DNA of 64,000 bases, taken from Candidatus Saccharimonadota bacterium (GTDB lineage: Bacteria > Patescibacteriota > Saccharimonadia > Saccharimonadales > Saccharimonadaceae). Each line of letters begins with the position of its first letter. Within the stretch, counting starts at the first letter, position 1. The notes under the pieces are model-generated. The model ran no database searches. It was not told the DNA's origin and was given only the letters and a program-made list of their open reading frames with translations. The stretch lies in contig JAFWMY010000011.1 in the NCBI GenBank assembly GCA_017545485.1, positions 62,001 to 126,000 on the forward strand, in the 5' to 3' direction. Below are positions 1-64,000 of this stretch, in pieces. A program made the position numbers and the translations under genes.

Positions 1-1
1 G

Positions 2-616
2 CCCTTGCGAAGTGGCGTAAGAAAAATCTACGTAGATACTTCTGCATTAATAGATGGTAGAATTTTGAATATAGCACGAACTGGGTTCATTGATGGAGAT
101 TTAATAATATTAAAAAGTGTATTAAGGGAACTACAGCTGCTAGCAGATGGCAAGGATAACGAAAAACGAAATAGGGCTCGGGCGGGCTTAGATAACGTGG
201 CTGAACTGGAGAGAGTGTTGGAAGTAAATACTGAAATAGTTGATGATGGGGATGATATTAAAAAGGTTGACGAACAATTATTAAAGTATGCAAAAGAGAA
301 CAAAGGTGCAATCCTTACAATTGATTACAATTTAATAAAAGTCGCTGAAGCAGAAAAAACGATGGCATTAAATGTAAATGATCTTGCCTTGGCGGTTAGG
401 ACAGAGTTTTTGCCGGGTGAGAGAATTAATTTGCGTATTACTGAAAAAGGTTCTGGGCGAGGTCAAGGCGTAGGGCATTTAGCTGACGGCACTATGGTGG
501 TAGTTGACAAAGCTTCTGGAAAAATTGGACAGGAAATAACCGTAGAGTTTATGAGATTTCACGAAACATCTTCTGGAAAGATGATTTTTGCTAAAATTGC
601 TGGACGTAAACGTTAG
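2..616 (+). CDS. PIN-TRAM domain protein, C-terminal part (YacL-like), cut by window edge
   Basis: The reading frame is open to the first base, so the true start lies outside the window and only about 204 residues are seen. A PIN nuclease-like domain opens with YVDTSALIDGRI and has further acidic positions, including TIDYN. A C-terminal TRAM-like beta domain follows (about residues 140-200: LPGERINLRITEKGSG and GHLADGTMVVVD). This order matches the YacL family, whose members usually carry N-terminal membrane helices that would lie upstream. PIN domains are metal-dependent RNases and TRAM domains bind RNA; the substrate is unknown. The gene converges with the PBP1A gene, with 7 bases between the two stops. 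Confidence 0.8.
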   Translation, partial: PLRSGVRKIYVDTSALIDGRILNIARTGFIDGDLIILKSVLRELQLLADGKDNEKRNRARAGLDNVAELERVLEVNTEIVDDGDDIKKVDEQLLKYAKENKGAILTIDYNLIKVAEAEKTMALNVNDLALAVRTEFLPGERINLRITEKGSGRGQGVGHLADGTMVVVDKASGKIGQEITVEFMRFHETSSGKMIFAKIAGRKR

Positions 617-623
617 GGGCGCT

Positions 624-3329
624 TTAAGAATTATCGTCTACTTTGGGTTTTGGTGTTAAAGTGATATCGCTAGAAGCAACATAGCCAGCCGAGTCGGAAA
701 TTATTAACTTGATATTTGACTCTGTGCCTTTTAATGTATAGCCATATACTATACCATCTGAACCAACTGAGATATTATTATAGTCCGTCGTATTACCTTG
801 AACTGTAACTTGCAAGGTATAGCCAGCAATATCATAACTCCCTTTCTTTATGGTAGCAATTATTTTGTCACCACTAGTTGAAATCGCTAGTTGTGGTGGT
901 GTATATGAACACGTATCGGCAGTTTCACGATCATATGGCTCTGGTACGCTATAAACAGCATTGCCAGTCATAGGATCGGTTACTTTAGTAACTTCTACTT
1001 CAATCTTATAGTCTGCAGGAGTACAATCTGCTGCTAATAAATGATTATAGCGGTTAAAAGTGAGGGTTTCTTTAGCAATGCCAGAGTTTTTGGAGGCATT
1101 GAACCAGCTTGGCCAAATATCTGTCTTGCCATTGACTGTTAAAGTCTTAATGCCGGCTGGCTTAGCAGGCTGATCGCCTGATTGCCATTTACCGTCAGGA
1201 CCATATACTTCGTGATGGACTCGCTCCATGAAGTGGCCTACAACATAACGTACTGGGTCACCTGAGCCAACTGCGAAACCGGAGCCGTCGTGATTACCGT
1301 TCCAAACAAAGGTAGAAACTGCAGTAGAATAACTTTCAATGAGAGAGTCTTTCACTTCGGTAGACCTAGCAGTAGTGGTAGTACCAGTCTTTGTAGCAGT
1401 CCAAACTCCTGGAATATTGAAACCTATTGTACTGTTAGCCCAACGCGCAGAACGATCGCTTAAAATGTTTGAAATCATGTATGCAACTTGGTCGTCTACT
1501 ACGCGAGTCGCCTCAGAATCAGTCCAAGACTCAATTACTTCACCAGAAGAATTTTTAACTTCTAGAACGTAGGCGAGGTCTTTGTATGAGCCACCGCGAG
1601 CAAGGGAAGCATATGCGTTAGCATGTTCTACCATTTTTACGCCACAGCCTGAACCAATAGCGATGGAGAGACCATATCCTTCACGACCATCACAATATGT
1701 TTTGTCGCCTAAAGCATGTGCTACTTCCAAAGAATTATCTATACCATTTATATATAGTGCTTTAACGGCTGCAATATTTAATGAGTGTCCTAGAGAGAAA
1801 CGAATGGTAACATTGCCATAAAAGGTATTTGTTGCGTTAGTGAGCGAACAACTGCCCGAAAAACCTGCACAGTATATTTTATTAATATTCTCATCCTTAA
1901 GGACAGAACCTGGACCATAATTAATACCTTCTCGTTCCATGAAGAGTGGAGCGTAATCTAGGATAGGCTTGATTGAAGAACCTGGTTCAATGATAGAATC
2001 GGTAGTAACATTTAGCTCGCCATAAGTTGGATTAAAGAAATCTCTGGAACCAACCATCGCAATGACTTGTGATGTTTCTACATCTACAGACACCATTGCT
2101 AAATTATCTGTACGGTTACGATAGAGCTGTTCGGAGCCAACAGCAATGGCGTCCTCAGCGATTTTTTGCGCGCGCAAATCAAGTGTGGTCTTAATAGTCC
2201 AACCACCTGCACGCATAGTAGAGATGCCGTATTTTTCTTCTAGCTGTTTCTTAACTTCTAGTACAAAGTGGGGAGCTAGCATGCCGGCATATTGGTTGGC
2301 TTCTGGCTGAATCGTGTCTAAAATTGCAACTTCCTTTGCTGCATTAGCTTCTTCTGTAGTGATATAACCCTTAATGACCATGTCGTCTAATACTTTATGC
2401 TGGCGTTCTATTAGCATTTCGTTGCCATAAACATTGTAAGGATTCAAGACTGCCGGGTTATTTGGGATTGCAGCAAGAAGCGATGCTTCTGGCAATGTAA
2501 GTTCCTTAGCGGACTTGCCAAAATAAGTTTGAGCGGCTGACTCTACGCCATTACGACGGCCACCATATGGCGATTGGTTTAAGTACATAGTAAGAATTTC
2601 GTCTTTGGAATACATTTTTTCTAGCTCAATCGCCAGGATCAGCTCTTTAATTTTACGTTGCAAACCACCACGGTTAGCAGAAGCTGCTTCGTCTGAGAAA
2701 TAGACTTGTTTAATTAGCTGTTGCGTAAGAGTGGAGCCACCCTGAACATCTTGACCAGTAACTGTATATAATACTGCGCGACCAAGTGCAATAAAATCTA
2801 CGCCATGGTGGTTGTAGAAATTTTTATCCTCAATAGCAACAGTAGCTTGATACATATATTCGGAAATATCTTCGCCACTAACTACTAAACGATAGTCTTC
2901 ATTACCGGTATCTTTCCAAAGCAATTCGCCGTTACGGTCAAGATATGTGTTAACGGTTTCAGAAATAGACATTTCGTCTAAACGAATTTCTTCAAGGTCT
3001 TTCTTGTAATAAAGGAATAAGCCGCCGATAAAGATAATTCCTATTAAAACACATGCGGCGATAAACTTTAAAATGGCTTTTTGGCCACGCCAAGAAAACC
3101 ACCATTTAAACACTCGTTTAGGGTGAAGTCTGGCAAAAAAGCGCTTAACTGGCTCTTTTGGCAGTTTCGCTAATTCTTCCGCACGACGACGGGCATTAGC
3201 TTCTTTCTTTGCTCGGTGCTTATAAGTTAAGCTTGAGTAAAGATTCATATTATTCTTCGCAGTTTTTTTGGATGATTTAACCTTTTTGGATTTCTTCGGC
3301 AAAATCACCTCCGATTTCTTTTTAGTCAT
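624..3329 (-). CDS. Class A penicillin-binding protein (bifunctional PBP1A-type)
   Basis: This 901-residue protein should polymerise lipid II into glycan strands and cross-link the stem peptides outside the membrane. It has a long basic cytoplasmic tail (1-80) and one membrane anchor (about 86-108). The GT51 glycosyltransferase has the catalytic EDKNF (167-171) and GGSTLTQQ (197-204). The transpeptidase has SSIK (451-454), SLN (516-518) and KTGT (647-650), so all three active-site motifs are intact. About 250 residues follow the KTG box and include beta-rich segments that may be an accessory domain. It is divergent from murJ. The -10 box lies only 7 nt before the ATG, which suggests a leaderless mRNA. 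Confidence 0.95.
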   Translation of the reverse strand: MTKKKSEVILPKKSKKVKSSKKTAKNNMNLYSSLTYKHRAKKEANARRRAEELAKLPKEPVKRFFARLHPKRVFKWWFSWRGQKAILKFIAACVLIGIIFIGGLFLYYKKDLEEIRLDEMSISETVNTYLDRNGELLWKDTGNEDYRLVVSGEDISEYMYQATVAIEDKNFYNHHGVDFIALGRAVLYTVTGQDVQGGSTLTQQLIKQVYFSDEAASANRGGLQRKIKELILAIELEKMYSKDEILTMYLNQSPYGGRRNGVESAAQTYFGKSAKELTLPEASLLAAIPNNPAVLNPYNVYGNEMLIERQHKVLDDMVIKGYITTEEANAAKEVAILDTIQPEANQYAGMLAPHFVLEVKKQLEEKYGISTMRAGGWTIKTTLDLRAQKIAEDAIAVGSEQLYRNRTDNLAMVSVDVETSQVIAMVGSRDFFNPTYGELNVTTDSIIEPGSSIKPILDYAPLFMEREGINYGPGSVLKDENINKIYCAGFSGSCSLTNATNTFYGNVTIRFSLGHSLNIAAVKALYINGIDNSLEVAHALGDKTYCDGREGYGLSIAIGSGCGVKMVEHANAYASLARGGSYKDLAYVLEVKNSSGEVIESWTDSEATRVVDDQVAYMISNILSDRSARWANSTIGFNIPGVWTATKTGTTTTARSTEVKDSLIESYSTAVSTFVWNGNHDGSGFAVGSGDPVRYVVGHFMERVHHEVYGPDGKWQSGDQPAKPAGIKTLTVNGKTDIWPSWFNASKNSGIAKETLTFNRYNHLLAADCTPADYKIEVEVTKVTDPMTGNAVYSVPEPYDRETADTCSYTPPQLAISTSGDKIIATIKKGSYDIAGYTLQVTVQGNTTDYNNISVGSDGIVYGYTLKGTESNIKLIISDSAGYVASSDITLTPKPKVDDNS

Positions 3330-3336
3330 ATATATG

Positions 3337-3342
3337 ATTATA
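3337..3342 (-). promoter_or_regulatory. -10 box of the PBP1A gene, 7 nt from the start codon
   Basis: TATAAT on the minus strand with 7 bases before the ATG. No ribosome binding site fits in between, so a leaderless transcript is inferred. Confidence 0.6.
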
Positions 3343-3378
3343 CACTAAATCACAAAAAAAACATAATAATTTATAATG

Positions 3379-3387
3379 TGATATTAT
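3379..3387 (+). promoter_or_regulatory. Extended -10 box of murJ
   Basis: TGaTATTAT ends exactly 6 nt before the murJ ATG. Start of transcription at or next to the ATG is inferred. Confidence 0.6.
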
Positions 3388-3393
3388 TATATT

Positions 3394-5034
3394 ATGCGGA
3401 AGTTTAAGTTTAAATCGGTGGTCGCGCTCGCGAATATTAGATTGTCGGTAAAATCGGCAGCGATTGTACTTGCTTCTTCTACTTTAATTTCAGCTTTACT
3501 TGGGCTATTTCGTGATAGGTTGCTAAATTCATACTATCTTGGCACTTACCCGACCGGGATTGATGCTTATACAGCAGCTTTTACTATTCCGGATTTTATG
3601 TTTTTTATTTTAACTTCAGGGGCTTTAGCAGTTTCATTTATCCCGGTATTTAACCAAAGACTTGCGACCGGTAACAAAAAATCAGCTTGGGAAATGTCTT
3701 CAAGCCTAATTAATTTGTTGGCACTTTTGACCCTAGTGGCTTCGGTTTTAATTATGATTTTTGCAGATCCGCTAATTCGTTATGTAGTATCGCCTGGTCT
3801 TGATGAATCCGGGATGGTACTAGCTATTAATATGACTAGAGTAATTGCAATTAACCCATTTTTGTTTTCAATTGCGACGGTTCTAACTTCTATGCAACAA
3901 GCGGTGGGACGTTTTATCTTTTATGCTTTTGCGCCTGCTATATATAATATAGGTATTATTATCGGAATTACTTGTTTTACTGGCGGAATTAATTTGTTTG
4001 GTGTGCAGATATTTGAAGGCGGAATTATGGGTGTAGCACTTGGCGTGATTTTGGGCGCTATTATGCAATTAATAGTTTCTTTGATTGGATTATTTGGTTT
4101 GGGATTTGATTACGACTTTAAAATTTATTGGCGGAACCAAGGGTTCAGAACTATTTTGAAACTACTGCCACCTCGCTCGTTAGACCAGGGAATTGATTAT
4201 GTGAATGCCTTAGTTTCCACTAATTTGTCTTCACGAATGGGAGCCGGAGCGGTACGTTCGTTTGACCAAGCAACCACACTTCATACTGTGCCAGTGAGTT
4301 TGGTGGGTGTTGCAATTTCCACGGCTTTTTTCCCGAAACTGACCGAAGAGCTAGGAAATGGCGATAGAAGAAAATTTAATGACACATTTAGACAAGCGCT
4401 CAGGATGATTATTTGGATTGCTTTGCCAATTTCGGTAATTGCATTCTTCGGTCGTGGCTATGTAACAAGTTTTATTTCTAATATCGGTAATAATGATAGT
4501 AACGGAACTATTGCAACTATTTTAGGAACTTTGTGTGTTGCTATTTTCGCAAAGTCTGTGTTTCATATTGCGTCACGTGGATTTTATGCTTATCAAGATA
4601 CCAAAACTCCATTTTTAGTCTCAATCATTGCGATTGGTTCAACAATTGGTTTAATGATATTGTTTACTGTGCTTGGATGGGGCGTGGATGGGCTTGGTAT
4701 AGCGCAATCGATTGGTGCGGTTTTTGAGATTGCGATATTATTATTTATTTTGCAAAAACGGTCACGTGGCGAGCTACTAGATAAGGCTTTTTGGAGAGCA
4801 TTTATCAGAATGCTTATTGCGACAGCGGTAACTGGATGCGTAACTTTTTCAATGACTAAGTTTGTGCCACTAATGGCAACTGATAATTCGCTAGTTATCA
4901 CAATACCGAAGTTTTTCCTGATTTCTATTGTATCCATAATAGCCTATATGATTGCAAGCTATTTCTTGAACCTAAAGGAATCCAAACCGATTTTTGAATA
5001 CATAAAGAAAAAGTTGTTTAAGAACGTTAAATAG
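3394..5034 (+). CDS. murJ: Lipid II flippase MurJ (MviN family)
   Basis: The 546-residue polytopic membrane protein has the multi-helix pattern of the MOP-superfamily flippase MurJ, with about 14 hydrophobic segments. Family-like stretches include LISALLGLFRDRLLNSYYLG near the N-terminus, AFTIPDF, and PLLFSI-like helices. It moves lipid-linked peptidoglycan precursor to the outer leaflet, where the divergently encoded PBP1A would use it. The length is normal for the family. It is followed 17 bases later by gatC, which has its own -10 box. Confidence 0.92.
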   Translation: MRKFKFKSVVALANIRLSVKSAAIVLASSTLISALLGLFRDRLLNSYYLGTYPTGIDAYTAAFTIPDFMFFILTSGALAVSFIPVFNQRLATGNKKSAWEMSSSLINLLALLTLVASVLIMIFADPLIRYVVSPGLDESGMVLAINMTRVIAINPFLFSIATVLTSMQQAVGRFIFYAFAPAIYNIGIIIGITCFTGGINLFGVQIFEGGIMGVALGVILGAIMQLIVSLIGLFGLGFDYDFKIYWRNQGFRTILKLLPPRSLDQGIDYVNALVSTNLSSRMGAGAVRSFDQATTLHTVPVSLVGVAISTAFFPKLTEELGNGDRRKFNDTFRQALRMIIWIALPISVIAFFGRGYVTSFISNIGNNDSNGTIATILGTLCVAIFAKSVFHIASRGFYAYQDTKTPFLVSIIAIGSTIGLMILFTVLGWGVDGLGIAQSIGAVFEIAILLFILQKRSRGELLDKAFWRAFIRMLIATAVTGCVTFSMTKFVPLMATDNSLVITIPKFFLISIVSIIAYMIASYFLNLKESKPIFEYIKKKLFKNVK

Positions 5035-5035
5035 G

Positions 5036-5044
5036 TGTTATAAT
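5036..5044 (+). promoter_or_regulatory. Extended -10 box of the gat operon
   Basis: TGtTATAAT ends 7 nt before the gatC ATG. AAGGA lies within those 7 nt, but it is too close to the ATG to act as a normal ribosome binding site. Confidence 0.6.
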
Positions 5045-5051
5045 TAAGGAT

Positions 5052-5339
5052 ATGGAAATAAAACGCGAGGATATTTTACATTTGGCTGATTTGTCGGAAA
5101 TTCGGCTTTCTGATACAGAGGTAGAGTCGTTAGGTGGAGATTTGAGAGACATTATTAAATATATTTCACAGCTAGACAAGTTAGACACTTCAGATGTTGA
5201 GCCAACTTATCAGGTTTTTGAGATGGAAAATATCTGGAGAGATGATACAGTGTTGGAGCAGGATGCTACACGTGAGCAACTATTAGCACTTACTAAAAAC
5301 GAAAAAGATAACCAAATAAAGGTACCGAAAGTATTATGA
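5052..5339 (+). CDS. gatC: Asp/Glu-tRNA amidotransferase subunit C
   Basis: A 95-residue GatC with the typical start (IKREDILHLADLSEIRLSDTE) and a long amphipathic helix containing the DTSDVEPTYQ segment that wraps GatA and GatB. GatCAB converts Glu-tRNA(Gln), and in some species Asp-tRNA(Asn), to the correct amide form. The gene ends in TGA, overlapping the gatA ATG as ATGA. This shows translational coupling and that TGA is a stop codon here. Confidence 0.93.
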   Translation: MEIKREDILHLADLSEIRLSDTEVESLGGDLRDIIKYISQLDKLDTSDVEPTYQVFEMENIWRDDTVLEQDATREQLLALTKNEKDNQIKVPKVL

Positions 5340-6715
5340 AAATTGCAAATAAAAGTGTGACCGCTGAAAAGTTAGTGCGAGATGCTTTAGACAAAGCTAA
5401 ACATTTTGCGGATTATAATATTTTCACATTCCTGAACGAAGAAAATGCAATTAAGAAAGCTCGTGAGATAGACGCTAAGATTGCACGTGGTGAAAAAGTT
5501 GGGAGATTAGCTGGAGTGCCGTATGCCCTAAAAGATAATTTTCTTAGTCCAGAGGGGGAGACAACAGCTTCGGCGCATATTTTGGAAGGTTTTACGTCGC
5601 CAATCACAGCAACTTCAGTAGCAAAGCTGGAAGCGGAAGGTGCAATTATGATTGGACGAACTAATATGGATGCTTTTGCTCATGGTTCATCTACGGAAAA
5701 CTCATATTTTGGCCCTACCTTAAATGCTCACGACCGCGAAAGAGTAGCCGGTGGTTCATCCGGTGGCTCAGCCGTTGCTGTAGCCCTAGATATTGTTGAA
5801 TTTGCAACCGGTACTGATACCGGTGGGTCAATTCGGCAACCTGCTTCGTTTAATGGTGTATACGGTATTAAACCAACCTATGGATGTATTTCACGTTACG
5901 GCGTGGTGGCAATGGCCTCTTCTACGGACTGTATTGGTTTCTTCGCTAAAACCCCTGACGATATGAATTTATTAATGGAAGTTGCTTCAGGTCAAGATCC
6001 AAAAGACATGACTACATTGCCAGATTATTACGGCGAAAAACACTCTGATATGGATTTGAAGTCAGCTCGTATAGGAATCATTAAAGATTTTGATAACGAT
6101 TCTGTAGATAAAGAGATCCGCGATGCATTAAAAACTAAATGTGAACTGCTAAAATCAAAAGGGCATGAAATTGTAGAACTTGAAATGCCAGCTTTAAAAT
6201 ATGCTTTGGCGGCTTATTATATTATCGTGCCGGCAGAAGTTGCGAGCAATTTATCACGATATGATGGAGTGCGGTATGGTTTTCGTTCGGCAAACTCTGA
6301 CGATTTAGATTCATTATACTTTAATACCCGTTCTGAAGGATTTATGCCAGAGAACAAACGCCGTATTATGATTGGAAACTTCGTGTTGTCATCTGGATTT
6401 TATGATGCATATTTCTTAAAGGCCGCAAAGGCAAGAACGTTAATTGTAAAAGAATACGAAAAAGCCTTTTTAGAGTGTGATTATATTTTGACACCAGTAT
6501 CGCCAAACCCGGCGTTTAAACTCGGTGAAAAAGTAAACGATCCAGTGGCGATGTATTTAGAAGATGTAATGAGTGTTTCTCTTAACCTCGCTGGTGTGCC
6601 AGGGTTAGCTATCCCTGCGGGTAAAACGAAAGCCGGTTTACCGATTGGTTTGCAGATTGTTGGGCCAAGGAGAAGTGACCATAATTTAATTGAATTTAGT
6701 AAGGAGTTAATCTAA
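5336..6715 (+). CDS. gatA: Asp/Glu-tRNA amidotransferase subunit A
   Basis: A 459-residue amidase-signature protein. The Lys-Ser-Ser triad is intact: K66 in YALKDNF, S141 in GGSSGGSA and S165 in DTGGSIRQPAS. It releases ammonia from glutamine and passes it to GatB. It is slightly shorter than the usual 480-490 residues, mainly at the C-terminus, which ends soon after GLPIGLQIVGP. The stop codon shares one base with the start codon of the next small gene. Confidence 0.96.
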   Translation: MKIANKSVTAEKLVRDALDKAKHFADYNIFTFLNEENAIKKAREIDAKIARGEKVGRLAGVPYALKDNFLSPEGETTASAHILEGFTSPITATSVAKLEAEGAIMIGRTNMDAFAHGSSTENSYFGPTLNAHDRERVAGGSSGGSAVAVALDIVEFATGTDTGGSIRQPASFNGVYGIKPTYGCISRYGVVAMASSTDCIGFFAKTPDDMNLLMEVASGQDPKDMTTLPDYYGEKHSDMDLKSARIGIIKDFDNDSVDKEIRDALKTKCELLKSKGHEIVELEMPALKYALAAYYIIVPAEVASNLSRYDGVRYGFRSANSDDLDSLYFNTRSEGFMPENKRRIMIGNFVLSSGFYDAYFLKAAKARTLIVKEYEKAFLECDYILTPVSPNPAFKLGEKVNDPVAMYLEDVMSVSLNLAGVPGLAIPAGKTKAGLPIGLQIVGPRRSDHNLIEFSKELI

Positions 6716-7134
6716 TGGATGGTGGGGCTGTAACTTTTATAATTGCGATTCTAATCGTAGCGGTTTTGATTTTTATCGCTATACTTCTTACTGGGAAGCG
6801 TGGTTACCATTTTAACAAGGAACAGTATCAGGCGAAGTTTTTGGAGATTGAAAATAAACTAAAGCAAGACAACCCAGCTTCTTATGTAACTAGTATTATT
6901 AATTGCGACAAATTGTTAGACAAAGCTCTAATTGAAATGGGAATTCCAGGTAGAACAATGGGGGATAGACTGAAAAAAACTGGTGATAAGTTTTCAAACT
7001 TAAATGCAGTGTGGCGAGCCCATAAACTTCGTAATGGAATCGCACATGAGTCAGATTTGGAAGTCAGCTATAAACAGGCATTAAATGCAGTAGCCGTGTA
7101 TAAGCAGGCATTAAAGGATTTAGGAGCAATATGA
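6715..7134 (+). CDS. Small membrane-anchored protein with HEPN-like motif, inside the gat operon
   Basis: The 139-residue product has one N-terminal membrane helix (about 5-26) followed by a soluble, mostly helical domain. Near its end RNGIAH fits the R-x4-H pattern of HEPN domains, many of which are RNases or nucleic-acid-binding helical bundles. It sits between gatA and gatB, sharing one base with the first and four with the second, so it is co-translated with the amidotransferase. The HEPN assignment rests on this motif plus the helical content and is tentative. No function is assigned. A DUF4145-like non-catalytic helical protein is the main alternative. Confidence 0.6.
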   Translation: MDGGAVTFIIAILIVAVLIFIAILLTGKRGYHFNKEQYQAKFLEIENKLKQDNPASYVTSIINCDKLLDKALIEMGIPGRTMGDRLKKTGDKFSNLNAVWRAHKLRNGIAHESDLEVSYKQALNAVAVYKQALKDLGAI

Positions 7135-8543
7135 AATACGTACCAACTATCGGAATTGAATGCCATGTGCAATTATGCACCAAAACGAAATTGTTTTCAG
7201 AAGTAGACAATGATGCAAGAGGAAAAGAGCCGAATTCTTGCGTGTCACCGGTTTGTTATGCGCTGCCGGGAATGTTGCCGAGGCTAAATGGCGAAGCAAT
7301 TAGACTGGCAATTCTAGCTGGAAAAGCGATGAATTGTGAAATAAATGCACATTCGCGTTTTGATCGGAAACATTATTTTTATCCAGATTCACCTAAGGGG
7401 TATCAGATTACACAGTTTTACGAACCGATTATTGGAGAAGGATACGTAGAGTTGCCTTCTGGCACTAGAGTACGAATTGAACATGCACATTTGGAAGGAG
7501 ATGCGGGGAAGCTTACACATTACGACACTTATTCTTTGGTAGATTTAAACCGCGTAGACACCCCTCTGATTGAGATTGTATCGCAACCAGATATTCATTC
7601 AGCAAAGGACGCCCACGATTATTGCAAGGAGCTGTGGCGGTTAATGTGTTTTGCTGGGGTGACTTACGGAGATTTATACAATGGAAACATGCGATTTGAT
7701 GTAAATATATCGCTTGCACCAGAAGGTTCTGATGTATTAGGCACACGAGCAGAGGTAAAAAACCTAAACTCATTTAGAAGTGTAGAGCGTGCAGTAGAGT
7801 TTGAAATAAAGCGCCAGAGCAAAATTTTGGATAAAGGCGAAAAAGTAGTACAAGAAACGCGAGGTTGGAACGACGCATCCGGCGAGACGACCGGGCAAAG
7901 ATCTAAAGAGGAGGCCAAAGATTATCGTTATATGCCAGAGCCTGATTTACCGCCAATCAATTTGTCTGCTGAATTTATTGCTGAAGAATCAGCAAAATTA
8001 CCGATGATGCCGGCGGATTATCGCGATAAATTTAAAGGAGTGGTGGCTGATGATATTTTGGAGATATTGTTAGATTATCCTAGTTTGATGAGTAAGCTAA
8101 AAGAGATTAACGAAAAATACATCAAGGGAGTATCCAATTTATTTGCGTCTGTGCTGCTTGCGGAAGAAAAATCAGCAGAGTATCTAAATGATTTACCTTC
8201 TAGCGAGGACCTGAACGAACTAGCAGAGATGAATGAGAAGAAGGAACTAAGTTCTACGGCAACGAAAGAGGTATTTTTGCGACTATTTGATCCACAAATG
8301 AAGGGGAGAGGTGCGAAAAACATTGCGAAAGAATTAGGATTAATCCAGGAAAATGATTTAGGAGCCCTAGAAAAAATCGTTGATATTGTACTTGCTAAGC
8401 CAGAGACCGCTAAAGCCCAAGAAGATTTTAAAGCGGGACAAGAAAAAGTGCTAGGATTCTTGGTGGGGCAAGTAATGAAAGAATCTCATGGTAAAGCTAA
8501 CCCGTCAGCGGTACAGGATATTTTGAGAAAGAAATTAAAATAA
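7131..8543 (+). CDS. gatB: Asp/Glu-tRNA amidotransferase subunit B
   Basis: A full-length (470-residue) GatB. It starts PTIGIECHVQL, has FDRKHYFYPDSPKGYQITQ and the TPLIEIVSQPD segment of the kinase-like catalytic domain, and ends with a YqeY-like tail domain (KANPSAVQDILRKKL). It phosphorylates the Glu of Glu-tRNA(Gln) and amidates it. With gltX (43.4 kb) and tRNA-Glu (47.2 kb) in the window, an indirect Gln-tRNA route is likely. Absence of GlnRS cannot be judged from this window. Confidence 0.96.
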   Translation: MKYVPTIGIECHVQLCTKTKLFSEVDNDARGKEPNSCVSPVCYALPGMLPRLNGEAIRLAILAGKAMNCEINAHSRFDRKHYFYPDSPKGYQITQFYEPIIGEGYVELPSGTRVRIEHAHLEGDAGKLTHYDTYSLVDLNRVDTPLIEIVSQPDIHSAKDAHDYCKELWRLMCFAGVTYGDLYNGNMRFDVNISLAPEGSDVLGTRAEVKNLNSFRSVERAVEFEIKRQSKILDKGEKVVQETRGWNDASGETTGQRSKEEAKDYRYMPEPDLPPINLSAEFIAEESAKLPMMPADYRDKFKGVVADDILEILLDYPSLMSKLKEINEKYIKGVSNLFASVLLAEEKSAEYLNDLPSSEDLNELAEMNEKKELSSTATKEVFLRLFDPQMKGRGAKNIAKELGLIQENDLGALEKIVDIVLAKPETAKAQEDFKAGQEKVLGFLVGQVMKESHGKANPSAVQDILRKKLK

Positions 8544-8554
8544 TAGTAGTATTC

Positions 8555-8583
8555 TTGACAATTTTATAATAGTGTGCTATAAT
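8555..8583 (+). promoter_or_regulatory. Consensus promoter TTGACA-N17-TATAAT with TGn extension
   Basis: TTGACA (8555-8560), a 17-base spacer ending TGc, and TATAAT (8578-8583). It fires toward the structured RNA that begins near 8590, with no coding sequence behind it. Confidence 0.85.
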
Positions 8584-8589
8584 AATGGT

Positions 8590-8748
8590 ATAGGGGGGAG
8601 TAGATTTTGTTCCCATAGATTATATGGTAATCTGTCGGCATTATGCCGGTAGCTAAATATGATAAAGTCCTGTATTGCTTGTCAACATGACAAGCAACAT
8701 GGAGTTTCTTCCTTTTCAAGGGCCCCGAGGTAACTTGGGGCCTTTTTT
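8590..8748 (+). ncRNA. Candidate structured small RNA upstream of fusA (about 160 nt)
   Basis: This runs from the predicted transcription start to an intrinsic terminator and holds no convincing open frame. Successive hairpins are visible: GATTA/TAATC, CGGC/GCCG around 8637-8650, GCTTGTC/GACAAGC around 8678-8697 (extendable outward), then the GGCCCC/GGGGCC terminator. A run of G near the 5' end could compete for the CCCC arm of the terminator. I could not match it to 6S, SRP, tmRNA or RNase P RNA. It may be a free-standing small RNA or a leader controlling read-through to fusA. Confidence 0.6.
8721..8748 (+). terminator. Rho-independent terminator of the 8.6-kb RNA
   Basis: A 6-bp GGCCCC/GGGGCC stem with a 10-nt loop is followed by six T. 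Confidence 0.85.
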
Positions 8749-8775
8749 AATCCGGAGATGGCTTGAGGTATTTTT

Positions 8776-8805
8776 TTGCTATTTTATACAAAAGTGTGAT
8801 ATAAT
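8776..8805 (+). promoter_or_regulatory. fusA promoter
   Basis: TTGCTA, an 18-base spacer, and TGaTATAAT (TATAAT at 8800-8805). The leader of about 70 nt holds a CTTAT/ATAAG hairpin and an AAAGGAG ribosome binding site before the fusA ATG. Confidence 0.65.
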
Positions 8806-8878
8806 ATGGCAAAATATGTCTTATTTTTGAGCGTGGAGCTTTGAGATAAGCAAAAAATAATAAATTATAAAGGAGTAT

Positions 8879-10978
8879 ATGGCTACTGGAATTAAGAGCT
8901 TGGCTGATATGCGGAACATTGGTATTATTGCCCATATTGACGCCGGCAAAACCACAACCTCTGAGGCGATTTTGTATCGTACCGGGTTAAAACATAAAAT
9001 TGACCTTGTAAAAGGTGGCACCGGCGGTGCTGAAACTGACTGGATGGAGCAGGAAAAAGAGCGTGGTATCACGATTACTTCTGCTGCCGTGACAGTTTAT
9101 TGGAAAAATCATCAGATTAATATTATTGATACCCCAGGGCATATTGACTTTACCGCTGAGGTAGAACGCTCTTTGCGTGTGCTTGATGGTGCTGTGGTAG
9201 TGTTTGACGGTAAGATGGGTGTAGAAGCTCAGTCAGAAACCGTGTGGCGCCAAGCAACCAAATACGGTATTCCACGTATCTGTTTCGTAAACAAAATTAA
9301 CCAAATCGGTGGTGATTTTTATAAATCTTTGGATTCTATTCATAAACGCCTTTCTAAGAATGCCGTTGCTATTCATCTACCTATCGGTTTTGAGAAAGAT
9401 ATTTGCGGTGTAGTTGACCTCGTTGATATGAAGGCTTATACCTACAAAGATTATGCCGATCACGAGTTAACTGTGGGTGAAATTCCAGCTGATATGGTAG
9501 ATAAGGCTAAAAATGCCCGATCAATGTTGATTGAAGAAGCAGTACAAGCCGATGAAGCTCTTATGGATAAGTACTTTAACGAAGGCGAAGATGCAATTAC
9601 AATAGAGGAATTAAAAGCGGCCCTTCGCAAACGTGTACTAGATGGCGACTTCTTCTTGGTAACTGGTGGTGATGGTCGTGGCGTAATTGTAGAGAAAGTT
9701 TTGGATCTTATGACCGATTACTTGCCATCTCCTCTTGATCGTGACCAAGGACAAACCGTTGGTACCGATCCAAAAACTGGTGACCAGATTGTCAGAAAAG
9801 CTGAAAATTCGGAACCTTTGACTGCGCTTGCATTCAAGATTGCAACAGATCCATTTGTCGGCAAATTAATCTTTATCCGTGTTTATGCGGGTACCTTGAA
9901 ATCCGGCGACACAGTCTTGAACGCTTCTACTGGCGACAAGGAAAGAATCGGACGCTTGGTGCGTATGCACGCAAATGATCGCAAGGATATTAACGAAATT
10001 ACTGCTGGCGATATCGCCGCTGTGGTTGGTCTTAAAAACTGTACCACTGGTACAACTTTATGTAGTCCAGCACACCCGATTTTGCTAGAGTCAATTGATT
10101 TCCCAGATCCACCGGTATCTATTGCTGTAGAGCCAAAGACAAAGGCTGACCAAGAGAAAATGGGTATTGGCCTCTCTAAGATGGCTGAAGAAGATCCAAC
10201 CTTCCGCGTTCATACAGATGAAGAAACTGGTCAAACCATCATTTCCGGTATGGGCGAGTTACACCTAGAAATTATTATTGACCGTTTGAAGAGAGAACAC
10301 GGCGTGGAAGCTAACACTGGTGCGCCACAAGTGGCTTATCGTGAAACTATTCGTGGTACAGCTGAAGCACAAGGTAAGCACATCAAACAATCCGGTGGTC
10401 GTGGTCAGTATGGTGATGTTTGGATTAAATTTGAACCAAACGAACCAGGGAAGGGCTTTGAATTTATTGATCAGATTAAGGGTGGCGTGGTTCCTCAAGA
10501 ATACCGCAAGCCAGTACAAAAGGGTGTGGAAGATACTTTGGCAGGTGGCGTGATTGCCGGATACCCAGTTGTAGACGTAAAAGCTACTCTGTACGATGGT
10601 TCTTACCACGATGTAGACTCTTCTGAGCTCGCCTTTACCTTAGCAGGTTCTTTGGCTACTCGTGAAGGTATTAAAAAGGCCAATCCAGTGCTACTTGAGC
10701 CAGTGATGAAGCTTGAAATCACTACTCCTGAAGATTTCATGGGCGACGTAATTGGCGATATAAACTCTCGTCGTGGTCGTATTGATGAAATGGAAGACTT
10801 AAATGGTGGTGCTAAGTTGATTAAAGCATTTTGTCCTCTAGCTAACCTCTTTGGTTATACCGGCGATTTACGTGGTATGACCCAAGGTCGTGCTGCATCT
10901 TCTATGGAGCTTTATGCTTATGAAGAAGTTCCACCTAACGTAGCTCAAGAGATTATTGAGAAGCGAAACGCAAAATAA
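8879..10978 (+). CDS. fusA: Elongation factor G
   Basis: A 699-residue translocase GTPase of normal length and five-domain layout. G1 is AHIDAGKTT, G2 lies in the switch region (ERGITITSA) and G3 is DTPGH. The guanine-recognition motif G4, normally NKMD, reads NKIN at residues 138-141; the DNA (AAC at 9299-9301) is clear, so the invariant Asp is replaced by Asn. The rest, including the domain IV tip region near GRGQYGD, looks intact. In the classical str operon it would be followed by tuf and rpsJ. Here those genes are 4.5 and 9 kb downstream, each with its own promoter. Confidence 0.97.
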   Translation: MATGIKSLADMRNIGIIAHIDAGKTTTSEAILYRTGLKHKIDLVKGGTGGAETDWMEQEKERGITITSAAVTVYWKNHQINIIDTPGHIDFTAEVERSLRVLDGAVVVFDGKMGVEAQSETVWRQATKYGIPRICFVNKINQIGGDFYKSLDSIHKRLSKNAVAIHLPIGFEKDICGVVDLVDMKAYTYKDYADHELTVGEIPADMVDKAKNARSMLIEEAVQADEALMDKYFNEGEDAITIEELKAALRKRVLDGDFFLVTGGDGRGVIVEKVLDLMTDYLPSPLDRDQGQTVGTDPKTGDQIVRKAENSEPLTALAFKIATDPFVGKLIFIRVYAGTLKSGDTVLNASTGDKERIGRLVRMHANDRKDINEITAGDIAAVVGLKNCTTGTTLCSPAHPILLESIDFPDPPVSIAVEPKTKADQEKMGIGLSKMAEEDPTFRVHTDEETGQTIISGMGELHLEIIIDRLKREHGVEANTGAPQVAYRETIRGTAEAQGKHIKQSGGRGQYGDVWIKFEPNEPGKGFEFIDQIKGGVVPQEYRKPVQKGVEDTLAGGVIAGYPVVDVKATLYDGSYHDVDSSELAFTLAGSLATREGIKKANPVLLEPVMKLEITTPEDFMGDVIGDINSRRGRIDEMEDLNGGAKLIKAFCPLANLFGYTGDLRGMTQGRAASSMELYAYEEVPPNVAQEIIEKRNAK

Positions 10979-10990
10979 TTTGTTAATGAA

Positions 10991-11022
10991 AATAGGCATC
11001 TGGACAAAGATGCCTATTTTTT
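10991..11022 (+). terminator. Terminator after fusA
   Basis: A 10-bp AATAGGCATC/GATGCCTATT stem is followed by six T. Confidence 0.9.
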
Positions 11023-11032
11023 GTTATTACTA

Positions 11033-11061
11033 TTGACATAAATGCATATCCGTGATATAAT
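11033..11061 (+). promoter_or_regulatory. Consensus promoter TTGACA-N17-TATAAT with TGn extension
   Basis: TTGACA (11033-11038), a 17-base spacer ending TGa, and TATAAT (11056-11061). It drives the large RNA beginning near 11068. Confidence 0.88.
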
Positions 11062-11067
11062 AAAAGC

Positions 11068-11571
11068 AGTGTGGGCATCATTGGACTTTAACAGTGGTGT
11101 TGGGAAAAGATAAATGTTTGCATGCTGGTTCGGACCATCTGGACGGACTGAGCCATTTTATCCTGTCTTTCATTCGCCTAATGAAAGAACTACCATCGGC
11201 TAAAATGTTTTAATACAATTCTCTTATACGGGGGAGATGAAGGCAATTGTATTAAGGGCTTATGTTCTCTCAGGCTTTGCCTGTACTGCTAGTTGGCGTA
11301 AATAACGAACCTCTGTTTGAGGGCTAAATCCTCCCGAAGTGTTATTTATTAAAACTAGTCGTAATAGATGAGAATTGGCCAGCCCGTAAACTCATCTTTA
11401 GAGGTTCTTTATCTGTTATACAGATAAGAGAATGTAGCTGTTATTGCTATTTTCTGCTTAGCGCTTGTGACGCAGGTGGAGATGTAGCATAAAAGCTATA
11501 AACATAGTAGTTGAGTTTTCAACTACAACCACACTCCTTTCTCAAGGCCGCTTTAATTAGCGGCCTTTTTT
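11068..11571 (+). ncRNA. Large structured non-coding RNA, about 500 nt, family not recognised
   Basis: This spans a consensus promoter to an intrinsic terminator with no open frame of note. It contains many self-complementary arms: CTTTCATT/AATGAAAG (about 11169-11189), ATACAATT/AATTGTAT (about 11213-11251), a nested CTAGTT..AAATAAC with GTTATTT..AACTAG (about 11290-11360), GATGAG/CTCATC (about 11367-11396), TTATCTG/CAGATAA (about 11409-11427) and GTAGTTG/CAACTAC (about 11507-11526). The long-range and nested pairing suggests a compact fold, not a simple leader. It lacks the tmRNA T-arm and 3' CCA, the RNase P GAGGAAAGTCC core and the SRP GGAA/AGCA core. The downstream gene is convergent, so it is not a leader. 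Confidence 0.75.
11544..11571 (+). terminator. Terminator of the large RNA, embedded in the adhesin 3' end
   Basis: An AAGGCCGC/GCGGCCTT stem (11544-11551 with 11560-11567) is followed by T's to 11571. The stop codon of the convergent adhesin gene lies in its loop. Confidence 0.88.
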
Positions 11572-14205
11572 AAAGATTGATTGACGAGAAGTTGCTCTGC
11601 GAATGAAATAACCTCCGAGACATATCACGACGACGGATACGACAAATATTGGAGCACCAGTAGAAGTGCTAGACTGGTTTTCGCTAGATTTAGTAATAAA
11701 ACCGGTGTCTGGAGCTGGAGTAGATACTTCTACGGATTCATCTTCGTTATTTAAATCTTCGTGGCTGACAATCAGCTCATCATCACGATATAGACTTTCA
11801 AATATTACAAATTTGGCTCCTTGAAGGTTAGTGGTATTTAACGGATAAAACATGTCAATTTCACCACAGGCTTCTTCTGGGGTAAAGGTGACCTCTTGTT
11901 CAACTGTCTCGTCATTTATAATCAGTTTCTCGCCAGTCTCTCTGTTCATTAGGATACCTTTTATAGTATACTCGGCGCCTGGCTTTAAGCAATATTTCAC
12001 AATATCTCTAATTATTACGTCTTGGTCATGGGGAAGAATTTTATCGTTGGTGTCTTTATTGGTTGCATAGGTATGAAGCTCAACTAATTCAACGGTTTGA
12101 GCAACATCATCTATATCTTCGTGGGAGGTGATTAATTCATCTTTATAGTAAAGCGTCTCGTAAACAACCAGTTCTGCGCCGCCCAAATTGGTGCTGTCAA
12201 AAGAGAAGAACATTTCTGTTTCGCCGCATTCTTCATCTGGCTTAATAGTGATAGAACTTTCAACGGGCTGACCATTATTTAGGAATTTTTCACCTGTATT
12301 TTTGTCCATTAACACGCCTTTAATTGTAAATTCTGTGCCGGCTTTTACACAGTAGGAAATCGTATCTTTGATTGTAGCTTCGCCGCCAACCTCTATAAAT
12401 TTATCGCCATCTTTAGCGTCAGTAGCTTCGGTTTCTAGAGTAAACTTGGTACAAGTATTGTTCCAATCACCGAGATCAATGACTTCATTATGCTCGTTAA
12501 TCTCAATGGTGATTTTTTGGTCTTTGATGCCTGTACAGAAAATGTTTGAACTACATCTTAACTCTTGGATAACGTATTTGCCATAGGGAAGAGCACCGAG
12601 CTCGTCTTTAACGGGGAGAGGATTGCCGTCGTGGTCATAACCAAACCAAGTACCAAAGCCTGAGAAGTAAAATGGTTCTGGCTCGTCGTAGAGTGGGTCG
12701 TATCCGTTTGTATTGAAAGAGTGTAAAGCAAAGCTAGAAGATGTATCTACAACGCCGTTTTGATCGCTAACGACTATATGGGTTTCGCCCATTTGATTGT
12801 TTTCATCTATGGCGGAAATACTAAAGAGAACATCGTGCATCGGTTTATCGTTAACTTCGTCCATTTTAATGAATTTCACATCTCCACGGATAACCTGGTT
12901 TTTAATAGTGGTTTCTGCATCATTAGAAGAACTACTGGCTGGAATGCTAATAGTTATTGGAGTGTCATTAAGGACGTACCCTCTGCCAGTTGCGGTCTCT
13001 TTAACAATATATGAGCCATATGGAAGCTTTTCAAACGTTACACTACAGCTACCACTTGTAAGTGTTTTAGTATCAATTACGGCGTTCTTAGCGTGACTTG
13101 CGCCATTATAATAAACTGGATTAGTAGAGTTGTTGATTAATTGGAAAGATGTGCCGTCAAAGGACAAGTCGCCAACCGTAGTGCAAGAATTAGTCTCGGC
13201 ATCGGCTTTATGAACGGTAATATTGCCAGAGACGACATTATCGTAAAAATACAGGTTAATTGTACTGTTACTTCCGTTTAGAGTTCCATTTTGCTCACTA
13301 GCAGTTAATTCGTAGCTAGCATTCGTTGCGGTTTCTACTACTCTGTATTTTACATTGTTTGCCAGGAGGTTTGAAAAGGTTATATTGCCACTAGCGTTGG
13401 TGGTACCTGTGGCGACTAAATCGCCATTGTTATATAATCTATCAGCTTTAGGGTTATAAATCTTAGCGCCCGAGTTATTATATACTTTAAATTCTATACC
13501 AGATAATGAAGCATTGCCCTGAGGGCTACAAGTATTAGTGATTTTGTCGCATTTTTGGACATTAATAGTGCCATATTGATAAGAGTTTTCAATCCAGACA
13601 ATGTCCTGAACAGCGCCACCGCCTAAAGTGCGATATAAAGTAAAGTTCTTAGCAATCGCCCAAACTGGGGCATCATTATTGATATACCCTTGCAAAATAC
13701 CGATCATTCTATTGATGTAATCCACATTAGTTGGGGAGACACCGGTATAGTCACCAGCATAAATTGCCCCCATAATGGCATGTGCCCAGGCATATTCTTC
13801 TTCTGCGGTTGCACCCCAATAATCAAACATCTCTCTCTCGGCGGCCCTAGTGTACGAATTATCGTAAGTAGTGATATAAATCATAAGCTTTAATTGTTTA
13901 TATCTATTCTCATCACTATTAACTAAATCTGCTGTATACTGACCGCTAGGAGTACCGAGCGATGGCTGGGCGCAAAATGCATCATAGTCAGTGCCACCGG
14001 ATGAAATATAAAAATGATTTGTCATCCAACCATCATAGCTTATTGGAGCACCTGGAGTAACATAAACTGTACCGCCATCTGCGGTGGCGTTAACATCGGT
14101 ATTGATATTTTTAAGAGCCAAAAAACCCCCGATAGCCAATAGTATCACAGTAAAGACTAACGAAAAGGCTTTAATAGCATATTTCTTGCGGGGTAAATTA
14201 AACAT
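11557..14205 (-). CDS. Giant surface adhesin: thioester-type head, CnaB/SpaA-like and VaFE repeats, sorting signal
   Basis: An 882-residue exported protein with a signal anchor at about 10-31. The head (45-205) looks like a thioester domain: Cys78 in YDAFCAQP and Gln200 in AVQDIVW are the candidate cross-linking pair. Three CnaB/SpaA-like beta domains follow (about 211-315, 330-435, 440-615), each starting with NVQKCD- or VHKAD-like strands and closing with a YxVxE strand. Two tandem VaFE-type domains (about 620-745 and 746-830) end in LVVYETLY and FVIFESLY. The C-terminus has PAPDTG (830-835), a Ser/Thr linker, a membrane helix (about 852-868) and a basic tail. This architecture mediates host attachment in Gram-positive pili and adhesins. 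The sortase at 40.1 kb is a plausible anchor enzyme. Confidence 0.85.
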   Translation of the reverse strand: MFNLPRKKYAIKAFSLVFTVILLAIGGFLALKNINTDVNATADGGTVYVTPGAPISYDGWMTNHFYISSGGTDYDAFCAQPSLGTPSGQYTADLVNSDENRYKQLKLMIYITTYDNSYTRAAEREMFDYWGATAEEEYAWAHAIMGAIYAGDYTGVSPTNVDYINRMIGILQGYINNDAPVWAIAKNFTLYRTLGGGAVQDIVWIENSYQYGTINVQKCDKITNTCSPQGNASLSGIEFKVYNNSGAKIYNPKADRLYNNGDLVATGTTNASGNITFSNLLANNVKYRVVETATNASYELTASEQNGTLNGSNSTINLYFYDNVVSGNITVHKADAETNSCTTVGDLSFDGTSFQLINNSTNPVYYNGASHAKNAVIDTKTLTSGSCSVTFEKLPYGSYIVKETATGRGYVLNDTPITISIPASSSSNDAETTIKNQVIRGDVKFIKMDEVNDKPMHDVLFSISAIDENNQMGETHIVVSDQNGVVDTSSSFALHSFNTNGYDPLYDEPEPFYFSGFGTWFGYDHDGNPLPVKDELGALPYGKYVIQELRCSSNIFCTGIKDQKITIEINEHNEVIDLGDWNNTCTKFTLETEATDAKDGDKFIEVGGEATIKDTISYCVKAGTEFTIKGVLMDKNTGEKFLNNGQPVESSITIKPDEECGETEMFFSFDSTNLGGAELVVYETLYYKDELITSHEDIDDVAQTVELVELHTYATNKDTNDKILPHDQDVIIRDIVKYCLKPGAEYTIKGILMNRETGEKLIINDETVEQEVTFTPEEACGEIDMFYPLNTTNLQGAKFVIFESLYRDDELIVSHEDLNNEDESVEVSTPAPDTGFITKSSENQSSTSTGAPIFVVSVVVICLGGYFIRRATSRQSIFKKGR

Positions 14206-14246
14206 TTTTGTTTCCTTTTTTTATTTGTATGACTAATACGCTTTTG

Positions 14247-14274
14247 ATTATACGCTACTTTTTAAAAAAGTCAA
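14247..14274 (-). promoter_or_regulatory. Promoter of the adhesin gene
   Basis: On the minus strand: TTGACT, 16 bases, TATAAT. The leader ends AAAAAAAGGAAACAAAA before the ATG, closely resembling the leader of the other sortase-type protein at 19.8 kb. Confidence 0.75.
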
Positions 14275-14329
14275 TACCTAATTTTTAGCTTTTTCCAGGT
14301 CCATATTTGGCAGTTTCATGGTGTTACTA

Positions 14330-14358
14330 TTGACAAAATTAAGCATGTGTGCTATAAT
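14330..14358 (+). promoter_or_regulatory. Consensus promoter TTGACA-N17-TATAAT with TGn extension
   Basis: TTGACA (14330-14335), a 17-base spacer ending TGc, and TATAAT (14353-14358). It drives the unknown gene pair at 14.4-15.3 kb. Confidence 0.85.
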
Positions 14359-14375
14359 ATAGTCAGATATATTCA

Positions 14376-14424
14376 TGCGGGTAGGTGGGAATCCGCTAAT
14401 ACTATCCGCACATTAAAAAGGAGG
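14376..14424 (+). promoter_or_regulatory. Leader hairpin plus shared 18-nt RBS module
   Basis: A 9-bp stem pairs TGCGGGTAG (14376-14384) with CTATCCGCA (14402-14410). The next bases form CGCACATTAAAAAGGAGG (14407-14424), which is identical to a stretch in the leader of the PIN-PhoH gene at 48857-48874. TAGGTGGGA (14382-14390) is also shared. A common post-transcriptional control element is inferred. Confidence 0.55.
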
Positions 14425-14432
14425 AAGAAACT

Positions 14433-14675
14433 ATGAAAGAAAAGTATTTGAAGTTGATTGCTGAATGGGCTGAAACGGACGCAAGATGGATAAAAAACGG
14501 TGAAAGCCGCTTCAAATGGCAAAGAATCCGCCAGGAGACGATAAATGGTTGGTTTATCACAAAGTATGATAAACAATCATTGCTGGCTCATTATAACGAG
14601 CTCGTCAAACAGGCTGTAACCATTCGTATCAAGAAAGCACCTGAAAGAGGCAAAATTGCCGTTTCACAATTTTAA
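14433..14675 (+). CDS. Small hypothetical protein (80 aa)
   Basis: I do not recognise this protein. It is basic, Trp-rich and predicted mostly helical (for example WAETDARWIKNGESRFKW), with no signal peptide or membrane segment, so it is probably cytoplasmic and possibly nucleic-acid or ribosome associated. It has a consensus promoter, a structured leader and a strong AAAAAGGAGG ribosome binding site 8 nt from the ATG, all consistent with high expression. The next gene starts 18 bases after its stop codon, so the two probably form one transcript ending at the terminator near 15.3 kb. Confidence 0.7.
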   Translation: MKEKYLKLIAEWAETDARWIKNGESRFKWQRIRQETINGWFITKYDKQSLLAHYNELVKQAVTIRIKKAPERGKIAVSQF

Positions 14676-14693
14676 GAAAGGGGGGATACGAAA

Positions 14694-15266
14694 ATGGCAG
14701 TAAAAAAGAGAAACTCTGACTTTGTCGGGGAGAAGGCCACTCGGGGTAAAGACATAGACCCTGTTGATTGGAGCGTACAAGCCCCAATAGAAACAGAGGA
14801 TGGTCACCTTGAGGTAACTGTCACGCTTAGAGCGCACGATGCGGAAAGTCCTAAGGCTTCCAGAGATGGTGAAATTATTATCCTGGGGTCAAGCACCTCA
14901 AGAAGCCATTTCAGGTTTCGTAAAAAAGAAATCTTGGAGTTGATTCCAGACGAATATCGCAGCAACCCGTTCGCTTTAGTGAATGCAATTGGCAAAATTG
15001 CAGATCTAAAGGACACCTTTAACAAACAACTAAAGGAAGCTGTGATGACTCAATTTAAGAGTTGGAAGTTTAAAGATAGTTCTGTCAAATACAGAACTGC
15101 ACTTGAGCTTCTTGAGAACGAAGAATACGTCAAATTCAACGGGCTCAGAACTCGTAAACAGAAATCAGATAACTATTATATCTGGTTACTTGAACAAATT
15201 GCCAAACTAGAAACATTAATGTATCTAGAGCGGCAACCAGTAAGCTTCCAGGGGGGGAGGTACTAA
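14694..15266 (+). CDS. Hypothetical protein (190 aa), partner of the preceding gene
   Basis: I do not recognise this protein. The N-terminal third is charged and probably extended. The middle has a beta-like stretch (GHLEVTVTLRAHDAE) and an Ile-rich strand (GEIIILGSSTSRSHFRFRK). The C-terminal half is helical (for example KDTFNKQLKEAVMTQFKSWKF). There is no signal peptide or membrane helix. GAAAGGGGGG precedes the ATG. It is co-oriented with the 80-residue gene and ends before a clear terminator. The pair sits between fusA and tuf, an interval that is empty in the ancestral str operon. Confidence 0.7.
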   Translation: MAVKKRNSDFVGEKATRGKDIDPVDWSVQAPIETEDGHLEVTVTLRAHDAESPKASRDGEIIILGSSTSRSHFRFRKKEILELIPDEYRSNPFALVNAIGKIADLKDTFNKQLKEAVMTQFKSWKFKDSSVKYRTALELLENEEYVKFNGLRTRKQKSDNYYIWLLEQIAKLETLMYLERQPVSFQGGRY

Positions 15267-15295
15267 TTTATTAGTTTCTTTTCCTTTGGTATATA

Positions 15296-15322
15296 AGCGG
15301 TCTACTTGTAGGCCGCTTTTTT
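15296..15322 (+). terminator. Terminator after the unknown gene pair
   Basis: AGCGGTC pairs with GGCCGCT (one G-U) and is followed by six T. Confidence 0.85.
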
Positions 15323-15344
15323 CATTTTTAATTAAAATAACCTC

Positions 15345-15373
15345 TTTACAAAAATGAAAAAATAGTCTAGAAT
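15345..15373 (+). promoter_or_regulatory. tuf promoter
   Basis: TTTACA (15345-15350), a 17-base spacer, TAGAAT (15368-15373). Confidence 0.75.
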
Positions 15374-15386
15374 AATAGAGTAGAGA

Positions 15387-15416
15387 TTTGGAGCTGGTTT
15401 TTATTAGCGCTCCAAA
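15387..15416 (+). promoter_or_regulatory. Hairpin in the tuf leader
   Basis: A perfect 8-bp stem, TTTGGAGC with GCTCCAAA, encloses a 14-nt loop near the predicted 5' end of the tuf mRNA. It may stabilise the message or regulate it. No T tract follows, so it is not a terminator. Confidence 0.6.
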
Positions 15417-15440
15417 CATAATAAAATAAAAGGAGATTGA

Positions 15441-16625
15441 ATGGCAAATTTTGACCGTTCCAAGCCGCATATTAACGTCGGCACCATGGGTCACGTTGAC
15501 CATGGTAAAACCACTTTAACAGCTGCGATTACGAGCGTTCTTGCGAAGAGACTTCCATCGGACGTTAATAAACCAGTTGCTTATGATCAAATTGACAATG
15601 CTCCAGAAGAGAAAGCTCGTGGTATCACCATCGCTACTTCTCACCAAGAGTATGAGTCTGAAAAGCGTCACTATGCACACGTAGATATGCCTGGTCACGC
15701 TGACTATATTAAAAACATGATTACTGGTGCTGCACAGGTTGATGGTGCTATCCTCGTAGTTGCTGCGAATGATGGTCCATTGCCACAAACTCGTGAGCAC
15801 GTACTTCTTGCCCACCAGGTGAACGTACCAAAAATCATTGTATTCCTAAACAAGATGGATCTCGCTGATCCAGAACTCGTTGAGCTCGTAGAAATGGATG
15901 TCCGTGAGCTTCTTAACAAGTACGGTTTTGATGGCGACAACGCTCCTATCATCAAGGGTTCTGCTACTAAGGCTCTAGAAGGTGATAAGGAAAACGAAGA
16001 CGCTATCATGGAACTCGTTAAAGCTATGGATGAATACTTTGACATTCCTGAGCACGATCTTGATAAACCATTCTTGATGCCAATTGAGGATGTCTTCTCT
16101 ATTAAGGGTCGTGGTACTGTTGCTACCGGCCGTATTGAGCAAGGTGTCGTTAAGCTAAATGACGAAGTCGAAATCGTTGGTCTTCGTGAGACTCAAAAGT
16201 CTGTTGTGACTGGTATTGAGGCCTTCCATAAGACCTTGGATCAGGGTCAAGCTGGCGATAACGCAGGGTTGCTCCTTCGTGGTATCGAGCGCGATCAAAT
16301 CGAGCGTGGCCAGGTGATTGCCAAGCCTGGTACTATCACTCCTCACACTGAGTTTGAGGCACAGGTTTACATCTTGAAGAAAGAGGAAGGCGGACGCCAC
16401 ACTCCATTCTCCAAGGGTTACAAGCCACAGTTCTACTTCCGCACCACTGATGTGACTGGTGAAGTTGAGCTTCCAGCTGACAAGGAGATCGTCATGCCTG
16501 GTGACCAAGTAACCTTTAAGGTTAAACTCTTGCAACCAGTTGCTATGAACGACAACGACCGTTTCGCTATCCGTGAAGGTGGTAAGACAGTTGGTTCTGG
16601 TGTGATCACCAAAGTTATCAAGTAA
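15441..16625 (+). CDS. tuf: Elongation factor Tu
   Basis: A 394-residue GTPase that delivers aminoacyl-tRNA to the ribosome. All motifs are canonical: [14 protein letters not shown] and NKMD, with SATKA-like GSATKA for G5, followed by two beta-barrel domains. The intact NKMD contrasts with the altered motif in EF-G. An AAAAGGAG ribosome binding site precedes the ATG. Codon use is visibly biased toward C-ending codons compared with neighbours (for example ctc, atc and acc runs), as expected for a very highly expressed gene. It has its own promoter and terminator. Confidence 0.98.
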
Positions 16626-16640
16626 TTTGATTACTTTAAT

Positions 16641-16672
16641 AAAATCTCCTCTGGAAACAGGGGAGATTTTTT
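16641..16672 (+). terminator. Terminator after tuf
   Basis: AAAATCTCC.TCTG pairs with CAG.GGGAGATTTT around a GAAA loop, followed by T's. Confidence 0.9.
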
Positions 16673-16690
16673 GTGCATATATTGACATCT

Positions 16691-16720
16691 TTGCGTAAGC
16701 ATGATGTAGTATGGTATAAT
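16691..16720 (+). promoter_or_regulatory. Promoter of the 16.8-kb gene
   Basis: TTGCGT, an 18-base spacer, TATAAT (16715-16720). A better TTGACA at 16682-16687 lies 27 bases from the -10 box and is too far to pair with it. Confidence 0.55.
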
Positions 16721-16799
16721 AAGGATAGAAGTTTATTATAAAACCGAGACTATAAGCTTTGAACTTTAAATTAGGAACAATACTTATAAGGAGGGTGCT

Positions 16800-17459
16800 A
16801 TGGAAAATAGTAATAAGTATTATTGTAGATTGGCAAGCGAATTTAGCATTCATGAATTCTTAGATAGAGTGAAAGCAAAAGGGGGAGAAAAGTACGAATC
16901 GTTTGAAGATTTAATTTCATTAATTAATAATAGCGATGCAGAGTTATTTGTAGAAGACGCAAGGTGGGTAAACTATTGGAATTATGGACGTTATACGAAA
17001 GATGATATCGGGGCTATTGAGGCATGGTATGATCGCGGCATCTTTGATAGGGAGTTAGCAATTATTGTCAACGATGTCTTTAAAGAAATGGGGTTTATTA
17101 GAACGAATTGGAAAGAAGACCCTCGTATAGATGCGCTTTTCTACCTACTCGACCTTCAATGTTTTACTACTTATTTTGAAATCATTTATGAGAAGGAAGA
17201 ATACGAAACTCACGATATCGCCGAGGATGAAACGAAAATCCGGAAAACAATGGCTCTGATTGAACGTTACCTCCCGCCAATGCAATATAGTATATTCAGA
17301 TTCCATGTTTTTTATGGACATAGGCTATTTTATAATTGGGATATACCAAGACCAAGAAATGACGGGTATACTGAGATGGAAGTTGAGCTGCTAAAGAAAG
17401 CGATTGCTAATCTAAAACGTTATTGTAAAGAAAAAATACTACATATCTTTTGTTCTTAA
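16800..17459 (+). CDS. Hypothetical protein (219 aa)
   Basis: I do not recognise this protein. It is a soluble, largely helical, aromatic-rich protein with many Tyr, Phe and Trp residues (for example ARWVNYWNYGRYT and FRFHVFYGHRLFYNW) and no signal peptide or membrane helix. AAGGAGGGTGCT directly precedes the ATG. It has its own promoter and terminator and lies between tuf and rpsJ. The surface pattern of acidic then basic segments gives no functional hint, and no catalytic motif is apparent. Confidence 0.7.
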   Translation: MENSNKYYCRLASEFSIHEFLDRVKAKGGEKYESFEDLISLINNSDAELFVEDARWVNYWNYGRYTKDDIGAIEAWYDRGIFDRELAIIVNDVFKEMGFIRTNWKEDPRIDALFYLLDLQCFTTYFEIIYEKEEYETHDIAEDETKIRKTMALIERYLPPMQYSIFRFHVFYGHRLFYNWDIPRPRNDGYTEMEVELLKKAIANLKRYCKEKILHIFCS

Positions 17460-17465
17460 TTAAAG

Positions 17466-17491
17466 ATCCCGGGCGAAGGCTCGGGATTTTT
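17466..17491. terminator. Terminator between convergent genes
   Basis: ATCCCG pairs with CGGGAT and is followed by T's on the plus strand. It ends a few bases before the stop codon of the convergent acyltransferase-like gene. Confidence 0.75.
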
Positions 17492-17496
17492 CTATG

Positions 17497-18363
17497 TTAG
17501 CGAATTTCATCTAATGAAATTTTTTCGCTGGCGGATTTTTCCAATTCCTCAGGATGAGAAAGCAAATATTGCAATAAATCGGCGGATTTAGCAAAATAAT
17601 AGCCATCAGCGATACGTTCATCAAAATTCATACCCCATTCGCAAAGCTTGCGAATCTGTTTTTTACCATCGCAAATGACTTCTTCGTCTCTGATTTCTCC
17701 CATGGTAAGAAGGGAAGAGGAATTACCAAAATCGGTGATATTATGAAAAATGGCACCACAGCCAATTGAACCGAGATTTGAGACAATCATAGAACTATAG
17801 TAGAGATTATCCTCAGCAAGGGATGCGGGGAGAAGGCCTTTTTTGTCGGTCCATTTCAAAAAACCAACTAGAGGTACCCGTACGAAATTCGGCATTTTGC
17901 CTAAAATATCAATTGCTGAATTAGCGCCTTTTTTATCGGGGTTTTCAGTGCGTTTCTTGCGGAAACTATCAACTTTCTTTTTTACTTTATCGCCAATGGT
18001 GTAAATATTATCATTTTTATCAATCGGTATCATTACCATCATTTCCTCGGAATGGTCATCAAAACTGACTTTTGCAACGAAGGATATGACGATTTTGTCG
18101 TGTTCCCAGATATGACGGTTAGCCACAAAATAGTTAAGTTTTGGGCGGTTATAAACAACTTTACCAATTGCAGTTAAAAAAGCGTGAAAATATGTCACGC
18201 TCTCATCATTCTTTTTCTTTTTTTCAATATATTTCACTAATTCCGTAAGGTCCATTTTTTGATTAATAAAAACATCACTCACGCTACGATTAGGCTTTAA
18301 GTCGATGCTGATTTGGGCCATGCCAGTGATATCTTTTACCCGATGGGCACCACCGTATTTCAC
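17497..18363 (-). CDS. Stand-alone 2-oxoacid-dehydrogenase-type acyltransferase domain, catalytic His replaced
   Basis: A 288-residue single-domain protein resembling the E2/chloramphenicol-acetyltransferase fold: VTYFHAFLTAIGKVV, a VSNLGSIG strand, a TMGEIRDE-like segment and a final DERIADGYYFA. In active E2 and CAT enzymes the last motif is DHRxxDG or HHxxxDG, with His as general base. Here E249 takes that place, so ordinary acyl transfer may be lost or altered. There is no lipoyl or E3-binding domain and no pyruvate dehydrogenase genes nearby. It starts with GTG after AAGGAGG. The real substrate is unknown. Confidence 0.75.
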   Translation of the reverse strand: MKYGGAHRVKDITGMAQISIDLKPNRSVSDVFINQKMDLTELVKYIEKKKKNDESVTYFHAFLTAIGKVVYNRPKLNYFVANRHIWEHDKIVISFVAKVSFDDHSEEMMVMIPIDKNDNIYTIGDKVKKKVDSFRKKRTENPDKKGANSAIDILGKMPNFVRVPLVGFLKWTDKKGLLPASLAEDNLYYSSMIVSNLGSIGCGAIFHNITDFGNSSSLLTMGEIRDEEVICDGKKQIRKLCEWGMNFDERIADGYYFAKSADLLQYLLSHPEELEKSASEKISLDEIR

Positions 18364-18384
18364 AGTTAATCCTCCTTTTTTTCT

Positions 18385-18393
18385 ATTATAGCA
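18385..18393 (-). promoter_or_regulatory. Extended -10 box of the acyltransferase-like gene
   Basis: TGcTATAAT on the minus strand, with an AAAAGGAGG ribosome binding site between it and the GTG start. Confidence 0.65.
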
Positions 18394-18397
18394 TGTT

Positions 18398-18426
18398 AAA
18401 AAAATCCGCCCTCCATGAAGGGCGGA
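18398..18426 (-). terminator. Terminator after the 18.4-kb surface protein gene
   Basis: TCCGCCCT pairs with AGGGCGGA, with a run of T on the minus strand. Confidence 0.85.
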
Positions 18427-18447
18427 AATATATTTGATTTTGAACTT

Positions 18448-19779
18448 TTATTCAAAGTTTACCTTTTTCCTAGTAATACGAGGTAATGCGCGGACCATTA
18501 AAGCGAGGAATAAAACTCCGAAAACAGATACCGTGGCGATTGTAGCTGCATCCGTAATTTTAGTAGACATACCTGTTTCTGGGACTGCTGGCGCTGGGGT
18601 TTCTTCAGTGACATGGAGAGCTGTAAAGACGATATCTTGGTCAACTACGACATCTAGGATTTGAGCGTCTGTCAGTGGGTCGCCCGCTTTAATCTTAGTT
18701 CCATCTGATAATTCAACATCAACATCGGCAACCCAATTTTTATTAATATAACCTTCTTCTGGTACTTGCTCGGTACCGGATGGGTTTTCGCCACCAATTA
18801 CAGATTCATTTTCAATACCTAAAATTTCGCCATGCTCGTCAGATTCATAAGAAACTTTAAATTGTTTGGCGTAGTATTCAACACCACTACCTGCTGTGTT
18901 TGCAAATCCGAAGACCATTTTGAGACCTTCTTGTTGCGTATCTTCAGAAAGTTTTACATAAATGTTAGCGGTGCTTGGTAGGCTGATTGAAGTAGGATTT
19001 TGGGCTATATCGTATTGAGAATAAATGTAATGCTCGTCTGCGTTAAACATGTTACGAAGTGGTGTAACCGATGAGTCTGGTTGCAAGCCTTCGGTGGATT
19101 TGGTAAACATGTTCGCAGCATTTAACATATTATCCGTATTTAGTATTTTATAGGATTGAGATGCGTCTATATCTGTCAGGCCAAAATACAGACCATTTGA
19201 TATTAATGGCTTAGTTGAATTTTGATAACGAACACTAAGCTTGGTTTCAATAAATATTTTTTCTTCTTCCGCTAAAGTCAAGGCCTTGATATCGTCTACC
19301 GGAATAGAGCAATCCTTATCAGAATAAACCAACCAACCTGTCTCAAGGTAACCGTCATATTCAGTTAACCCTATTGCATAATACTTATTGTCTCCCGCAG
19401 GATGACTTAATGTAATGTTGGCAAATTGAATGTCTGTCGCATATTTATCATTGTAAAAAGTAGCACTTAATTCTCTAGTTTGGCTGGACGTTTCGCTGTC
19501 AGAAACTTTAAAATATCTGTACGGATAGCAAAACTCTCCCGAAGGAATGTAACCATTTTGCCAGCGATTAGAACTAGATGTCTCAAGGCTAGTCATGTTA
19601 ATTTGGATTAATGGAGATAAGCTATCAATTAAAGATGGGTTGAGCTCAACCGAGTTTTGTAGTTCTGTACCGCCAGTATAATCCATTTGATAATCTACCG
19701 CAAAGACGCTTGCGGAAGGCATTGCCACTCCAAACAACGCTAGAGAAGCAAGCAGTGTTTTTTTAATTTTAGTATTCAT
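18448..19779 (-). CDS. Sortase-anchored surface protein with InlB-type repeat
   Basis: A 443-residue exported protein. It has an N-terminal signal peptide (about 5-27, ending near SVFA), a long beta-rich ectodomain without a recognised fold, and an InlB/Listeria-Bacteroides-like repeat (about 315-390: NPSGTEQVPEEGYINKNW, then a VVVDQDIVFTALH strand). The sorting signal is VPETG (399-403), a membrane helix (about 413-431) and the RITRKK tail. It has a near-consensus promoter. Together with the 11.6-kb adhesin it interrupts the fusA-tuf-rpsJ order. A role at the episymbiont-host contact is inferred. Confidence 0.8.
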   Translation of the reverse strand: MNTKIKKTLLASLALFGVAMPSASVFAVDYQMDYTGGTELQNSVELNPSLIDSLSPLIQINMTSLETSSSNRWQNGYIPSGEFCYPYRYFKVSDSETSSQTRELSATFYNDKYATDIQFANITLSHPAGDNKYYAIGLTEYDGYLETGWLVYSDKDCSIPVDDIKALTLAEEEKIFIETKLSVRYQNSTKPLISNGLYFGLTDIDASQSYKILNTDNMLNAANMFTKSTEGLQPDSSVTPLRNMFNADEHYIYSQYDIAQNPTSISLPSTANIYVKLSEDTQQEGLKMVFGFANTAGSGVEYYAKQFKVSYESDEHGEILGIENESVIGGENPSGTEQVPEEGYINKNWVADVDVELSDGTKIKAGDPLTDAQILDVVVDQDIVFTALHVTEETPAPAVPETGMSTKITDAATIATVSVFGVLFLALMVRALPRITRKKVNFE

Positions 19780-19817
19780 TTTTGTTTTTCCTTTTTTGTG
19801 TTGACCTATTTGAAATA

Positions 19818-19846
19818 ATTCTAACGCTTTTTTATAAAAATGTCAA
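19818..19846 (-). promoter_or_regulatory. Promoter of the InlB-repeat surface protein gene
   Basis: On the minus strand: TTGACA, exactly 17 bases, TAGAAT. The leader ends AAAAAAGGAAAAACAAAA before the ATG, like that of the adhesin gene. Confidence 0.8.
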
Positions 19847-19852
19847 GATGCT

Positions 19853-19881
19853 TTGCTTTTTAGATAAAAGTATGTTATAAT
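19853..19881 (+). promoter_or_regulatory. rpsJ promoter
   Basis: TTGCTT, 17 bases, TATAAT (19876-19881), preceded by TGt. Confidence 0.7.
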
Positions 19882-19907
19882 GGTGCCACATTAATATTAA
19901 TTATCAA

Positions 19908-19941
19908 GTCTGAAAAACTCGTGTCTTGGAGGTTATCAGAC
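19908..19941 (+). promoter_or_regulatory. Stem-loop in the rpsJ leader
   Basis: GTCTGA (19908-19913) pairs with TCAGAC (19936-19941). An alternative CTCG..TC/GACGAG pairing overlaps it, and CTTGGAGG lies in the loop. Autogenous control of S10 is possible but unproven. Confidence 0.4.
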
Positions 19942-19954
19942 GAGAAAGGATAAA

Positions 19955-20281
19955 ATGGCAGAAGCTAAAAAACAAGAGGGGCTTAAAATTCGTATCCGTC
20001 TAAAGGCCTACGATCATCGCGTGATTGATCAAAGCGCAAAACAAATCGTAGACACTGCGATTAGAACCGGTGCTAGTATCTCTGGTCCTATCCCTCTACC
20101 AACCAAACGTTCTACTTTTACAGTAGTAAAATCGCCACACGTTTATAAAACTGGTGGGGAAGCATTTGAAATGAAAGTGCATAAACGCTTGATTGATATT
20201 TCCAATGCTACGCCAAAGACGATTGAAAGCCTGCAAAATCTTTCACTTCCAGCTGGTGTAGATGCCGAAATCAAGATGTAA
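19955..20281 (+). CDS. rpsJ: 30S ribosomal protein S10 (uS10)
   Basis: A 108-residue S10 with the family pattern [20 protein letters not shown], the [17 protein letters not shown] loop region and the C-terminal [13 protein letters not shown]. It has a small role in subunit assembly and also contacts NusB/NusE-type antitermination complexes. It normally heads the S10 ribosomal protein operon (rpsJ-rplC-...). Here it is alone, with its own promoter and a terminator directly after it, and the next gene is convergent manC. Confidence 0.97.
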
Positions 20282-20283
20282 GG

Positions 20284-20312
20284 AAAAATCCCCTCTAGAA
20301 GAGGGGATTTTT
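20284..20312. terminator. Bidirectional terminator between rpsJ and manC
   Basis: AAAATCCCCTCT pairs with AGAGGGGATTTT around a 3-nt loop, with A and T runs on both sides, serving both convergent genes. Confidence 0.9.
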
Positions 20313-20313
20313 G

Positions 20314-21510
20314 TTACTTGTTTTTAGTAGTGAGCTGTTGTGAAACGGCTGCTGATAAGGTGCCGTCTGGTTCTTTGTGAACATAAACGGCGTAATCTCT
20401 GACTCCAACAAATCCAACAATTAAATCATCGGAAATATTAGAACCGAGTACGATGTTGTTTCTGGCCCCGAATGAAAAGTCATCTGTCAGAAAATCTTTG
20501 TGTCGTGAATAATCTTCGGCAAGGGCCTTAATGCGCTGACTCTCGTCAAGCTTTGCGACTACCACAATTGGTTTTTCATTGATGATAGTAAACACGACCG
20601 CATCATCTACTGCCCCTGTAACTCTGAGTTCCATGCCTTCAGCCGCATAGAGCAAGCTGCGGCGACAATCTACTCTTTCAAATTTGCCTGCACCGAGGCT
20701 GGCATTTTTGTGATTTGGGGTTTTGTTGCTAATTTCATAGAGTGATTTTAGGGTACCACAGTCCCGCCATTCAAAATTGCCAACGGCTATTTTGAGGTGA
20801 GAAAGTAATAAATCCATTAATTCATCTGTTCCCATGCCTTTTTCGCACGGGCCAACAGTCTCAAGGAAAGTCTTTGCCTTCCAAATATTAATGCCAGTGT
20901 TGCAGGCAGAATTGCCTGCTCGCATTATCTGATTAGCAACTTCTTTAGCCGGTTTTTCAATAAAACCTTCTACCTGATAGCAACTGGATTGACTATCCTC
21001 CACATACAGAGCATGGCCACAACCCATTGCCGTGACTAAATCGTTAATAACGACACCTACGATGACAAAATTATCATTTTCTGCTTCCGAAATAGCATTG
21101 TAAATAGTGACGGAGAATTCGTCTCCTGCGCCAATATACTGGTCGGAAGGGGTATTGATAACTATAGCTTCAGGGTCAATTTCTTTTGCAAATTCGGTGG
21201 CTTTAACCATGGCCAAAGCATATCCTAAGTCAGGTTGGATTTGCAAAATGTTTTGCGATAAAACACCCCTGGTAAGGGTCTGTTCTTTCGCGAGATTTGT
21301 TTGATTGTCGCTAGTTGTAATGACTATCATGTGATTGCGTTTAATACCAACGCCTGCAAAATTCTCAATTACTGCCTGAATAAATGTGTTCTTCTCGTCT
21401 AATTGGCAAAACTGCTTTGGGATATCGGTATGGCTTATAGGGAAAAGCCTAGTTCCTTGACCGCCAGCAATTATTGCCACCCAAACGTGTTCAAGACTTA
21501 ATGTGCTCAT
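20314..21510 (-). CDS. manC: Mannose-1-phosphate guanylyltransferase-like nucleotidyltransferase
   Basis: A 398-residue protein with the nucleotidyltransferase signature AIIAGGQGTRLFPISHTDIP and KQFCQL, then VEGFIEKP. These fit GDP-mannose pyrophosphorylases of the ManC/CpsB type. It would make GDP-mannose (or a related sugar nucleotide) for envelope glycans. It lacks the fused isomerase domain of longer ManC proteins; a C-terminal beta-helix-like part is retained. AGGAGGATAAGACG precedes the ATG. The promoter is followed at once by a small terminator, so attenuation is possible. Confidence 0.85.
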   Translation of the reverse strand: MSTLSLEHVWVAIIAGGQGTRLFPISHTDIPKQFCQLDEKNTFIQAVIENFAGVGIKRNHMIVITTSDNQTNLAKEQTLTRGVLSQNILQIQPDLGYALAMVKATEFAKEIDPEAIVINTPSDQYIGAGDEFSVTIYNAISEAENDNFVIVGVVINDLVTAMGCGHALYVEDSQSSCYQVEGFIEKPAKEVANQIMRAGNSACNTGINIWKAKTFLETVGPCEKGMGTDELMDLLLSHLKIAVGNFEWRDCGTLKSLYEISNKTPNHKNASLGAGKFERVDCRRSLLYAAEGMELRVTGAVDDAVVFTIINEKPIVVVAKLDESQRIKALAEDYSRHKDFLTDDFSFGARNNIVLGSNISDDLIVGFVGVRDYAVYVHKEPDGTLSAAVSQQLTTKNK

Positions 21511-21552
21511 CGTCTTATCCTCCTAAAAACTAATTTTTAATGTACTACTAGC

Positions 21553-21573
21553 AAAAAGCCCCTCGTGAGGGCT
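21553..21573 (-). terminator. Promoter-proximal terminator (attenuator) in the manC leader
   Basis: On the minus strand AGCCCTC/GAGGGGCT forms a tight hairpin followed by five T. It begins only about 5 nt after the predicted manC transcription start and lies before the gene. Confidence 0.65.
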
Positions 21574-21584
21574 GAACTTCTTTA

Positions 21585-21613
21585 ATTATATCATACTTTT
21601 TATTATTTGTAAA
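21585..21613 (-). promoter_or_regulatory. manC promoter
   Basis: On the minus strand: TTTACA, 17 bases ending TGa, TATAAT. Confidence 0.8.
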
Positions 21614-21649
21614 GTACTAACAGGTTAGAGGTGTAAAAATCTGAAAATA

Positions 21650-21658
21650 TGCTATAAT
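21650..21658 (+). promoter_or_regulatory. Extended -10 box of the Mur ligase operon
   Basis: TGcTATAAT ends 6 nt before the ATG, so a leaderless start is inferred for the five-gene wall operon. Confidence 0.65.
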
Positions 21659-21664
21659 TAACCT

Positions 21665-22936
21665 ATGAGCTTTGCTAAATTTAAGAAGCGATTTTATTTC
21701 AATGTGGCGAGATATTTTCGTCATTTTGCTGATCGTGCCTTTAAGAGGTGGAATCCTCGGGTAATTGCGATTACTGGGTCGGCCGGCAAAACGACCATGA
21801 TGACCATGTTGGAGCATGAAATCGGCAAAAAAGCGCATTACTCGCATGATGCGAATTCGGCTTTTGGAATTCCTTTTGATATGTTGGGACTTTCTGGGGT
21901 AAGAGGGTCTAAGTTAAAGTGGTTTTGGCTGCTAATTGCGGCGCCATTTAGAGGGCTGTTTTACAAGCGAAAACAAGAATTTTATGTAGTAGAAATAGAT
22001 GGAGAAAGGCCACATGAGGCAGAATTTCTAGCTGAATGGCTAAAGCCAGAGGTGACAATTTGGGTGTCTATTGGTTTATCCCATGCAGTACAGTTTGAAA
22101 AAGAGGTAGAGAATGGTAATTATGAGAATGTCGGAGAGGCAATTGTGGCAGAGTTTGCAAATCTACCAGCGAACACTACAAAACGAGTGTATATTGATGC
22201 AGATTCTAAACTAATGGTAGAAGCAACAAACGGGATAAAAGCTAAGGTGGTACCTATCAAGAAAAACTTACTGAAGAAATATGTGGTTTATCCAGATTCA
22301 ACAGATTTTACCTATGGGGACACAACTTTTCATTTTGATCATCCAGAGCCTAAAGACATTGCCTTTAATTTGTTCGTAATACAAGATTTAATGAAATATC
22401 TTAAATTAAAGTTTAACCCAGATTTTAGTGGCATCAAAATTGCGCCGGGTAGAAGTTCTTATTTTGAGGGTAAAAAGGGAATAAATATCGTAGACAGCAG
22501 CTATAATGCTCATATGATATCAATGACTTCGGTGCTAGACATGGCCAAAAGAATGCATGCCGAGAAAAAATGGTTAGTAATTGGAGATATCGTTGATCAG
22601 GGCTCACTGGAGGAGCAAGAACATATTAAACTAGCTAAACTAATTGCCGATGTTAATCCAGATAAGGTTATTTTGGTAGGTCGTCGCACTAAAAAGTGGA
22701 CTGCTCCGAAGCTTAAAGAATTAGGCGTATCAGCGGTAGCTACGACAGATCCGAAAAAAGCCTTGGAATATATTGAAAAGAGAATCAGAGGCAATGAAAC
22801 ATTGATTTTTAAAGGTAGCCAGTATTTAGAGTGGATTATTGAAAAATTGTTGGCAAATCCGAAAGACGCAAAAAAACTCTGCCGTCGGGAAAAGGCTGCT
22901 GTGGCACGACGTAAAAGTTGGGGGCTGGATTCGTAA
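21665..22936 (+). CDS. Mur ligase family protein, MurF-like
   Basis: A 423-residue ATP-dependent ligase with the P-loop ITGSAGKTT (36-44), a central domain with DANSAFGIPF and SHAVQFE segments, and a C-terminal domain starting NIVDSSYNAHMISMTSVLD, which closely resembles MurF. MurF adds the terminal dipeptide to the UDP-MurNAc peptide. The classical MurF N-terminal substrate-binding domain is missing; about 30 residues precede the P-loop. The substrate may therefore differ. It leads an operon with a hydrolase, an aminotransferase and two FemAB-like ligases, all suited to peptidoglycan peptide chemistry. Confidence 0.75.
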   Translation: MSFAKFKKRFYFNVARYFRHFADRAFKRWNPRVIAITGSAGKTTMMTMLEHEIGKKAHYSHDANSAFGIPFDMLGLSGVRGSKLKWFWLLIAAPFRGLFYKRKQEFYVVEIDGERPHEAEFLAEWLKPEVTIWVSIGLSHAVQFEKEVENGNYENVGEAIVAEFANLPANTTKRVYIDADSKLMVEATNGIKAKVVPIKKNLLKKYVVYPDSTDFTYGDTTFHFDHPEPKDIAFNLFVIQDLMKYLKLKFNPDFSGIKIAPGRSSYFEGKKGINIVDSSYNAHMISMTSVLDMAKRMHAEKKWLVIGDIVDQGSLEEQEHIKLAKLIADVNPDKVILVGRRTKKWTAPKLKELGVSAVATTDPKKALEYIEKRIRGNETLIFKGSQYLEWIIEKLLANPKDAKKLCRREKAAVARRKSWGLDS

Positions 22937-22979
22937 TGGTTTTTTTAGGTGCATTAATAAATAAGAAGGGAGGTTGCTA

Positions 22980-23660
22980 ATGGCTGATTTATATATTATT
23001 CATGGTTGGACTTACACAATAGAACCATGGAAAAACACCCTAGCAATGCTAAGAGACAATGATATTAGCGTTAAAATGCTACGTGTGCCTGGGTTAACAG
23101 AGCCTTCTGATAAGGTTTATACTATCGCTGATTATGTGAAGTGGGCCGAAAAAGAAATCCCTGATGGGGCGATTGCTTTGGGACATTCCAATGGTGGGAG
23201 AATACTACTCAATATGTGCGCAAAGAAACCTGAAAAACTAAAATATTTGGTGTTGCTGGATGCGGCTGGGATATATGAGCCTACCACTAAGAAAAAAATT
23301 GTAGAAAAATTAGCTAAAATTGGAAAGCCCCTAAAAAAGGTTCCAATTATTGATAAGGCTTTTCATAAAATAACCGGGTCTACAGATTATTCACGCGCTC
23401 CAGAAAATATGAAAATAACTCTTGCCAATATGTTGGCATCTGATAAAGATTTAGACTTTAGTAAAGTCACAACTCCAACTTTCATCCTGTGGGGCAAAAA
23501 AGACACTACTACGCCGCCTAGACAAGCCACGATGATGTATGAAAAACTACCTCAGGCGGAGTTAAAGTTTTACGCTAATTGGACTCATGCCCCATATATT
23601 TCTGACCCTGAAGGATTAGCCCGTGCGTTAACCACACTAGTGAAAAGGATAAAAAAGTGA
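22980..23660 (+). CDS. Alpha/beta hydrolase
   Basis: A 226-residue cytoplasmic hydrolase starting MADLYIIHGW. The nucleophile elbow GHSNGG places the catalytic Ser at 70. A late Asp (WGKKDTTTPP) and His (WTHAPY) complete the triad. The ATG at 22980 is chosen over an in-frame TTG six bases upstream because AAGGGAGG is correctly spaced from it. The stop codon overlaps the next start as GTGA. The substrate is not deducible; the operon suggests an amino-acid or wall precursor ester or amide. Confidence 0.8.
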   Translation: MADLYIIHGWTYTIEPWKNTLAMLRDNDISVKMLRVPGLTEPSDKVYTIADYVKWAEKEIPDGAIALGHSNGGRILLNMCAKKPEKLKYLVLLDAAGIYEPTTKKKIVEKLAKIGKPLKKVPIIDKAFHKITGSTDYSRAPENMKITLANMLASDKDLDFSKVTTPTFILWGKKDTTTPPRQATMMYEKLPQAELKFYANWTHAPYISDPEGLARALTTLVKRIKK

Positions 23661-24760
23661 AACATTATTTCTTAGGAATGGCGGCTGAATATGCAGATGG
23701 GGGGTGGATTAAGCATTTGTTTACTATAGGAAGACAACGCGATTTGGATGCCTTAAATCGTTTTTTGGCGCAAAAATACCACGGGGAAGCTCTGCTTTGC
23801 AAAAATGGACGCTCGGCTCTTGCCTTAGCACTAAAGAAGTATTTTACACCAGGGGATAAAATAATCGTAAATGGTTTTACATGTTATGCCGTATATGAGG
23901 CAGTAAAGACTGCTGAGCTAAAGCCAGTTTTTGTAGATATTTCGCAAGAAGATCTGAACTTTGATTACGAAAAATTAGAAAAACATGGGGATGCTAAAGG
24001 CATTATTGTGCAAAATACTCTAGGAAACCCGGTGGATATGAAACGCATAGAAAAGTTTGCCAAAGAGCATGAAATGCTAATTATTGAAGACTTGGCGCAT
24101 TGTGCGGGCGTACGATATGCCGACGGGCGAGAAGCCGGAACGGTAGGAGTGGCATGTGCACTATCATTTGGCAAAGATAAGTCTATTGATACAGTTTCTG
24201 GTGGTGCAGTAGTTTTTAGGGGTGAAGAGTCTAATAATGCTAAGAAAATCCAAGGACCACGACCATCAGACCATTTACGAGCACGTTTTTATCCAATGTT
24301 TGGTGCATTGTGTCGTACTCTAACTTACGTGGGGCTTGGTGGCGCCTTAATGCGAGCACTAGTAAAGATTCATTGGGTAGAAAAATCGGCAGATAGTAAA
24401 CTTGATTTGAATAGAAGGCTAAGTAAGTTCCAAGCGAAGCTAGCATTACAACAACTAAGAGATTTGAGACGAGCAGGCGAACCAGTTTTGAGAGAGTTTT
24501 GTTTTGTTCGCGACAGAGCAGAGGTTTTGAAAAAGTTGCAAAAGAAAGGGTATTACTTTGCCGGATTATGGTATGAAAAACCAGTTTCGCCGGAGCGGTA
24601 TTACAAAAAAGTACATTTTCCTGAAAATGAGTGCCCTAATGCAGTTTATGTCTCAGAACATATTTTGAATTTGCCAAATTATTATACTAGAAAGGATTTG
24701 GTCACAGCGCGTAAAATTATAAAGGAATATCTAGAGGAGGGAGATAGACATGAACAGTAA
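23657..24760 (+). CDS. DegT/DnrJ/EryC1-type PLP-dependent aminotransferase
   Basis: A 367-residue fold-type I protein with a GRSALALAL segment near the cofactor pocket, IIEDLAH with Asp145 for the pyridine nitrogen, and SFGKDKSIDTVSGG, in which Lys175 (or Lys173) should bind pyridoxal phosphate. Family members transaminate keto-sugars or act on related substrates. Here the operon partners suggest production of an amino group or amino acid for wall cross-bridges, which is inference. It starts with GTG, overlapping the hydrolase stop by 4 nt, and its end overlaps the first FemAB gene by 11 nt. Confidence 0.8.
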   Translation: MKHYFLGMAAEYADGGWIKHLFTIGRQRDLDALNRFLAQKYHGEALLCKNGRSALALALKKYFTPGDKIIVNGFTCYAVYEAVKTAELKPVFVDISQEDLNFDYEKLEKHGDAKGIIVQNTLGNPVDMKRIEKFAKEHEMLIIEDLAHCAGVRYADGREAGTVGVACALSFGKDKSIDTVSGGAVVFRGEESNNAKKIQGPRPSDHLRARFYPMFGALCRTLTYVGLGGALMRALVKIHWVEKSADSKLDLNRRLSKFQAKLALQQLRDLRRAGEPVLREFCFVRDRAEVLKKLQKKGYYFAGLWYEKPVSPERYYKKVHFPENECPNAVYVSEHILNLPNYYTRKDLVTARKIIKEYLEEGDRHEQ

Positions 24761-25751
24761 AACTGATTTTACGGCCAAAGATTGGGGGAAGATTTTGAAG
24801 AAGCATACTGAGGCAAATTTCTTGCAATCACCTAGTTATGCTAAGATGAATGAGCTGCTTGGAGAAAAAATTTTAACAGAAGATTTCGGAGAAAACAACC
24901 ACGCTTTAATGATTATTAGAGACGCCAAACGCGGACGATATATGGAGATTCCGTGTGGGCCACTTTTAGACTGGGATAAAAAGGACGATTTAAAGAAAAT
25001 CTTTGCTAGGATTAAGGAGATTGCAAAGGCAGAAAAGTGTGTCTTTGTGAGGCTAAGACCGCAGCTTGACATGACGAGTAGCAATATGAAAATTTTGGCA
25101 GGTTTGGGCTTGAGCGAATCGCCGATGCATTTGGCAGCAGAGCATACGGTGATGATTGATTTAACTAATAGTGAAGAACAATTATTGGCAAATATGCGAC
25201 GCCAGACGCGATATGAAGTGAGAAGAGCTGATAAATTAGGTATTAAAGTTATTTGTGATAATTCTGAGGAAATATTTAAGGAATTTCATCGGGTGCAAGC
25301 AGAAACAGCAAAAAGACAGGGGTTTGTACCGCCTAATTCAAAGACTTTAATGGCAGAAAGAGAAGCGTTTGGTGAAAATGCCAGAATTTATGTAGCAGAA
25401 ACGGCAGAAGGAGAAAAAATTGCCTACGGTCTAATTATTCGTGATGGGTATGAGGGGGATTATTACGAGGCGGCTTCAACGGAACTAAACCGCAAATTGC
25501 CTGGAGCGTATGCGCTTTTGTGGCAGGCGATGCAAGATTTGAAGAAAGACGGGTTTAAACGATTTAATTTATGGGGGATTGCACCACCAGGGCAGCCGAA
25601 TCATCGTTATGCTGGAGTGACTACTTTTAAGACTGGGTTTGGTGGTTCTGTAGTTGAATATGTGCCCGCACACGACATGGTAATTTCACGAATGGGTTAT
25701 CTGAAAGATCTTGTCGTTGAAAAAGCACGAAAGAAGAGGAGGCATTTATGA
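24750..25751 (+). CDS. FemAB/MurM-like peptidoglycan bridge ligase, copy 1
   Basis: A 333-residue protein of two GNAT-like halves: EIPCGPLLDW and VFVRLRPQLD in the first, and AYGLIIRDGYEGDYYEAASTE with FNLWGIAPPG and FKTGFGG in the second. The ends match FemX/MurM, which move amino acids from aminoacyl-tRNA to the lysine of lipid II. The region around MRRQTRYEVRRADKLGI resembles the conserved FemAB core, but no long coiled-coil arm is seen. It is a tandem paralogue of the next gene, with overlapping starts and stops throughout. Confidence 0.85.
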   Translation: MNSKTDFTAKDWGKILKKHTEANFLQSPSYAKMNELLGEKILTEDFGENNHALMIIRDAKRGRYMEIPCGPLLDWDKKDDLKKIFARIKEIAKAEKCVFVRLRPQLDMTSSNMKILAGLGLSESPMHLAAEHTVMIDLTNSEEQLLANMRRQTRYEVRRADKLGIKVICDNSEEIFKEFHRVQAETAKRQGFVPPNSKTLMAEREAFGENARIYVAETAEGEKIAYGLIIRDGYEGDYYEAASTELNRKLPGAYALLWQAMQDLKKDGFKRFNLWGIAPPGQPNHRYAGVTTFKTGFGGSVVEYVPAHDMVISRMGYLKDLVVEKARKKRRHL

Positions 25752-26758
25752 AAGACGCTACTTCTCGTGAGGTCTGGGATGAGTTTGTTAAGTCGCATCC
25801 GGAGGCGAATTTCTTACAATCGTGGGATTTTTATGAGTTCCATATTAAGCGTGGGAAGAAGGTGGTACGAAGGTTAGCCTACGATAAAGACGAAATTGTA
25901 GGGGCGTATGCCGGAGTGGTTGAAACTGCAAAACGTGGTAAATATATGGCAATTGCTGGTGGGCCAATATTGGACTGGCAAGATAAAAAGTTAGTAAGTG
26001 AAGTCTTTAGTGATATACGGGATCAGGGGAAAAAAGCTGGGTGTGTATTCGTAAGAGTGAGGCCGCAGCTAGAGTTGTCAGATAAGTCATTAAAACTAAT
26101 GAATGATTTAGGGTTAAAACGAGCGCCGATGTATTTATCGGTGGAATTTGCAGGAATATTAGATTTAACAAAGCCAGAAGAGGAAATTTTGGCAGGAGCT
26201 TCACAAGGATTCAGGCGAAAACTACGTAAGGCGATGAAAAATGAGATTGAGATTACAGCCGAAACTAACGATGAGGCAATCACTGAGTTTTGTCGGTTGG
26301 AAAAATTGCATGCTGAAAGACAGAAATATGTGGCTTTTTCTGGGGATTTCTTGCGTAAACAATATGAAGCATTTCGGGAAAACAATGAAGTTATTATTTA
26401 TACGGCGCGAAAAGATGGAGAAACTCTAGCACAAAACTTTATGATTTTTTATGGACCAGAAGCTAGCTATCATTACGGTGTGTCTTCAGAACTAGGAACA
26501 AAATATTCAGCTGCACCTTTGCTTCATATGGAAGCAATGAAAGAAGCGCGAAAACGTGGTTGCATTCGGTATAATCTCTGGGGAATCGTGGAGCCAGATG
26601 AGGTTAATCATCGGTTTTATGGAGTTTCAGAGTTTAAACGATCGTTCGGTTGTGAAGAATTACGCTATACTCCAGCCCATGACATGATTTTAAAGCCTCT
26701 TGCGTACCAAAAAACGAAGATAGTAGAAACCGCCCGTAAAAAAATCCGACATGTATAG
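25748..26758 (+). CDS. FemAB/MurM-like peptidoglycan bridge ligase, copy 2
   Basis: A 336-residue paralogue of copy 1 with the same landmarks in order: HPEANFLQSWDFYEF, AIAGGPILDWQ, CVFVRVRPQLE, a YHYGVSSELG segment, YNLWGIVEPDEVNHRFYGV and EFKRSFGCEELRYTPAHDM. The ATGA overlap with copy 1 shows coupling. Two copies usually mean two successive residues or two different amino acids in a bridge, as with FemA and FemB. The substrate residue cannot be told from sequence. Confidence 0.85.
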   Translation: MKDATSREVWDEFVKSHPEANFLQSWDFYEFHIKRGKKVVRRLAYDKDEIVGAYAGVVETAKRGKYMAIAGGPILDWQDKKLVSEVFSDIRDQGKKAGCVFVRVRPQLELSDKSLKLMNDLGLKRAPMYLSVEFAGILDLTKPEEEILAGASQGFRRKLRKAMKNEIEITAETNDEAITEFCRLEKLHAERQKYVAFSGDFLRKQYEAFRENNEVIIYTARKDGETLAQNFMIFYGPEASYHYGVSSELGTKYSAAPLLHMEAMKEARKRGCIRYNLWGIVEPDEVNHRFYGVSEFKRSFGCEELRYTPAHDMILKPLAYQKTKIVETARKKIRHV

Positions 26759-26767
26759 GAACTTGCT

Positions 26768-27331
26768 GTGGCGTCTAGAAATCATTTATTATCACAACAT
26801 TTCTTGAGAAACCCGAGGTTGGCTTTGATTTTGATTGGCCACTCTAATTTGAAAAAACGTGACACTGTAGTGGAAATTGGGGCAGGGTCGGGAGTGATTA
26901 CTTCGGCTTTAGCACGGAGAGTTGCACATGTAATTGCGGTGGAACCAGATAAAGAAGCGGTGGCCAAGCTACGTGGCCATTTGGCTAGGCAAGGATGCGA
27001 AAATGTAGAAATCGTAGAAAAGGATTTCATGAACTATGATTTGCCGGAAGGAGATTATAAAATATTCGCAAATCCACCTTTCCATTTATCATCAGCAATT
27101 CTGCACAAACTAATTGAATCCAAGAATCCACCTGAGGCGATTTATTTGATTTTGCAAAAACAATTTGCACTGAAACTACTTAACAACGACCGACACTACA
27201 CTTCGCAGCTAGGACTGACTATAACACGAGATTATGCAACACGAATTCGTCTACCTTTAAAACCCTCAGATTTTACGCCTCCGCCTGCTGTGCCCACGGT
27301 GCTGTTTGAAGCGAAACGTATATTAAAATAA
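26768..27331 (+). CDS. Short Erm/KsgA-family adenine-N6 methyltransferase
   Basis: A 187-residue SAM-dependent methylase starting at GTG. EIGAGSG (36-42) binds SAM, and VAVEP-like AVEPDKEAV and VEKDFMNYD follow. The catalytic loop is NPPF (102-105); KsgA has NLPY, and some Erm enzymes have NPPF-like forms. It ends near PPPAVPTVLF without the C-terminal helical domain of KsgA (about 265 residues). It could methylate 23S rRNA (Erm-like) or be a reduced KsgA. It lies 9 bases after the FemAB operon and may be co-transcribed. Confidence 0.7.
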   Translation: MASRNHLLSQHFLRNPRLALILIGHSNLKKRDTVVEIGAGSGVITSALARRVAHVIAVEPDKEAVAKLRGHLARQGCENVEIVEKDFMNYDLPEGDYKIFANPPFHLSSAILHKLIESKNPPEAIYLILQKQFALKLLNNDRHYTSQLGLTITRDYATRIRLPLKPSDFTPPPAVPTVLFEAKRILK

Positions 27332-27343
27332 CAATTCTATTCT

Positions 27344-27372
27344 TTGCGTTATTTGTCAATAAGTGATACAAT
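27344..27372 (+). promoter_or_regulatory. Promoter of the DUF308 gene
   Basis: TTGCGT, 17 bases ending TGa, TACAAT (27367-27372). It overlaps the upstream part of the open frame and so rules out starts before 27398. Confidence 0.7.
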
Positions 27373-27397
27373 AAGCATAAGTAATAAAGGAATTTTT

Positions 27398-27997
27398 ATG
27401 GCAAAAATTAATAGAAGATTTATAGATAAACACTGGCTAGTATTTCTAGTGCGTGGAGGTCTCGCGGCAATTTTTGGTTGTTTTGCATTATTTGGCGGCC
27501 TTAACAACATGGAACATGCCGTTGCTCTAATTAGCGTTTTTCTACTTTTAATGGGGATTATTGATGCTGTAGGAGCCCTGTATTCTTCTAATAAAAAACA
27601 TGGTTGGATTAACGCGGTAATTGATGCGATTGTTGATGTAATTGCGGCGGTATTTTTACTGTTCTTTGCTAATGGTATTCTTGAAAATATTGTCTTAATT
27701 CTCTCTATTTACACAATTGTTTCTGGCGTAATTGATGTATTTCATGGTTTTCTTTCCACTGTGGACCCAACCGATCGCTTTATCCGCATTTTGGCAGGTG
27801 CTTGTGGATGCGTAATCGGTGTTGTCATCTTAAACGCTGGGGGATTTGAAATTACCACCTTTATTCGCTTCTTCGGTGCATTTATGTTAATTGTAGGTGT
27901 AACCAGCCTGATTTACGGTGTACACAATCGTTCACAGAATATTGAGGACAAAGTTGCAAGAAAACAAGCAGCTAAAAACCGTAAAAAGAAAAAATAA
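27398..27997 (+). CDS. HdeD/DUF308-family membrane protein
   Basis: A 199-residue protein with about six closely spaced membrane helices (LVFLVRGGLAAIFGCFALFG, VALISVFLLLMGIIDAVGAL and so on) and a basic C-terminal tail. The repeat of two-helix units matches the DUF308/HdeD family, linked to acid resistance in enterics but of unknown function elsewhere. The ATG at 27398 is chosen because a good promoter lies just upstream, within the longer open frame, and an AAAGGA ribosome binding site precedes it. Confidence 0.75.
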   Translation: MAKINRRFIDKHWLVFLVRGGLAAIFGCFALFGGLNNMEHAVALISVFLLLMGIIDAVGALYSSNKKHGWINAVIDAIVDVIAAVFLLFFANGILENIVLILSIYTIVSGVIDVFHGFLSTVDPTDRFIRILAGACGCVIGVVILNAGGFEITTFIRFFGAFMLIVGVTSLIYGVHNRSQNIEDKVARKQAAKNRKKKK

Positions 27998-28043
27998 TAT
28001 CAAATCTATTTATTTTAGCACCACTAAACAAATGGAATTTTTG

Positions 28044-28052
28044 TGCTATAAT
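28044..28052 (+). promoter_or_regulatory. Extended -10 box of galU
   Basis: TGcTATAAT with a 17-nt gap to the ATG that contains AAGGAG, so this one is a leadered gene. Confidence 0.6.
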
Positions 28053-28069
28053 CGTATTAAGGAGAATAT

Positions 28070-28933
28070 ATGAAAGCAATAATAACAGATGCGGGTTTTG
28101 CAAGCCGCTATCTACCTATCACTAAGACAATCCCAAAGGCGATGATTCCGATTGGGGCGAAACCAGTTATGCAACTATGCGTAGAAGAATGCGCCGAAGC
28201 AGGGATCGACGAAATAATTATTGTAGCAACGCCAAATTCTATGTCGCGAGAAATTTATGAAGATTATTTTCATAGTAAATCCGAAAATGTCAAAGCTTTG
28301 CTAGAAAAACAGGGAAAAATGGAGCGCTTTGAACCAGTAGAGCGGGTTTTAAGTTTTCCAAAAATTACCGTAATTGAACAAGATGTAAATTTGCCTTATG
28401 GAAATGGTTCACCGATTGTGTCTGCTAAAGATTTCGTAAAAGACGATGAAGCGTTTGTGGTGCTTTATTCTGATGATTTAATCCTGGGGGAAGGAGATGT
28501 CAAAACTCTGATTGATACATATCATAATAATCCTGAGGCTAAGGCTGTAATTGCGGCGCAAGAAATGCCGGAAGAAGTTTGGAATAAATACGGTATGATT
28601 GCTTTAAAAGAAAACGGGACTTTGAGTCATATCGTAGAAAAACCAAAAACCCCGGATTTAAGCCCTAGCAACCTTACTTCATATGGACGATACCTGCTTA
28701 CTCCAGAAGTTTTTGATTACCTTGTACCATCCAACACTGGTTTGGACGGGGAATTATGGACGGTAGACGCCATCACAAAGCTAGCTGAGCACGGCGATGT
28801 AATTGTAGCAAAAAGTAAAGGGAAATGGATTACCACAGGTGACCCTAAAAACTATTTCTTGGCTCATCTTCAATATGTCTTGACTGAGACAGATTACGCC
28901 GATGATGTGAAAAAACTTATTGCTGAACACTAA
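28070..28933 (+). CDS. galU: UTP-glucose-1-phosphate uridylyltransferase-like protein
   Basis: A 287-residue nucleotidyltransferase close to GalU in layout: KAIITDAGFASRYLPITKTIPKAMIPIG, GNGSPIVSAKDFV, FVVLYSDDLI and IVEKP. It would make UDP-glucose for glycolipids or wall glycans, such as those built by the GT4 enzyme at 36-37 kb. The nucleotide-binding signature, normally GxGTR, reads GFASR; the Arg is kept but the second Gly and Thr are changed. AAGGAG precedes the ATG. Confidence 0.85.
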   Translation: MKAIITDAGFASRYLPITKTIPKAMIPIGAKPVMQLCVEECAEAGIDEIIIVATPNSMSREIYEDYFHSKSENVKALLEKQGKMERFEPVERVLSFPKITVIEQDVNLPYGNGSPIVSAKDFVKDDEAFVVLYSDDLILGEGDVKTLIDTYHNNPEAKAVIAAQEMPEEVWNKYGMIALKENGTLSHIVEKPKTPDLSPSNLTSYGRYLLTPEVFDYLVPSNTGLDGELWTVDAITKLAEHGDVIVAKSKGKWITTGDPKNYFLAHLQYVLTETDYADDVKKLIAEH

Positions 28934-28966
28934 TCTATGATAAAATAGGTTAAAAGGAGAAAAAAT

Positions 28967-29251
28967 ATGGATGTAGCTGAATGGATTATCGTAGCAATAT
29001 TAAGCATCACTTTAATGCTGTTTTTGATTTTAGGAATCGTTTTGTTGGTCAAGCTAATTGGTTTAAGCAAAGAAGTAGGAAAAATTGTAGTAGAAGGCCA
29101 AGATATCGCTAAAAACGCCAATGGAATCGTTTCAAATGTTAGAGGCATGACATCAATCGGTGGGACTGTAGAAATGTTTGTAAACAAATATATCAATCCA
29201 AAACTCAAGGAAAAAATGAAAGAAGAAGAGAAAAAGGAGGAAAAGAAATGA
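28967..29251 (+). CDS. Small membrane protein, DUF948-like
   Basis: A 94-residue protein with one N-terminal membrane helix (about 6-28, IIVAILSITLMLFLILGIVLLV), a short helical stretch and a Lys/Glu-rich tail. The layout matches small DUF948-type envelope proteins of Gram-positives. AAAAGGAG precedes the ATG. The end overlaps the next start by 4 nt (ATGA), so the pair is coupled. Confidence 0.6.
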   Translation: MDVAEWIIVAILSITLMLFLILGIVLLVKLIGLSKEVGKIVVEGQDIAKNANGIVSNVRGMTSIGGTVEMFVNKYINPKLKEKMKEEEKKEEKK

Positions 29252-29466
29252 CAGAAAAAGGTAAAGGTGGAGCTGGTAAGTTTTTCTTAGGGGCTGCACT
29301 TGGAGCAATTGCCGGTGCAATTGCGGGGAAATTTATCTCAGTGAAATCCGAAGGCGAGGAAGCAGAGGCTTGCAAATGTGGCGACGACTGCAAATGCAAG
29401 GAAGAAAAACCCGCTGAGAAGAAATCTACCGCACATAAAAGCGCGGATAAAAAGTCCGAAAAATAG
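29248..29466 (+). CDS. Small Gly-rich membrane protein with Cys-rich segment (YtxH-like)
   Basis: A 72-residue protein with a Gly/Ala-rich membrane segment (FFLGAALGAIAGAIAGKF), then CKCGDDCKCK and a Lys/Ser/Glu-rich tail. Its N-terminus resembles YtxH-type proteins. The four closely spaced Cys could bind a metal or form disulfides; this is not a known motif to me. It is coupled to the preceding DUF948-like gene and ends before a terminator. Confidence 0.6.
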   Translation: MTEKGKGGAGKFFLGAALGAIAGAIAGKFISVKSEGEEAEACKCGDDCKCKEEKPAEKKSTAHKSADKKSEK

Positions 29467-29480
29467 TTGTAATTATAAAA

Positions 29481-29504
29481 GCAGGCTCGTTTGAGCCTGT
29501 TTTT
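29481..29504 (+). terminator. Terminator before dnaE
   Basis: CAGGCTC pairs with GAGCCTG around GTTT and is followed by five T. Confidence 0.88.
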
Positions 29505-29506
29505 CG

Positions 29507-29515
29507 TGCTATAAT
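29507..29515 (+). promoter_or_regulatory. Extended -10 box of dnaE
   Basis: TGcTATAAT starts right after the upstream terminator and ends 6 nt before the dnaE ATG, so a leaderless mRNA is inferred. Confidence 0.65.
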
Positions 29516-29521
29516 TTTTAT

Positions 29522-32500
29522 ATGAAGGAGTTAACTGCGAGCGATTTTGTGCATTTGCACAACCATACTCATTATTCGTTGTTGGATGGATTGACGAAGA
29601 TACCTGAACTAGTGAAGTTTATAAAAGAGGATGGGATGCAAGCAGTTGCTGTGACGGATCACGGCACAATGTCTGGCTTGGTGGAGTTATATAAAGAATG
29701 TAATAGTGCTGGGATTAAGCCAATTTTAGGGCTTGAGGCATATGTTGCAGCGCGCAAAATGACCGACAAAGACCCGGCGCACGACAAACAGAGATTTCAT
29801 ATTACACTTCTTGCTATGAATAACCAGGGTTATGAGAATTTGTGCCGAATTATGTCTAATGCGGAAGAGTATGGTAAGTATTATAAGCCACGAACTGACC
29901 ATGATGAACTGGAAAAATACAACGAAGGAATAATATGTTTATCTGGATGTATGGGATCAGAAATCGCAGAGGCGATTAGAGCTGGAGACGATGAACGTGC
30001 GCGCAGTTTGATTAAGTGGTATAGCGAAGTCTTTAAAGACCGGTTTTATCTAGAAATGCAAGATCATGGCCATCCAAAATCTTCTACTCATTCGTCTGAG
30101 CAGAAAAAAGTTAATGATTGGCTGATGGAGCACGCTAAGGAATTCAATTTGCCTTTGGTAGTGACCTGTGATGCACACTATTTGAAACACGAAGATCAAG
30201 ATGCGCACGAGGTACTACTTTGTATTGGTACAGCGGCATACTTATCTGATACTAACCGTATGAGCTTAAAAGATTATGACTTGCATGTAATACCGGCAGA
30301 AGAAATTATTGCGCATTGGCAGGATACTTGTCCAGAAGCGGTCTTAAACACAAAAAAAATTGCGGATAGGTGTAATGTAGATTTGCAACTTGGACGAATT
30401 CTAATTCCGAAATTTCCTGTGCCTAAAGGAGAAGATGAAAAATCATATTTAGATAAATTAGTGTTTCAGGGTTTAGTTTATCGCTATGGCGGGAAAAAAT
30501 TAGAAGAAACTACCAAACTAAGCGTAGAGGAATGTAGAAAGATTTTAGAGAGAACCGATAAAGAACGGGATGATGAGCATAAGATTTTGCCAAGAATTGA
30601 TTACGAGCTATCAATAGTGGATAAAATGAAGTACAATGGGTACTTTTTGATAGTGCAAGACTTTATTAACTGGGGTAAATCACAGAGAATTGTGTATGGG
30701 CCAGGACGTGGTTCGGCGGCTGGCTCGCTCCTTGCTTATGCTTTACGTATTACGGAGCTAGATCCATTAAAGTATGACCTGCTCTTTGAAAGATTCTTAA
30801 ATCCAGATCGTATTTCTATGCCAGATATTGATACAGATATTCAAGATACGAGACGAGATGAGGTGATTGAATATTGTACTCAGAAATATGGGGAAGCGAG
30901 AGTTTCAAACATTGCAACATTTGGTAAAATGATGGCCAAAAACGCCGTGCGAGATGTTGCTAGAGTACTAGAAGTTCCTTACGCCGAAGCTGATAGACTT
31001 GCGAAAATGGTTCCTGACCCAGTACAAGGTCACCACGTACATCTTGAAGATGCGATTAAAGATGTGCCAGATTTGAAACAAGAATATGAGACCAATCCAA
31101 CCTCACGAGAAGTAATTGACTTTGCTTCACGCCTGGAGGGAACTATTCGCAATCATGGGGTGCACGCTTGTGGCGTCATTATCGCGCCAGATGATTTGGT
31201 GAAATTCTTACCTTTGGAGGTATCGGCAAAGGGGCCAATCGCTGCACAATTTCCAATGGGACAGGTAGAGGAACTGGGTTTATTAAAAATGGACTTTTTG
31301 GGATTATCCAACTTATCTGTGATTAATAACGCCCTAAGGATGATACGAAAAGTTTACAAAACTGAGATAGACTTGTCATCTTTACCGCTTGATGACCCAG
31401 AAACTTATGCACTTTTGCAAAGAGCGGAAACAACAGGGGTATTCCAGCTAGAATCTGCTGGTATGAAACGGTATTTGAAAGATTTAAAAGCTTCTCATTT
31501 TGAAGATATCATCGCTATGGTGGCTTTGTATCGCCCGGGGCCAATGCAATTTATTGATTCATTTATTAAACGTAAACACGGCGAGGAACCAATTACTTAC
31601 CTCCACCCTGGATTAGAGGGGGCTCTGAAAAGTACATATGGGATTTTAATATATCAAGAGCAGTTCATGCAGATTTCGCGAACTTGGTGTGGTTTTACTG
31701 GTGGGCAGGCAGATACTTTGCGTAAGGCGGTAGGTAAGAAAAAAATTGACCTAATGAAAAAGGTGAAACCGGAATTTATTGAAGGGGCAATAAAGGTCGG
31801 GGGAGCTACAAAGGAAATTGCGGAAACTTTCTGGGACCAGCTGCTAGAGTTTGCAAATTACTGTTTTAATAAGTCACATGCAGCGTGTTACGCCCTGATT
31901 GCTTACTGGACAGCATATCTTAAAGCGCACTATCCGGATGCCTTTATGGCGGCTTTAATGACCTCTGATATGCGATGGACAGATAGGTTAGCGATTGAAA
32001 TCGGTGAATGTAAAAAAATGGGGCTAAAGGTACTGGGGCCGGATATTAACCAATCATATGGCGATTTTGGGATTGTAGGTGGCGAAAATACTATTAGGTT
32101 TGGATTATCTGGTATTAAAAATATGGGACGAGCATTAGTTGAAGATATTGTTATCGCAGAGCGCGACAAAAACGGCCCATTCAAATCGGTGTGTGATTTC
32201 GCAAAGAGAGTAGATTCCACGAAATTTAATAAAAAATCCTGGGAAGCAGCCATCAAAACTGGGGCATTTGATAGATTTGGCGACTCACGATCAGATTTGC
32301 TATTTAATCTAGAAGCAATTCAGGCTTATGGGGCAAAAATACAAAAAGATGTGGGCTCAGGCCAAACTGATCTCTTTGGTATGATGGGCGAAGCGGGGGC
32401 GGTACCGGAAGTTGAAATTAAACCGGCCCCGACACAATACCCTGACAAAGAATTATTACTGTGGGAACGAGATTTAATGGGTCTATACTTGTCTGCTCAT

Positions 32501-33262
32501 CCGTTAGATAAATATGATACATATTTTGAAGAACAAACCCATCCGATGGCCTATGTATGCGAAGAAAATGATAACAAAATCGTGACAATTGGTGGGATTA
32601 TTACAGCGGTTCGCTCAATTTTAACTAAAAAAGGCGACAAAATGGCCTTTGTAAAAATAGAAAACAAAACTGATGAGGCGGAATTTATTGTATTTCCGAG
32701 CGTGTTCGCAGAATTTGGCGGTAAACTGGAGATGGACAATGTAGTGCGGGTAACTGGTAAGGTAAACGCAAAAGATAAATTCGGCAACGTTACTTCTGAT
32801 GTAAAGCTACTAGCTGAAACTATAGAGCTAGTTTCTGATGAGGTATTAGATTCCTATAAACCAACCGGTACTCTACTTGGTGCGCCAAAAACCGCTCCTG
32901 GAGGGGGGAGAAACCCTGGAAGAGTCTCAGCGGAAAAAGTATACAACAGAGGTGAGGAGAAGGCTAAAGCGTGGAGCGAAACTCCGAAAAACGACGATAC
33001 GCCGCGAGTTTTGAAAGAGCCACCAAAAGACCCCCGCAAGGAAAGATTATATATCCTGATTGAAAATGCATCAGATACGAAATTGTTATCAGAAATACGC
33101 AAATTAGCGGATTTGTACCTAGGTATGCAAGAGGTGGTTTTGGTCTTAAAAGACGGGGAATCTAAACGTCCCCTAAGAATGCCATTTAAGGTGGATGCGT
33201 CAGATGAACTACTGGGGAAGCTACAAGATTTGGTTGGGGAAGATAAGATTAAAGTGTGCTAA
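29522..33262 (+). CDS. dnaE: DNA polymerase III alpha subunit
   Basis: A 1246-residue replicative polymerase of the DnaE type. The N-terminal PHP domain starts with HLHNHTHYSLLDG and has AVTDHGTMSG. The polymerase core has GPGRGSAAGSLLAYAL and the catalytic PDIDTD. Further features are FNKSHAACYALIAYWTAYLKAHYP, an HhH region and a C-terminal OB-fold (about residues 1010-1100, IVTIGGIITAVRSI). A charged linker and a last alpha/beta domain end the protein. The length is normal. The PHP metal ligands look largely intact, so proofreading by PHP is possible. It begins a run of information-processing genes (smpB, xthA). Confidence 0.97.
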   Translation: MKELTASDFVHLHNHTHYSLLDGLTKIPELVKFIKEDGMQAVAVTDHGTMSGLVELYKECNSAGIKPILGLEAYVAARKMTDKDPAHDKQRFHITLLAMNNQGYENLCRIMSNAEEYGKYYKPRTDHDELEKYNEGIICLSGCMGSEIAEAIRAGDDERARSLIKWYSEVFKDRFYLEMQDHGHPKSSTHSSEQKKVNDWLMEHAKEFNLPLVVTCDAHYLKHEDQDAHEVLLCIGTAAYLSDTNRMSLKDYDLHVIPAEEIIAHWQDTCPEAVLNTKKIADRCNVDLQLGRILIPKFPVPKGEDEKSYLDKLVFQGLVYRYGGKKLEETTKLSVEECRKILERTDKERDDEHKILPRIDYELSIVDKMKYNGYFLIVQDFINWGKSQRIVYGPGRGSAAGSLLAYALRITELDPLKYDLLFERFLNPDRISMPDIDTDIQDTRRDEVIEYCTQKYGEARVSNIATFGKMMAKNAVRDVARVLEVPYAEADRLAKMVPDPVQGHHVHLEDAIKDVPDLKQEYETNPTSREVIDFASRLEGTIRNHGVHACGVIIAPDDLVKFLPLEVSAKGPIAAQFPMGQVEELGLLKMDFLGLSNLSVINNALRMIRKVYKTEIDLSSLPLDDPETYALLQRAETTGVFQLESAGMKRYLKDLKASHFEDIIAMVALYRPGPMQFIDSFIKRKHGEEPITYLHPGLEGALKSTYGILIYQEQFMQISRTWCGFTGGQADTLRKAVGKKKIDLMKKVKPEFIEGAIKVGGATKEIAETFWDQLLEFANYCFNKSHAACYALIAYWTAYLKAHYPDAFMAALMTSDMRWTDRLAIEIGECKKMGLKVLGPDINQSYGDFGIVGGENTIRFGLSGIKNMGRALVEDIVIAERDKNGPFKSVCDFAKRVDSTKFNKKSWEAAIKTGAFDRFGDSRSDLLFNLEAIQAYGAKIQKDVGSGQTDLFGMMGEAGAVPEVEIKPAPTQYPDKELLLWERDLMGLYLSAHPLDKYDTYFEEQTHPMAYVCEENDNKIVTIGGIITAVRSILTKKGDKMAFVKIENKTDEAEFIVFPSVFAEFGGKLEMDNVVRVTGKVNAKDKFGNVTSDVKLLAETIELVSDEVLDSYKPTGTLLGAPKTAPGGGRNPGRVSAEKVYNRGEEKAKAWSETPKNDDTPRVLKEPPKDPRKERLYILIENASDTKLLSEIRKLADLYLGMQEVVLVLKDGESKRPLRMPFKVDASDELLGKLQDLVGEDKIKVC

Positions 33263-33270
33263 AACCTGTA

Positions 33271-33279
33271 TGATATAAT
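33271..33279 (+). promoter_or_regulatory. Extended -10 box of smpB
   Basis: TGaTATAAT ends 6 nt before the smpB ATG. Confidence 0.6.
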
Positions 33280-33285
33280 TGAGGT

Positions 33286-33702
33286 ATGAAAAAGAAAAAG
33301 GTGTCAGATTCAGTTACGGTTAATCGTAAAGCAAGGTACGATTATGTTTTGGGCGATGAACTTACGGTAGGGATGGTTCTCAGTGGGCCGGAAGTAAGAT
33401 TAATTCGCGACCATCATGTGCAGCTTAAAGGCTCTTATGTGACTATCCGTAACGGAGAGCTATGGCTGTATGGACTGACACTTGGTGCAGATACGGCGCA
33501 AAATATCAAACTACTCGCTACGAAGAAGCAAATTGAGGCACTAAACCGAGAAAAAGTAGCAGGGTCAACCATTGTACCGGTGAGGTTGTTAGGTGGTTCG
33601 CGACATATTAAATTAGTAATTGCGATGGGTAGAGGTAAGAAAAAATACGACAAACGCGAAACAATTAAAAAGCGTGATATTGAGAGAGGGCGATATGCTT
33701 AA
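33286..33702 (+). CDS. smpB: SsrA-binding protein SmpB
   Basis: A 138-residue tmRNA partner with the family pattern VNRKARYDYVLGDELTVGMV and GPEVRLIRD, ending in the basic tail KKYDKRETIKKRDIERGRYA that mimics an mRNA in the decoding site. It implies a tmRNA gene elsewhere in the genome; I found none in this window. The end overlaps the xthA start. Confidence 0.94.
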   Translation: MKKKKVSDSVTVNRKARYDYVLGDELTVGMVLSGPEVRLIRDHHVQLKGSYVTIRNGELWLYGLTLGADTAQNIKLLATKKQIEALNREKVAGSTIVPVRLLGGSRHIKLVIAMGRGKKKYDKRETIKKRDIERGRYA

Positions 33703-34480
33703 GATTTTTTCATGGAATGTAAATGGTCTAAGAGCAGTGCTGCGAAAGGGGGCATTGCAGAAATTTATTACTGAAGAACAGCCGGATATTTTGTGTCTAC
33801 AGGAGACCAAAGCTAAACAAGGACAGGCGGAAATTGATTTACCAGAATATGAGGAAATTTGGAATTCGGCGGAACGACCTGGTTACGCAGGGACAGCGAT
33901 TTTTACTAAAATCAAACCTTTATCGGTAAAATATGATTTGCCAACTGAAGTAACAATGGCCGACGAGTTCGGCGATCCCTTGAGCGAAGGCCGGGTTTTA
34001 ACGGCGGAGTTTGACAAGTTTTATTTAGTGAACGTTTACACACCTAATTCTAAAAACGAATTAGAGAGATTGGGGTTGCGTGAAAAAAAATGGGATCCTG
34101 AGTTTTTGCGATACTTAAAGGAGCTAGAGAAGGTCAAACCGGTGGTAGTGTGTGGCGATTTCAACGCAGCGCACGAGGAAATAGATATTGCACGCCCAAA
34201 AACCAATCATCATTCAGCTGGGTTCACGGACGAAGAAAGACAGGGAATTACTAACATCGTTTCGGCGGGGTTAACGGATTCTTTCAGGTCTCTACATCCC
34301 GATTCGGTAAGATATACCTGGTGGTCACATTGGGGCCATGCACGAGAGAACAATGTCGGTTGGCGAATTGATTATTTCTTCGTGTCAGATAGTCTAAAAC
34401 CACATCTAAAAGAGGCTGAGATTTATGAAAATGTAGTTGGCTCTGACCATTGCCCGGTAGCGATAAAATTGGAGTTTTAG
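33695..34480 (+). CDS. xthA: Exodeoxyribonuclease III (AP endonuclease)
   Basis: A 261-residue ExoIII-type repair nuclease. It opens MLKIFSWNVNGLRAVL, has the catalytic LQETKA, a CGDFNAAHEEIDIA segment with Asp and Asn, GFTDEER, and the final SDHCPV His. The ATG at 33695 overlaps the end of smpB and is chosen over an upstream in-frame ATG because the protein then starts at the first conserved strand. It incises abasic sites in base-excision repair. Confidence 0.93.
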   Translation: MLKIFSWNVNGLRAVLRKGALQKFITEEQPDILCLQETKAKQGQAEIDLPEYEEIWNSAERPGYAGTAIFTKIKPLSVKYDLPTEVTMADEFGDPLSEGRVLTAEFDKFYLVNVYTPNSKNELERLGLREKKWDPEFLRYLKELEKVKPVVVCGDFNAAHEEIDIARPKTNHHSAGFTDEERQGITNIVSAGLTDSFRSLHPDSVRYTWWSHWGHARENNVGWRIDYFFVSDSLKPHLKEAEIYENVVGSDHCPVAIKLEF

Positions 34481-34481
34481 A

Positions 34482-35261
34482 ATGGATTATTTTGAGAAAT
34501 TAAATGAAAATCCTTATGAGGATTTAAAATGGAATATTCCTGAAAGAAAGCAGGGGATTGTGAATATTATTGGAGGGAATAAGGGACATTTTAGAACTGA
34601 AGTTAAAGTAGCGGAGTTTTTAGCAGAAGCTTACCCTGTGCAGGAAGTGCGCTTAATTTTACCAGATAGCTTAAAAGGGGAATTACCAGCAATGCCCAAT
34701 TTTTACTTTTTGCCTTCTGTTGAGTCTGGTTCGTTTGCGGAGAGTCAAGAATTAATAAATACTTTTGAAGCTGGTGATTTTAATCTGGTAATTGGTGATT
34801 TGTCGCGTAGTAGTGTAACTGGACGAGCAATTGCAAGCGCGGTTAAAAGTTCCGAAAAGATGACTATCGTCACGCGCGATAGCGTAGATTTATTGTCTGA
34901 AAACTCTCCAGACAAATGGTTAATGAACGAGAATGTAGTAATAATGGCATCGGTCGCACAACTGACTAAACTATTAAGAGCGGTGTACTATCCAAAAATG
35001 CTTTTGATGTCTGCTTCACTAGTGCAGGTAGCCGAAGTATTACATAAATTTACCTTAAGTTATCCAGTTGGAATAGTGACTTTACATAATGATCAGGTGT
35101 TAGTGGCGCACAGTGGAAATGTGAAGGCAGTAGAACTAACGAAAACTGGTTATTCTGCGATGGAATTTTGGAACGGGGAAATAGTCGGAAAAATTGTGGG
35201 GATGAATTTATATAATCCTAGTAATTTCGTGGGGGCGACAGTAGGGGCGGTGCTAGGGTAG
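34482..35261 (+). CDS. Unknown protein, weak resemblance to NAD(P)H-hydrate dehydratase (NnrD) fold
   Basis: A 259-residue protein. The segment IVNIIGGNKGHFRTEVKVAEFLAEAY, an alternating strand/helix layout and the ending FWNGEIVGKIVGMNLYNPSNFVGATVGAVLG vaguely match the ribokinase-like fold of ADP-dependent NnrD. The family GSGD motif is not present, so catalysis of that kind is doubtful. It starts one base after xthA stops, so it is co-transcribed with smpB and xthA. No function is assigned with confidence. Confidence 0.5.
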   Translation: MDYFEKLNENPYEDLKWNIPERKQGIVNIIGGNKGHFRTEVKVAEFLAEAYPVQEVRLILPDSLKGELPAMPNFYFLPSVESGSFAESQELINTFEAGDFNLVIGDLSRSSVTGRAIASAVKSSEKMTIVTRDSVDLLSENSPDKWLMNENVVIMASVAQLTKLLRAVYYPKMLLMSASLVQVAEVLHKFTLSYPVGIVTLHNDQVLVAHSGNVKAVELTKTGYSAMEFWNGEIVGKIVGMNLYNPSNFVGATVGAVLG

Positions 35262-35293
35262 CGAAAACTTTATTATTGTAAATTTTACAACAG

Positions 35294-35941
35294 TTATTTA
35301 CGTTGTGCTTTAGCAGATTTAGCTAACTTTTTTTCAATATCAACGGCATCGCGAGAAATATTGTGGCGACGTTGGCGTAAAAAGAACCATACAAAAACAA
35401 ATATCAAACAACCAAAAGCAAATAATGCCCATTTTACCCAGATTGGCCAACTAGTAGCAAATAGAATAAAAGCGTTAATCAGACCAAGGCAAATAGCAAA
35501 GATATATCGGCGGGTGAGAACGATTCTTTTAGCTAGAGGAAAGTTGCGTTTTGTAAGTGATGTTTCAGTGCAATCGTCTGGGTGCCCAAGGATTTTGCCA
35601 TAAACTAGTAAATCGCCACCTGCAGAAGAGACTAAATAATAAATAATAAATACCAAGCCGGCAATCCAATTTACTCGTACTGTCAAAAATAACACTTGGG
35701 CGGCGGTTAAAAGCACGTCTGAAAACATATCGTACTTTGCGGCATATTTGCGATACTTTGGGGTATTATTTTTCGGGAAAGGCCATTTGCGGGCACAAGT
35801 ACCATCAAATGTGTCAGTTAATTCAGCGACTAGAAAAATAATAAAAGCGGCTTCAGGAGAGCCACCAGCTAAGGCTAGTATGAATAGGACAGTTGCTAAT
35901 ATTAGTCTTGATAAAGTTAAAATATCCGCTAAGTATCTCAT
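35294..35941 (-). CDS. CDP-alcohol phosphatidyltransferase-like membrane protein
   Basis: A 215-residue multi-helix protein of the PgsA/PIS superfamily. The metal-binding signature is DTFDGTCAR followed, after a longer than usual gap, by AKYDMFSD. This keeps the Asp residues but replaces the usual Gly by Ala and inserts about ten residues. It would join an alcohol (glycerol phosphate, inositol or other) to CDP-diacylglycerol. Its ATG overlaps the end of the GT4 gene by 4 nt, so a lipid-modification pair is likely. The C-terminus is basic (KKLAKSAKAQRK). Confidence 0.75.
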   Translation of the reverse strand: MRYLADILTLSRLILATVLFILALAGGSPEAAFIIFLVAELTDTFDGTCARKWPFPKNNTPKYRKYAAKYDMFSDVLLTAAQVLFLTVRVNWIAGLVFIIYYLVSSAGGDLLVYGKILGHPDDCTETSLTKRNFPLAKRIVLTRRYIFAICLGLINAFILFATSWPIWVKWALFAFGCLIFVFVWFFLRQRRHNISRDAVDIEKKLAKSAKAQRK

Positions 35942-37167
35942 GATTTAATTGTATCAAAAATTTTCTCTAGTTGTTTAATTCTTTCCGATATCAAAATTTC
36001 ATTGCGATGGGTAAGCATGATCTTGCTCATTTTTTCAAGCTGTTCTGGATGTATTAACAAATCACTGATAGCACTAGCAATGCTCTCTGCAGTTTCGTCT
36101 TTAGATATTATAAAACTACCCTTTGGCACAATTTCTTGCATGTCTGGATCGCAGAACAACACAGGAACGCCATATGCTTCGGCTTCAATTAGAGTCATAC
36201 CAAAAGTATCGTAATTATATGAGACTAAAACATCTAAATGAGCGTTGGTGATGGCTTCTTTAACTTTTGTAAATGGTGTTTCACCGTGAAATTTAACACT
36301 TAGGCGATGATTTTTAGCAAAAACTTTTGCCTTATTTAAATCTGGGCCACTACCATAAATGTCGCAATGGTATTTGCCTTGGACTTTCGCAAGAGCTTTT
36401 AAAAATACCATGATGCGTTTTTCGCCGGAAACGCGAGAATGCCAAATAATTCTTAAAGTCTCATCTGGCGAAAGAGATTTAATTGGCGGATTATTAGGAA
36501 AATGAGTATCTGGATAGCCATTTGGCAAGGCTTGGCTTGGTTTAGTGACGCCATATTTAATAAGTTTTTTGCGAAAATGTTCAGAGGGGGTTAAAACTAA
36601 ATCTGCAGAATTAGCGTGATTGACCATTAAAGTCCACATTTTGGCTTTAGCAATGGTGTTGGCGAGGTAATCGTCTTTGTGGATTTTAACTGGATGAGGT
36701 AAATACCAGGAATGGAACCAATTTAAAAGACAGGCCACAATCGTGCGCAATCCGAAAGGGATAATCCCAGCCTCACCCATATCTTCACGACCGTGCATGA
36801 CTTGAACAGTAGGAATTTTGAGCTGCTTTCCTAAACGTAAACCAGCAATAGAGCAACCAGACTCATAATGAACATAAAAAATGTCGCAATCTTTGATTTC
36901 TGGATGAGTTTTTAGCAGCCACTTTTCAATAATGCGAGGACGACGTGAAACCGGCGTGAAACCACGAAAGCAAAGACGACAAGACGGAACTGGAAAAATG
37001 TTGGTTTTTGCAAGTTTCTGCAACTCTTCATGAGATTTGGGATAGCTGGAACTAAAAATATAAACCGTGTGACCATTTTGTTCTAGCGCAGCTTTTTGAG
37101 CATTAATTGAACTAACAATACCGCCCGTTAAGTCTAAATAACAATCCGAGAAAAATGCTATTTTCAT
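35938..37167 (-). CDS. GT4-family glycosyltransferase, glycolipid type
   Basis: A 409-residue GT-B enzyme. The N-terminus is KIAFFSDCYLDLTGGIVSSI. The C-terminal half has WHSRVSGEKRI, DIYGSGPD and the donor-site DTFGMTLIEAEAYGVPVLFCD (E-x7-E). It resembles glucosyl- or mannosyl-transferases acting on diacylglycerol or phosphatidylinositol. It is coupled to the CDP-alcohol phosphatidyltransferase gene, so the pair may make and glycosylate one membrane lipid. The -10 box lies 6 nt upstream of the ATG. Confidence 0.85.
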   Translation of the reverse strand: MKIAFFSDCYLDLTGGIVSSINAQKAALEQNGHTVYIFSSSYPKSHEELQKLAKTNIFPVPSCRLCFRGFTPVSRRPRIIEKWLLKTHPEIKDCDIFYVHYESGCSIAGLRLGKQLKIPTVQVMHGREDMGEAGIIPFGLRTIVACLLNWFHSWYLPHPVKIHKDDYLANTIAKAKMWTLMVNHANSADLVLTPSEHFRKKLIKYGVTKPSQALPNGYPDTHFPNNPPIKSLSPDETLRIIWHSRVSGEKRIMVFLKALAKVQGKYHCDIYGSGPDLNKAKVFAKNHRLSVKFHGETPFTKVKEAITNAHLDVLVSYNYDTFGMTLIEAEAYGVPVLFCDPDMQEIVPKGSFIISKDETAESIASAISDLLIHPEQLEKMSKIMLTHRNEILISERIKQLEKIFDTIKS

Positions 37168-37173
37168 AGTTTT

Positions 37174-37182
37174 ATTTTAACA
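37174..37182 (-). promoter_or_regulatory. Extended -10 box of the GT4 gene
   Basis: On the minus strand TGtTAAAAT ends 6 nt before the ATG. It faces away from the metK promoter. Confidence 0.5.
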
Positions 37183-37189
37183 CGCTACA

Positions 37190-37198
37190 TGATATAAT
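37190..37198 (+). promoter_or_regulatory. Extended -10 box of metK
   Basis: TGaTATAAT with transcription expected to begin near 37205, just before the riboswitch. The -35 region is weak. Confidence 0.6.
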
Positions 37199-37215
37199 CA
37201 TAACATTATCAATTA

Positions 37216-37305
37216 ATATCAAGAAGGGGCGAGGGAACGGCCCGGTGACCCCCTGCCAACCTAGTGAAAGCCAAGGTGGTAATTCCGACCAGAAAGGAAA
37301 GATAT
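37216..37305 (+). promoter_or_regulatory. SAM-I/SAM-IV-like riboswitch in the metK leader
   Basis: The core GAGGGAACGGCCCGGTGA (37231-37248), GCCAACC (37255-37261) and AAGGTGGTAATTCC (37273-37286) matches the SAM-I family core (GAGGGA-GGCCC-AUGA, GCAACC, AGGUGC-AAUUCC). Arms P2 (GGC/GCC) and P3 (CC/GG) are visible. Only about 15 nt follow AATTCC, so the usual P4 arm is missing or tiny. The outer helix can form between ATATC (37216-37220) and GATAT (37301-37305). That helix includes the AUG and lies next to GGAAA, so SAM binding should hide the start codon. Translational repression of SAM synthase is the natural reading. Confidence 0.85.
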
Positions 37306-38269
37306 GTTCTATAGAACGGCGGAGAGCGTCTCTCCAAAACACCCAGACAAATTGTGCGACCAAATTTCAGATGCGATTTTGGATGCATATTTAAAAGAAG
37401 ACCCGGATGCCCGTGTGGCTGCAGAGACATGCGGTGGGCATGGCGTTGTGTTTGTAACTGGTGAAATTACTTCTAAAGCCGGTGAGATAGATATTCCAGC
37501 AATCGTGCACCGTATCGCGGGCGACGATATGGAAGTGCATACTAAAATTGTGAAACAGTCTCCAGAAATTGCAGCCGGAGTTGACACCGGTGGTGCAGGA
37601 GACCAGGGAATTATGATTGGTTATGCCTGTGATGAAACACCAGGAATGCTACCTAGAGAAGTAGTTTTGTCACGACGACTCAACCAATTTATTTATAATA
37701 AACACCCATATGATGGCAAAACTCAAGTAACAATTGCGCCGGATGGCACAATTGATTCGGTCGTAGCTAGTTTTCAAAATGTTCCAAAAGATGAACTGGA
37801 AAAGTTGGTGCGCGAGTTTATCTCCACCGAGAAATTAAATGGCAAATTAGAGTTACATATTAACCCGGCCGGTGATTGGAACCAAGGCGGATTTGAAGCA
37901 GATACTGGGCTCACTGGACGTAAATTAATTGTTGACAACTATGGCCCAAGCGTGGCAATTGGTGGTGGCTGCTATTCCGGCAAAGACCCGTCTAAGGTGG
38001 ACCGTTCCGCAGCATATATGGCTCGCCGTATTGCAGTAGATTATTTGCGCGAACGAAAAGCACATGAAGTTTTGGTGCGCCTTGCTTATGCGATTGGTTA
38101 TGCAGAACCTTTGGAAAAAACCGTAATTATTGATGGTGCCGTAGAGGAAATAAAAGGCTACGATTTGACGCCTAATGGTATTATTAAATATTTAGACTTA
38201 AAGCGCCCAATTTACGAAAAAACCGCAATGTGGGGGCACTACGGCCATGAATTCCCGTGGGATAAATAG
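37304..38269 (+). CDS. metK: S-adenosylmethionine synthase, compact form
   Basis: Makes SAM from methionine and ATP. Key motifs are present: ESVSPKHPDKLCDQISD with the catalytic His, KQSPEIAAGVDTGGAGDQGIMIGYA, DGKTQVTI, GLTGRKLIVDNYG and GGGCYSGKDPSKVDRSAAYMAR. The protein has 321 residues against about 380-400 in most bacteria. The loss is spread over the central loops and the C-terminal strand/helix region, while the ending (RPIYEKTAMWGHYGHE) is conserved. It is controlled by the riboswitch whose closing helix contains its AUG. Confidence 0.95.
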   Translation: MFYRTAESVSPKHPDKLCDQISDAILDAYLKEDPDARVAAETCGGHGVVFVTGEITSKAGEIDIPAIVHRIAGDDMEVHTKIVKQSPEIAAGVDTGGAGDQGIMIGYACDETPGMLPREVVLSRRLNQFIYNKHPYDGKTQVTIAPDGTIDSVVASFQNVPKDELEKLVREFISTEKLNGKLELHINPAGDWNQGGFEADTGLTGRKLIVDNYGPSVAIGGGCYSGKDPSKVDRSAAYMARRIAVDYLRERKAHEVLVRLAYAIGYAEPLEKTVIIDGAVEEIKGYDLTPNGIIKYLDLKRPIYEKTAMWGHYGHEFPWDK

Positions 38270-38316
38270 CTAAAGTGTTTTCAGCTTCATTTTAGGTTAA
38301 AAACGCATAATCATAT

Positions 38317-38322
38317 TATAAT
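38317..38322 (+). promoter_or_regulatory. -10 box of the two-component operon
   Basis: TATAAT with CAAGGAG between it and the ATG; a leadered gene. Confidence 0.5.
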
Positions 38323-38339
38323 TAAACAAGGAGAATATT

Positions 38340-39023
38340 ATGCGGATACTTTATGTAGAAGATGCACCTTTCCTGGCTGAAGCTGTAAAATTTAATTTGG
38401 AAAAGCAGGGTATTACAGTTGATTTAGCTGGCGATGGCGAAACTGGATTAGAGAATGCAATAAATAATATATATGATTGCGTAGTGCTTGATATTATGTT
38501 ACCAAAACTATCTGGTACGGATATTTTGAAGCGAATACGCGAAAAAAATATTCAAACACCAGTTATTATGCTATCGGCATTATCAGAAGTTGAAACCAAA
38601 ATTAGTCACCTAGATCACGGTGCAGACGATTATCTTGCTAAACCTTTTAAGAGTGCTGAGCTAGTAGCTAGGATTAAAGCCTTAGTGCGTCGCCCGAAAC
38701 ATATAGATATGCAGAACTTAACCTACGGAGATCTAGTGTTAGATAAAACTAATGCTACTCTAAACGGTGAGCAACTCACTGCTAAAGAGATTGATATAGT
38801 GACTGAACTTATGAAATCGCCTGAGACTTTAGTTAATAAAGAATACCTGCTGGCAAAGATTTGGGGAGAAGAGGGAATTGGCGAAGATAATTATGTGGAG
38901 TCCTATATGTCTCGGATTCGCAAAATATTGAAGAAAATTCATAGTAAGGCTAGGATTGTCACTATTCGTGGCCTAGGTTATAAATTAACGAGTAAAAAAA
39001 ATGTTCAAAAAGCTGCGCAATAG
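38340..39023 (+). CDS. OmpR-family response regulator
   Basis: A 227-residue protein with a receiver domain (1-118; phospho-acceptor Asp in VVLDIMLPK, Lys in YLAKPF) and a winged-helix DNA-binding domain (about 127-220, ending TIRGLGYKL). Its 3' end overlaps the kinase gene by 23 nt, so a cognate pair is certain in context. The signal and targets are unknown; sortase and surface genes lie downstream. Confidence 0.93.
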   Translation: MRILYVEDAPFLAEAVKFNLEKQGITVDLAGDGETGLENAINNIYDCVVLDIMLPKLSGTDILKRIREKNIQTPVIMLSALSEVETKISHLDHGADDYLAKPFKSAELVARIKALVRRPKHIDMQNLTYGDLVLDKTNATLNGEQLTAKEIDIVTELMKSPETLVNKEYLLAKIWGEEGIGEDNYVESYMSRIRKILKKIHSKARIVTIRGLGYKLTSKKNVQKAAQ

Positions 39024-39948
39024 AATTATTATCATCACAATGAGCGTTACAACCGCGGTTTTGATTTTGGCTGGCGTATTTATTACGCTATTCTCTTCTA
39101 ATATGCGCCCAGAACCAAAGCCACGAATAGAAGTCAATTATTCTATGCCTAGTACGGGTAACTACAATGATGAAGAGTTAAAATTATATATTAAAACAGA
39201 CCGTGAAGAAGGCAGAGCACGGCTTCTTATAACCTTATTGGCAGTTGGCGCTATCGTAGAGGTCGCCGTTTTTATCATCACTTATTTCGCTTCACAAAAA
39301 ATAGTTGAACCAGTGAAAGATTCTTATGAGAAACAAAAAATGTTTATAGCAAATGCATCTCACGAGCTTAAGACACCACTTGCAATAATCCAAGCCAACA
39401 TGGAAGCTTTAGACGTAAATAAAGACAATGAGAAATGGAAGCATAATATTGAAAATGAGGTAACTCACGCCAATAAATTGGTCCTTGATTTATTGCAACT
39501 AGCCAGAATGGACGCCGGAAGTACTAGTAAAAAAGTTTTGGAGAAGGTTAATCTAAGAACTGAGATTGAAAAACGCATAAAAATGTTTGAGGCAAAATTC
39601 AACGGCAAGATTAACTTTAAATATTCTGGAGAAGAAGGCGTTTTAAATCTTCCAAAACAAGACGTTTTACAGGTTCTTGATATCTTATTAGATAATGCAA
39701 CGAAATATGGCGACAAAAAAATAAAAGTAATCTTAGACAAAAACCGCATTACAATTTCTAATGATGGAGCCACTGTTTCGCAAAACGATTTGGAAAAGAT
39801 TTTTGATCGTTTCTACCAGACTGATAAGACTAAAGATGGTTCTGGGCTCGGCCTGGCAATTGCTAAAACGCTCTGCGAACAAAATGGCTGGGATATTAGG
39901 TGCGACAGTACAAAAAATCTAACTTCCTTTATCTTGACCTTAAAATAG
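39001..39948 (+). CDS. Membrane sensor histidine kinase
   Basis: A 315-residue kinase with membrane helices at about 9-31 and 74-97 and only a short extracytoplasmic loop (about 40 residues), so it probably senses something in or at the membrane. No full HAMP domain is seen. The H-box is NASHELKTPLAII, the N-box LDILLDNATKYG, and the G-box DGSGLGLAIAK. It is the partner of the overlapping response regulator. Confidence 0.92.
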   Translation: MFKKLRNRIIIITMSVTTAVLILAGVFITLFSSNMRPEPKPRIEVNYSMPSTGNYNDEELKLYIKTDREEGRARLLITLLAVGAIVEVAVFIITYFASQKIVEPVKDSYEKQKMFIANASHELKTPLAIIQANMEALDVNKDNEKWKHNIENEVTHANKLVLDLLQLARMDAGSTSKKVLEKVNLRTEIEKRIKMFEAKFNGKINFKYSGEEGVLNLPKQDVLQVLDILLDNATKYGDKKIKVILDKNRITISNDGATVSQNDLEKIFDRFYQTDKTKDGSGLGLAIAKTLCEQNGWDIRCDSTKNLTSFILTLK

Positions 39949-39958
39949 TTTATTTCAT

Positions 39959-39981
39959 AAAAATAGACCCCAGAGAGTCTA
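39959..39981 (-). terminator. Terminator after tRNA-Leu
   Basis: TAGAC pairs with GTCTA and is followed by five T on the minus strand. The stem is short. Confidence 0.6.
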
Positions 39982-39983
39982 GT

Positions 39984-40070
39984 TGGTGGGCGGGAAGGGA
40001 ATCGAACCCTTACGATCTTGCGATCACCAGATTTTGAGTCTAGCGCGTCTACCAGTTCCGCCACTCGCCC
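39984..40070 (-). tRNA. tRNA-Leu (anticodon CAA)
   Basis: An 87-nt class II tRNA on the minus strand. The acceptor GGGCGAG pairs with the 3' end, the anticodon loop CTCAAAA gives CAA, the long variable arm is GATC-GCAA-GATC, the T-arm is GGGTTCGATTCCC, and the 3' CCA is encoded. It reads UUG codons. Confidence 0.96.
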
Positions 40071-40080
40071 AGTGTTCATT

Positions 40081-40086
40081 ATTATA
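40081..40086 (-). promoter_or_regulatory. -10 box of tRNA-Leu
   Basis: TATAAT on the minus strand, 10 nt before the tRNA 5' end. It is divergent from the sortase promoter 18 bases away. Confidence 0.6.
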
Positions 40087-40104
40087 TCATAAACTGTTAT
40101 AATA

Positions 40105-40113
40105 TGCTATAAT
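40105..40113 (+). promoter_or_regulatory. Extended -10 box of the sortase gene
   Basis: TGcTATAAT ends 6 nt before the sortase ATG, so a leaderless mRNA is inferred. Confidence 0.65.
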
Positions 40114-40119
40114 CTAATC

Positions 40120-41328
40120 ATGAATCCTGAAAACGGTGGGCAATCTTCGTATGACCTACAAAAACAGGCAGCAGCGGCAATAGCAAGAAAAAAAGTGCTA
40201 GCGGCCTATGCTGCGACGGCCCGGAAAAATGCTTTAAAGACCGACGACAAGGGTGGACGCTTGAAAGACGAGCCAGTTACTTCCAAAATCAACTCTGAAT
40301 CTTGGAAAAAATATCATTCCGCATGGCAGGATTACTATCAAAAATACTATAGCGACTATTATTCGCGCGCAGCACAAAACTATATCGCAAAAGAACGCTT
40401 GAAAGACGCTAGAGAAAAAGCCGAGGAAGAAGAAATCTTAAGTTCTCTCACCAGAGCGAGCAAAAAAACGGATGATAAAGCTGGTTTATCTCTAAAAGCA
40501 GATGGCCATCATAGCGCGGTTCAAAGTTCCGAAAGCGCAGAAGATATTGCTAATTCCTTAAAACACAAAATTCGCAAAAAAGCTACTGAAAGCGCTAAAA
40601 AAACTAGGCGACATCGTAAACTAATTCCTGTTTTAGCTGGTGTCGCGGTAGTATTATTAATCCTATTTCTGCAATACAACCGCTTAATTTTCGCTCCGAT
40701 TATGGCGTATGTTTCGCCAGGCAATGCCCCGGCGTCACAAATTGATGCCATTGACCCCACTATAACCGGCGAGGTTTCGGCGGACCCTCGTTTAATTATT
40801 CCTAAATTAAACATTGACGTGCCAATTCGGTTCGGGATATCGTTGTCTGAGGTAATGAGCGCGATGAATAATGGCGTGGCGCACTATCGGATAGCTGGAG
40901 CCAGTGCATATCCTGGTGAAATCGGAAACGTAGTAATTACAGGGCATTCTGCCGGTGATGTTTATAGTTCTAACCCATATAAATTTATTTTCTCTGGGCT
41001 AGAAAGGCTAGAAGATGGTGACTTGATTTACGTTAATTATAATTCAGTGCGATATACTTATCGTGTCGTCAAAAAAGAGGTGGTAGAGCCATCTAACGTT
41101 GCATCATTAGTGGTTGATACAAACAAACCAATACTGACACTTGTAACTTGCACCCCACTAGGTACTTCACGCTATCGTCTGCTCGTAACAGCAGAGCAGA
41201 TTTCACCAAGTTTTGATAACGCTTCGGAAGCTGATAAAATCACACCTACCACTGATGAGGCGGAAGTACTGCCTTCAAATGAACCATCATTCTTTGAGGG
41301 AATTTGGAATTTCCTAACCGGCAATTAA
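40120..41328 (+). CDS. Sortase (transpeptidase for surface protein anchoring)
   Basis: A 402-residue protein. An unusually long cytoplasmic N-terminal region (1-165), rich in Lys, Ala, Tyr and Glu, precedes a membrane helix (about 168-187) and a sortase domain (about 215-365). The active-site residues are His276 (VVITGHSAGD), Cys344 (TLVTCTPLG) and Arg351 or Arg353 (SRYRLLV). The TLxTC form is near classes D/E. An acidic C-terminal extension follows. Likely substrates in the window are the PAPDTG and VPETG proteins. The gene stands alone and is not clustered with its substrates. Confidence 0.93.
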   Translation: MNPENGGQSSYDLQKQAAAAIARKKVLAAYAATARKNALKTDDKGGRLKDEPVTSKINSESWKKYHSAWQDYYQKYYSDYYSRAAQNYIAKERLKDAREKAEEEEILSSLTRASKKTDDKAGLSLKADGHHSAVQSSESAEDIANSLKHKIRKKATESAKKTRRHRKLIPVLAGVAVVLLILFLQYNRLIFAPIMAYVSPGNAPASQIDAIDPTITGEVSADPRLIIPKLNIDVPIRFGISLSEVMSAMNNGVAHYRIAGASAYPGEIGNVVITGHSAGDVYSSNPYKFIFSGLERLEDGDLIYVNYNSVRYTYRVVKKEVVEPSNVASLVVDTNKPILTLVTCTPLGTSRYRLLVTAEQISPSFDNASEADKITPTTDEAEVLPSNEPSFFEGIWNFLTGN

Positions 41329-41330
41329 AA

Positions 41331-42446
41331 CTATTCGGTAATTTGTTCTCGTATTAAATTGTCATCACTAAAATAATACAACCATTTGTCACGAGTGAGA
41401 ATGACAGGGAAACGCGAAGAAACATCATGAGCTATAATACGACGATTTAGCCCATCATAATCATAAACATAAAGTTCGCCCGCACTTACGGAATAAATCA
41501 TATCATTATCCAACCAATCATAGCTTTCTGCGTCGGTATTCCAATAGCCAACCGACATAGTCTCCATATCAAGGGTAGCGATTCTAGACTTGTTGGAAAA
41601 AATCATGAATTCGCCGTCGTGCCCAGCGTGAGTAATTTCTGGAACAAATTCCAAAGTGACTTTTAGAACTGGTTCATCGTATTCTTTTTTATAAACAGTT
41701 ACTACGTCATTATTAAGAGTAGTCAAATAACGGTCTTCATAAAACTTGCTGAAAAATAGCTTCTCTGATTCAGAAATCTTCAGGTTTGGATTAAAATCTT
41801 TGACGGTTTCTTTCTTACTTGGTTCTGGTTTCTTGAAATGCTCGTATAACATACTTAAAGTGACTGGTTTGACTTCAGGCGTATCAGCATCAAGGTTAAT
41901 GCTTAGCCAATTTGGTACAGGGTCGGTGGTAAAGGCTGAATTTTGTTCTTTTGGCAAAACGGAATAAACACTAGTGTTCAAAACGGCAGGATCGCCAGAG
42001 TACAAAAGCATAGTGTCGTGACTTGGCGAAACAAAAACTTTTGTAGTTCCGATGGTGTCCGTAATAGGCGTCGTAGTGCGTTCCAAGAGAAATAGCCTTG
42101 GATAATGTATGCGATATAATAAGCCTTCGGAAATATTGATTGTCTTTGTCCAAGAATCGTATCCCTCTCTCTTTAGAGTAACTACGTGTTCACCAGTTGG
42201 CAAGACTTTGGAGGTATTAGTACGTTGGAGCCAGGACGATTCGCCGTCTATAATAACATCAGCACCAGTCGGTATAGAAGATATTTGTAACATCCCTTGG
42301 CGCTCAACTTTAAAACCGGAGCCCAACCAATACCCTGAGACAATTAACGCTAAAACTATCACGGTAACAATAACAGCTATTACCATTATTACTTCAGAAA
42401 TAATAACTTTTAGGCTCTGCCGCCTCTTTATGGCTTCGTGATCCAT
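41331..42446 (-). CDS. Membrane-anchored PEGA-domain protein
   Basis: A 371-residue protein with a membrane helix (about 17-40) and a PEGA domain (about 50-115: LQISSIPTGADVIIDG and EGYDSWTKTI). The rest resembles a beta-propeller-like extracytoplasmic domain with repeated short strands (for example YDWLDNDMIYSVSAGELYVYDYDG). PEGA domains occur in S-layer and envelope proteins and may bind glycans. It converges with the sortase gene, with two bases between the stops. The partner is unknown. Confidence 0.75.
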   Translation of the reverse strand: MDHEAIKRRQSLKVIISEVIMVIAVIVTVIVLALIVSGYWLGSGFKVERQGMLQISSIPTGADVIIDGESSWLQRTNTSKVLPTGEHVVTLKREGYDSWTKTINISEGLLYRIHYPRLFLLERTTTPITDTIGTTKVFVSPSHDTMLLYSGDPAVLNTSVYSVLPKEQNSAFTTDPVPNWLSINLDADTPEVKPVTLSMLYEHFKKPEPSKKETVKDFNPNLKISESEKLFFSKFYEDRYLTTLNNDVVTVYKKEYDEPVLKVTLEFVPEITHAGHDGEFMIFSNKSRIATLDMETMSVGYWNTDAESYDWLDNDMIYSVSAGELYVYDYDGLNRRIIAHDVSSRFPVILTRDKWLYYFSDDNLIREQITE

Positions 42447-42455
42447 AGTGCTATT

Positions 42456-42464
42456 ATTATAACA
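42456..42464 (-). promoter_or_regulatory. Extended -10 box of the PEGA gene
   Basis: TGtTATAAT on the minus strand, 9 nt before the ATG, leaving at most a 2-3 nt leader. Confidence 0.55.
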
Positions 42465-42486
42465 TAAAAATTATTAAAAATAACCC

Positions 42487-42515
42487 TTGCGCTTTTATTT
42501 AAAGAATAGTATTAT
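42487..42515 (+). promoter_or_regulatory. Promoter of the DUF4367-like gene
   Basis: TTGCGC, 17 bases, TATTAT (42510-42515). GCGAGGT serves as a ribosome binding site before the ATG. Confidence 0.65.
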
Positions 42516-42541
42516 AGATATAAGGATAAGCGAGGTATTAA

Positions 42542-43420
42542 ATGCAAAAGACTGATTCTAACCAAACGGCAAAATCTGCTCGTCGCCAGGTGATGACTTC
42601 TACGACGTTAAATCGTCGTTATGTAAAAAAGCCTGTTAAGACCGCAGATATTTCTGTACCAGTTAAGCGAAGTTCCAGGGTCAAACATTTTAGTCCTTTA
42701 ATGAGTGAAGACGAGGGAATTAAAGTCAGAGCAAAGCAAACAATTGCTCAAGCTACTCCTCATCCTATGCAAGTTAGTGCAAACGCACGCGTGAGAGCAA
42801 GAAAGAATGTTTCCACTAATGCTTCGGGATTAGTTTCACCAATGACTGCAAAACAACTAAAAGACCAAGCGATTAAAAAAGCCCTTGTCGCTGCAGCCCA
42901 ATCTGATAGCCAGGTTGCTGAGACGCAGCAAAAGGGGAAGAAAGGTATCAAGATGCATTTTGGTTTTGGTAGAGTAATGCTTGCACTTTCTTGTGCTGCG
43001 GTGGCAGTTTTTGCAATTGTATACTTCGTTAATTTGAATATGCCTGATATTTCGCTACGGGTTGCGGCTATGCAGACCGGTATTGAAGCATCGTACCCAT
43101 CTTATGTGCCACGCGACTATGCCTTGTCAGATATTATGTCTGAGAATGGTAAAATTACTCTAACATTTAAGAGCAAAACTGACAACAATAATTATGTAAT
43201 AATTGAAGAGCGCTCATCCTGGGATTCAAATGCACTCTTAAATAACTTCGTCAAAGACGAATACTCAGAAAATTTCTCAACTATCAAGGAACAAGGATTG
43301 ACTATTTATATGGATGGGAGTAACGCCACTTGGGTTAATGGTGGTGTTGTTTATAAGCTAAAAGCAAGTTCTAATAATTTGACCAAAAAACAAATTAAAT
43401 CTATTGCTACTTCTTTATAA
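42542..43420 (+). CDS. Single-pass membrane protein with DUF4367-like domain
   Basis: A 292-residue protein. A basic, low-complexity cytoplasmic half (1-135) precedes a membrane helix (about 142-165). The outer domain has YPSYVPRDYALSDI, a VIIEERSSWDSN strand and IYMDGSNATWVNGGVVYKL. The last part resembles DUF4367 domains, seen in anti-sigma-like and envelope stress proteins. A role in sensing at the membrane is possible but not shown. It is convergent with gltX. Confidence 0.65.
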   Translation: MQKTDSNQTAKSARRQVMTSTTLNRRYVKKPVKTADISVPVKRSSRVKHFSPLMSEDEGIKVRAKQTIAQATPHPMQVSANARVRARKNVSTNASGLVSPMTAKQLKDQAIKKALVAAAQSDSQVAETQQKGKKGIKMHFGFGRVMLALSCAAVAVFAIVYFVNLNMPDISLRVAAMQTGIEASYPSYVPRDYALSDIMSENGKITLTFKSKTDNNNYVIIEERSSWDSNALLNNFVKDEYSENFSTIKEQGLTIYMDGSNATWVNGGVVYKLKASSNNLTKKQIKSIATSL

Positions 43421-43423
43421 TAA

Positions 43424-44863
43424 CTAAATTGTTCTAGCCGTAGAATTTAGTCTGGCAAGTGTTTTTTCGCGACCAAGTACTTCCATGGTGAGATTAAGAG
43501 CCGGGCTAAATGGGGCAAAACTAATTGCGATACGAATTACGCTGAATAATTCAGCAGGTTTTTTGCCTGTTTCTGTTAATAGCTCATTTAAAGCGTCCTG
43601 CAAAGAGTTGGCGTCCCAATTTTGTAGTGAAGTAAGTTTTGCGATGGTCTTTTTTAATAAATCTTCTAGTTCTGATTCTGAGAGTTTTTTAACAAATTTA
43701 TTATTGACTAGCATATCTATATCGGTCGTGGGCTCTGAAAAGAAATAGCTGGTCATGCTACTTAGATCAGAAAGAGTTTTTAGACGATCGTAAATAATTG
43801 AAAGGACCTTGATTCTGTATTCATCGTCATAGTTTGCTGCAGTTTCTGGCCAGAAACCATCTGTCCGTTCATAAAGAGCTCTAGCTCCTTGTTCATCAAA
43901 TATACGTCTTAACCATTGGCCATTGACCCATAGTAATTTAGTCTCATCATAGCGAGCTCCAGAATTTTGGATACGGTTTAGTGAGAAATGACTGATTAAT
44001 TCTTCTTTGGTATATATTTCTTGCTCAGTGCCATCATTCCAGCCTAAACAGGCTAAATAGTTTAGCATTGCTTCTGGTAAAACTCCATCGTCACGATATT
44101 CTGTGACCGATTTAGCGCCGTCGCGTTTACCGAGCTTTTTGTTGCCTTGAGGAGCAAGAATGTGCGGAAGTGATACTAATTTTGGACGAGAAAGGCCTAA
44201 GGCTTCATAAAGGGCTAAATAATTAGGCGTGCTAGATAAATATTCTACGCCACGCATGACGTGGGTAACTCCCATTTCAGCATCATCAACAATGTGAGCG
44301 AAATTATAGGTTGGGTAGCCGTCTTTTTTGATTAAAATAATATCGTCTAGCACTTCTGGGCCAGTATGCATATCACCCATTACTTCATCATGCCAACTAT
44401 ATTCTTTAGGCTCAGCCTTAAAACGAAGGGGAATGCCAGGTTGCCATTCTGGTGGGTTTTCTGGGCGAAAATTACGGTAGAGGAATGGTATTTTTTCTTC
44501 ATTACATTTTTTGCGATACTCTTCAATTTGTTCTGGCGGGGTAGGATCTGCATAAGCACGGCCTGAGTTAATGAGCTTTCTTGCCCACTCATGATAAATT
44601 TCTTTTCTTTCGCTTTGAAAATACGGGGCATGTGGACCTCCTACAATTGGACCTTCATCCCAGTCTAATCCTAGCCATTTTAGCGTATCTTCAATTAATT
44701 CCGTAGCACCTTCAACATAACGAGCGCGATCAGTGTCTTCAATACGTAAAATCATTTTACCATTACTCTGGCGCGCTAAAAGATACGGGTAAATCGCCGA
44801 TCTTACGTTACCAATATGAATGTAGCCGGTGGGGCTTGGTGCAAATCTAGTAACAATATCCAT
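43424..44863 (-). CDS. gltX: Glutamyl-tRNA synthetase
   Basis: A 479-residue class I synthetase. The HIGH-like HIGN is at 16-19, in FAPSPTGYIHIGNVRSAIY. The KMSKS-like motif is KLGKRDG. The C-terminal helical anticodon-binding part is of bacterial type. In an organism using GatCAB, this enzyme may charge both tRNA(Glu) and tRNA(Gln), though sequence alone does not prove it is non-discriminating. The -10 box lies 7 nt before the ATG. Confidence 0.96.
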   Translation of the reverse strand: MDIVTRFAPSPTGYIHIGNVRSAIYPYLLARQSNGKMILRIEDTDRARYVEGATELIEDTLKWLGLDWDEGPIVGGPHAPYFQSERKEIYHEWARKLINSGRAYADPTPPEQIEEYRKKCNEEKIPFLYRNFRPENPPEWQPGIPLRFKAEPKEYSWHDEVMGDMHTGPEVLDDIILIKKDGYPTYNFAHIVDDAEMGVTHVMRGVEYLSSTPNYLALYEALGLSRPKLVSLPHILAPQGNKKLGKRDGAKSVTEYRDDGVLPEAMLNYLACLGWNDGTEQEIYTKEELISHFSLNRIQNSGARYDETKLLWVNGQWLRRIFDEQGARALYERTDGFWPETAANYDDEYRIKVLSIIYDRLKTLSDLSSMTSYFFSEPTTDIDMLVNNKFVKKLSESELEDLLKKTIAKLTSLQNWDANSLQDALNELLTETGKKPAELFSVIRIAISFAPFSPALNLTMEVLGREKTLARLNSTARTI

Positions 44864-44870
44864 GAGTGAT

Positions 44871-44879
44871 ATTATACCA
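44871..44879 (-). promoter_or_regulatory. Extended -10 box of gltX
   Basis: TGgTATAAT on the minus strand, 7 nt before the ATG. Confidence 0.6.
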
Positions 44880-44903
44880 TATTTAGAGAGGGAAGAGCAG
44901 ATT

Positions 44904-45869
44904 TTAGAGTTGCTCTTCTTCCTCGTCGTCGTCTTCGTCTTTTTTACGTTTAGCTAAGATGAAGAACAATGTACCAGATGTAGCCGCAACGGCCGATGTA
45001 ATTGCAAGACCAGTAGCTAGAGATGAGCCTTCAGTCACGCTTTCGGTGGTGGTTTGGCGATTAACGACACCTTGTGGTGGAGTGTAACCAATATAGGCAT
45101 TGCGATTATCACCATCGCTTACTTCGGTCGTTGTAGTAGAAGTTGCGCTTGAACCGGAGCCGCTAGTTCTACGATAAGTATATGTAGTAGAACCATTCGC
45201 GGTGCCACCTGTATTGCTGTTGTAGTTGGCATTATTATTGGTTGGGTCTGGTTGAGCGGGATTATCAGGAACAACTGGATTGGTGTTATCGTCAATTACA
45301 CCGGTTACAACATTAATAACCACGGTGCTAACGTAAGTACCAGACGGAGTGGAAGTATCAGCTTTTGCGCCGAAATAAACATCTCTGCTGTTAGTAGACT
45401 GGCTTTCAGCTCGGGAAATTAAAGTAATTGGTGTAGCATTTACGTTCACTAAAGCATTATAAGTACTAGAACCGCTGCCGGCGTCAGTATCATTTAAGGA
45501 ATACCCCCAACGATTTGCTGGGAAAGCACTTCTGGTAGAAGAGCTAGCAAGTGTTGGGATAGTGCCTTTACCGGCGGTATGCGCTAAATCTGTTGAAGTA
45601 GTTTTAGTAGTCATAGATGCAGTGAAACCATCTGCATTATTAGTGTTTACAGTAACATTTATTTTATTACGAAGGAACTGATCAACATCACCCGTAGCCC
45701 AATCTGCTGGGGTGGTAATAGAAACAACCAAAGACTCTTTTACATTCACCTGAAACTGAGTATTTTGTTCTACGGCGCTTGCTTTGTTTGTTTGCAACTG
45801 GCTCGGTAGTAGCAATGATAGTGCGAGGATGCTCACCGAACTTACCATGACCTTCGTTTTTGTAAGCAT
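44904..45869 (-). CDS. Exported surface protein with C-terminal membrane anchor, no sorting motif
   Basis: A 321-residue protein with a signal peptide (about 5-32, ending near KASA) and a beta-rich domain with Thr/Ser repeats (NTNNADGFTASMTTKTTST and TSTPSGTYVSTVVINVVTG), resembling WxL-like surface domains. A Pro/Asn linker and an Arg/Ser/Thr stretch precede one membrane helix (about 283-305) and a KRKKDEDDDEEEE tail. No PxTG motif precedes the helix, so it is probably held by the helix itself. The start at 45869 is chosen because a -10 box lies inside the longer frame, 6 nt upstream. Confidence 0.7.
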   Translation of the reverse strand: MLTKTKVMVSSVSILALSLLLPSQLQTNKASAVEQNTQFQVNVKESLVVSITTPADWATGDVDQFLRNKINVTVNTNNADGFTASMTTKTTSTDLAHTAGKGTIPTLASSSTRSAFPANRWGYSLNDTDAGSGSSTYNALVNVNATPITLISRAESQSTNSRDVYFGAKADTSTPSGTYVSTVVINVVTGVIDDNTNPVVPDNPAQPDPTNNNANYNSNTGGTANGSTTYTYRRTSGSGSSATSTTTTEVSDGDNRNAYIGYTPPQGVVNRQTTTESVTEGSSLATGLAITSAVAATSGTLFFILAKRKKDEDDDEEEEQL

Positions 45870-45875
45870 AATCTC

Positions 45876-45884
45876 ATTATAACA
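45876..45884 (-). promoter_or_regulatory. Extended -10 box of the 44.9-kb surface protein
   Basis: TGtTATAAT on the minus strand ends 6 nt before the ATG at 45869. It decides that start over an ATG at 45887. Confidence 0.65.
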
Positions 45885-45956
45885 CATGTTTTTATTTTGT
45901 GTAAATAATTTTTATGTTTTTTCGTAATAAATGTGGAAAAAGTTTATGTTTTTATG

Positions 45957-45962
45957 TATAAT
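45957..45962 (+). promoter_or_regulatory. -10 box of the DUF3048 gene
   Basis: TATAAT with a short leader (about 14 nt) that contains GTGGAG before the ATG at 45983. Confidence 0.55.
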
Positions 45963-45982
45963 AGAGTAAAGTGGAGCAAGAA

Positions 45983-47179
45983 ATGGATAATAGCAATCTA
46001 CAAAATGATAAAAAGACCGACTCTAATAAAAAATGGTTGGTGTTTTTAATAATTGGATTAGTCGCTTTGGTCGGTGGGGTGGCTTCCTTTTTATTTGTTT
46101 TTTTAACCCCACCAAAAGAGGCGGAAAAAGTGTCTTTTCCTAAAATTCCTTCCAAAGAAGCTACTGATGCGGTGTATAGTAATTTAACCGGGGAGGCGTT
46201 AGCTGACGCTTCGTTAGTAAACGCTCCCGCATTTTGCATACAAACTCCTAATGGGACGGATGGGGCACGTCCTCAAGCCGGACTAAACACGGCTGGTGTG
46301 ATTTTTGAAGCAATCGCAGAAGCAGGAATCACTAGATTTGCAGCGATTTACCAAAATCCTAATTCTGCCGTTATTGGACCAATTCGTTCACTTAGAATGT
46401 ATTATTTGCAGTGGGACACGCCATTTAATTGCACAATTGTACATGCCGGTGGGGCAGATGACGCTTTGGCGGCAGTGAGATCGGGGGGTTATAGGGATTT
46501 GACTGAAAATTACAATTACATGTATAGGGGGACTTATCGCAATAGATTATGGAATAATTTGTTCACCACATCTTCATTGCTGAAACAGTTTAACACTGAT
46601 AGGGGATATGATAGCTCCGAGATTAAAGGTTTTGCCAGAATGACACCGGAAGAATCCAACAAAAAACGAATTAACAATTTGGTAAAAGAAATATTAGATA
46701 TTACTAAACCCGCAAGCGAAAATACTTCGGAATTAGTCGCAAAGGTTGGCAGTGCATCTTTCAGGTTTGGTGGATGGGGAAACTTTAATGTGACTTACAC
46801 TTATGATGCAAATTCTAATAAATATTTGAGAGGCTACGAATCAGGAGCAGCACATGAAGTGTATAATTGTCCTAACGAAGATTTAGGAGAAAAAAATCCT
46901 GAAGATGTTTGTGAACTTACACAAATGGCGCCTTCGGTAGTAATTGCAATGATAGTAAACGAGCGAAAAGCCGCCGACAATTACCACGAAGACATCACTG
47001 CGATTGGCTCTGGTGATGTTTACGTATTCCAGAATGGCGATGTGGTGAAAGGGACCTGGCGAAAAGATTCGGTGGCAGATCAAATTAAGTTCTTAGATAC
47101 AGAAGGGAATGAATTCAAATTAGCGCCTGGGCAGACCATTGTATCGGCTGTACCTAATTACGGCAGTGTTGCTTTTTAA
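45983..47179 (+). CDS. DUF3048 (YerB-like) membrane-anchored extracytoplasmic protein
   Basis: A 398-residue protein with one membrane helix (about 17-40). The outer region matches DUF3048/YerB: ARPQAGLNTAGVIFEAIAEAGITRFAAIYQ, GPIRSLRMYYLQW and IVHAGGADDALAAV, then a C-terminal domain ending FKLAPGQTIVSAVPNYGSV. In Bacilli these are lipoproteins of unknown function. Here a helix replaces the lipobox. The ATG at 45983 is preferred over an in-frame GTG at 45971 because GGAG is well spaced before it. Confidence 0.85.
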   Translation: MDNSNLQNDKKTDSNKKWLVFLIIGLVALVGGVASFLFVFLTPPKEAEKVSFPKIPSKEATDAVYSNLTGEALADASLVNAPAFCIQTPNGTDGARPQAGLNTAGVIFEAIAEAGITRFAAIYQNPNSAVIGPIRSLRMYYLQWDTPFNCTIVHAGGADDALAAVRSGGYRDLTENYNYMYRGTYRNRLWNNLFTTSSLLKQFNTDRGYDSSEIKGFARMTPEESNKKRINNLVKEILDITKPASENTSELVAKVGSASFRFGGWGNFNVTYTYDANSNKYLRGYESGAAHEVYNCPNEDLGEKNPEDVCELTQMAPSVVIAMIVNERKAADNYHEDITAIGSGDVYVFQNGDVVKGTWRKDSVADQIKFLDTEGNEFKLAPGQTIVSAVPNYGSVAF

Positions 47180-47188
47180 TTGCTGCTA

Positions 47189-47197
47189 TGCTATAAT
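47189..47197 (+). promoter_or_regulatory. Extended -10 box of tRNA-Glu
   Basis: TGcTATAAT (TATAAT at 47192-47197); transcription should begin near 47204, inside the hairpin that follows. Confidence 0.7.
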
Positions 47198-47200
47198 TTA

Positions 47201-47232
47201 AGTGTGCACCTAACCCCCCTTGGGTGCACACT
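47201..47232 (+). repeat. Strong inverted repeat between promoter and tRNA-Glu
   Basis: AGTGTGCACC (47201-47210) pairs with GGTGCACACT (47223-47232) around a 12-nt loop. No T tract follows, so it is not a standard terminator. The predicted transcription start falls in the left arm. Confidence 0.7.
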
Positions 47233-47240
47233 TGGTATCT

Positions 47241-47317
47241 GGCTCCTTCGTCTAGTGGTCCAGGACGTCTGGTTCTCATCCAGAAAATCGCGGGTTCGAC
47301 TCCCGCAGGAGTCACCA
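47241..47317 (+). tRNA. tRNA-Glu (anticodon CTC)
   Basis: A 77-nt tRNA including encoded CCA. The acceptor GGCTCCT pairs with AGGAGTC (one G-U), the anticodon loop TTCTCAT gives CTC, and the T-arm is GCGGGTTCGACTCCCGC. It reads GAG. Confidence 0.95.
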
Positions 47318-47340
47318 ATCTTTTCAGGGGGCATTTTTTA

Positions 47341-47349
47341 TGTTATAAT
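47341..47349 (+). promoter_or_regulatory. Extended -10 box of der
   Basis: TGtTATAAT ends 6 nt before the der ATG. Confidence 0.65.
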
Positions 47350-47355
47350 ATTCTT

Positions 47356-48744
47356 ATGAAAAACTTACCTATCGTAGCGCTAATCGGGCAAACAAATGCA
47401 GGAAAATCTAGCATTTTAAATCGCATGGCGCGAAAAAATATTGCTATTGTGGCACGTGAAGAGGGGACTACTCGCGACAATGTCGTCGCAACGATAGATA
47501 ATCGTTTTATTTTGGTTGACACCGCTGGCTTAAAAGATCCTTCGGACGATTTTGAAGCTTCTATCCAAGAGCAAATTTCTGACGCGATAGATTCTGCTGA
47601 TGTTATTCTAGTTACTTTAGATTCATCGCGATATTTTAACCATCGTGACGCAAGAATCGCTAAGGATGCTTTAAAATCAGGAAAACCAGTTTTTTTACTA
47701 TTAAATAAATGTGACCTAAAAGAGTCGTTGCCTGTAGAAGAATTTAGGGCACTTGGCGTTGCCCCGGAAAACATTTATTATGTGTCCGCCACGACTGGTG
47801 CTGGGATTAATCGTTTTAAGGAAAGTTTAAATGACTCTTTAAGAAAAGTTCATAGCGACAAAAACAATGGTCGTGATCGGGAAAAAAGTTCTGGTTCTTC
47901 TCTAAAAATTGCACTAATCGGGCGGCCAAATGTGGGAAAATCATCGCTTTTTAATGCGCTTGGAAAAAAGCAACAGGCAATTGTAAGCTCACGACAAGGA
48001 ACGACTAGAGACGTAAATCGCGTTTTTGTGAAATATAAAGGGCGTGATTTGGAAATTTTGGATACCGCTGGCCTCAGAAAACCTGGTAAGCGTGAAGTAG
48101 GAATTGAAAAGTTTTCTGCCATACGAACTCTTGCTGCAATTGAAGAGTCTGATATATGTTGTCTTTTAGTGGATTCTACCGAGCCACATAGTAAACTGGA
48201 CCAATCTTTGGCTGGGCAAATCGTAGAAGCTGGCAAGGGAATCATCATGGTGGTAACCAAATCAGATTTATTGGAAAATGCCGAGCCAACTAATTTCTTT
48301 GGCGAAGAAAACATAGGCAACCGCACTGCTGCAGACTTTTTAATAGATGCCCTGGAAAAAGATTACGACTTTTTACCTTATGCGCCTGTAGTTTTGACTT
48401 CTTCGGAAACTGGCGAAAACGTCACTCAACTGTTTGAACTAGCCCTGCAAATAGATGAGGCCCGACATACTGAAATCAAAACTTCTGATTTAAATAAAAT
48501 TTTAGGTGATGCAATTGTTTCGCATCCACCAGCCGGGTTAAAAAACACCCGTCCAAAACCAAAGTATATAGTTCAAACTGACGTATGCCCGCCATGGTTT
48601 GTAGTACATGGACGGGAAATGGAACTTTTGCATTGGTCATGGAAACGATTCTTAGAACGCAAGGTTCGGGAAAAATACCCATTTATTGGTACCCCAATTA
48701 TGTTTTCTTTTCGTAATGATAACAGAGATAAAATTGACAAATAA
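47356..48744 (+). CDS. der: Ribosome-assembly GTPase Der (EngA)
   Basis: A 462-residue protein with two tandem G domains. The first has GQTNAGKSS, DTAGL and LNKCD. The second has GRPNVGKSS, DTAGL and TKSD. A C-terminal KH-like domain (about 370-462) is present. Der is needed for 50S subunit maturation. The start at 47356 (MKNLPIVALIG) is chosen because longer frames run back into tRNA-Glu and a -10 box lies 6 nt upstream. Confidence 0.95.
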   Translation: MKNLPIVALIGQTNAGKSSILNRMARKNIAIVAREEGTTRDNVVATIDNRFILVDTAGLKDPSDDFEASIQEQISDAIDSADVILVTLDSSRYFNHRDARIAKDALKSGKPVFLLLNKCDLKESLPVEEFRALGVAPENIYYVSATTGAGINRFKESLNDSLRKVHSDKNNGRDREKSSGSSLKIALIGRPNVGKSSLFNALGKKQQAIVSSRQGTTRDVNRVFVKYKGRDLEILDTAGLRKPGKREVGIEKFSAIRTLAAIEESDICCLLVDSTEPHSKLDQSLAGQIVEAGKGIIMVVTKSDLLENAEPTNFFGEENIGNRTAADFLIDALEKDYDFLPYAPVVLTSSETGENVTQLFELALQIDEARHTEIKTSDLNKILGDAIVSHPPAGLKNTRPKPKYIVQTDVCPPWFVVHGREMELLHWSWKRFLERKVREKYPFIGTPIMFSFRNDNRDKIDK

Positions 48745-48762
48745 TAATTTTTGTGATATAAT
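48734..48762 (+). promoter_or_regulatory. Consensus promoter TTGACA-N17-TATAAT with TGn extension (PIN-PhoH gene)
   Basis: TTGACA (48734-48739) lies in the last codons of der, the 17-base spacer ends TGa, and TATAAT is at 48757-48762. A leader of about 110 nt follows. Confidence 0.85.
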
Positions 48763-48804
48763 ATAATGTATAGGTTTTATTTTCTTTTTGTGATAAACTA
48801 GTAT

Positions 48805-48874
48805 TAGGTGGGAGCAATCTTCATAAAGCTCTCATTTTTGCAACTTAGGGACCTTACGCACATTAAAAAGGAGG
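48805..48874 (+). promoter_or_regulatory. Structured leader of the PIN-PhoH gene with shared module
   Basis: TAGGTGGGA (48805-48813) starts a hairpin, GGGAGC/GCTCTC (48810-48815 with 48828-48833), followed by five T, which looks like a weak attenuator. CGCACATTAAAAAGGAGG (48857-48874) is identical to the leader at 14407-14424 and supplies the ribosome binding site 7 nt before the ATG. Confidence 0.55.
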
Positions 48875-48881
48875 GAACTGT

Positions 48882-50546
48882 ATGCTGAAGGATAAAAAAT
48901 CCCACAGCAGTGGATTAATTTATGTAGTTGATACAAATATTTTAGTTGACTACGTGGATATAATCCCTGGAAGTTCAAGTAGGCAACCAGAGGAGCCAAC
49001 GATTGATTTAAACGAGGCACATTTAGTTATTCCAACGGCCGTCATAAGGGAACTGTCGGGCTTTAAAAAGGAAAAAAGCGAACGAGGAAAAGCGGCGAGA
49101 GTGATTCTTAGAAGAATCCGTAAAATGGTTGAAAACCAGAGTAACAGCATTAGAGAAATCTATGAGCTTGAAGCACCGCTTTTAAACACGGAGCGCAAAC
49201 AGAAAATTTCCATTTTGCCAGTACATAAGGATTTTAGAAATTGCTTACCTTTTTATCCATCTGATGAGGATATGGATGGACAAATTATTTTAGCAGCACT
49301 TGCGGCAGCTTTTATTAAAAAAGGCTTACCAATAGACGGAACTGCTGACAGAGAATTGGTAAAGAATTTTGAACCTAGTGATGTGATTTTGCTCACTAAT
49401 GATAATGGACTGGCAATTAGAGCGACCAAAAGAGGCCTGAAGACGGAACGTTATGGCTATAAATACCCTGAGCCGTATACTGGCAGACGCGATGTTATAG
49501 TACCGAAGGAATTATTTGATGAATTCCATAACACTCAGCAGATTGGTTTGGATTTATGGAATAAATATATGCCTTCACAGCCTAAATTAATCGCAAATGA
49601 GTTCATCGTAATGAGCTTAGAAAATGAGGAAGATTATCCGCGCGATTTTGACCCTAACAATAATCCTTATTTCTGCCATATTGGAAGATATGATGCGTTT
49701 GAAGAGGCAATTGTGAAATTAAAATATGTGCGTAATTTTCCTGTACATGTTTACAATGCGGGGCAAGCTATCTATGCTGAGTCGTTGATGAATCCTGAAA
49801 TTGCTGCGGTAATCTGCACCGGACCGGCTGGTTCTGGTAAAACTTATATGGCGGCGGTCTATGGATACAATGCATGTAAAAAGGGTGACTTTATTGGCGT
49901 AACGGTGGTTCCGTGTGATTCTCACAGTAAGCTAGGGGCACTACCTGGTGATTTAGACGAGAAAATGGACCCCGAAGTACAACCTCTTAAAAATGCTTTG
50001 AGAAATTATTTATTAAATGAAGACTCTAAAGTTAAGAGAAGGCTGGAAATTGTAAAAACATATGGCCCTGAATGCCGGTCTAAAAACGGTAATTGCAGGT
50101 CAAAGAACAATTCGCCTGAAGAGGAAATGCCAGAGCAAAAATCCATAAAAGCACTCCTTAATAGTCGCGTAGACTTAATCTGGGAAAATTGGTTTTCTAA
50201 TATTCCGATTGAAAATGCCAGAGGTCGTGACTTCTCATATGAGCTTGCTATTTATGATGAATTCCAAGACCAGAGCGCATCCCAGGCTGACACCCTTATA
50301 AAACGTTTGGGAACGGATGGTAAAATTATCATTACTGGTGATATTGAGCAGATTCATGCACCTTATATTGATTCTTCCAGTAGTGGTCTAGCCTATGCTT
50401 CGCGACAATTGTTGGATAGCCCAATGGTGGCGCAAGTTTGCTTTACGGAAGATGAAGTAATTCGTCATCCGTTAGTAAAAATGATTGCAATGCGACAAAA
50501 AGCCAAAAGACTCAAGGAATCAAACCCTGATTCCGAAATTGTGTAA
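48882..50546 (+). CDS. PIN domain-PhoH ATPase fusion (PhoH2/YlaK-like)
   Basis: A 554-residue protein. The PIN domain (about 12-190) opens with YVVDTNILVDYVD and has an LLTNDNGLAIRA segment. The PhoH-type ATPase domain (about 290-545) has GPAGSGKT (314-321) and DEFQDQ (459-464), then IIITGDIEQIHAPY. Known PhoH2 proteins unwind and cleave RNA. Between Walker A and B lies an unusual hydrophilic insert (about 385-430) with two Cys (ECRSKNGNC) and many charged residues. It has a consensus promoter and long leader, unlike most genes here. Confidence 0.9.
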   Translation: MLKDKKSHSSGLIYVVDTNILVDYVDIIPGSSSRQPEEPTIDLNEAHLVIPTAVIRELSGFKKEKSERGKAARVILRRIRKMVENQSNSIREIYELEAPLLNTERKQKISILPVHKDFRNCLPFYPSDEDMDGQIILAALAAAFIKKGLPIDGTADRELVKNFEPSDVILLTNDNGLAIRATKRGLKTERYGYKYPEPYTGRRDVIVPKELFDEFHNTQQIGLDLWNKYMPSQPKLIANEFIVMSLENEEDYPRDFDPNNNPYFCHIGRYDAFEEAIVKLKYVRNFPVHVYNAGQAIYAESLMNPEIAAVICTGPAGSGKTYMAAVYGYNACKKGDFIGVTVVPCDSHSKLGALPGDLDEKMDPEVQPLKNALRNYLLNEDSKVKRRLEIVKTYGPECRSKNGNCRSKNNSPEEEMPEQKSIKALLNSRVDLIWENWFSNIPIENARGRDFSYELAIYDEFQDQSASQADTLIKRLGTDGKIIITGDIEQIHAPYIDSSSSGLAYASRQLLDSPMVAQVCFTEDEVIRHPLVKMIAMRQKAKRLKESNPDSEIV

Positions 50547-50555
50547 CTCCTTGTT

Positions 50556-50584
50556 AAAAGCCCTGTCATATGACAGGGCTTTTT
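50556..50584 (+). terminator. Terminator after PIN-PhoH
   Basis: AAAAGCCCTGTC pairs with GACAGGGCTTTT around ATAT. Confidence 0.92.
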
Positions 50585-50587
50585 CCA

Positions 50588-50596
50588 TGTTATAAT
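50588..50596 (+). promoter_or_regulatory. Extended -10 box of pth
   Basis: TGtTATAAT ends 6 nt before the pth ATG and directly follows the upstream terminator. Confidence 0.65.
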
Positions 50597-50602
50597 AATG
50601 AT

Positions 50603-51127
50603 ATGAAAATGATAATTGGGCTAGGAAATCCAGGAGCAAGATATAATTTTACAAGACATAATGTTGGTTTTTTGGCGCTTGATTATTATTTTAAACGCTA
50701 CAAAATAGAATGGAGAGAGAAAGCATTTTTAGGGGCAATTAGAGGCTTAAAAGATGACGTACTTTTTATTAAACCACAAAATTTCTACAATGATACTGGC
50801 AGGGTGGTAGCGGACTATATGAGACATTTTAAAATCCCCGCCTCTGATATTTTGGTGATTTGTGATAATTTTGATTTGGAATATGGGTTAGTAAGATTTA
50901 GAGCCACCGGAACAGCGGGAGGGAATAATGGATTAAAATCTATTGATGCCGCGTTAGGCTCATCTGATTATGCTCGCATTAGAATTGGAACAGAGAATGA
51001 CGAATTACGTACAAAACTTGGTGACATTGATTTTGTACTATCTAAATTTACTGACAAAGAGAAGCAGAAACTGCCAGAAATATTAGAAGAAGTTTTAAAC
51101 AAAACCAATGATTTTATTTTAAATTAA
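50603..51127 (+). CDS. pth: Peptidyl-tRNA hydrolase
   Basis: A 174-residue enzyme that recycles peptidyl-tRNA. It starts MKMIIGLGNPGARYNFTRHNVGF, with the catalytic His in TRHN. FIKPQNFYNDTG and the Asp in DNFDLEYG are present, and GGNNGLKSID binds substrate. The start at 50603 fits the protein family and the -10 spacing. Its 3' end overlaps the convergent dprA by 9 bases. Confidence 0.95.
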   Translation: MKMIIGLGNPGARYNFTRHNVGFLALDYYFKRYKIEWREKAFLGAIRGLKDDVLFIKPQNFYNDTGRVVADYMRHFKIPASDILVICDNFDLEYGLVRFRATGTAGGNNGLKSIDAALGSSDYARIRIGTENDELRTKLGDIDFVLSKFTDKEKQKLPEILEEVLNKTNDFILN

Positions 51128-52045
51128 ACTCCAATTATTCATGCCGAGAGAGCGAAGCTTGCCTTTGATCTCTAGAATGGTAACGGTTTGATTGAATATT
51201 TCTGGTGGGAGGTGAGTATATTGCATGATTTCTTCGCCGGAACGAAGGCCACGTGAAAGAGCTGTCAAAATTAGAGTTTCGGTATCGGTATCACCTATCA
51301 GAGACTGTTGATTTAAATTTTTGCGTTTCTTAAGGTATTTTTCAGGGAATAATTCTCTTAAAACATCGTCTGGATCGGTATAGGGAATTGCACCTTGTTT
51401 AATAAGCTTATTACACCCTTGTGAGTATGGATTGGTAATATTACCCGGAACAGCAAAGACGGTTTTACCCTGATTTATAGCATGGGTAGCAGTATTTAAA
51501 GAACCAGACTGTTCGGCAGCTTCAACCACAACTACAATATCAGATAACCCGGAAATCAGACGATTACGCTCTAAAAAACTAGTTTTAGGAAATGGTTTAG
51601 TACCTGGAGCATATTCGGAGATTATGGCACCATTTTGGCTGACAATTTTGCGCGCAACTGGCACGTGCGATTTAGGGTAAATACTATCAATAGCAGTCCC
51701 TAGTACCGCTATAGTTACACCTCCAGCGTCTAAACAGCCCTGATGCGCGATAGTATCTATACCAAAAGCGAGGCCAGAAACCACTATGACGTCTTGCTTA
51801 GCAAGACAATAGGCTAAGTGGTATGCAATCTCCTCGCCGTATTTAGTATTATGGCGTGAACCGACAATTGCGACGGTTTTAGGGCGAATATTTTTGTTAT
51901 TTTTTGACACATTTTCTGGCAATTTACCATAAAAATACAATATTTTAGGCTTAAGCGCAATAGTGTCTAACACCTCTGTAAAATCGTGCTCTAGAGGTGC
52001 AATTTGGTTGATTTTTGTAAAAAAGTCTGTAAAAAGTGTTGACAT
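51119..52045 (-). CDS. dprA: DNA processing protein DprA
   Basis: A 308-residue DprA with a Rossmann-like core (VAIVGSRHNTKYGEEIAYHLA, VSGLAFGIDTIAHQG, GGVTIAVLGTAIDSIYPKSH, PGTKPFPKTSFLERNR) and a C-terminal winged helix (about 245-308). It loads RecA on incoming single strands during natural transformation, which suggests DNA uptake. The ATG at 52045 is used because AGGAG precedes it by 5 nt; longer frames run into the upstream RNA. TTGACA of the opposite promoter overlaps its first codons. Confidence 0.93.
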   Translation of the reverse strand: MSTLFTDFFTKINQIAPLEHDFTEVLDTIALKPKILYFYGKLPENVSKNNKNIRPKTVAIVGSRHNTKYGEEIAYHLAYCLAKQDVIVVSGLAFGIDTIAHQGCLDAGGVTIAVLGTAIDSIYPKSHVPVARKIVSQNGAIISEYAPGTKPFPKTSFLERNRLISGLSDIVVVVEAAEQSGSLNTATHAINQGKTVFAVPGNITNPYSQGCNKLIKQGAIPYTDPDDVLRELFPEKYLKKRKNLNQQSLIGDTDTETLILTALSRGLRSGEEIMQYTHLPPEIFNQTVTILEIKGKLRSLGMNNWSLI

Positions 52046-52067
52046 AATTACTCCTGTGTGATATAAT
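52039..52067 (+). promoter_or_regulatory. Consensus promoter TTGACA-N17-TATAAT with TGn extension
   Basis: TTGACA (52039-52044), a 17-base spacer ending TGa, and TATAAT (52062-52067). It drives the RNA at 52.1-52.4 kb and overlaps the dprA start on the other strand. Confidence 0.87.
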
Positions 52068-52073
52068 AAAGAC

Positions 52074-52384
52074 AGTTGGAGCCTCAAAAAAGGCTCCACA
52101 CCGCACCTAAATAAATTATAATTTCAGCTATACTATCTTTAGTATAGCAGAAATTGCGAGCTTTTGAAACCCTTTCGGGCTTAAAATTTCTTCATGGTTT
52201 TAAGTTTTTAAGTATTACCTCCACTTTGAAAGGACTCTTTCGAAGGCTTAGCAATCCCTCTAACCGGCGGGCCCCAATTTGTGTGAGGTGGGTTACGCTC
52301 CGGGGTCTCCCCGGTATAAAATAGAGAAGTGTTAGAGGGCCAAAATACCCTCAGGTGATGCCCACCCTTACCTGAGGGTTTTTT
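52074..52384 (+). ncRNA. Structured leader or small RNA before topA with switch-like 3' end
   Basis: About 310 nt between a consensus promoter and an intrinsic terminator, with no gene. Hairpins visible in order are GGAGCCT/AGGCTCC (52078-52097), TTTC-GCTATACT/AGTATAGC-GAAA (about 52123-52152), CTTTGAAAG/CTTTCGAAG (about 52224-52246) and CCGGGG/CCCCGG (about 52299-52314). At the end GAGGG (52335-52339) can pair with CCCTC (52348-52352), the same bases that form the left arm of the terminator. Either pairing excludes the other. No known riboswitch core was recognised. topA starts 37 nt after the T tract and also has a -10 box of its own. Confidence 0.65.
52348..52384 (+). terminator. Terminator of the 52-kb RNA
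   Basis: CCCTCAGGT pairs with ACCTGAGGG (9 bp) around a 13-nt loop and is followed by six T. Confidence 0.92.
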
Positions 52385-52405
52385 GATGCTCATGCTTGCG
52401 CGGTG

Positions 52406-52414
52406 TGTTATTAT
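52406..52414 (+). promoter_or_regulatory. Extended -10 box of topA
   Basis: TGtTATTAT ends 7 nt before the topA ATG. Confidence 0.5.
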
Positions 52415-52421
52415 ATAATAT

Positions 52422-54710
52422 ATGGCAAAAAATTTAGTAATAGTAGAGAGCCCAGCCAAAGCGCATACTATTGAAAAGTATCTGGGATCAGATTTTAAGG
52501 TCTTGGCTTCGGTAGGGCACATTAGAAAAGACACAAAGGTAGATAAGTCTACTTTTGATGTGACTTATGAAATAGATCCGGAACATTCTAAGATTATTGC
52601 TGAATTAAAAAAAGAAGCTAAAAAAGCTGACAAGATTTGGCTCGCAACCGATGAAGACCGCGAAGGAGAGTCAATTTCTTGGCATTTATGTGAAGTCTTA
52701 AACCTGCCAAAAAATACCGCTCGTATTACTTTTCATGAAATCACTAAACCTGCGTTAGACGAGGCGATAAAGCATCCACGCACTGTGGATATGGATATGG
52801 TTTCGTCGCAACAAGCGCGTCAAACTTTGGATATGCTAGTAGGATATGATTTATCTGATATCGTCCGCAAAAAAGTGCCTGGAGCGATCTCAGCGGGACG
52901 CGTCCAATCTCCTGCTTTAAGACTAGTGGTAGAGCGAGAAAAAGAAATTGAAAAATTTGAAAGTAAATTTAATTTCAAAGTTACCGGGAAGTTTTCTAAA
53001 AATTCTAAAGATTTTGGTGCAAATTATGATGGCGATCAACCTCAAGAAGAAAATACGGCTAAAAGTTTGCTAGAAAAACTTGCTAAAGCCAAATATGAGG
53101 TGCTAAATGTAGAAGATACTGAGGCTTTAAAGCCAGGGCCTGTGCCATTTACTACAGCGGCTTTACAAATTGAAGCAAACTCTAAATTAGGATATTCCGC
53201 ACGCACTACTATGAGCGCGGCCCAGGGGCTATATCAAGCCGGTTTAATCACTTACCACCGCACCGATTCTCTGAATTTATCAAAACAGGCAGTGGGAACT
53301 ATCGCTAAATATATAGAAGGCAATTTTGGGAAAAATTATCTAAAAGTTCGTGCTTTCAAAACCAAAGACGCTTCAGCGCAAGAAGCACATGAGGCAATTC
53401 GGCCTACGGACATCTTTAAAACAACTGCCGGAAGAAATAATTACGAGAAAAAACTTTATCAGTTAATTTGGGCACGCACCGTGGCTACTCAGATGGCTAG
53501 TGCAAAAATTGCCAAAACTACTATAAGAATTAGTAATGATTTTGTTGCAAAAGGTGAAGTGGTGATATTTGACGGCTTCTTGAAAGTTTATGGTAAATCC
53601 AAAGATACGGAACTACCAAAAGTCGCTAAAGGCGACACGTTAGATTGCTTAGAAATACTGGCGAAGCAAACATTTGCTAAGCCACCAGCAAGATATACTG
53701 AAGGTTCGCTGGTAAAAAAGTTGGAAGAATTGGGAATTGGGCGTCCATCTACCTATGCGTCTATTATGACGGCAATTCAGGCGCGAAATTACGTCGTAAA
53801 AGGCGAATCTGAAGGTGAAGAAAGGGAAATAACCGAATTAAAAATCACCCCAACGAAGCCTATTAGTAAAGCTATTACCAAAGAGAAGTTTGGAGCTAAT
53901 AAAGATAAACTAATCCCGACGCCGATTGGCGAGTTGGTTGCTGGCTTTCTTACCGACCATTTTAAGAATATTGTAGACTATAAATTCACTGCGAATATTG
54001 AAAAAGATCTAGATTTGGTTGCCGATGCAAAGCTAGAACGGGTAAAGATGCTAAAAGATTTTTATGGACCGTTTCGCGATACTGTTTTGGAAGCACAGGG
54101 AATTGAACGATATAATAATGCAAAATTGCTCGGTCACCATCCTAAAACTGGTCAACCAATTTATGCCAAAGTGGGTAAAAATGGTAGCTTCATTCAACTG
54201 GGTGATAACAGCAGTAAAGATAGCGAGGAAAAGCCGCGATTTGCACCTTTACCAAAGCGAAAATCCGTTAAAACAGTTACATTAGAACAAGCTTTGAGAC
54301 AACTAGATTTACCAGCATTACCAAGAACACTTGGAAAAGCACCAGATGGAACAGAGATAATTGCGGCCAACGGACCATTTGGGCCATATCTAAAAGGTGG
54401 TAAATATAATATCCCAATGAAAGATTATGATCCTTACACTGTAACCTTGGAAGAAGCTTTGCCTTTGTATCAGAAAAAAATTGATTCTATGATAGCTGAT
54501 TGGGGTGAAATACAAATTATAAATGGTGCCTATGGCCCATACATAAAGGGACCTGGACGTCGTAATAATGTAAAAATCCCGAAAGAAATGGATGCAAAAA
54601 AGCTTACCTTGGAACAAGCTAAGGAATTACTAGATAATAAGCCTAAAGCCGCTAAAAAGAAGACTCGTCGCGGCACTCGTGGCAAGCGCGGGAAAAGAGC
54701 TAAAAAATAA
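52422..54710 (+). CDS. topA: DNA topoisomerase I
   Basis: A 762-residue type IA topoisomerase that relaxes negative supercoils. The Toprim domain opens LVIVESPAKAHTIEKYLG and has DEDREGESISWH. The catalytic Tyr278 is in LITYHRTDSLNLS. After the core there is no Cys4 zinc ribbon. Instead two repeats of the GPYLKGG / GPYIKGPG type (about 640-735) match the C-terminal topoisomerase repeats known from Actinobacteria, and a Lys/Arg tail follows (KKTRRGTRGKRGKRAKK). Confidence 0.96.
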   Translation: MAKNLVIVESPAKAHTIEKYLGSDFKVLASVGHIRKDTKVDKSTFDVTYEIDPEHSKIIAELKKEAKKADKIWLATDEDREGESISWHLCEVLNLPKNTARITFHEITKPALDEAIKHPRTVDMDMVSSQQARQTLDMLVGYDLSDIVRKKVPGAISAGRVQSPALRLVVEREKEIEKFESKFNFKVTGKFSKNSKDFGANYDGDQPQEENTAKSLLEKLAKAKYEVLNVEDTEALKPGPVPFTTAALQIEANSKLGYSARTTMSAAQGLYQAGLITYHRTDSLNLSKQAVGTIAKYIEGNFGKNYLKVRAFKTKDASAQEAHEAIRPTDIFKTTAGRNNYEKKLYQLIWARTVATQMASAKIAKTTIRISNDFVAKGEVVIFDGFLKVYGKSKDTELPKVAKGDTLDCLEILAKQTFAKPPARYTEGSLVKKLEELGIGRPSTYASIMTAIQARNYVVKGESEGEEREITELKITPTKPISKAITKEKFGANKDKLIPTPIGELVAGFLTDHFKNIVDYKFTANIEKDLDLVADAKLERVKMLKDFYGPFRDTVLEAQGIERYNNAKLLGHHPKTGQPIYAKVGKNGSFIQLGDNSSKDSEEKPRFAPLPKRKSVKTVTLEQALRQLDLPALPRTLGKAPDGTEIIAANGPFGPYLKGGKYNIPMKDYDPYTVTLEEALPLYQKKIDSMIADWGEIQIINGAYGPYIKGPGRRNNVKIPKEMDAKKLTLEQAKELLDNKPKAAKKKTRRGTRGKRGKRAKK

Positions 54711-54813
54711 TAATATAGAAATATTTTCTTGCTTATGTATAGTTTTTTTACATTTTTTTTCAAAATTGTAAAAAATATGATACAATAATAGTGAGAAAGA
54801 ATGAAAATCGTAG

Positions 54814-54842
54814 TTGACATATTGCGTTTATGATGTTATTAT
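54814..54842 (+). promoter_or_regulatory. Promoter of the sigma4-HARE gene
   Basis: TTGACA (54814-54819), 17 bases ending TGt, TATTAT (54837-54842). A TATAAT three bases further on is an alternative, with a spacer that is too long. Confidence 0.75.
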
Positions 54843-54889
54843 AATACTAAATCTTAAATATTAAAGGGGTGGATGAAAGAAAGGTAACG

Positions 54890-55918
54890 ATGGAGCAAAA
54901 CGCGGAAACTATCAAAAAAGCAATACATGGAAGCCTTAAAATAATTGAACAAGACCGCGAAAAGGAAATTATTTCTCGTCGTTTTGGACTTAATGGAAAA
55001 AAAGAAACATTGGAACAAATTGGCGATATGCTCTCAATTACGAGGGAAAGAGTTAGACAATTAGAAAAAGCTATCTTAATCCGTCTTAAGATTAGTGCCG
55101 AAGATGGGCAAATTCCTGAGCTCGCTGCGGCAGAGAAGTTGTTAATTCGGAATTTGACTGAAATGGGCAGAGTAGCAAAGGTCTCAGCTCTAGCAAATAA
55201 AATTTACGGGCGTAAGGCAACTGCTACTGAACGAAGAGGTATTAGTTTTATCGCGACTTTTTCTAAGAATTTGACTATCGTTGAAGAAAATGATAAATAT
55301 TATAACTCAGTTGGTATCGCAGACTACGGAAATAGTCTAGATATTAGAGTTCGTGTTGATGAGATTGTTAGAGTAATTCGCGATAATAAGAAACCTATGA
55401 CTATAGATGAGTTGGATGAAAAATTAAATTATGAACATCCAGATCATATTAAAGCAATCGCTTCAGTTTCTAAACTTCTTGCAACCTTAAACAATGTCTG
55501 GGGACTAGCTATCTGGCCATCTGTTAATCCTCGTAATATCAGGGATAAGATTTTTGTTATTCTAGAAGGTCATAAAGAGCCGATGCATTTTTCAGAGATT
55601 GCAAAAGAAATTCGCGAATCAGATTTTAAGCGTAAAAATGTAACTGTGCAAGCTATTCATAATGAATTAATCAAAGATAGTCGTTTTGTATTAATTGGTC
55701 GTGGTATTTATGCATTATCTGATTGGGGATATACGAAGGGAACTATTTCTGATATTATCCATTTAATCTTAGAAAAAGCTGAAAAACCGTTAACGAGAGA
55801 GGAAATTGTAAAGCAAGTTTTAAAGATGCGCAAGGTGAAGGAAACTACTATTTTACTAAATTTGCAGAACAAAAAGCTTTTTAAACGAGTAGATAAAAAC
55901 TCCTACACGCTTGCGTAA
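54890..55918 (+). CDS. Sigma-70 region 4 fused to HARE-HTH-like domains
   Basis: A 342-residue protein. Residues about 20-66 (IISRRFGLNGKKETLEQIGD and then ITRERVRQLE) are a clear sigma-70 region 4, the helix-turn-helix that reads the -35 element. No region 2, needed for -10 melting, is present. The rest is a series of winged-helix-like segments. The last two (about 217-342, PMHFSEIAKEIRE and PLTREEIVKQVLK) resemble the HARE-HTH fold of the RNA polymerase delta subunit. It may bind -35 elements or RNA polymerase as an accessory regulator. The ATG at 54890 is chosen because GAAAGG lies 6 nt before it. Confidence 0.8.
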   Translation: MEQNAETIKKAIHGSLKIIEQDREKEIISRRFGLNGKKETLEQIGDMLSITRERVRQLEKAILIRLKISAEDGQIPELAAAEKLLIRNLTEMGRVAKVSALANKIYGRKATATERRGISFIATFSKNLTIVEENDKYYNSVGIADYGNSLDIRVRVDEIVRVIRDNKKPMTIDELDEKLNYEHPDHIKAIASVSKLLATLNNVWGLAIWPSVNPRNIRDKIFVILEGHKEPMHFSEIAKEIRESDFKRKNVTVQAIHNELIKDSRFVLIGRGIYALSDWGYTKGTISDIIHLILEKAEKPLTREEIVKQVLKMRKVKETTILLNLQNKKLFKRVDKNSYTLA

Positions 55919-55933
55919 ATTTAAACAAAAGTG

Positions 55934-55942
55934 TGATAGAAT
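55934..55942 (+). promoter_or_regulatory. Extended -10 box of the TraG-like ATPase gene
   Basis: TGaTAGAAT ends 6 nt before the ATG. Confidence 0.6.
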
Positions 55943-55948
55943 ATTATT

Positions 55949-58915
55949 ATGGATGCGATTATACATTTTATTTTAATGCCGATATTCTGGATTCCGGTTG
56001 TGGGAATTTTGGCATTTTTGACTTATAGAAATTATAAGAAGCTAAATAAGTTGAAAGTACTAAATGTAGATTCAGTGCTTTTGATGCTAGAAATTCCAAA
56101 AACCAACGACAAAAAAGAGCTGGCCGCAGAGCAATTATTTGCTAGTCTTCATGGTATTTTGCGCGATAAACAAGAATTAAAAAACTCTGGGGGAGTGCAA
56201 GAGCATCTTTCTTTTGAAATTGTGGCGACCGGTGGCCAAATCCGTTTTTATGTATGGGTACCAAAGGTGTTACAGAGTTTTGTGGAAGGCCAGATTTATT
56301 CGCAATATCCTACAGTCCAAATATATAAGATGAATGAAGATTACGTAGACGACAGGGAGAAATACCCAGTAAACTACATGACAGAGCTTGGATTAATTGA
56401 AAATGATGCTCTGCCAATTAAAACCTTTGAAAACTTTGAAGTGGATCCGCTGGCCGGTATTACAGGGACTTTGGCGAAACTTAATCCGGAGAACACAGAA
56501 GAATTATGGATTCAGATTTTAACTCGTCCAATTCCAGATGACTGGCATAAGAATACTACTGATAAATGGATTCAGAAAGTAAAATCTGGCACCAAGTCAT
56601 TATTCCAAGGCGGTGGCATTGATTGGACCTGGATTTCAGAGGTGATTTTAGCGCTATTTCGCCCACCTGCCGGTGGTACTACTTCTGAGGTAAAAGTAGA
56701 ATTGTCAGAAAGAGACAAAACACGTATTGCCAAAGCAGAGGAAAAGGCGACCAAACTAGGTTATGAGGTTAAAATACGTTTGGCTTATTTAGGACAGAAT
56801 GAAACTGACGCCAAATTAAATATGCAGGCTCTAGTAGGGACTTTTAAACAATATAATTCAACCAACTTAAATGGCTTTAAACAGATTGGCGGAAGTTTTA
56901 ATAAGTCAGACCTTGATGCCTATAAGATACGTCAATTTTCTAATCATGGTTTTATTTTAAATATTTCAGAGCTGGCATCAGTTTATCACTTGCCACATAC
57001 CTCTGTAGAAACCCCTAATATTGTGTGGGCATCCTCTAAAACCGCTGAACCACCAGCAAAATTACCGATGTTAACCGGTGAAGTTTCTAATGATGAGAAT
57101 ATTTCCGCCTTTGGTTTAACTAATTTCCGCGGGATTAATCATCAGTTTGGCCTACTGCGTCGCGATCGGTCGCGTCATGTTTATATCATCGGTCAAACAG
57201 GGGCAGGGAAAAGCGGTTTATTAGAGCTAATGGCACTGTCTGATGTGTTTTACAATCAGGGATATTGTATTATTGATCCTCATGGCGATTTTGCTATTAA
57301 TAATCTACGTTTTATCCCGGAATCACGTGTTAAAGACGTAGTTTACTTTAATCCGGCAGATACTGCTTTTCCTGTAGCATTTAACCCACTTGAAATTACT
57401 GACCCGGCTCGTAAACCTAATATTTGTTCTGAGGTGATTGGCGTGCTCAAAAGAATGTTTGGCGATTCCTGGGGCCCAAGGCTAGAGCATATCTTGCGTT
57501 ATACCCTTTTGGCGCTTTTAGATAGGCCTTCTACGACACTACTAGACATTTCACGATTGTTAACCGATAAAGACTTTCGTAAGGAAACTTTGGATTATTG
57601 TCAGGATGTGACAGTATTACAGTTCTGGAAACACGAGTTTGGTCAGTGGAATGAAAAACAAGTAAATGAATCTATTGCCCCGGTATTAAACAAGGTTGGC
57701 GCATTTACGGCTAACCCAATTATCCGTAATATCATCGGGCAGCCAAAATCATCATTTGATATTCGTAAAATCATGGATGAGGGTAAAATTCTCGTCGTAA
57801 ACCTCAGTAAAGGCTTAATCGGTGAAGACAATGCGGCTATTTTAGGCGCTTTCCTAGTAACCAAGGTACAACTTGCTGCGATGTCGCGCTCTGATATACC
57901 GGATGTCAAAGACCGCCGACCATTTTACTTATACGTAGATGAGTTCCAAAACTTTGCGACTGATTCGTTTGCAGTGATTCTTTCTGAAGCACGTAAATAT
58001 GGCCTTAATCTCACTGTGGCCAACCAATACGTAGCTCAAATGACCGACTCGGTGAGAGATGCAGTATTTGGTAACGTTGGTACGACTATTTCCTTTAGGG
58101 TTTCGGCTGAAGATGCACCGATCTTAATTAAGCAATTTGAGCCGACTTTTGAGGAGTCAGATATCATCCAGCTTAACAACCGTCATTTCGTGATTTCTAT
58201 GATTATTAACGGTGAAAAGGTACCAGCTTTTTCGGCTACTACCCTTTCTATACCAGATACTCCAGCAGATAACTTTAACGCCATTGTGGCACATTCACGC
58301 GAGTATTTCGCTAGACCACGTATGGAAGTTGAGCGTGAAATAAGAGATACGATTGAGCAATCCGAAAAATATAAGCGTGAACTGTCGGATTCTGGCCGTC
58401 AGGCGCCAAAGCTAGTGATTGATTCTAATGAAAAGCCAGTTTTCCAAGTTATTCACGATGATAATACTACGAAAACTGGGTATAGTGCTGAAATAAATAT
58501 CCCTTCGCGATTAACCGAACAAAAACCGAACTTAAAATATGTACCAACGCCACAGGCAGATTTACGTAAATCTGGTCTGAGCCCAAATGCCGCTGAGGGT
58601 AAAGAAAGACTAGGACTAAAGGATTTAGCAAAACTCGCGACGGAAAAGGGCATGATTGAGCCGAAAAAAGGGAAAAACCAACGCAAAAAAGGGAAATCAG
58701 CTTCCAAAAATCGTTCCTTTACGAAGAAAGGGAAAAAAAATGCCTCAGTTCCCGCCCCTGTTCGTCCAGAGGTAGAATATCAGGAAAAATCCACAGTTAG
58801 CATTAACCCATCTCATAATTCTCTACCCCTGTCTACCCCTGTTAAAAGGACTGATAAGTTCGCAGAGGCTGATAATTCGGTAGACGGATTTTTAGCAATT
58901 AAGCACGATAAATAA
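55949..58915 (+). CDS. TraG/TraD-like type IV secretion coupling ATPase
   Basis: A 988-residue protein with an N-terminal membrane segment (about 5-27) and a long N-terminal domain without known fold. The RecA-like ATPase has GQTGAGKS (415-422), DPHGD, VDEFQNF (Asp664, Glu665) and the TraG/TraD C-terminal region (SEARKYGLNLTVANQYVAQM). A basic, disordered tail (about 880-988) ends it. Such ATPases couple DNA or protein substrates to type IV secretion or pilus machines, or act alone as DNA pumps. No VirB4-like or other secretion genes are in the window. Its neighbours are topA and dprA, both DNA-handling genes. Confidence 0.85.
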   Translation: MDAIIHFILMPIFWIPVVGILAFLTYRNYKKLNKLKVLNVDSVLLMLEIPKTNDKKELAAEQLFASLHGILRDKQELKNSGGVQEHLSFEIVATGGQIRFYVWVPKVLQSFVEGQIYSQYPTVQIYKMNEDYVDDREKYPVNYMTELGLIENDALPIKTFENFEVDPLAGITGTLAKLNPENTEELWIQILTRPIPDDWHKNTTDKWIQKVKSGTKSLFQGGGIDWTWISEVILALFRPPAGGTTSEVKVELSERDKTRIAKAEEKATKLGYEVKIRLAYLGQNETDAKLNMQALVGTFKQYNSTNLNGFKQIGGSFNKSDLDAYKIRQFSNHGFILNISELASVYHLPHTSVETPNIVWASSKTAEPPAKLPMLTGEVSNDENISAFGLTNFRGINHQFGLLRRDRSRHVYIIGQTGAGKSGLLELMALSDVFYNQGYCIIDPHGDFAINNLRFIPESRVKDVVYFNPADTAFPVAFNPLEITDPARKPNICSEVIGVLKRMFGDSWGPRLEHILRYTLLALLDRPSTTLLDISRLLTDKDFRKETLDYCQDVTVLQFWKHEFGQWNEKQVNESIAPVLNKVGAFTANPIIRNIIGQPKSSFDIRKIMDEGKILVVNLSKGLIGEDNAAILGAFLVTKVQLAAMSRSDIPDVKDRRPFYLYVDEFQNFATDSFAVILSEARKYGLNLTVANQYVAQMTDSVRDAVFGNVGTTISFRVSAEDAPILIKQFEPTFEESDIIQLNNRHFVISMIINGEKVPAFSATTLSIPDTPADNFNAIVAHSREYFARPRMEVEREIRDTIEQSEKYKRELSDSGRQAPKLVIDSNEKPVFQVIHDDNTTKTGYSAEINIPSRLTEQKPNLKYVPTPQADLRKSGLSPNAAEGKERLGLKDLAKLATEKGMIEPKKGKNQRKKGKSASKNRSFTKKGKKNASVPAPVRPEVEYQEKSTVSINPSHNSLPLSTPVKRTDKFAEADNSVDGFLAIKHDK

Positions 58916-58937
58916 AAAACAAACGGGAATTAAACAA

Positions 58938-58973
58938 AAAAATCCGGCGGGCGAGGCAAAACCGCCGGATTTT
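58938..58973 (+). terminator. Terminator after the TraG-like gene
   Basis: AATCCGGCGG pairs with CCGCCGGATT, with A-rich and T-rich flanks, so it could work in both directions. Confidence 0.9.
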
Positions 58974-59576
58974 AAATGAATTACGAATCGTGATCTTAAT
59001 ATAGTTTTAATGTCGCACAATATAGATTTTAAGACATTACGGTTATGGTTTAAAGACGGTTAAGTTATCGTCTTCATCAGGTATAATTCTGCAGGTAGGC
59101 GGGAATTGCTCCTAAAATATGTTTTGGCAATGTGGATCGTTTATTATTTTTTCCGTGTATATTTATTCGTTTAAGCCTTGTAAAATCGGCTAATGGTGCT
59201 TATTAAAACCTTCGCTACATGAAGTTATTTACTAGTTTAAAGATATTTAAGAATGCATTAGATGAAGCGTAGTCGGCATTCACAGCTTAAATTTGCGGAT
59301 TTTATAGCTAGTTTAGGCGTTGTTTAAGCTTAACTCGTCTTACTTTACGGCCTCCACCCCTGATTTTGCTGGTTTTTTGGCTAAATTTTTTGCCGATTTG
59401 ACTTTTTCCTTTTTTATTTCCCTTTTTCGTTCCCTCCCCTGTTATTTTTAATATTTTTGTTGTGATTTTATTATTTTATTAAGAAAAAAATAGAACAAAA
59501 ACCGAACAGAAACAGGGTATTATCAGAATTAAACTAACAGGGGTAGACCTCTGTTAAATTGCTTTGTTTCCCTTTC
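58974..59576. other. Gene-free spacer of about 600 bases with repeated ACCCCTGTT-like motifs
   Basis: I see no gene with a credible start. The right half is T-rich on the plus strand. ACCCCTGTT-like motifs occur near 59355 (ACCCCTGAT), 59433 (CCCCTGTT) and 59536 (inverted). A 20-bp near-palindrome AACAGGGGTAGACCTCTGTT (59536-59555) can form a 9-bp stem. A 14-mer, GTCTACCCCTGTTA, is found at 58831-58844 on the plus strand and at 59535-59548 on the minus strand. The hairpin could act as a weak terminator for the dcw block. Confidence 0.5.
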
Positions 59577-60176
59577 TTAATGCCAAAAGGCACGTCCTTC
59601 TGTACGGACGTCAATGTATTCGTAATCTGTTATACCCTGTTCTGTCAGATAGCGAATCATGCGGTCGGCATCTTCAGCCGTAACTCCAGCTCCACGATCA
59701 GTAATAGTCTTTATGTAACCATTGTGGTCCTCAAGATAAAAATCTATTTCACGGATACTACTTGCGGGAATAACGGCTTTTGATGGTGTGTAATGTAGCT
59801 CGCGAAAGCTTATTTCCAGCTGCGCAATGTATTCTTTCATGCGATTGGTAATTTTGCCACCAGTGGCAGAGGCAGATTCGTCAATAATATTGATAGATGG
59901 TTCATATGAAGTAATAGTGTTAACTTCCGAGATTGGTTCTTCCCTTTTTTCACTGACAAAATTGCGAATCAACAGAACTAACACTACAATTAACAAAAGC
60001 AGGCCAATGGTAGAAAAAATAATGCGCGTGGCTTTTTTTTGCTTGTCTTTTTTGCGTGCGGCAGCGCGTTCGTTACGAGTTTCAAGGTGTTCCCTTTTCG
60101 CGCCGATAGTACGACCAAGCATGAAAGTTGATTTTTTGTGGTCACGGCGACTCACGAGCTTGGGCTCTTCTCCCAC
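59577..60176 (-). CDS. Short FtsQ/DivIB-like division protein
   Basis: A 199-residue protein with a basic cytoplasmic segment (1-47), one membrane helix (about 48-70) and an outer domain of about 125 residues. The final region (EIDFYLEDHNGYIKTITDRG and then ITDYEYIDVRTEGRAFW) looks like the beta domain of FtsQ. A standard POTRA domain is not clear, and the protein is shorter than usual. Its place after murG in the dcw order supports FtsQ. It starts with GTG, with GAGGAGG in the end of murG as ribosome binding site. Confidence 0.7.
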   Translation of the reverse strand: MGEEPKLVSRRDHKKSTFMLGRTIGAKREHLETRNERAAARKKDKQKKATRIIFSTIGLLLLIVVLVLLIRNFVSEKREEPISEVNTITSYEPSINIIDESASATGGKITNRMKEYIAQLEISFRELHYTPSKAVIPASSIREIDFYLEDHNGYIKTITDRGAGVTAEDADRMIRYLTEQGITDYEYIDVRTEGRAFWH

Positions 60177-60177
60177 T

Positions 60178-61404
60178 TTAGACCTCCTCTAAAATTATGC
60201 TAGCAAGGCGACGAGCGGCATCGGAGCGAGCCTCCTCTGAGAGTTTATCAGCCATGTCGGCACGCAGACGTGGGGATTTTACTAAGTGGCGGATCTCGTT
60301 TAATAATAAAGTAGGATCCTCGCACATTTTCATATCACTGACAACCGATGCGGCGCCTAGTTCCTGAAGTCTTTCGGCGTTTTTAACTTGGTGGCTACCG
60401 GGTAAACGTTCAAAAGGAACAAGTACGGTGGCTTTCTTCAGCGCGGCCATTTCGGCGATTGTGGTAGCGCCAGCTCGCGAAACAACGACATCAGCAGCTC
60501 CCATTAGCTCATTCATCGTGGTGTTAAATTCCCACATGCGAAAATTAGATTCTAGACTGGCGTGATCCCAGTTTTCATACTGCTTTAAGTCTACCATATC
60601 TTCATAGTGCTTACGACCGGCTACAAGCCCGACAGAAGTAAACTTAAGTAATTCTGGCAAGATAGCACGAGTAGCCTCATTGAGGTTTTCGGAGCCTTGG
60701 GAACCTCCCGTGATGACAACTAGGGGTTTTTCGGGGCCAAATGAAAAAGCCTTTTTAAGTGAAAGTTGCTTGGTGGGGCTAACTGGTTTGAATTCGGGGC
60801 CAACTGGAATACCGGTCCAGACATAGTTAGGGTGTTTTTCCTTAGTCTCTTCTGGAATTGGCATGCCGAACGCAACTTTCTTGGCATGTTTCATTAAAAT
60901 GCGATTTGCTAATCCGGCAACGGTGTCAGATTCGTGAATAATATACGGAATCTTAAGAAGACGGGAGATTAACCCGACTGGTAAACAAACGAAACCGCCT
61001 TTTAAAAACACGATATTAGGCCTATTTCTTTTTTGAATTAAACGGAAAAAAGTAGTAATGATACCAGCTATAAAACCAAGAAAACCCAAAATATTGCCAA
61101 AAATGAGATCTTTTAGAGTGACATCAATGTGAGTAAAATAATCTTTAAATTTCCAATTAGAGTAGCGGTGGAATTTACCGGCGGGTATTCGGCGAACACG
61201 AATGTATGGAGTTTTTTTGTGACGCACTTCCTCGCCCCATTCAACGCCGATTTCGGTCGTGAGTTTAGTGACATTTTTATAGTATTTAAAATCGGTCCAA
61301 AATTCAACCTCGGTACGAGGTTTTTTACCTAGTATTTCACGAACTACGGCGACGGCTGGTGTAATGTGACCCCCGGAGCCGCCCCCGACTACTAATATTT
61401 TCAT
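60178..61404 (-). CDS. murG: UDP-GlcNAc:undecaprenyl-PP-MurNAc-pentapeptide GlcNAc transferase
   Basis: A 408-residue GT28 enzyme that makes lipid II at the inner membrane face. It has the Gly-rich KILVVGGGSGGHITPA, FLKGGFVCLPVGLISRLL, ITGGSQGSENLN and the donor site VSRAGATTIAEMAALKK. It is longer than the usual 355-360 residues, with an extra loop near 50-95. GAGAGGGAATTAAAG precedes the ATG. Its start lies inside the 3' end of ftsW, overlapping by 68 bases. Confidence 0.95.
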   Translation of the reverse strand: MKILVVGGGSGGHITPAVAVVREILGKKPRTEVEFWTDFKYYKNVTKLTTEIGVEWGEEVRHKKTPYIRVRRIPAGKFHRYSNWKFKDYFTHIDVTLKDLIFGNILGFLGFIAGIITTFFRLIQKRNRPNIVFLKGGFVCLPVGLISRLLKIPYIIHESDTVAGLANRILMKHAKKVAFGMPIPEETKEKHPNYVWTGIPVGPEFKPVSPTKQLSLKKAFSFGPEKPLVVITGGSQGSENLNEATRAILPELLKFTSVGLVAGRKHYEDMVDLKQYENWDHASLESNFRMWEFNTTMNELMGAADVVVSRAGATTIAEMAALKKATVLVPFERLPGSHQVKNAERLQELGAASVVSDMKMCEDPTLLLNEIRHLVKSPRLRADMADKLSEEARSDAARRLASIILEEV

Positions 61405-62563
61405 CTTTAATTCCCTCTCTACTAGTATAACACGAAATTTGTAAACTTAAGCCAATTGCGAATGCTATGAAAATCATGCTAGTACCGCCATAAGAGATAA
61501 GCGGGAGAGTAATGCCGGTAACTGGAACAATCCCTGTCATCGCCATAATATTTACTACCACACCTGCCAAAAACCAAGAAAAAACACCTGTGATGATTAA
61601 ACGATCATCTGCGGCATTTGTGTGTTCAGCAACTTTAAGGAGGCGAAGTAAAATGGCTCCAAAAACTATCAGCACAAGAAACAGCCCTACAAATCCAAAT
61701 GTTTCGCCCATAATAGCAAACACCGAGTCGTTAATTGATTCTGGCAGATAGCCTGTGGCCTGAACAGAATTTCCAATACCTACTCCAAAAAATCCACCAG
61801 TACCAATAGCAAGCATTGCATTATCAACGTGGTAAGTAGAGTCTGTTGATTCCCCTCCAGTCAAAGTAGTGAGCCAGGCATCTACACGCTGCATGCGATG
61901 AGAGGAGGTGGCAACTGCGCCAACGGCCACTGCTAAAACTAACGCTATCATAATGAGATACTGTTTGGCGGGGATACCAGAAATTAGAAGCATACCAAAA
62001 ATAATTGCTATAAGAGTCACGCCGGTGCCTAAATCGCCCTGTGCAATAACAACGAGAAATAGCGATAAACCACATACAATAAGTAGTGGAAGCCAAAACT
62101 CTTTCCATTTACCTAATTCTCCGTTTTCTTTTTTGCGAGCAAGAAAATCTGCAAGATATATAACGAGAGCAAGTTTGATTAATTCGGCCGGTTGGAAACT
62201 TAAACCTCCGAGATTAAACCAACGACATTCGCCGAGTTCGCATCTCGCTAAAGACGAGCCAGTAAGAGACAAAAGCCAAAGAAGGCCTGATAAAACGAGT
62301 GAAACAATCATGAGTGGCTTAGCATATTTTTTGATATATTTATGCGGTATCCATTTAAAGGCTGCAAAAAACGCAATTAATGATAAAGCTACAGAACGAA
62401 GTTGGCCAAGAAAAAAATAGTTAGAGTCATAATCGGTGCCATATGTATTGTTAAGGACGTTGGCACGCATTGGTCCAATTGCATAAATAATAATTAAACC
62501 TAGGGCCATCAGGGCTAATGTAGCAAATAAAATTACTAAATCTGATTTGTGTTTGCGGTTCAA
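61337..62563 (-). CDS. ftsW: SEDS-family peptidoglycan polymerase FtsW
   Basis: A 408-residue protein with about ten membrane helices and the SEDS signatures FNLGGLSFQPAELIKLALVIYLADFLA and TGITLPLISYGGTSMI. FtsW polymerises glycan at the septum with FtsI. The TTG at 62563-62561 is chosen as start: it overlaps the mraY stop as TTGA, and GGAGGTG lies at the right distance. The basic C-terminal tail is encoded in the overlap with murG. Confidence 0.93.
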   Translation of the reverse strand: MNRKHKSDLVILFATLALMALGLIIIYAIGPMRANVLNNTYGTDYDSNYFFLGQLRSVALSLIAFFAAFKWIPHKYIKKYAKPLMIVSLVLSGLLWLLSLTGSSLARCELGECRWFNLGGLSFQPAELIKLALVIYLADFLARKKENGELGKWKEFWLPLLIVCGLSLFLVVIAQGDLGTGVTLIAIIFGMLLISGIPAKQYLIMIALVLAVAVGAVATSSHRMQRVDAWLTTLTGGESTDSTYHVDNAMLAIGTGGFFGVGIGNSVQATGYLPESINDSVFAIMGETFGFVGLFLVLIVFGAILLRLLKVAEHTNAADDRLIITGVFSWFLAGVVVNIMAMTGIVPVTGITLPLISYGGTSMIFIAFAIGLSLQISCYTSREGIKDENISSRGRLRGSHYTSRRRSS

Positions 62564-63588
62564 ATCGCACCTCCGGTAGCAGCGATAAAGATACCTAGAA
62601 TCGCACAAACGCCAGCCACAATCCAGAATCTCATAACGATTTTAGCTTCTCCCCAACCTAGGGCTTCTAGATGATGATGTAGAGGAGCGGAAATAAAGAC
62701 TTTACGATGGAAGAATTTTTTGGATGCTAATTGTATTAGTGATGAACCGGTCTCTATAACGAAAGGTAATCCTATGATAGGGAGTAAAAGGAATGAGTTT
62801 GTCATCATCGCCACAACTCCTAAGCCTGCGCCAAGAGCAAACGAGCCGGTATCGCCCATCATAAAACGTGCGGGAGGAACGTTAAACCAAATGTAAGATA
62901 GAAGCCAACCTACTACGGTGAGACAAAAACCAAACAATAGAATATTGCCCTGGAAAAGAGCGATTACCCCATAAGCAGCATAAGCCATCATAGCGAGTCC
63001 GCCAGAAAGGCCATCTAGACCATCGCTAATATTCACGGCATTACTAGTAGCAACCACCGCAAACGCAAAAATAATCATCATCCATATAGCGCCGACGTTA
63101 AAGTCACCGAGAAATGGAACCAAAATATCAGTCCAGCCGAGCCTGAATGAGAAAAACCAACCTAGAATTAAGCCTACGGCAGTAATCAAAAGAAATTTAA
63201 CTGGACCACGAAGACCAGCAGCGCCACGCCCTGTACCAAAAATATTAATCACATCATCAATCACGCCAACTAAAGCACCGCCGAGAAAACCGACTAATGG
63301 TAGCCACGTTTGCCCACGATCAAGGTTAAAAATCCAAGTTACTGCTGTTACAGATATTACACCAATTAAGCCGGCCATGGTTGGGAAGGCATGATTAAAC
63401 TTATGAGCATGTAGTTTACGCATGATAGGTAAATCTTTACCATCTACGGTAGTTTGTTTCTGTTTCTTCCAGAATTTGTATTTATAAGCAAAGTGAGTAT
63501 AGAACGGTGTCAAGGCCATTGAGAATAAAAAGGCAGCGACAGCAAGTAAAAATCCATGTAGTATTTCGTCATTTAATGTCATAACCAT
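62560..63588 (-). CDS. mraY: Phospho-N-acetylmuramoyl-pentapeptide transferase
   Basis: A 342-residue membrane enzyme with about ten helices, forming lipid I. MRKLHAHKFNHAFPTMAG, VGVIDDVINIFG, NAVNISDGLDGLSGG and FMMGDTGSFALGAGLG carry the conserved Asp residues, and SAPLHHHLEALGWGE is the HHH motif. The start at 63588 follows AGGTGGAG with 6 nt spacing and lies one base after the ftsI stop. Confidence 0.96.
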   Translation of the reverse strand: MVMTLNDEILHGFLLAVAAFLFSMALTPFYTHFAYKYKFWKKQKQTTVDGKDLPIMRKLHAHKFNHAFPTMAGLIGVISVTAVTWIFNLDRGQTWLPLVGFLGGALVGVIDDVINIFGTGRGAAGLRGPVKFLLITAVGLILGWFFSFRLGWTDILVPFLGDFNVGAIWMMIIFAFAVVATSNAVNISDGLDGLSGGLAMMAYAAYGVIALFQGNILLFGFCLTVVGWLLSYIWFNVPPARFMMGDTGSFALGAGLGVVAMMTNSFLLLPIIGLPFVIETGSSLIQLASKKFFHRKVFISAPLHHHLEALGWGEAKIVMRFWIVAGVCAILGIFIAATGGAI

Positions 63589-63589
63589 A

Positions 63590-64000
63590 TTATACTCCAC
63601 CTGGCTTAATTTTCATATAATCTATCATATAATTAGATATTTTATCAAAAAGACTCATAGCGTCGCCAGAGCCAATACTTTGGCCTTCGCCCCACATCTT
63701 GACCATAATAACGTAGGAGGGCATTTCCCCGCTGGTACCAACAAAACCAATATAAGAACCGACTAATTCGGCAAAAGAATCATCGTAGGCGCCGTTGCGA
63801 ATGACTTGGGCGGTACCAGATTTGCCACCAATATCATACCCAGCACGGTCAATACCCTGGCGGACTTTATAGCTTCGGTTATGAATTAACATCTCACGCA
63901 TCATGGCGGATGTCTCATCAGACAAGATTTTATCTTCCACTCTTTCTTGCGTTGGATTATCTTCTAAAATGGATGGAGTGCGCCAAGTGCCACCATTAAC
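63590..64000 (-). CDS. ftsI: Septal transpeptidase FtsI (PBP2/PBP3-type), C-terminal part, cut by window edge
   Basis: The reading frame is open to the last base, so only the final 136 residues are seen. It contains NGGTWRTPS, the third transpeptidase motif in IGGKSGTAQVI, and the typical ending VGSYIGFVGTSGEMPSYVIMVKM. Class B PBP function at the septum, working with FtsW, fits its position at the head of ftsI-mraY-ftsW-murG-ftsQ-like. Confidence 0.9.
   Translation of the reverse strand, partial: VNGGTWRTPSILEDNPTQERVEDKILSDETSAMMREMLIHNRSYKVRQGIDRAGYDIGGKSGTAQVIRNGAYDDSFAELVGSYIGFVGTSGEMPSYVIMVKMWGEGQSIGSGDAMSLFDKISNYMIDYMKIKPGGV

Follow-up and report, generated by a model that had tools for sequence, protein, structure and literature searches.

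The window analysed here, a stretch of DNA of 64,000 nucleotides from a gut Saccharibacterium, carries between two translation genes a stand-alone gene for a folded RNA (11033-11571, + strand; Table 1). Upstream lies fusA, which has its own terminator, and downstream lies the convergent gene of an adhesin, a variable surface protein with TED (thioester), SpaA and TQ (T-Q ester) domains. Relatives of this adhesin occupy the fusA-tuf interval in many species of the genus.

The preliminary description of the locus had claimed a stand-alone RNA with a perfect promoter, a terminator and no open frames, and each of these points was recovered: the promoter, TTGACA-N17-TGaTATAAT with an extended TG, matches the consensus at 12 of 12 positions; a terminator hairpin is present, albeit absent from the output of a simple pattern scan; and the longest sense frame inside the RNA is 39 aa, with none conserved. 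The next gene is convergent as described, but one correction is needed: the adhesin gene stops within the terminator hairpin, giving the two genes a 3′ overlap of ~15 nt, all of it terminator. Because the RNA gene has its own promoter and terminator, with the fusA terminator upstream and a convergent gene downstream, we infer on these sequence grounds that it forms a separate, strongly promoted transcription unit with a body of ~470-500 nt. A boxA-like candidate, CUUUAACA, lies at about 11086-11093.

The minimum free energy (MFE) of 11033-11571 (+) is -174 kcal/mol, compared with -134.5 ± 6.5 kcal/mol for dinucleotide-shuffled sequences (z -6.1; 0 of 100 shuffles as good), in agreement with its earlier portrayal as highly structured. 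The minus strand is also structured (z -5.2); despite this, we take the plus strand as sense, since the promoter, the closing stem P1 and the terminator all point that way.

An nhmmer search of ~190 fetched loci with the window RNA (hereafter W) gave a single match, S (E 0.0047), which lies directly downstream of fusA, near position 189,030, in JAFWHO010000004.1 (L067, G164:C3) from a sheep-ileum Saccharibacterium. S shares with W the promoter spacing, the 5′ start AGTGTGGGCATC, and the 3′ CCACACT, has a terminator too, and is ~310 nt long compared with ~480 nt for W. The genome of S contains two further copies: T, located by searching for the promoter plus the 5′ motif (the reversed-pattern control returned none), and U, found by reading the surroundings of T and situated in tandem just upstream of it. 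From their sequences, T and U are probable tandem paralogues. The family is known from four members in two genomes, which range from about 265 to 560 nt.

All four members have the promoter, the closing stem P1, the inner long-range helix P3 and the terminator, and W, S and T probably have P4 and P5 in common. U has P1, P3 and the ends in common with the others, while its interior (the P4/P5 core) is not alignable. The common plan consists of the promoter, P1, P2, a variable region that is long in W and T and short in S, P3, and then P8, P1 and the terminator; P3 encloses P4 with its apical hairpin, P5, P6 and one more arm.

Table 1 Features of the RNA gene in the window and of its immediate surroundings (W, window copy; S, T and U, relatives).
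Feature	Position	Strand	Remarks
Terminator of fusA	10988-11021		Upstream of the RNA gene
Sigma-70-type promoter	11033-11061	+	Spacing same in S, T and U
Promoter, TTGACA	11033-11038	+	Followed by 17-nt spacer
Promoter, TATAAT	11056-11061	+	
P1, 5′ strand AGUGUGG	11068-11074	+	About the expected transcription start; partner 11529-11535
P2 hairpin GCAUCAUUG / CAGUGGUGU	11075-11100	+	Directly 3′ of P1; S and T also have a hairpin there
Variable region	11105-11254	+	Several more arms (e.g. 11167-11187); ~160 nt longer than that of S
P3, 5′ strand UUAUGUU	11260-11266	+	Long-range helix with 11486-11492; in all four members
P3a hairpin CAGG-CUUUG-CCUG	11271-11283	+	Similar hairpin in T; absent from S
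P4 arm UACuGCUAGUU / AACUAGUcGUA	11284-11363	+	Apical hairpin 11319-11333; compensatory changes among W, S and T
P5 hairpin AGAUGAG / CUCAUCU	11366-11397	+	Both sides changed in 6 of 7 pairs
P5 loop GCCAGCCC	11378-11385	+	Identical between W and S
P6 hairpin	11405-11432	+	Preceded by AGAGGUUCUU (in T, AGAGGUCCUU)
P3, 3′ strand AGCAUAA	11486-11492	+	Partner of 11260-11266
P8 hairpin	11507-11526	+	Just 5′ of the P1 3′ strand; hairpin or arm there in S, T and U
P1, 3′ strand CCACACU	11529-11535	+	Partner of 11068-11074
Terminator hairpin AAGGCCGC-TTTAATTA-GCGGCCTT	11544-11571	+	Short T tail; convergent adhesin gene ends within the hairpin
Adhesin gene	11557-14205	-	882 aa

The kinship of these sequences was assessed with covariance models and with tests that are independent of any alignment. 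A model built from W alone (R3) placed S as the top match in the whole of its 0.83-Mb genome, at 25.8 bits (E 0.0022), ahead of a next match at 18.5 bits. The same model placed T at the top of its own 20-kb stretch in an unfiltered search, with the match at the coordinates proposed beforehand and a weak score (11.5 bits, E 0.13; next match 10.3 bits), and did not list T in a genome-wide filtered search of the S/T/U genome. A model of W and S (R1) ranked T third in T's locus, and plain sequence comparison detected neither T nor U. Independently of alignment, all four members display a match of at least 7 nt between their first 14 and last 30 nt, corresponding to P1, which shuffled sequences give at a rate of ~1% per sequence; the P3 match is less striking, with a chance of 0.1-0.4 per sequence. 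The unconstrained MFE folds of T and U, also alignment-independent, contain P1 and P3, and that of T contains P4 and P5 as well. P3 is absent from the MFE fold of W itself, where imposing it with the other helices costs 11.7 kcal/mol relative to the best fold.

Covariation among homologues had been put forward in the preliminary description as a check, and compensatory changes are seen in W, S, T and U. In T and U a G-C pair of P1 has become U-A, and in T an A-U pair of P3 has become G-C; over the four sequences these two helices have double changes in 3 of 13 pairs and are 100% paired, which are modest numbers. An alignment of W, S and T over P4, its hairpin and P5 has 12 of 22 pairs changed on both sides, an upper estimate given that N served as filler in this manually fitted alignment and its scores lean towards structure. 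Here 94% of cells are paired, 0 of 500 shuffles were as good and slid structures fail. In a fusA/tuf tree the carriers of W and S group as sisters (support 85/98). Judged by these sequence comparisons, the four members very probably represent a new family of large structured noncoding RNA (ncRNA) genes.

A cmscan search of W against all 4,227 families of Rfam 15 up to E 10 returned terminator look-alikes alone: the weak entries at 11485-11580 are generic terminator hairpins belonging to other families. The earlier statement that the family is unknown therefore holds, with no credible Rfam match, as does the statement that the RNA is neither tmRNA nor RNase P RNA. Both of these resemble W as stand-alone structured RNAs with a terminal stem that closes the molecule, but both have genes of their own elsewhere in the genome, on contig C14 (class A RNase P RNA, 223 bits). 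W has no model match to either, nor the tRNA-like domain or tag frame of a tmRNA, and ARAGORN found in the window two tRNAs alone, far from W, and no tmRNA.

Several large bacterial RNAs invite comparison. ROOL is non-essential and its abundance can equal that of 16S rRNA (PMC12286853, PMC5643018). GOLLD is a large, ornate RNA with one variable and one conserved part; ROOL and GOLLD form RNA-only multimers of unknown function, and OLE, a large structured bacterial RNA, is a dimer in its solved structure (PMC12286853). The 520-nt lncRNA of Lactobacillus salivarius is extremely abundant, can exceed 16S rRNA and is missing from some strains (PMC5643018). Like ROOL (RF03087) and this lncRNA, the window RNA is stand-alone, ~500 nt, ornate, accessory and without a known protein partner, but it has no match to the ROOL model and its arms and motifs are different. 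It is large and ornate with variable and conserved parts, as is GOLLD, whereas many GOLLD RNAs exceed 800 nt and W has no Rfam match, phage context or tRNA context; OLE is similar in being a large structured bacterial RNA, again with no Rfam match for W. The ROOL model gave no match up to E 10 in the genome of the window or in the sister genome, a weak result because the control genomes gave none either. A prophage or phage context, often with tRNA islands nearby, would be expected of ROOL or GOLLD. No such context was observed here: the neighbours are fusA, the adhesin gene and tuf, and viral contigs and phages returned no match. A literature search turned up no work on structured ncRNAs in Saccharibacteria.

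The distribution of the family appears narrow. Plain DNA similarity searches of 100 relatives and then of 174 genus genomes returned promoter and terminator matches alone. Model R1 detected no member beyond the known ones in the 174 genus genomes, many of them >95% complete, with the caveat that divergence could hide some. No further member was found with relaxed promoter patterns in the genus genomes or with model R2 among 394 sampled genomes of the family; such genome searches begin with a coarse first look, and very diverged copies may escape. A search of 2.9 million viral contigs yielded no match. Candidates discarded on inspection were matches in phage and plasmid collections (chance), an IMG/VR match (L311; coding), R1 matches in G204, G008, G146, G006, G158 and G180 (in or beside coding sequence) and ~40 other matches to the promoter and 5′ pattern (ordinary gene promoters, other leaders or short RNAs). 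The examined structured intergenic regions of the window's own genome contained no paralogue; they comprise clusters of tRNAs, one long hairpin and a contig that carries tRNA-Leu.

Comparison of syntenic fusA-downstream regions, also proposed in the preliminary description, had a mixed outcome: such a region holds S, whereas those of G048 and G039, where the convergent adhesin is present too, contain no homologous RNA. The fusA-tuf interval spans 150-7,690 bp over 34 measured loci and differs in gene content by species. As its length varies and its cargo differs between species, we regard the interval as an accessory-gene site. The RNA is likely accessory rather than core. Because the carriers of W and S are sisters, the simplest history suggested by the sequences would be a single insertion downstream of fusA in the common ancestor, followed by fast divergence. 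S has no adhesin beside it but a gene whose 155-172-aa product belongs to no Pfam family, T and U adjoin unrelated genes, and the three loci (W, S and T/U) share no partner gene.

We considered several alternative explanations. The RNA could be a regulator that acts in trans or in cis through short stretches of base pairing, for instance with the mRNA of the convergent adhesin, whose gene, encoding a variable surface protein, ends inside the RNA's terminator hairpin. We find this unlikely: S has no adjoining adhesin, T and U lie by unrelated genes, the overlap consists of terminator throughout, and the size and elaborate fold go beyond the needs of a pairing sRNA. It is also improbable that the RNA belongs to a mobile or defence module, as a component of the guide, retron or antitoxin type. 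The patchy distribution and the variable-cargo site would suit such a module, as would the tandem arrangement of T with U and the presence of another tandem ncRNA array between fusA and tuf in the sister genome, but it is opposed by the absence of a shared partner gene and of matches in viral contigs, phages or plasmids, and the orthologous position of W and S in sister carriers fits vertical descent.

A similarly improbable account is that W is a very diverged ROOL, GOLLD, OLE, RNase P RNA or tmRNA missed by present models. It matches ROOL and GOLLD in size class and style, being stand-alone, ornate and accessory (PMC12286853), and the L. salivarius RNA illustrates how abundant an RNA of this kind can be (PMC5643018); the Rfam search, the separate RNase P RNA and tmRNA genes and, weakly, the ROOL model speak against it. 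The proposal of the preliminary description, a core or host-interaction RNA of Saccharibacteria, draws on the strong promoter and the small genome. It is now very unlikely, the core role having found no support: no further member was detected in the 174 genus genomes or the sampled family genomes, within the stated limits of divergence, and the cargo of the site varies by species. The findings speak neither for nor against a host-interaction role. Least credible is the view that this is structured intergenic DNA with no functional RNA product. The case for a transcript is built from sequence, which leaves some room for this explanation, but a diverged orthologue jointly retains the promoter, the closing stem and the terminator, along with compensatory changes.

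We favour an accessory structural RNA of a new family that would be strongly transcribed from its near-consensus promoter and would act in trans via its three-dimensional fold, as a scaffold or a self-assembling particle resembling ROOL and GOLLD, rather than as a guide, antisense regulator or core ribozyme. For this statement as a whole we put the chances at about even. Action via the fold is suggested because pairing is kept while sequence and length drift, and an accessory RNA acting in this manner fits the kept pairing, the near-ideal promoter, the lack of a common partner gene and the patchy presence. The scaffold or self-assembly step, which is argued by analogy, is tentative, and it is rather doubtful that this is a fast-evolving large-RNA family of a few Saccharibacteria forming an RNA-only particle or scaffold. 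The best reading of the resemblance is that the RNA is similar in style to ROOL and GOLLD, yet a member of neither. If the favoured explanation is true, ornate RNA nanostructures would occur outside phages, in an ultra-small epibiont. Few large structured bacterial RNAs of unknown function have been described, and this family is not in Rfam 15; two sister lineages with one site and one plan but very different sequence and length would make the purpose of the fold tractable to test. The fusA-tuf interval of the genus would hold RNA genes besides surface-protein genes.

Other elements were observed in these and further genomes of the genus. The fusA-tuf interval of JAFWHO010000004.1 contains four tandem noncoding units of ~230-290 nt each (L067 8200-9290), every one with its own TTGACA-TATAAT-type promoter, a long diverged closing stem, a conserved hairpin motif, GAACATTANNGGG, and a terminator similar among the units. 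These units have no Rfam match and were found nowhere else among the fetched loci; the array is a second, separate ncRNA family. A conserved post-promoter leader, AGTCTGGG...CCATTAACAACCGAATCATCTCAGGTTTCAA, precedes ~210-aa frames at L312, L313, L317, L319, L323, L324, L330 and L338. At L315, L321, L322, L325, L327, L329, L332 and L336, a short conserved element, either a hairpin RNA or a leader (RRGGGCGACC...GGCCAAGCCCYY), lies directly 3′ of the promoter and is followed by T-rich sequence. Many extended -10 promoters of the genus (e.g. L191, L206, L212, L216 and L223) precede a similar initial transcribed sequence, A-N-TG-N-GGG, a promoter pattern with 43 matches and none in the reversed control. 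An AT-rich 12.5-kb contig bears a long near-perfect inverted repeat (L234 2036-2103, G000:C9); contigs C9 and C11 are both 12,565 bp, perhaps representing a plasmid-like or duplicated contig. The window itself also encodes a SAM riboswitch (RF00162, 60 bits) at 37213-37308 (+).
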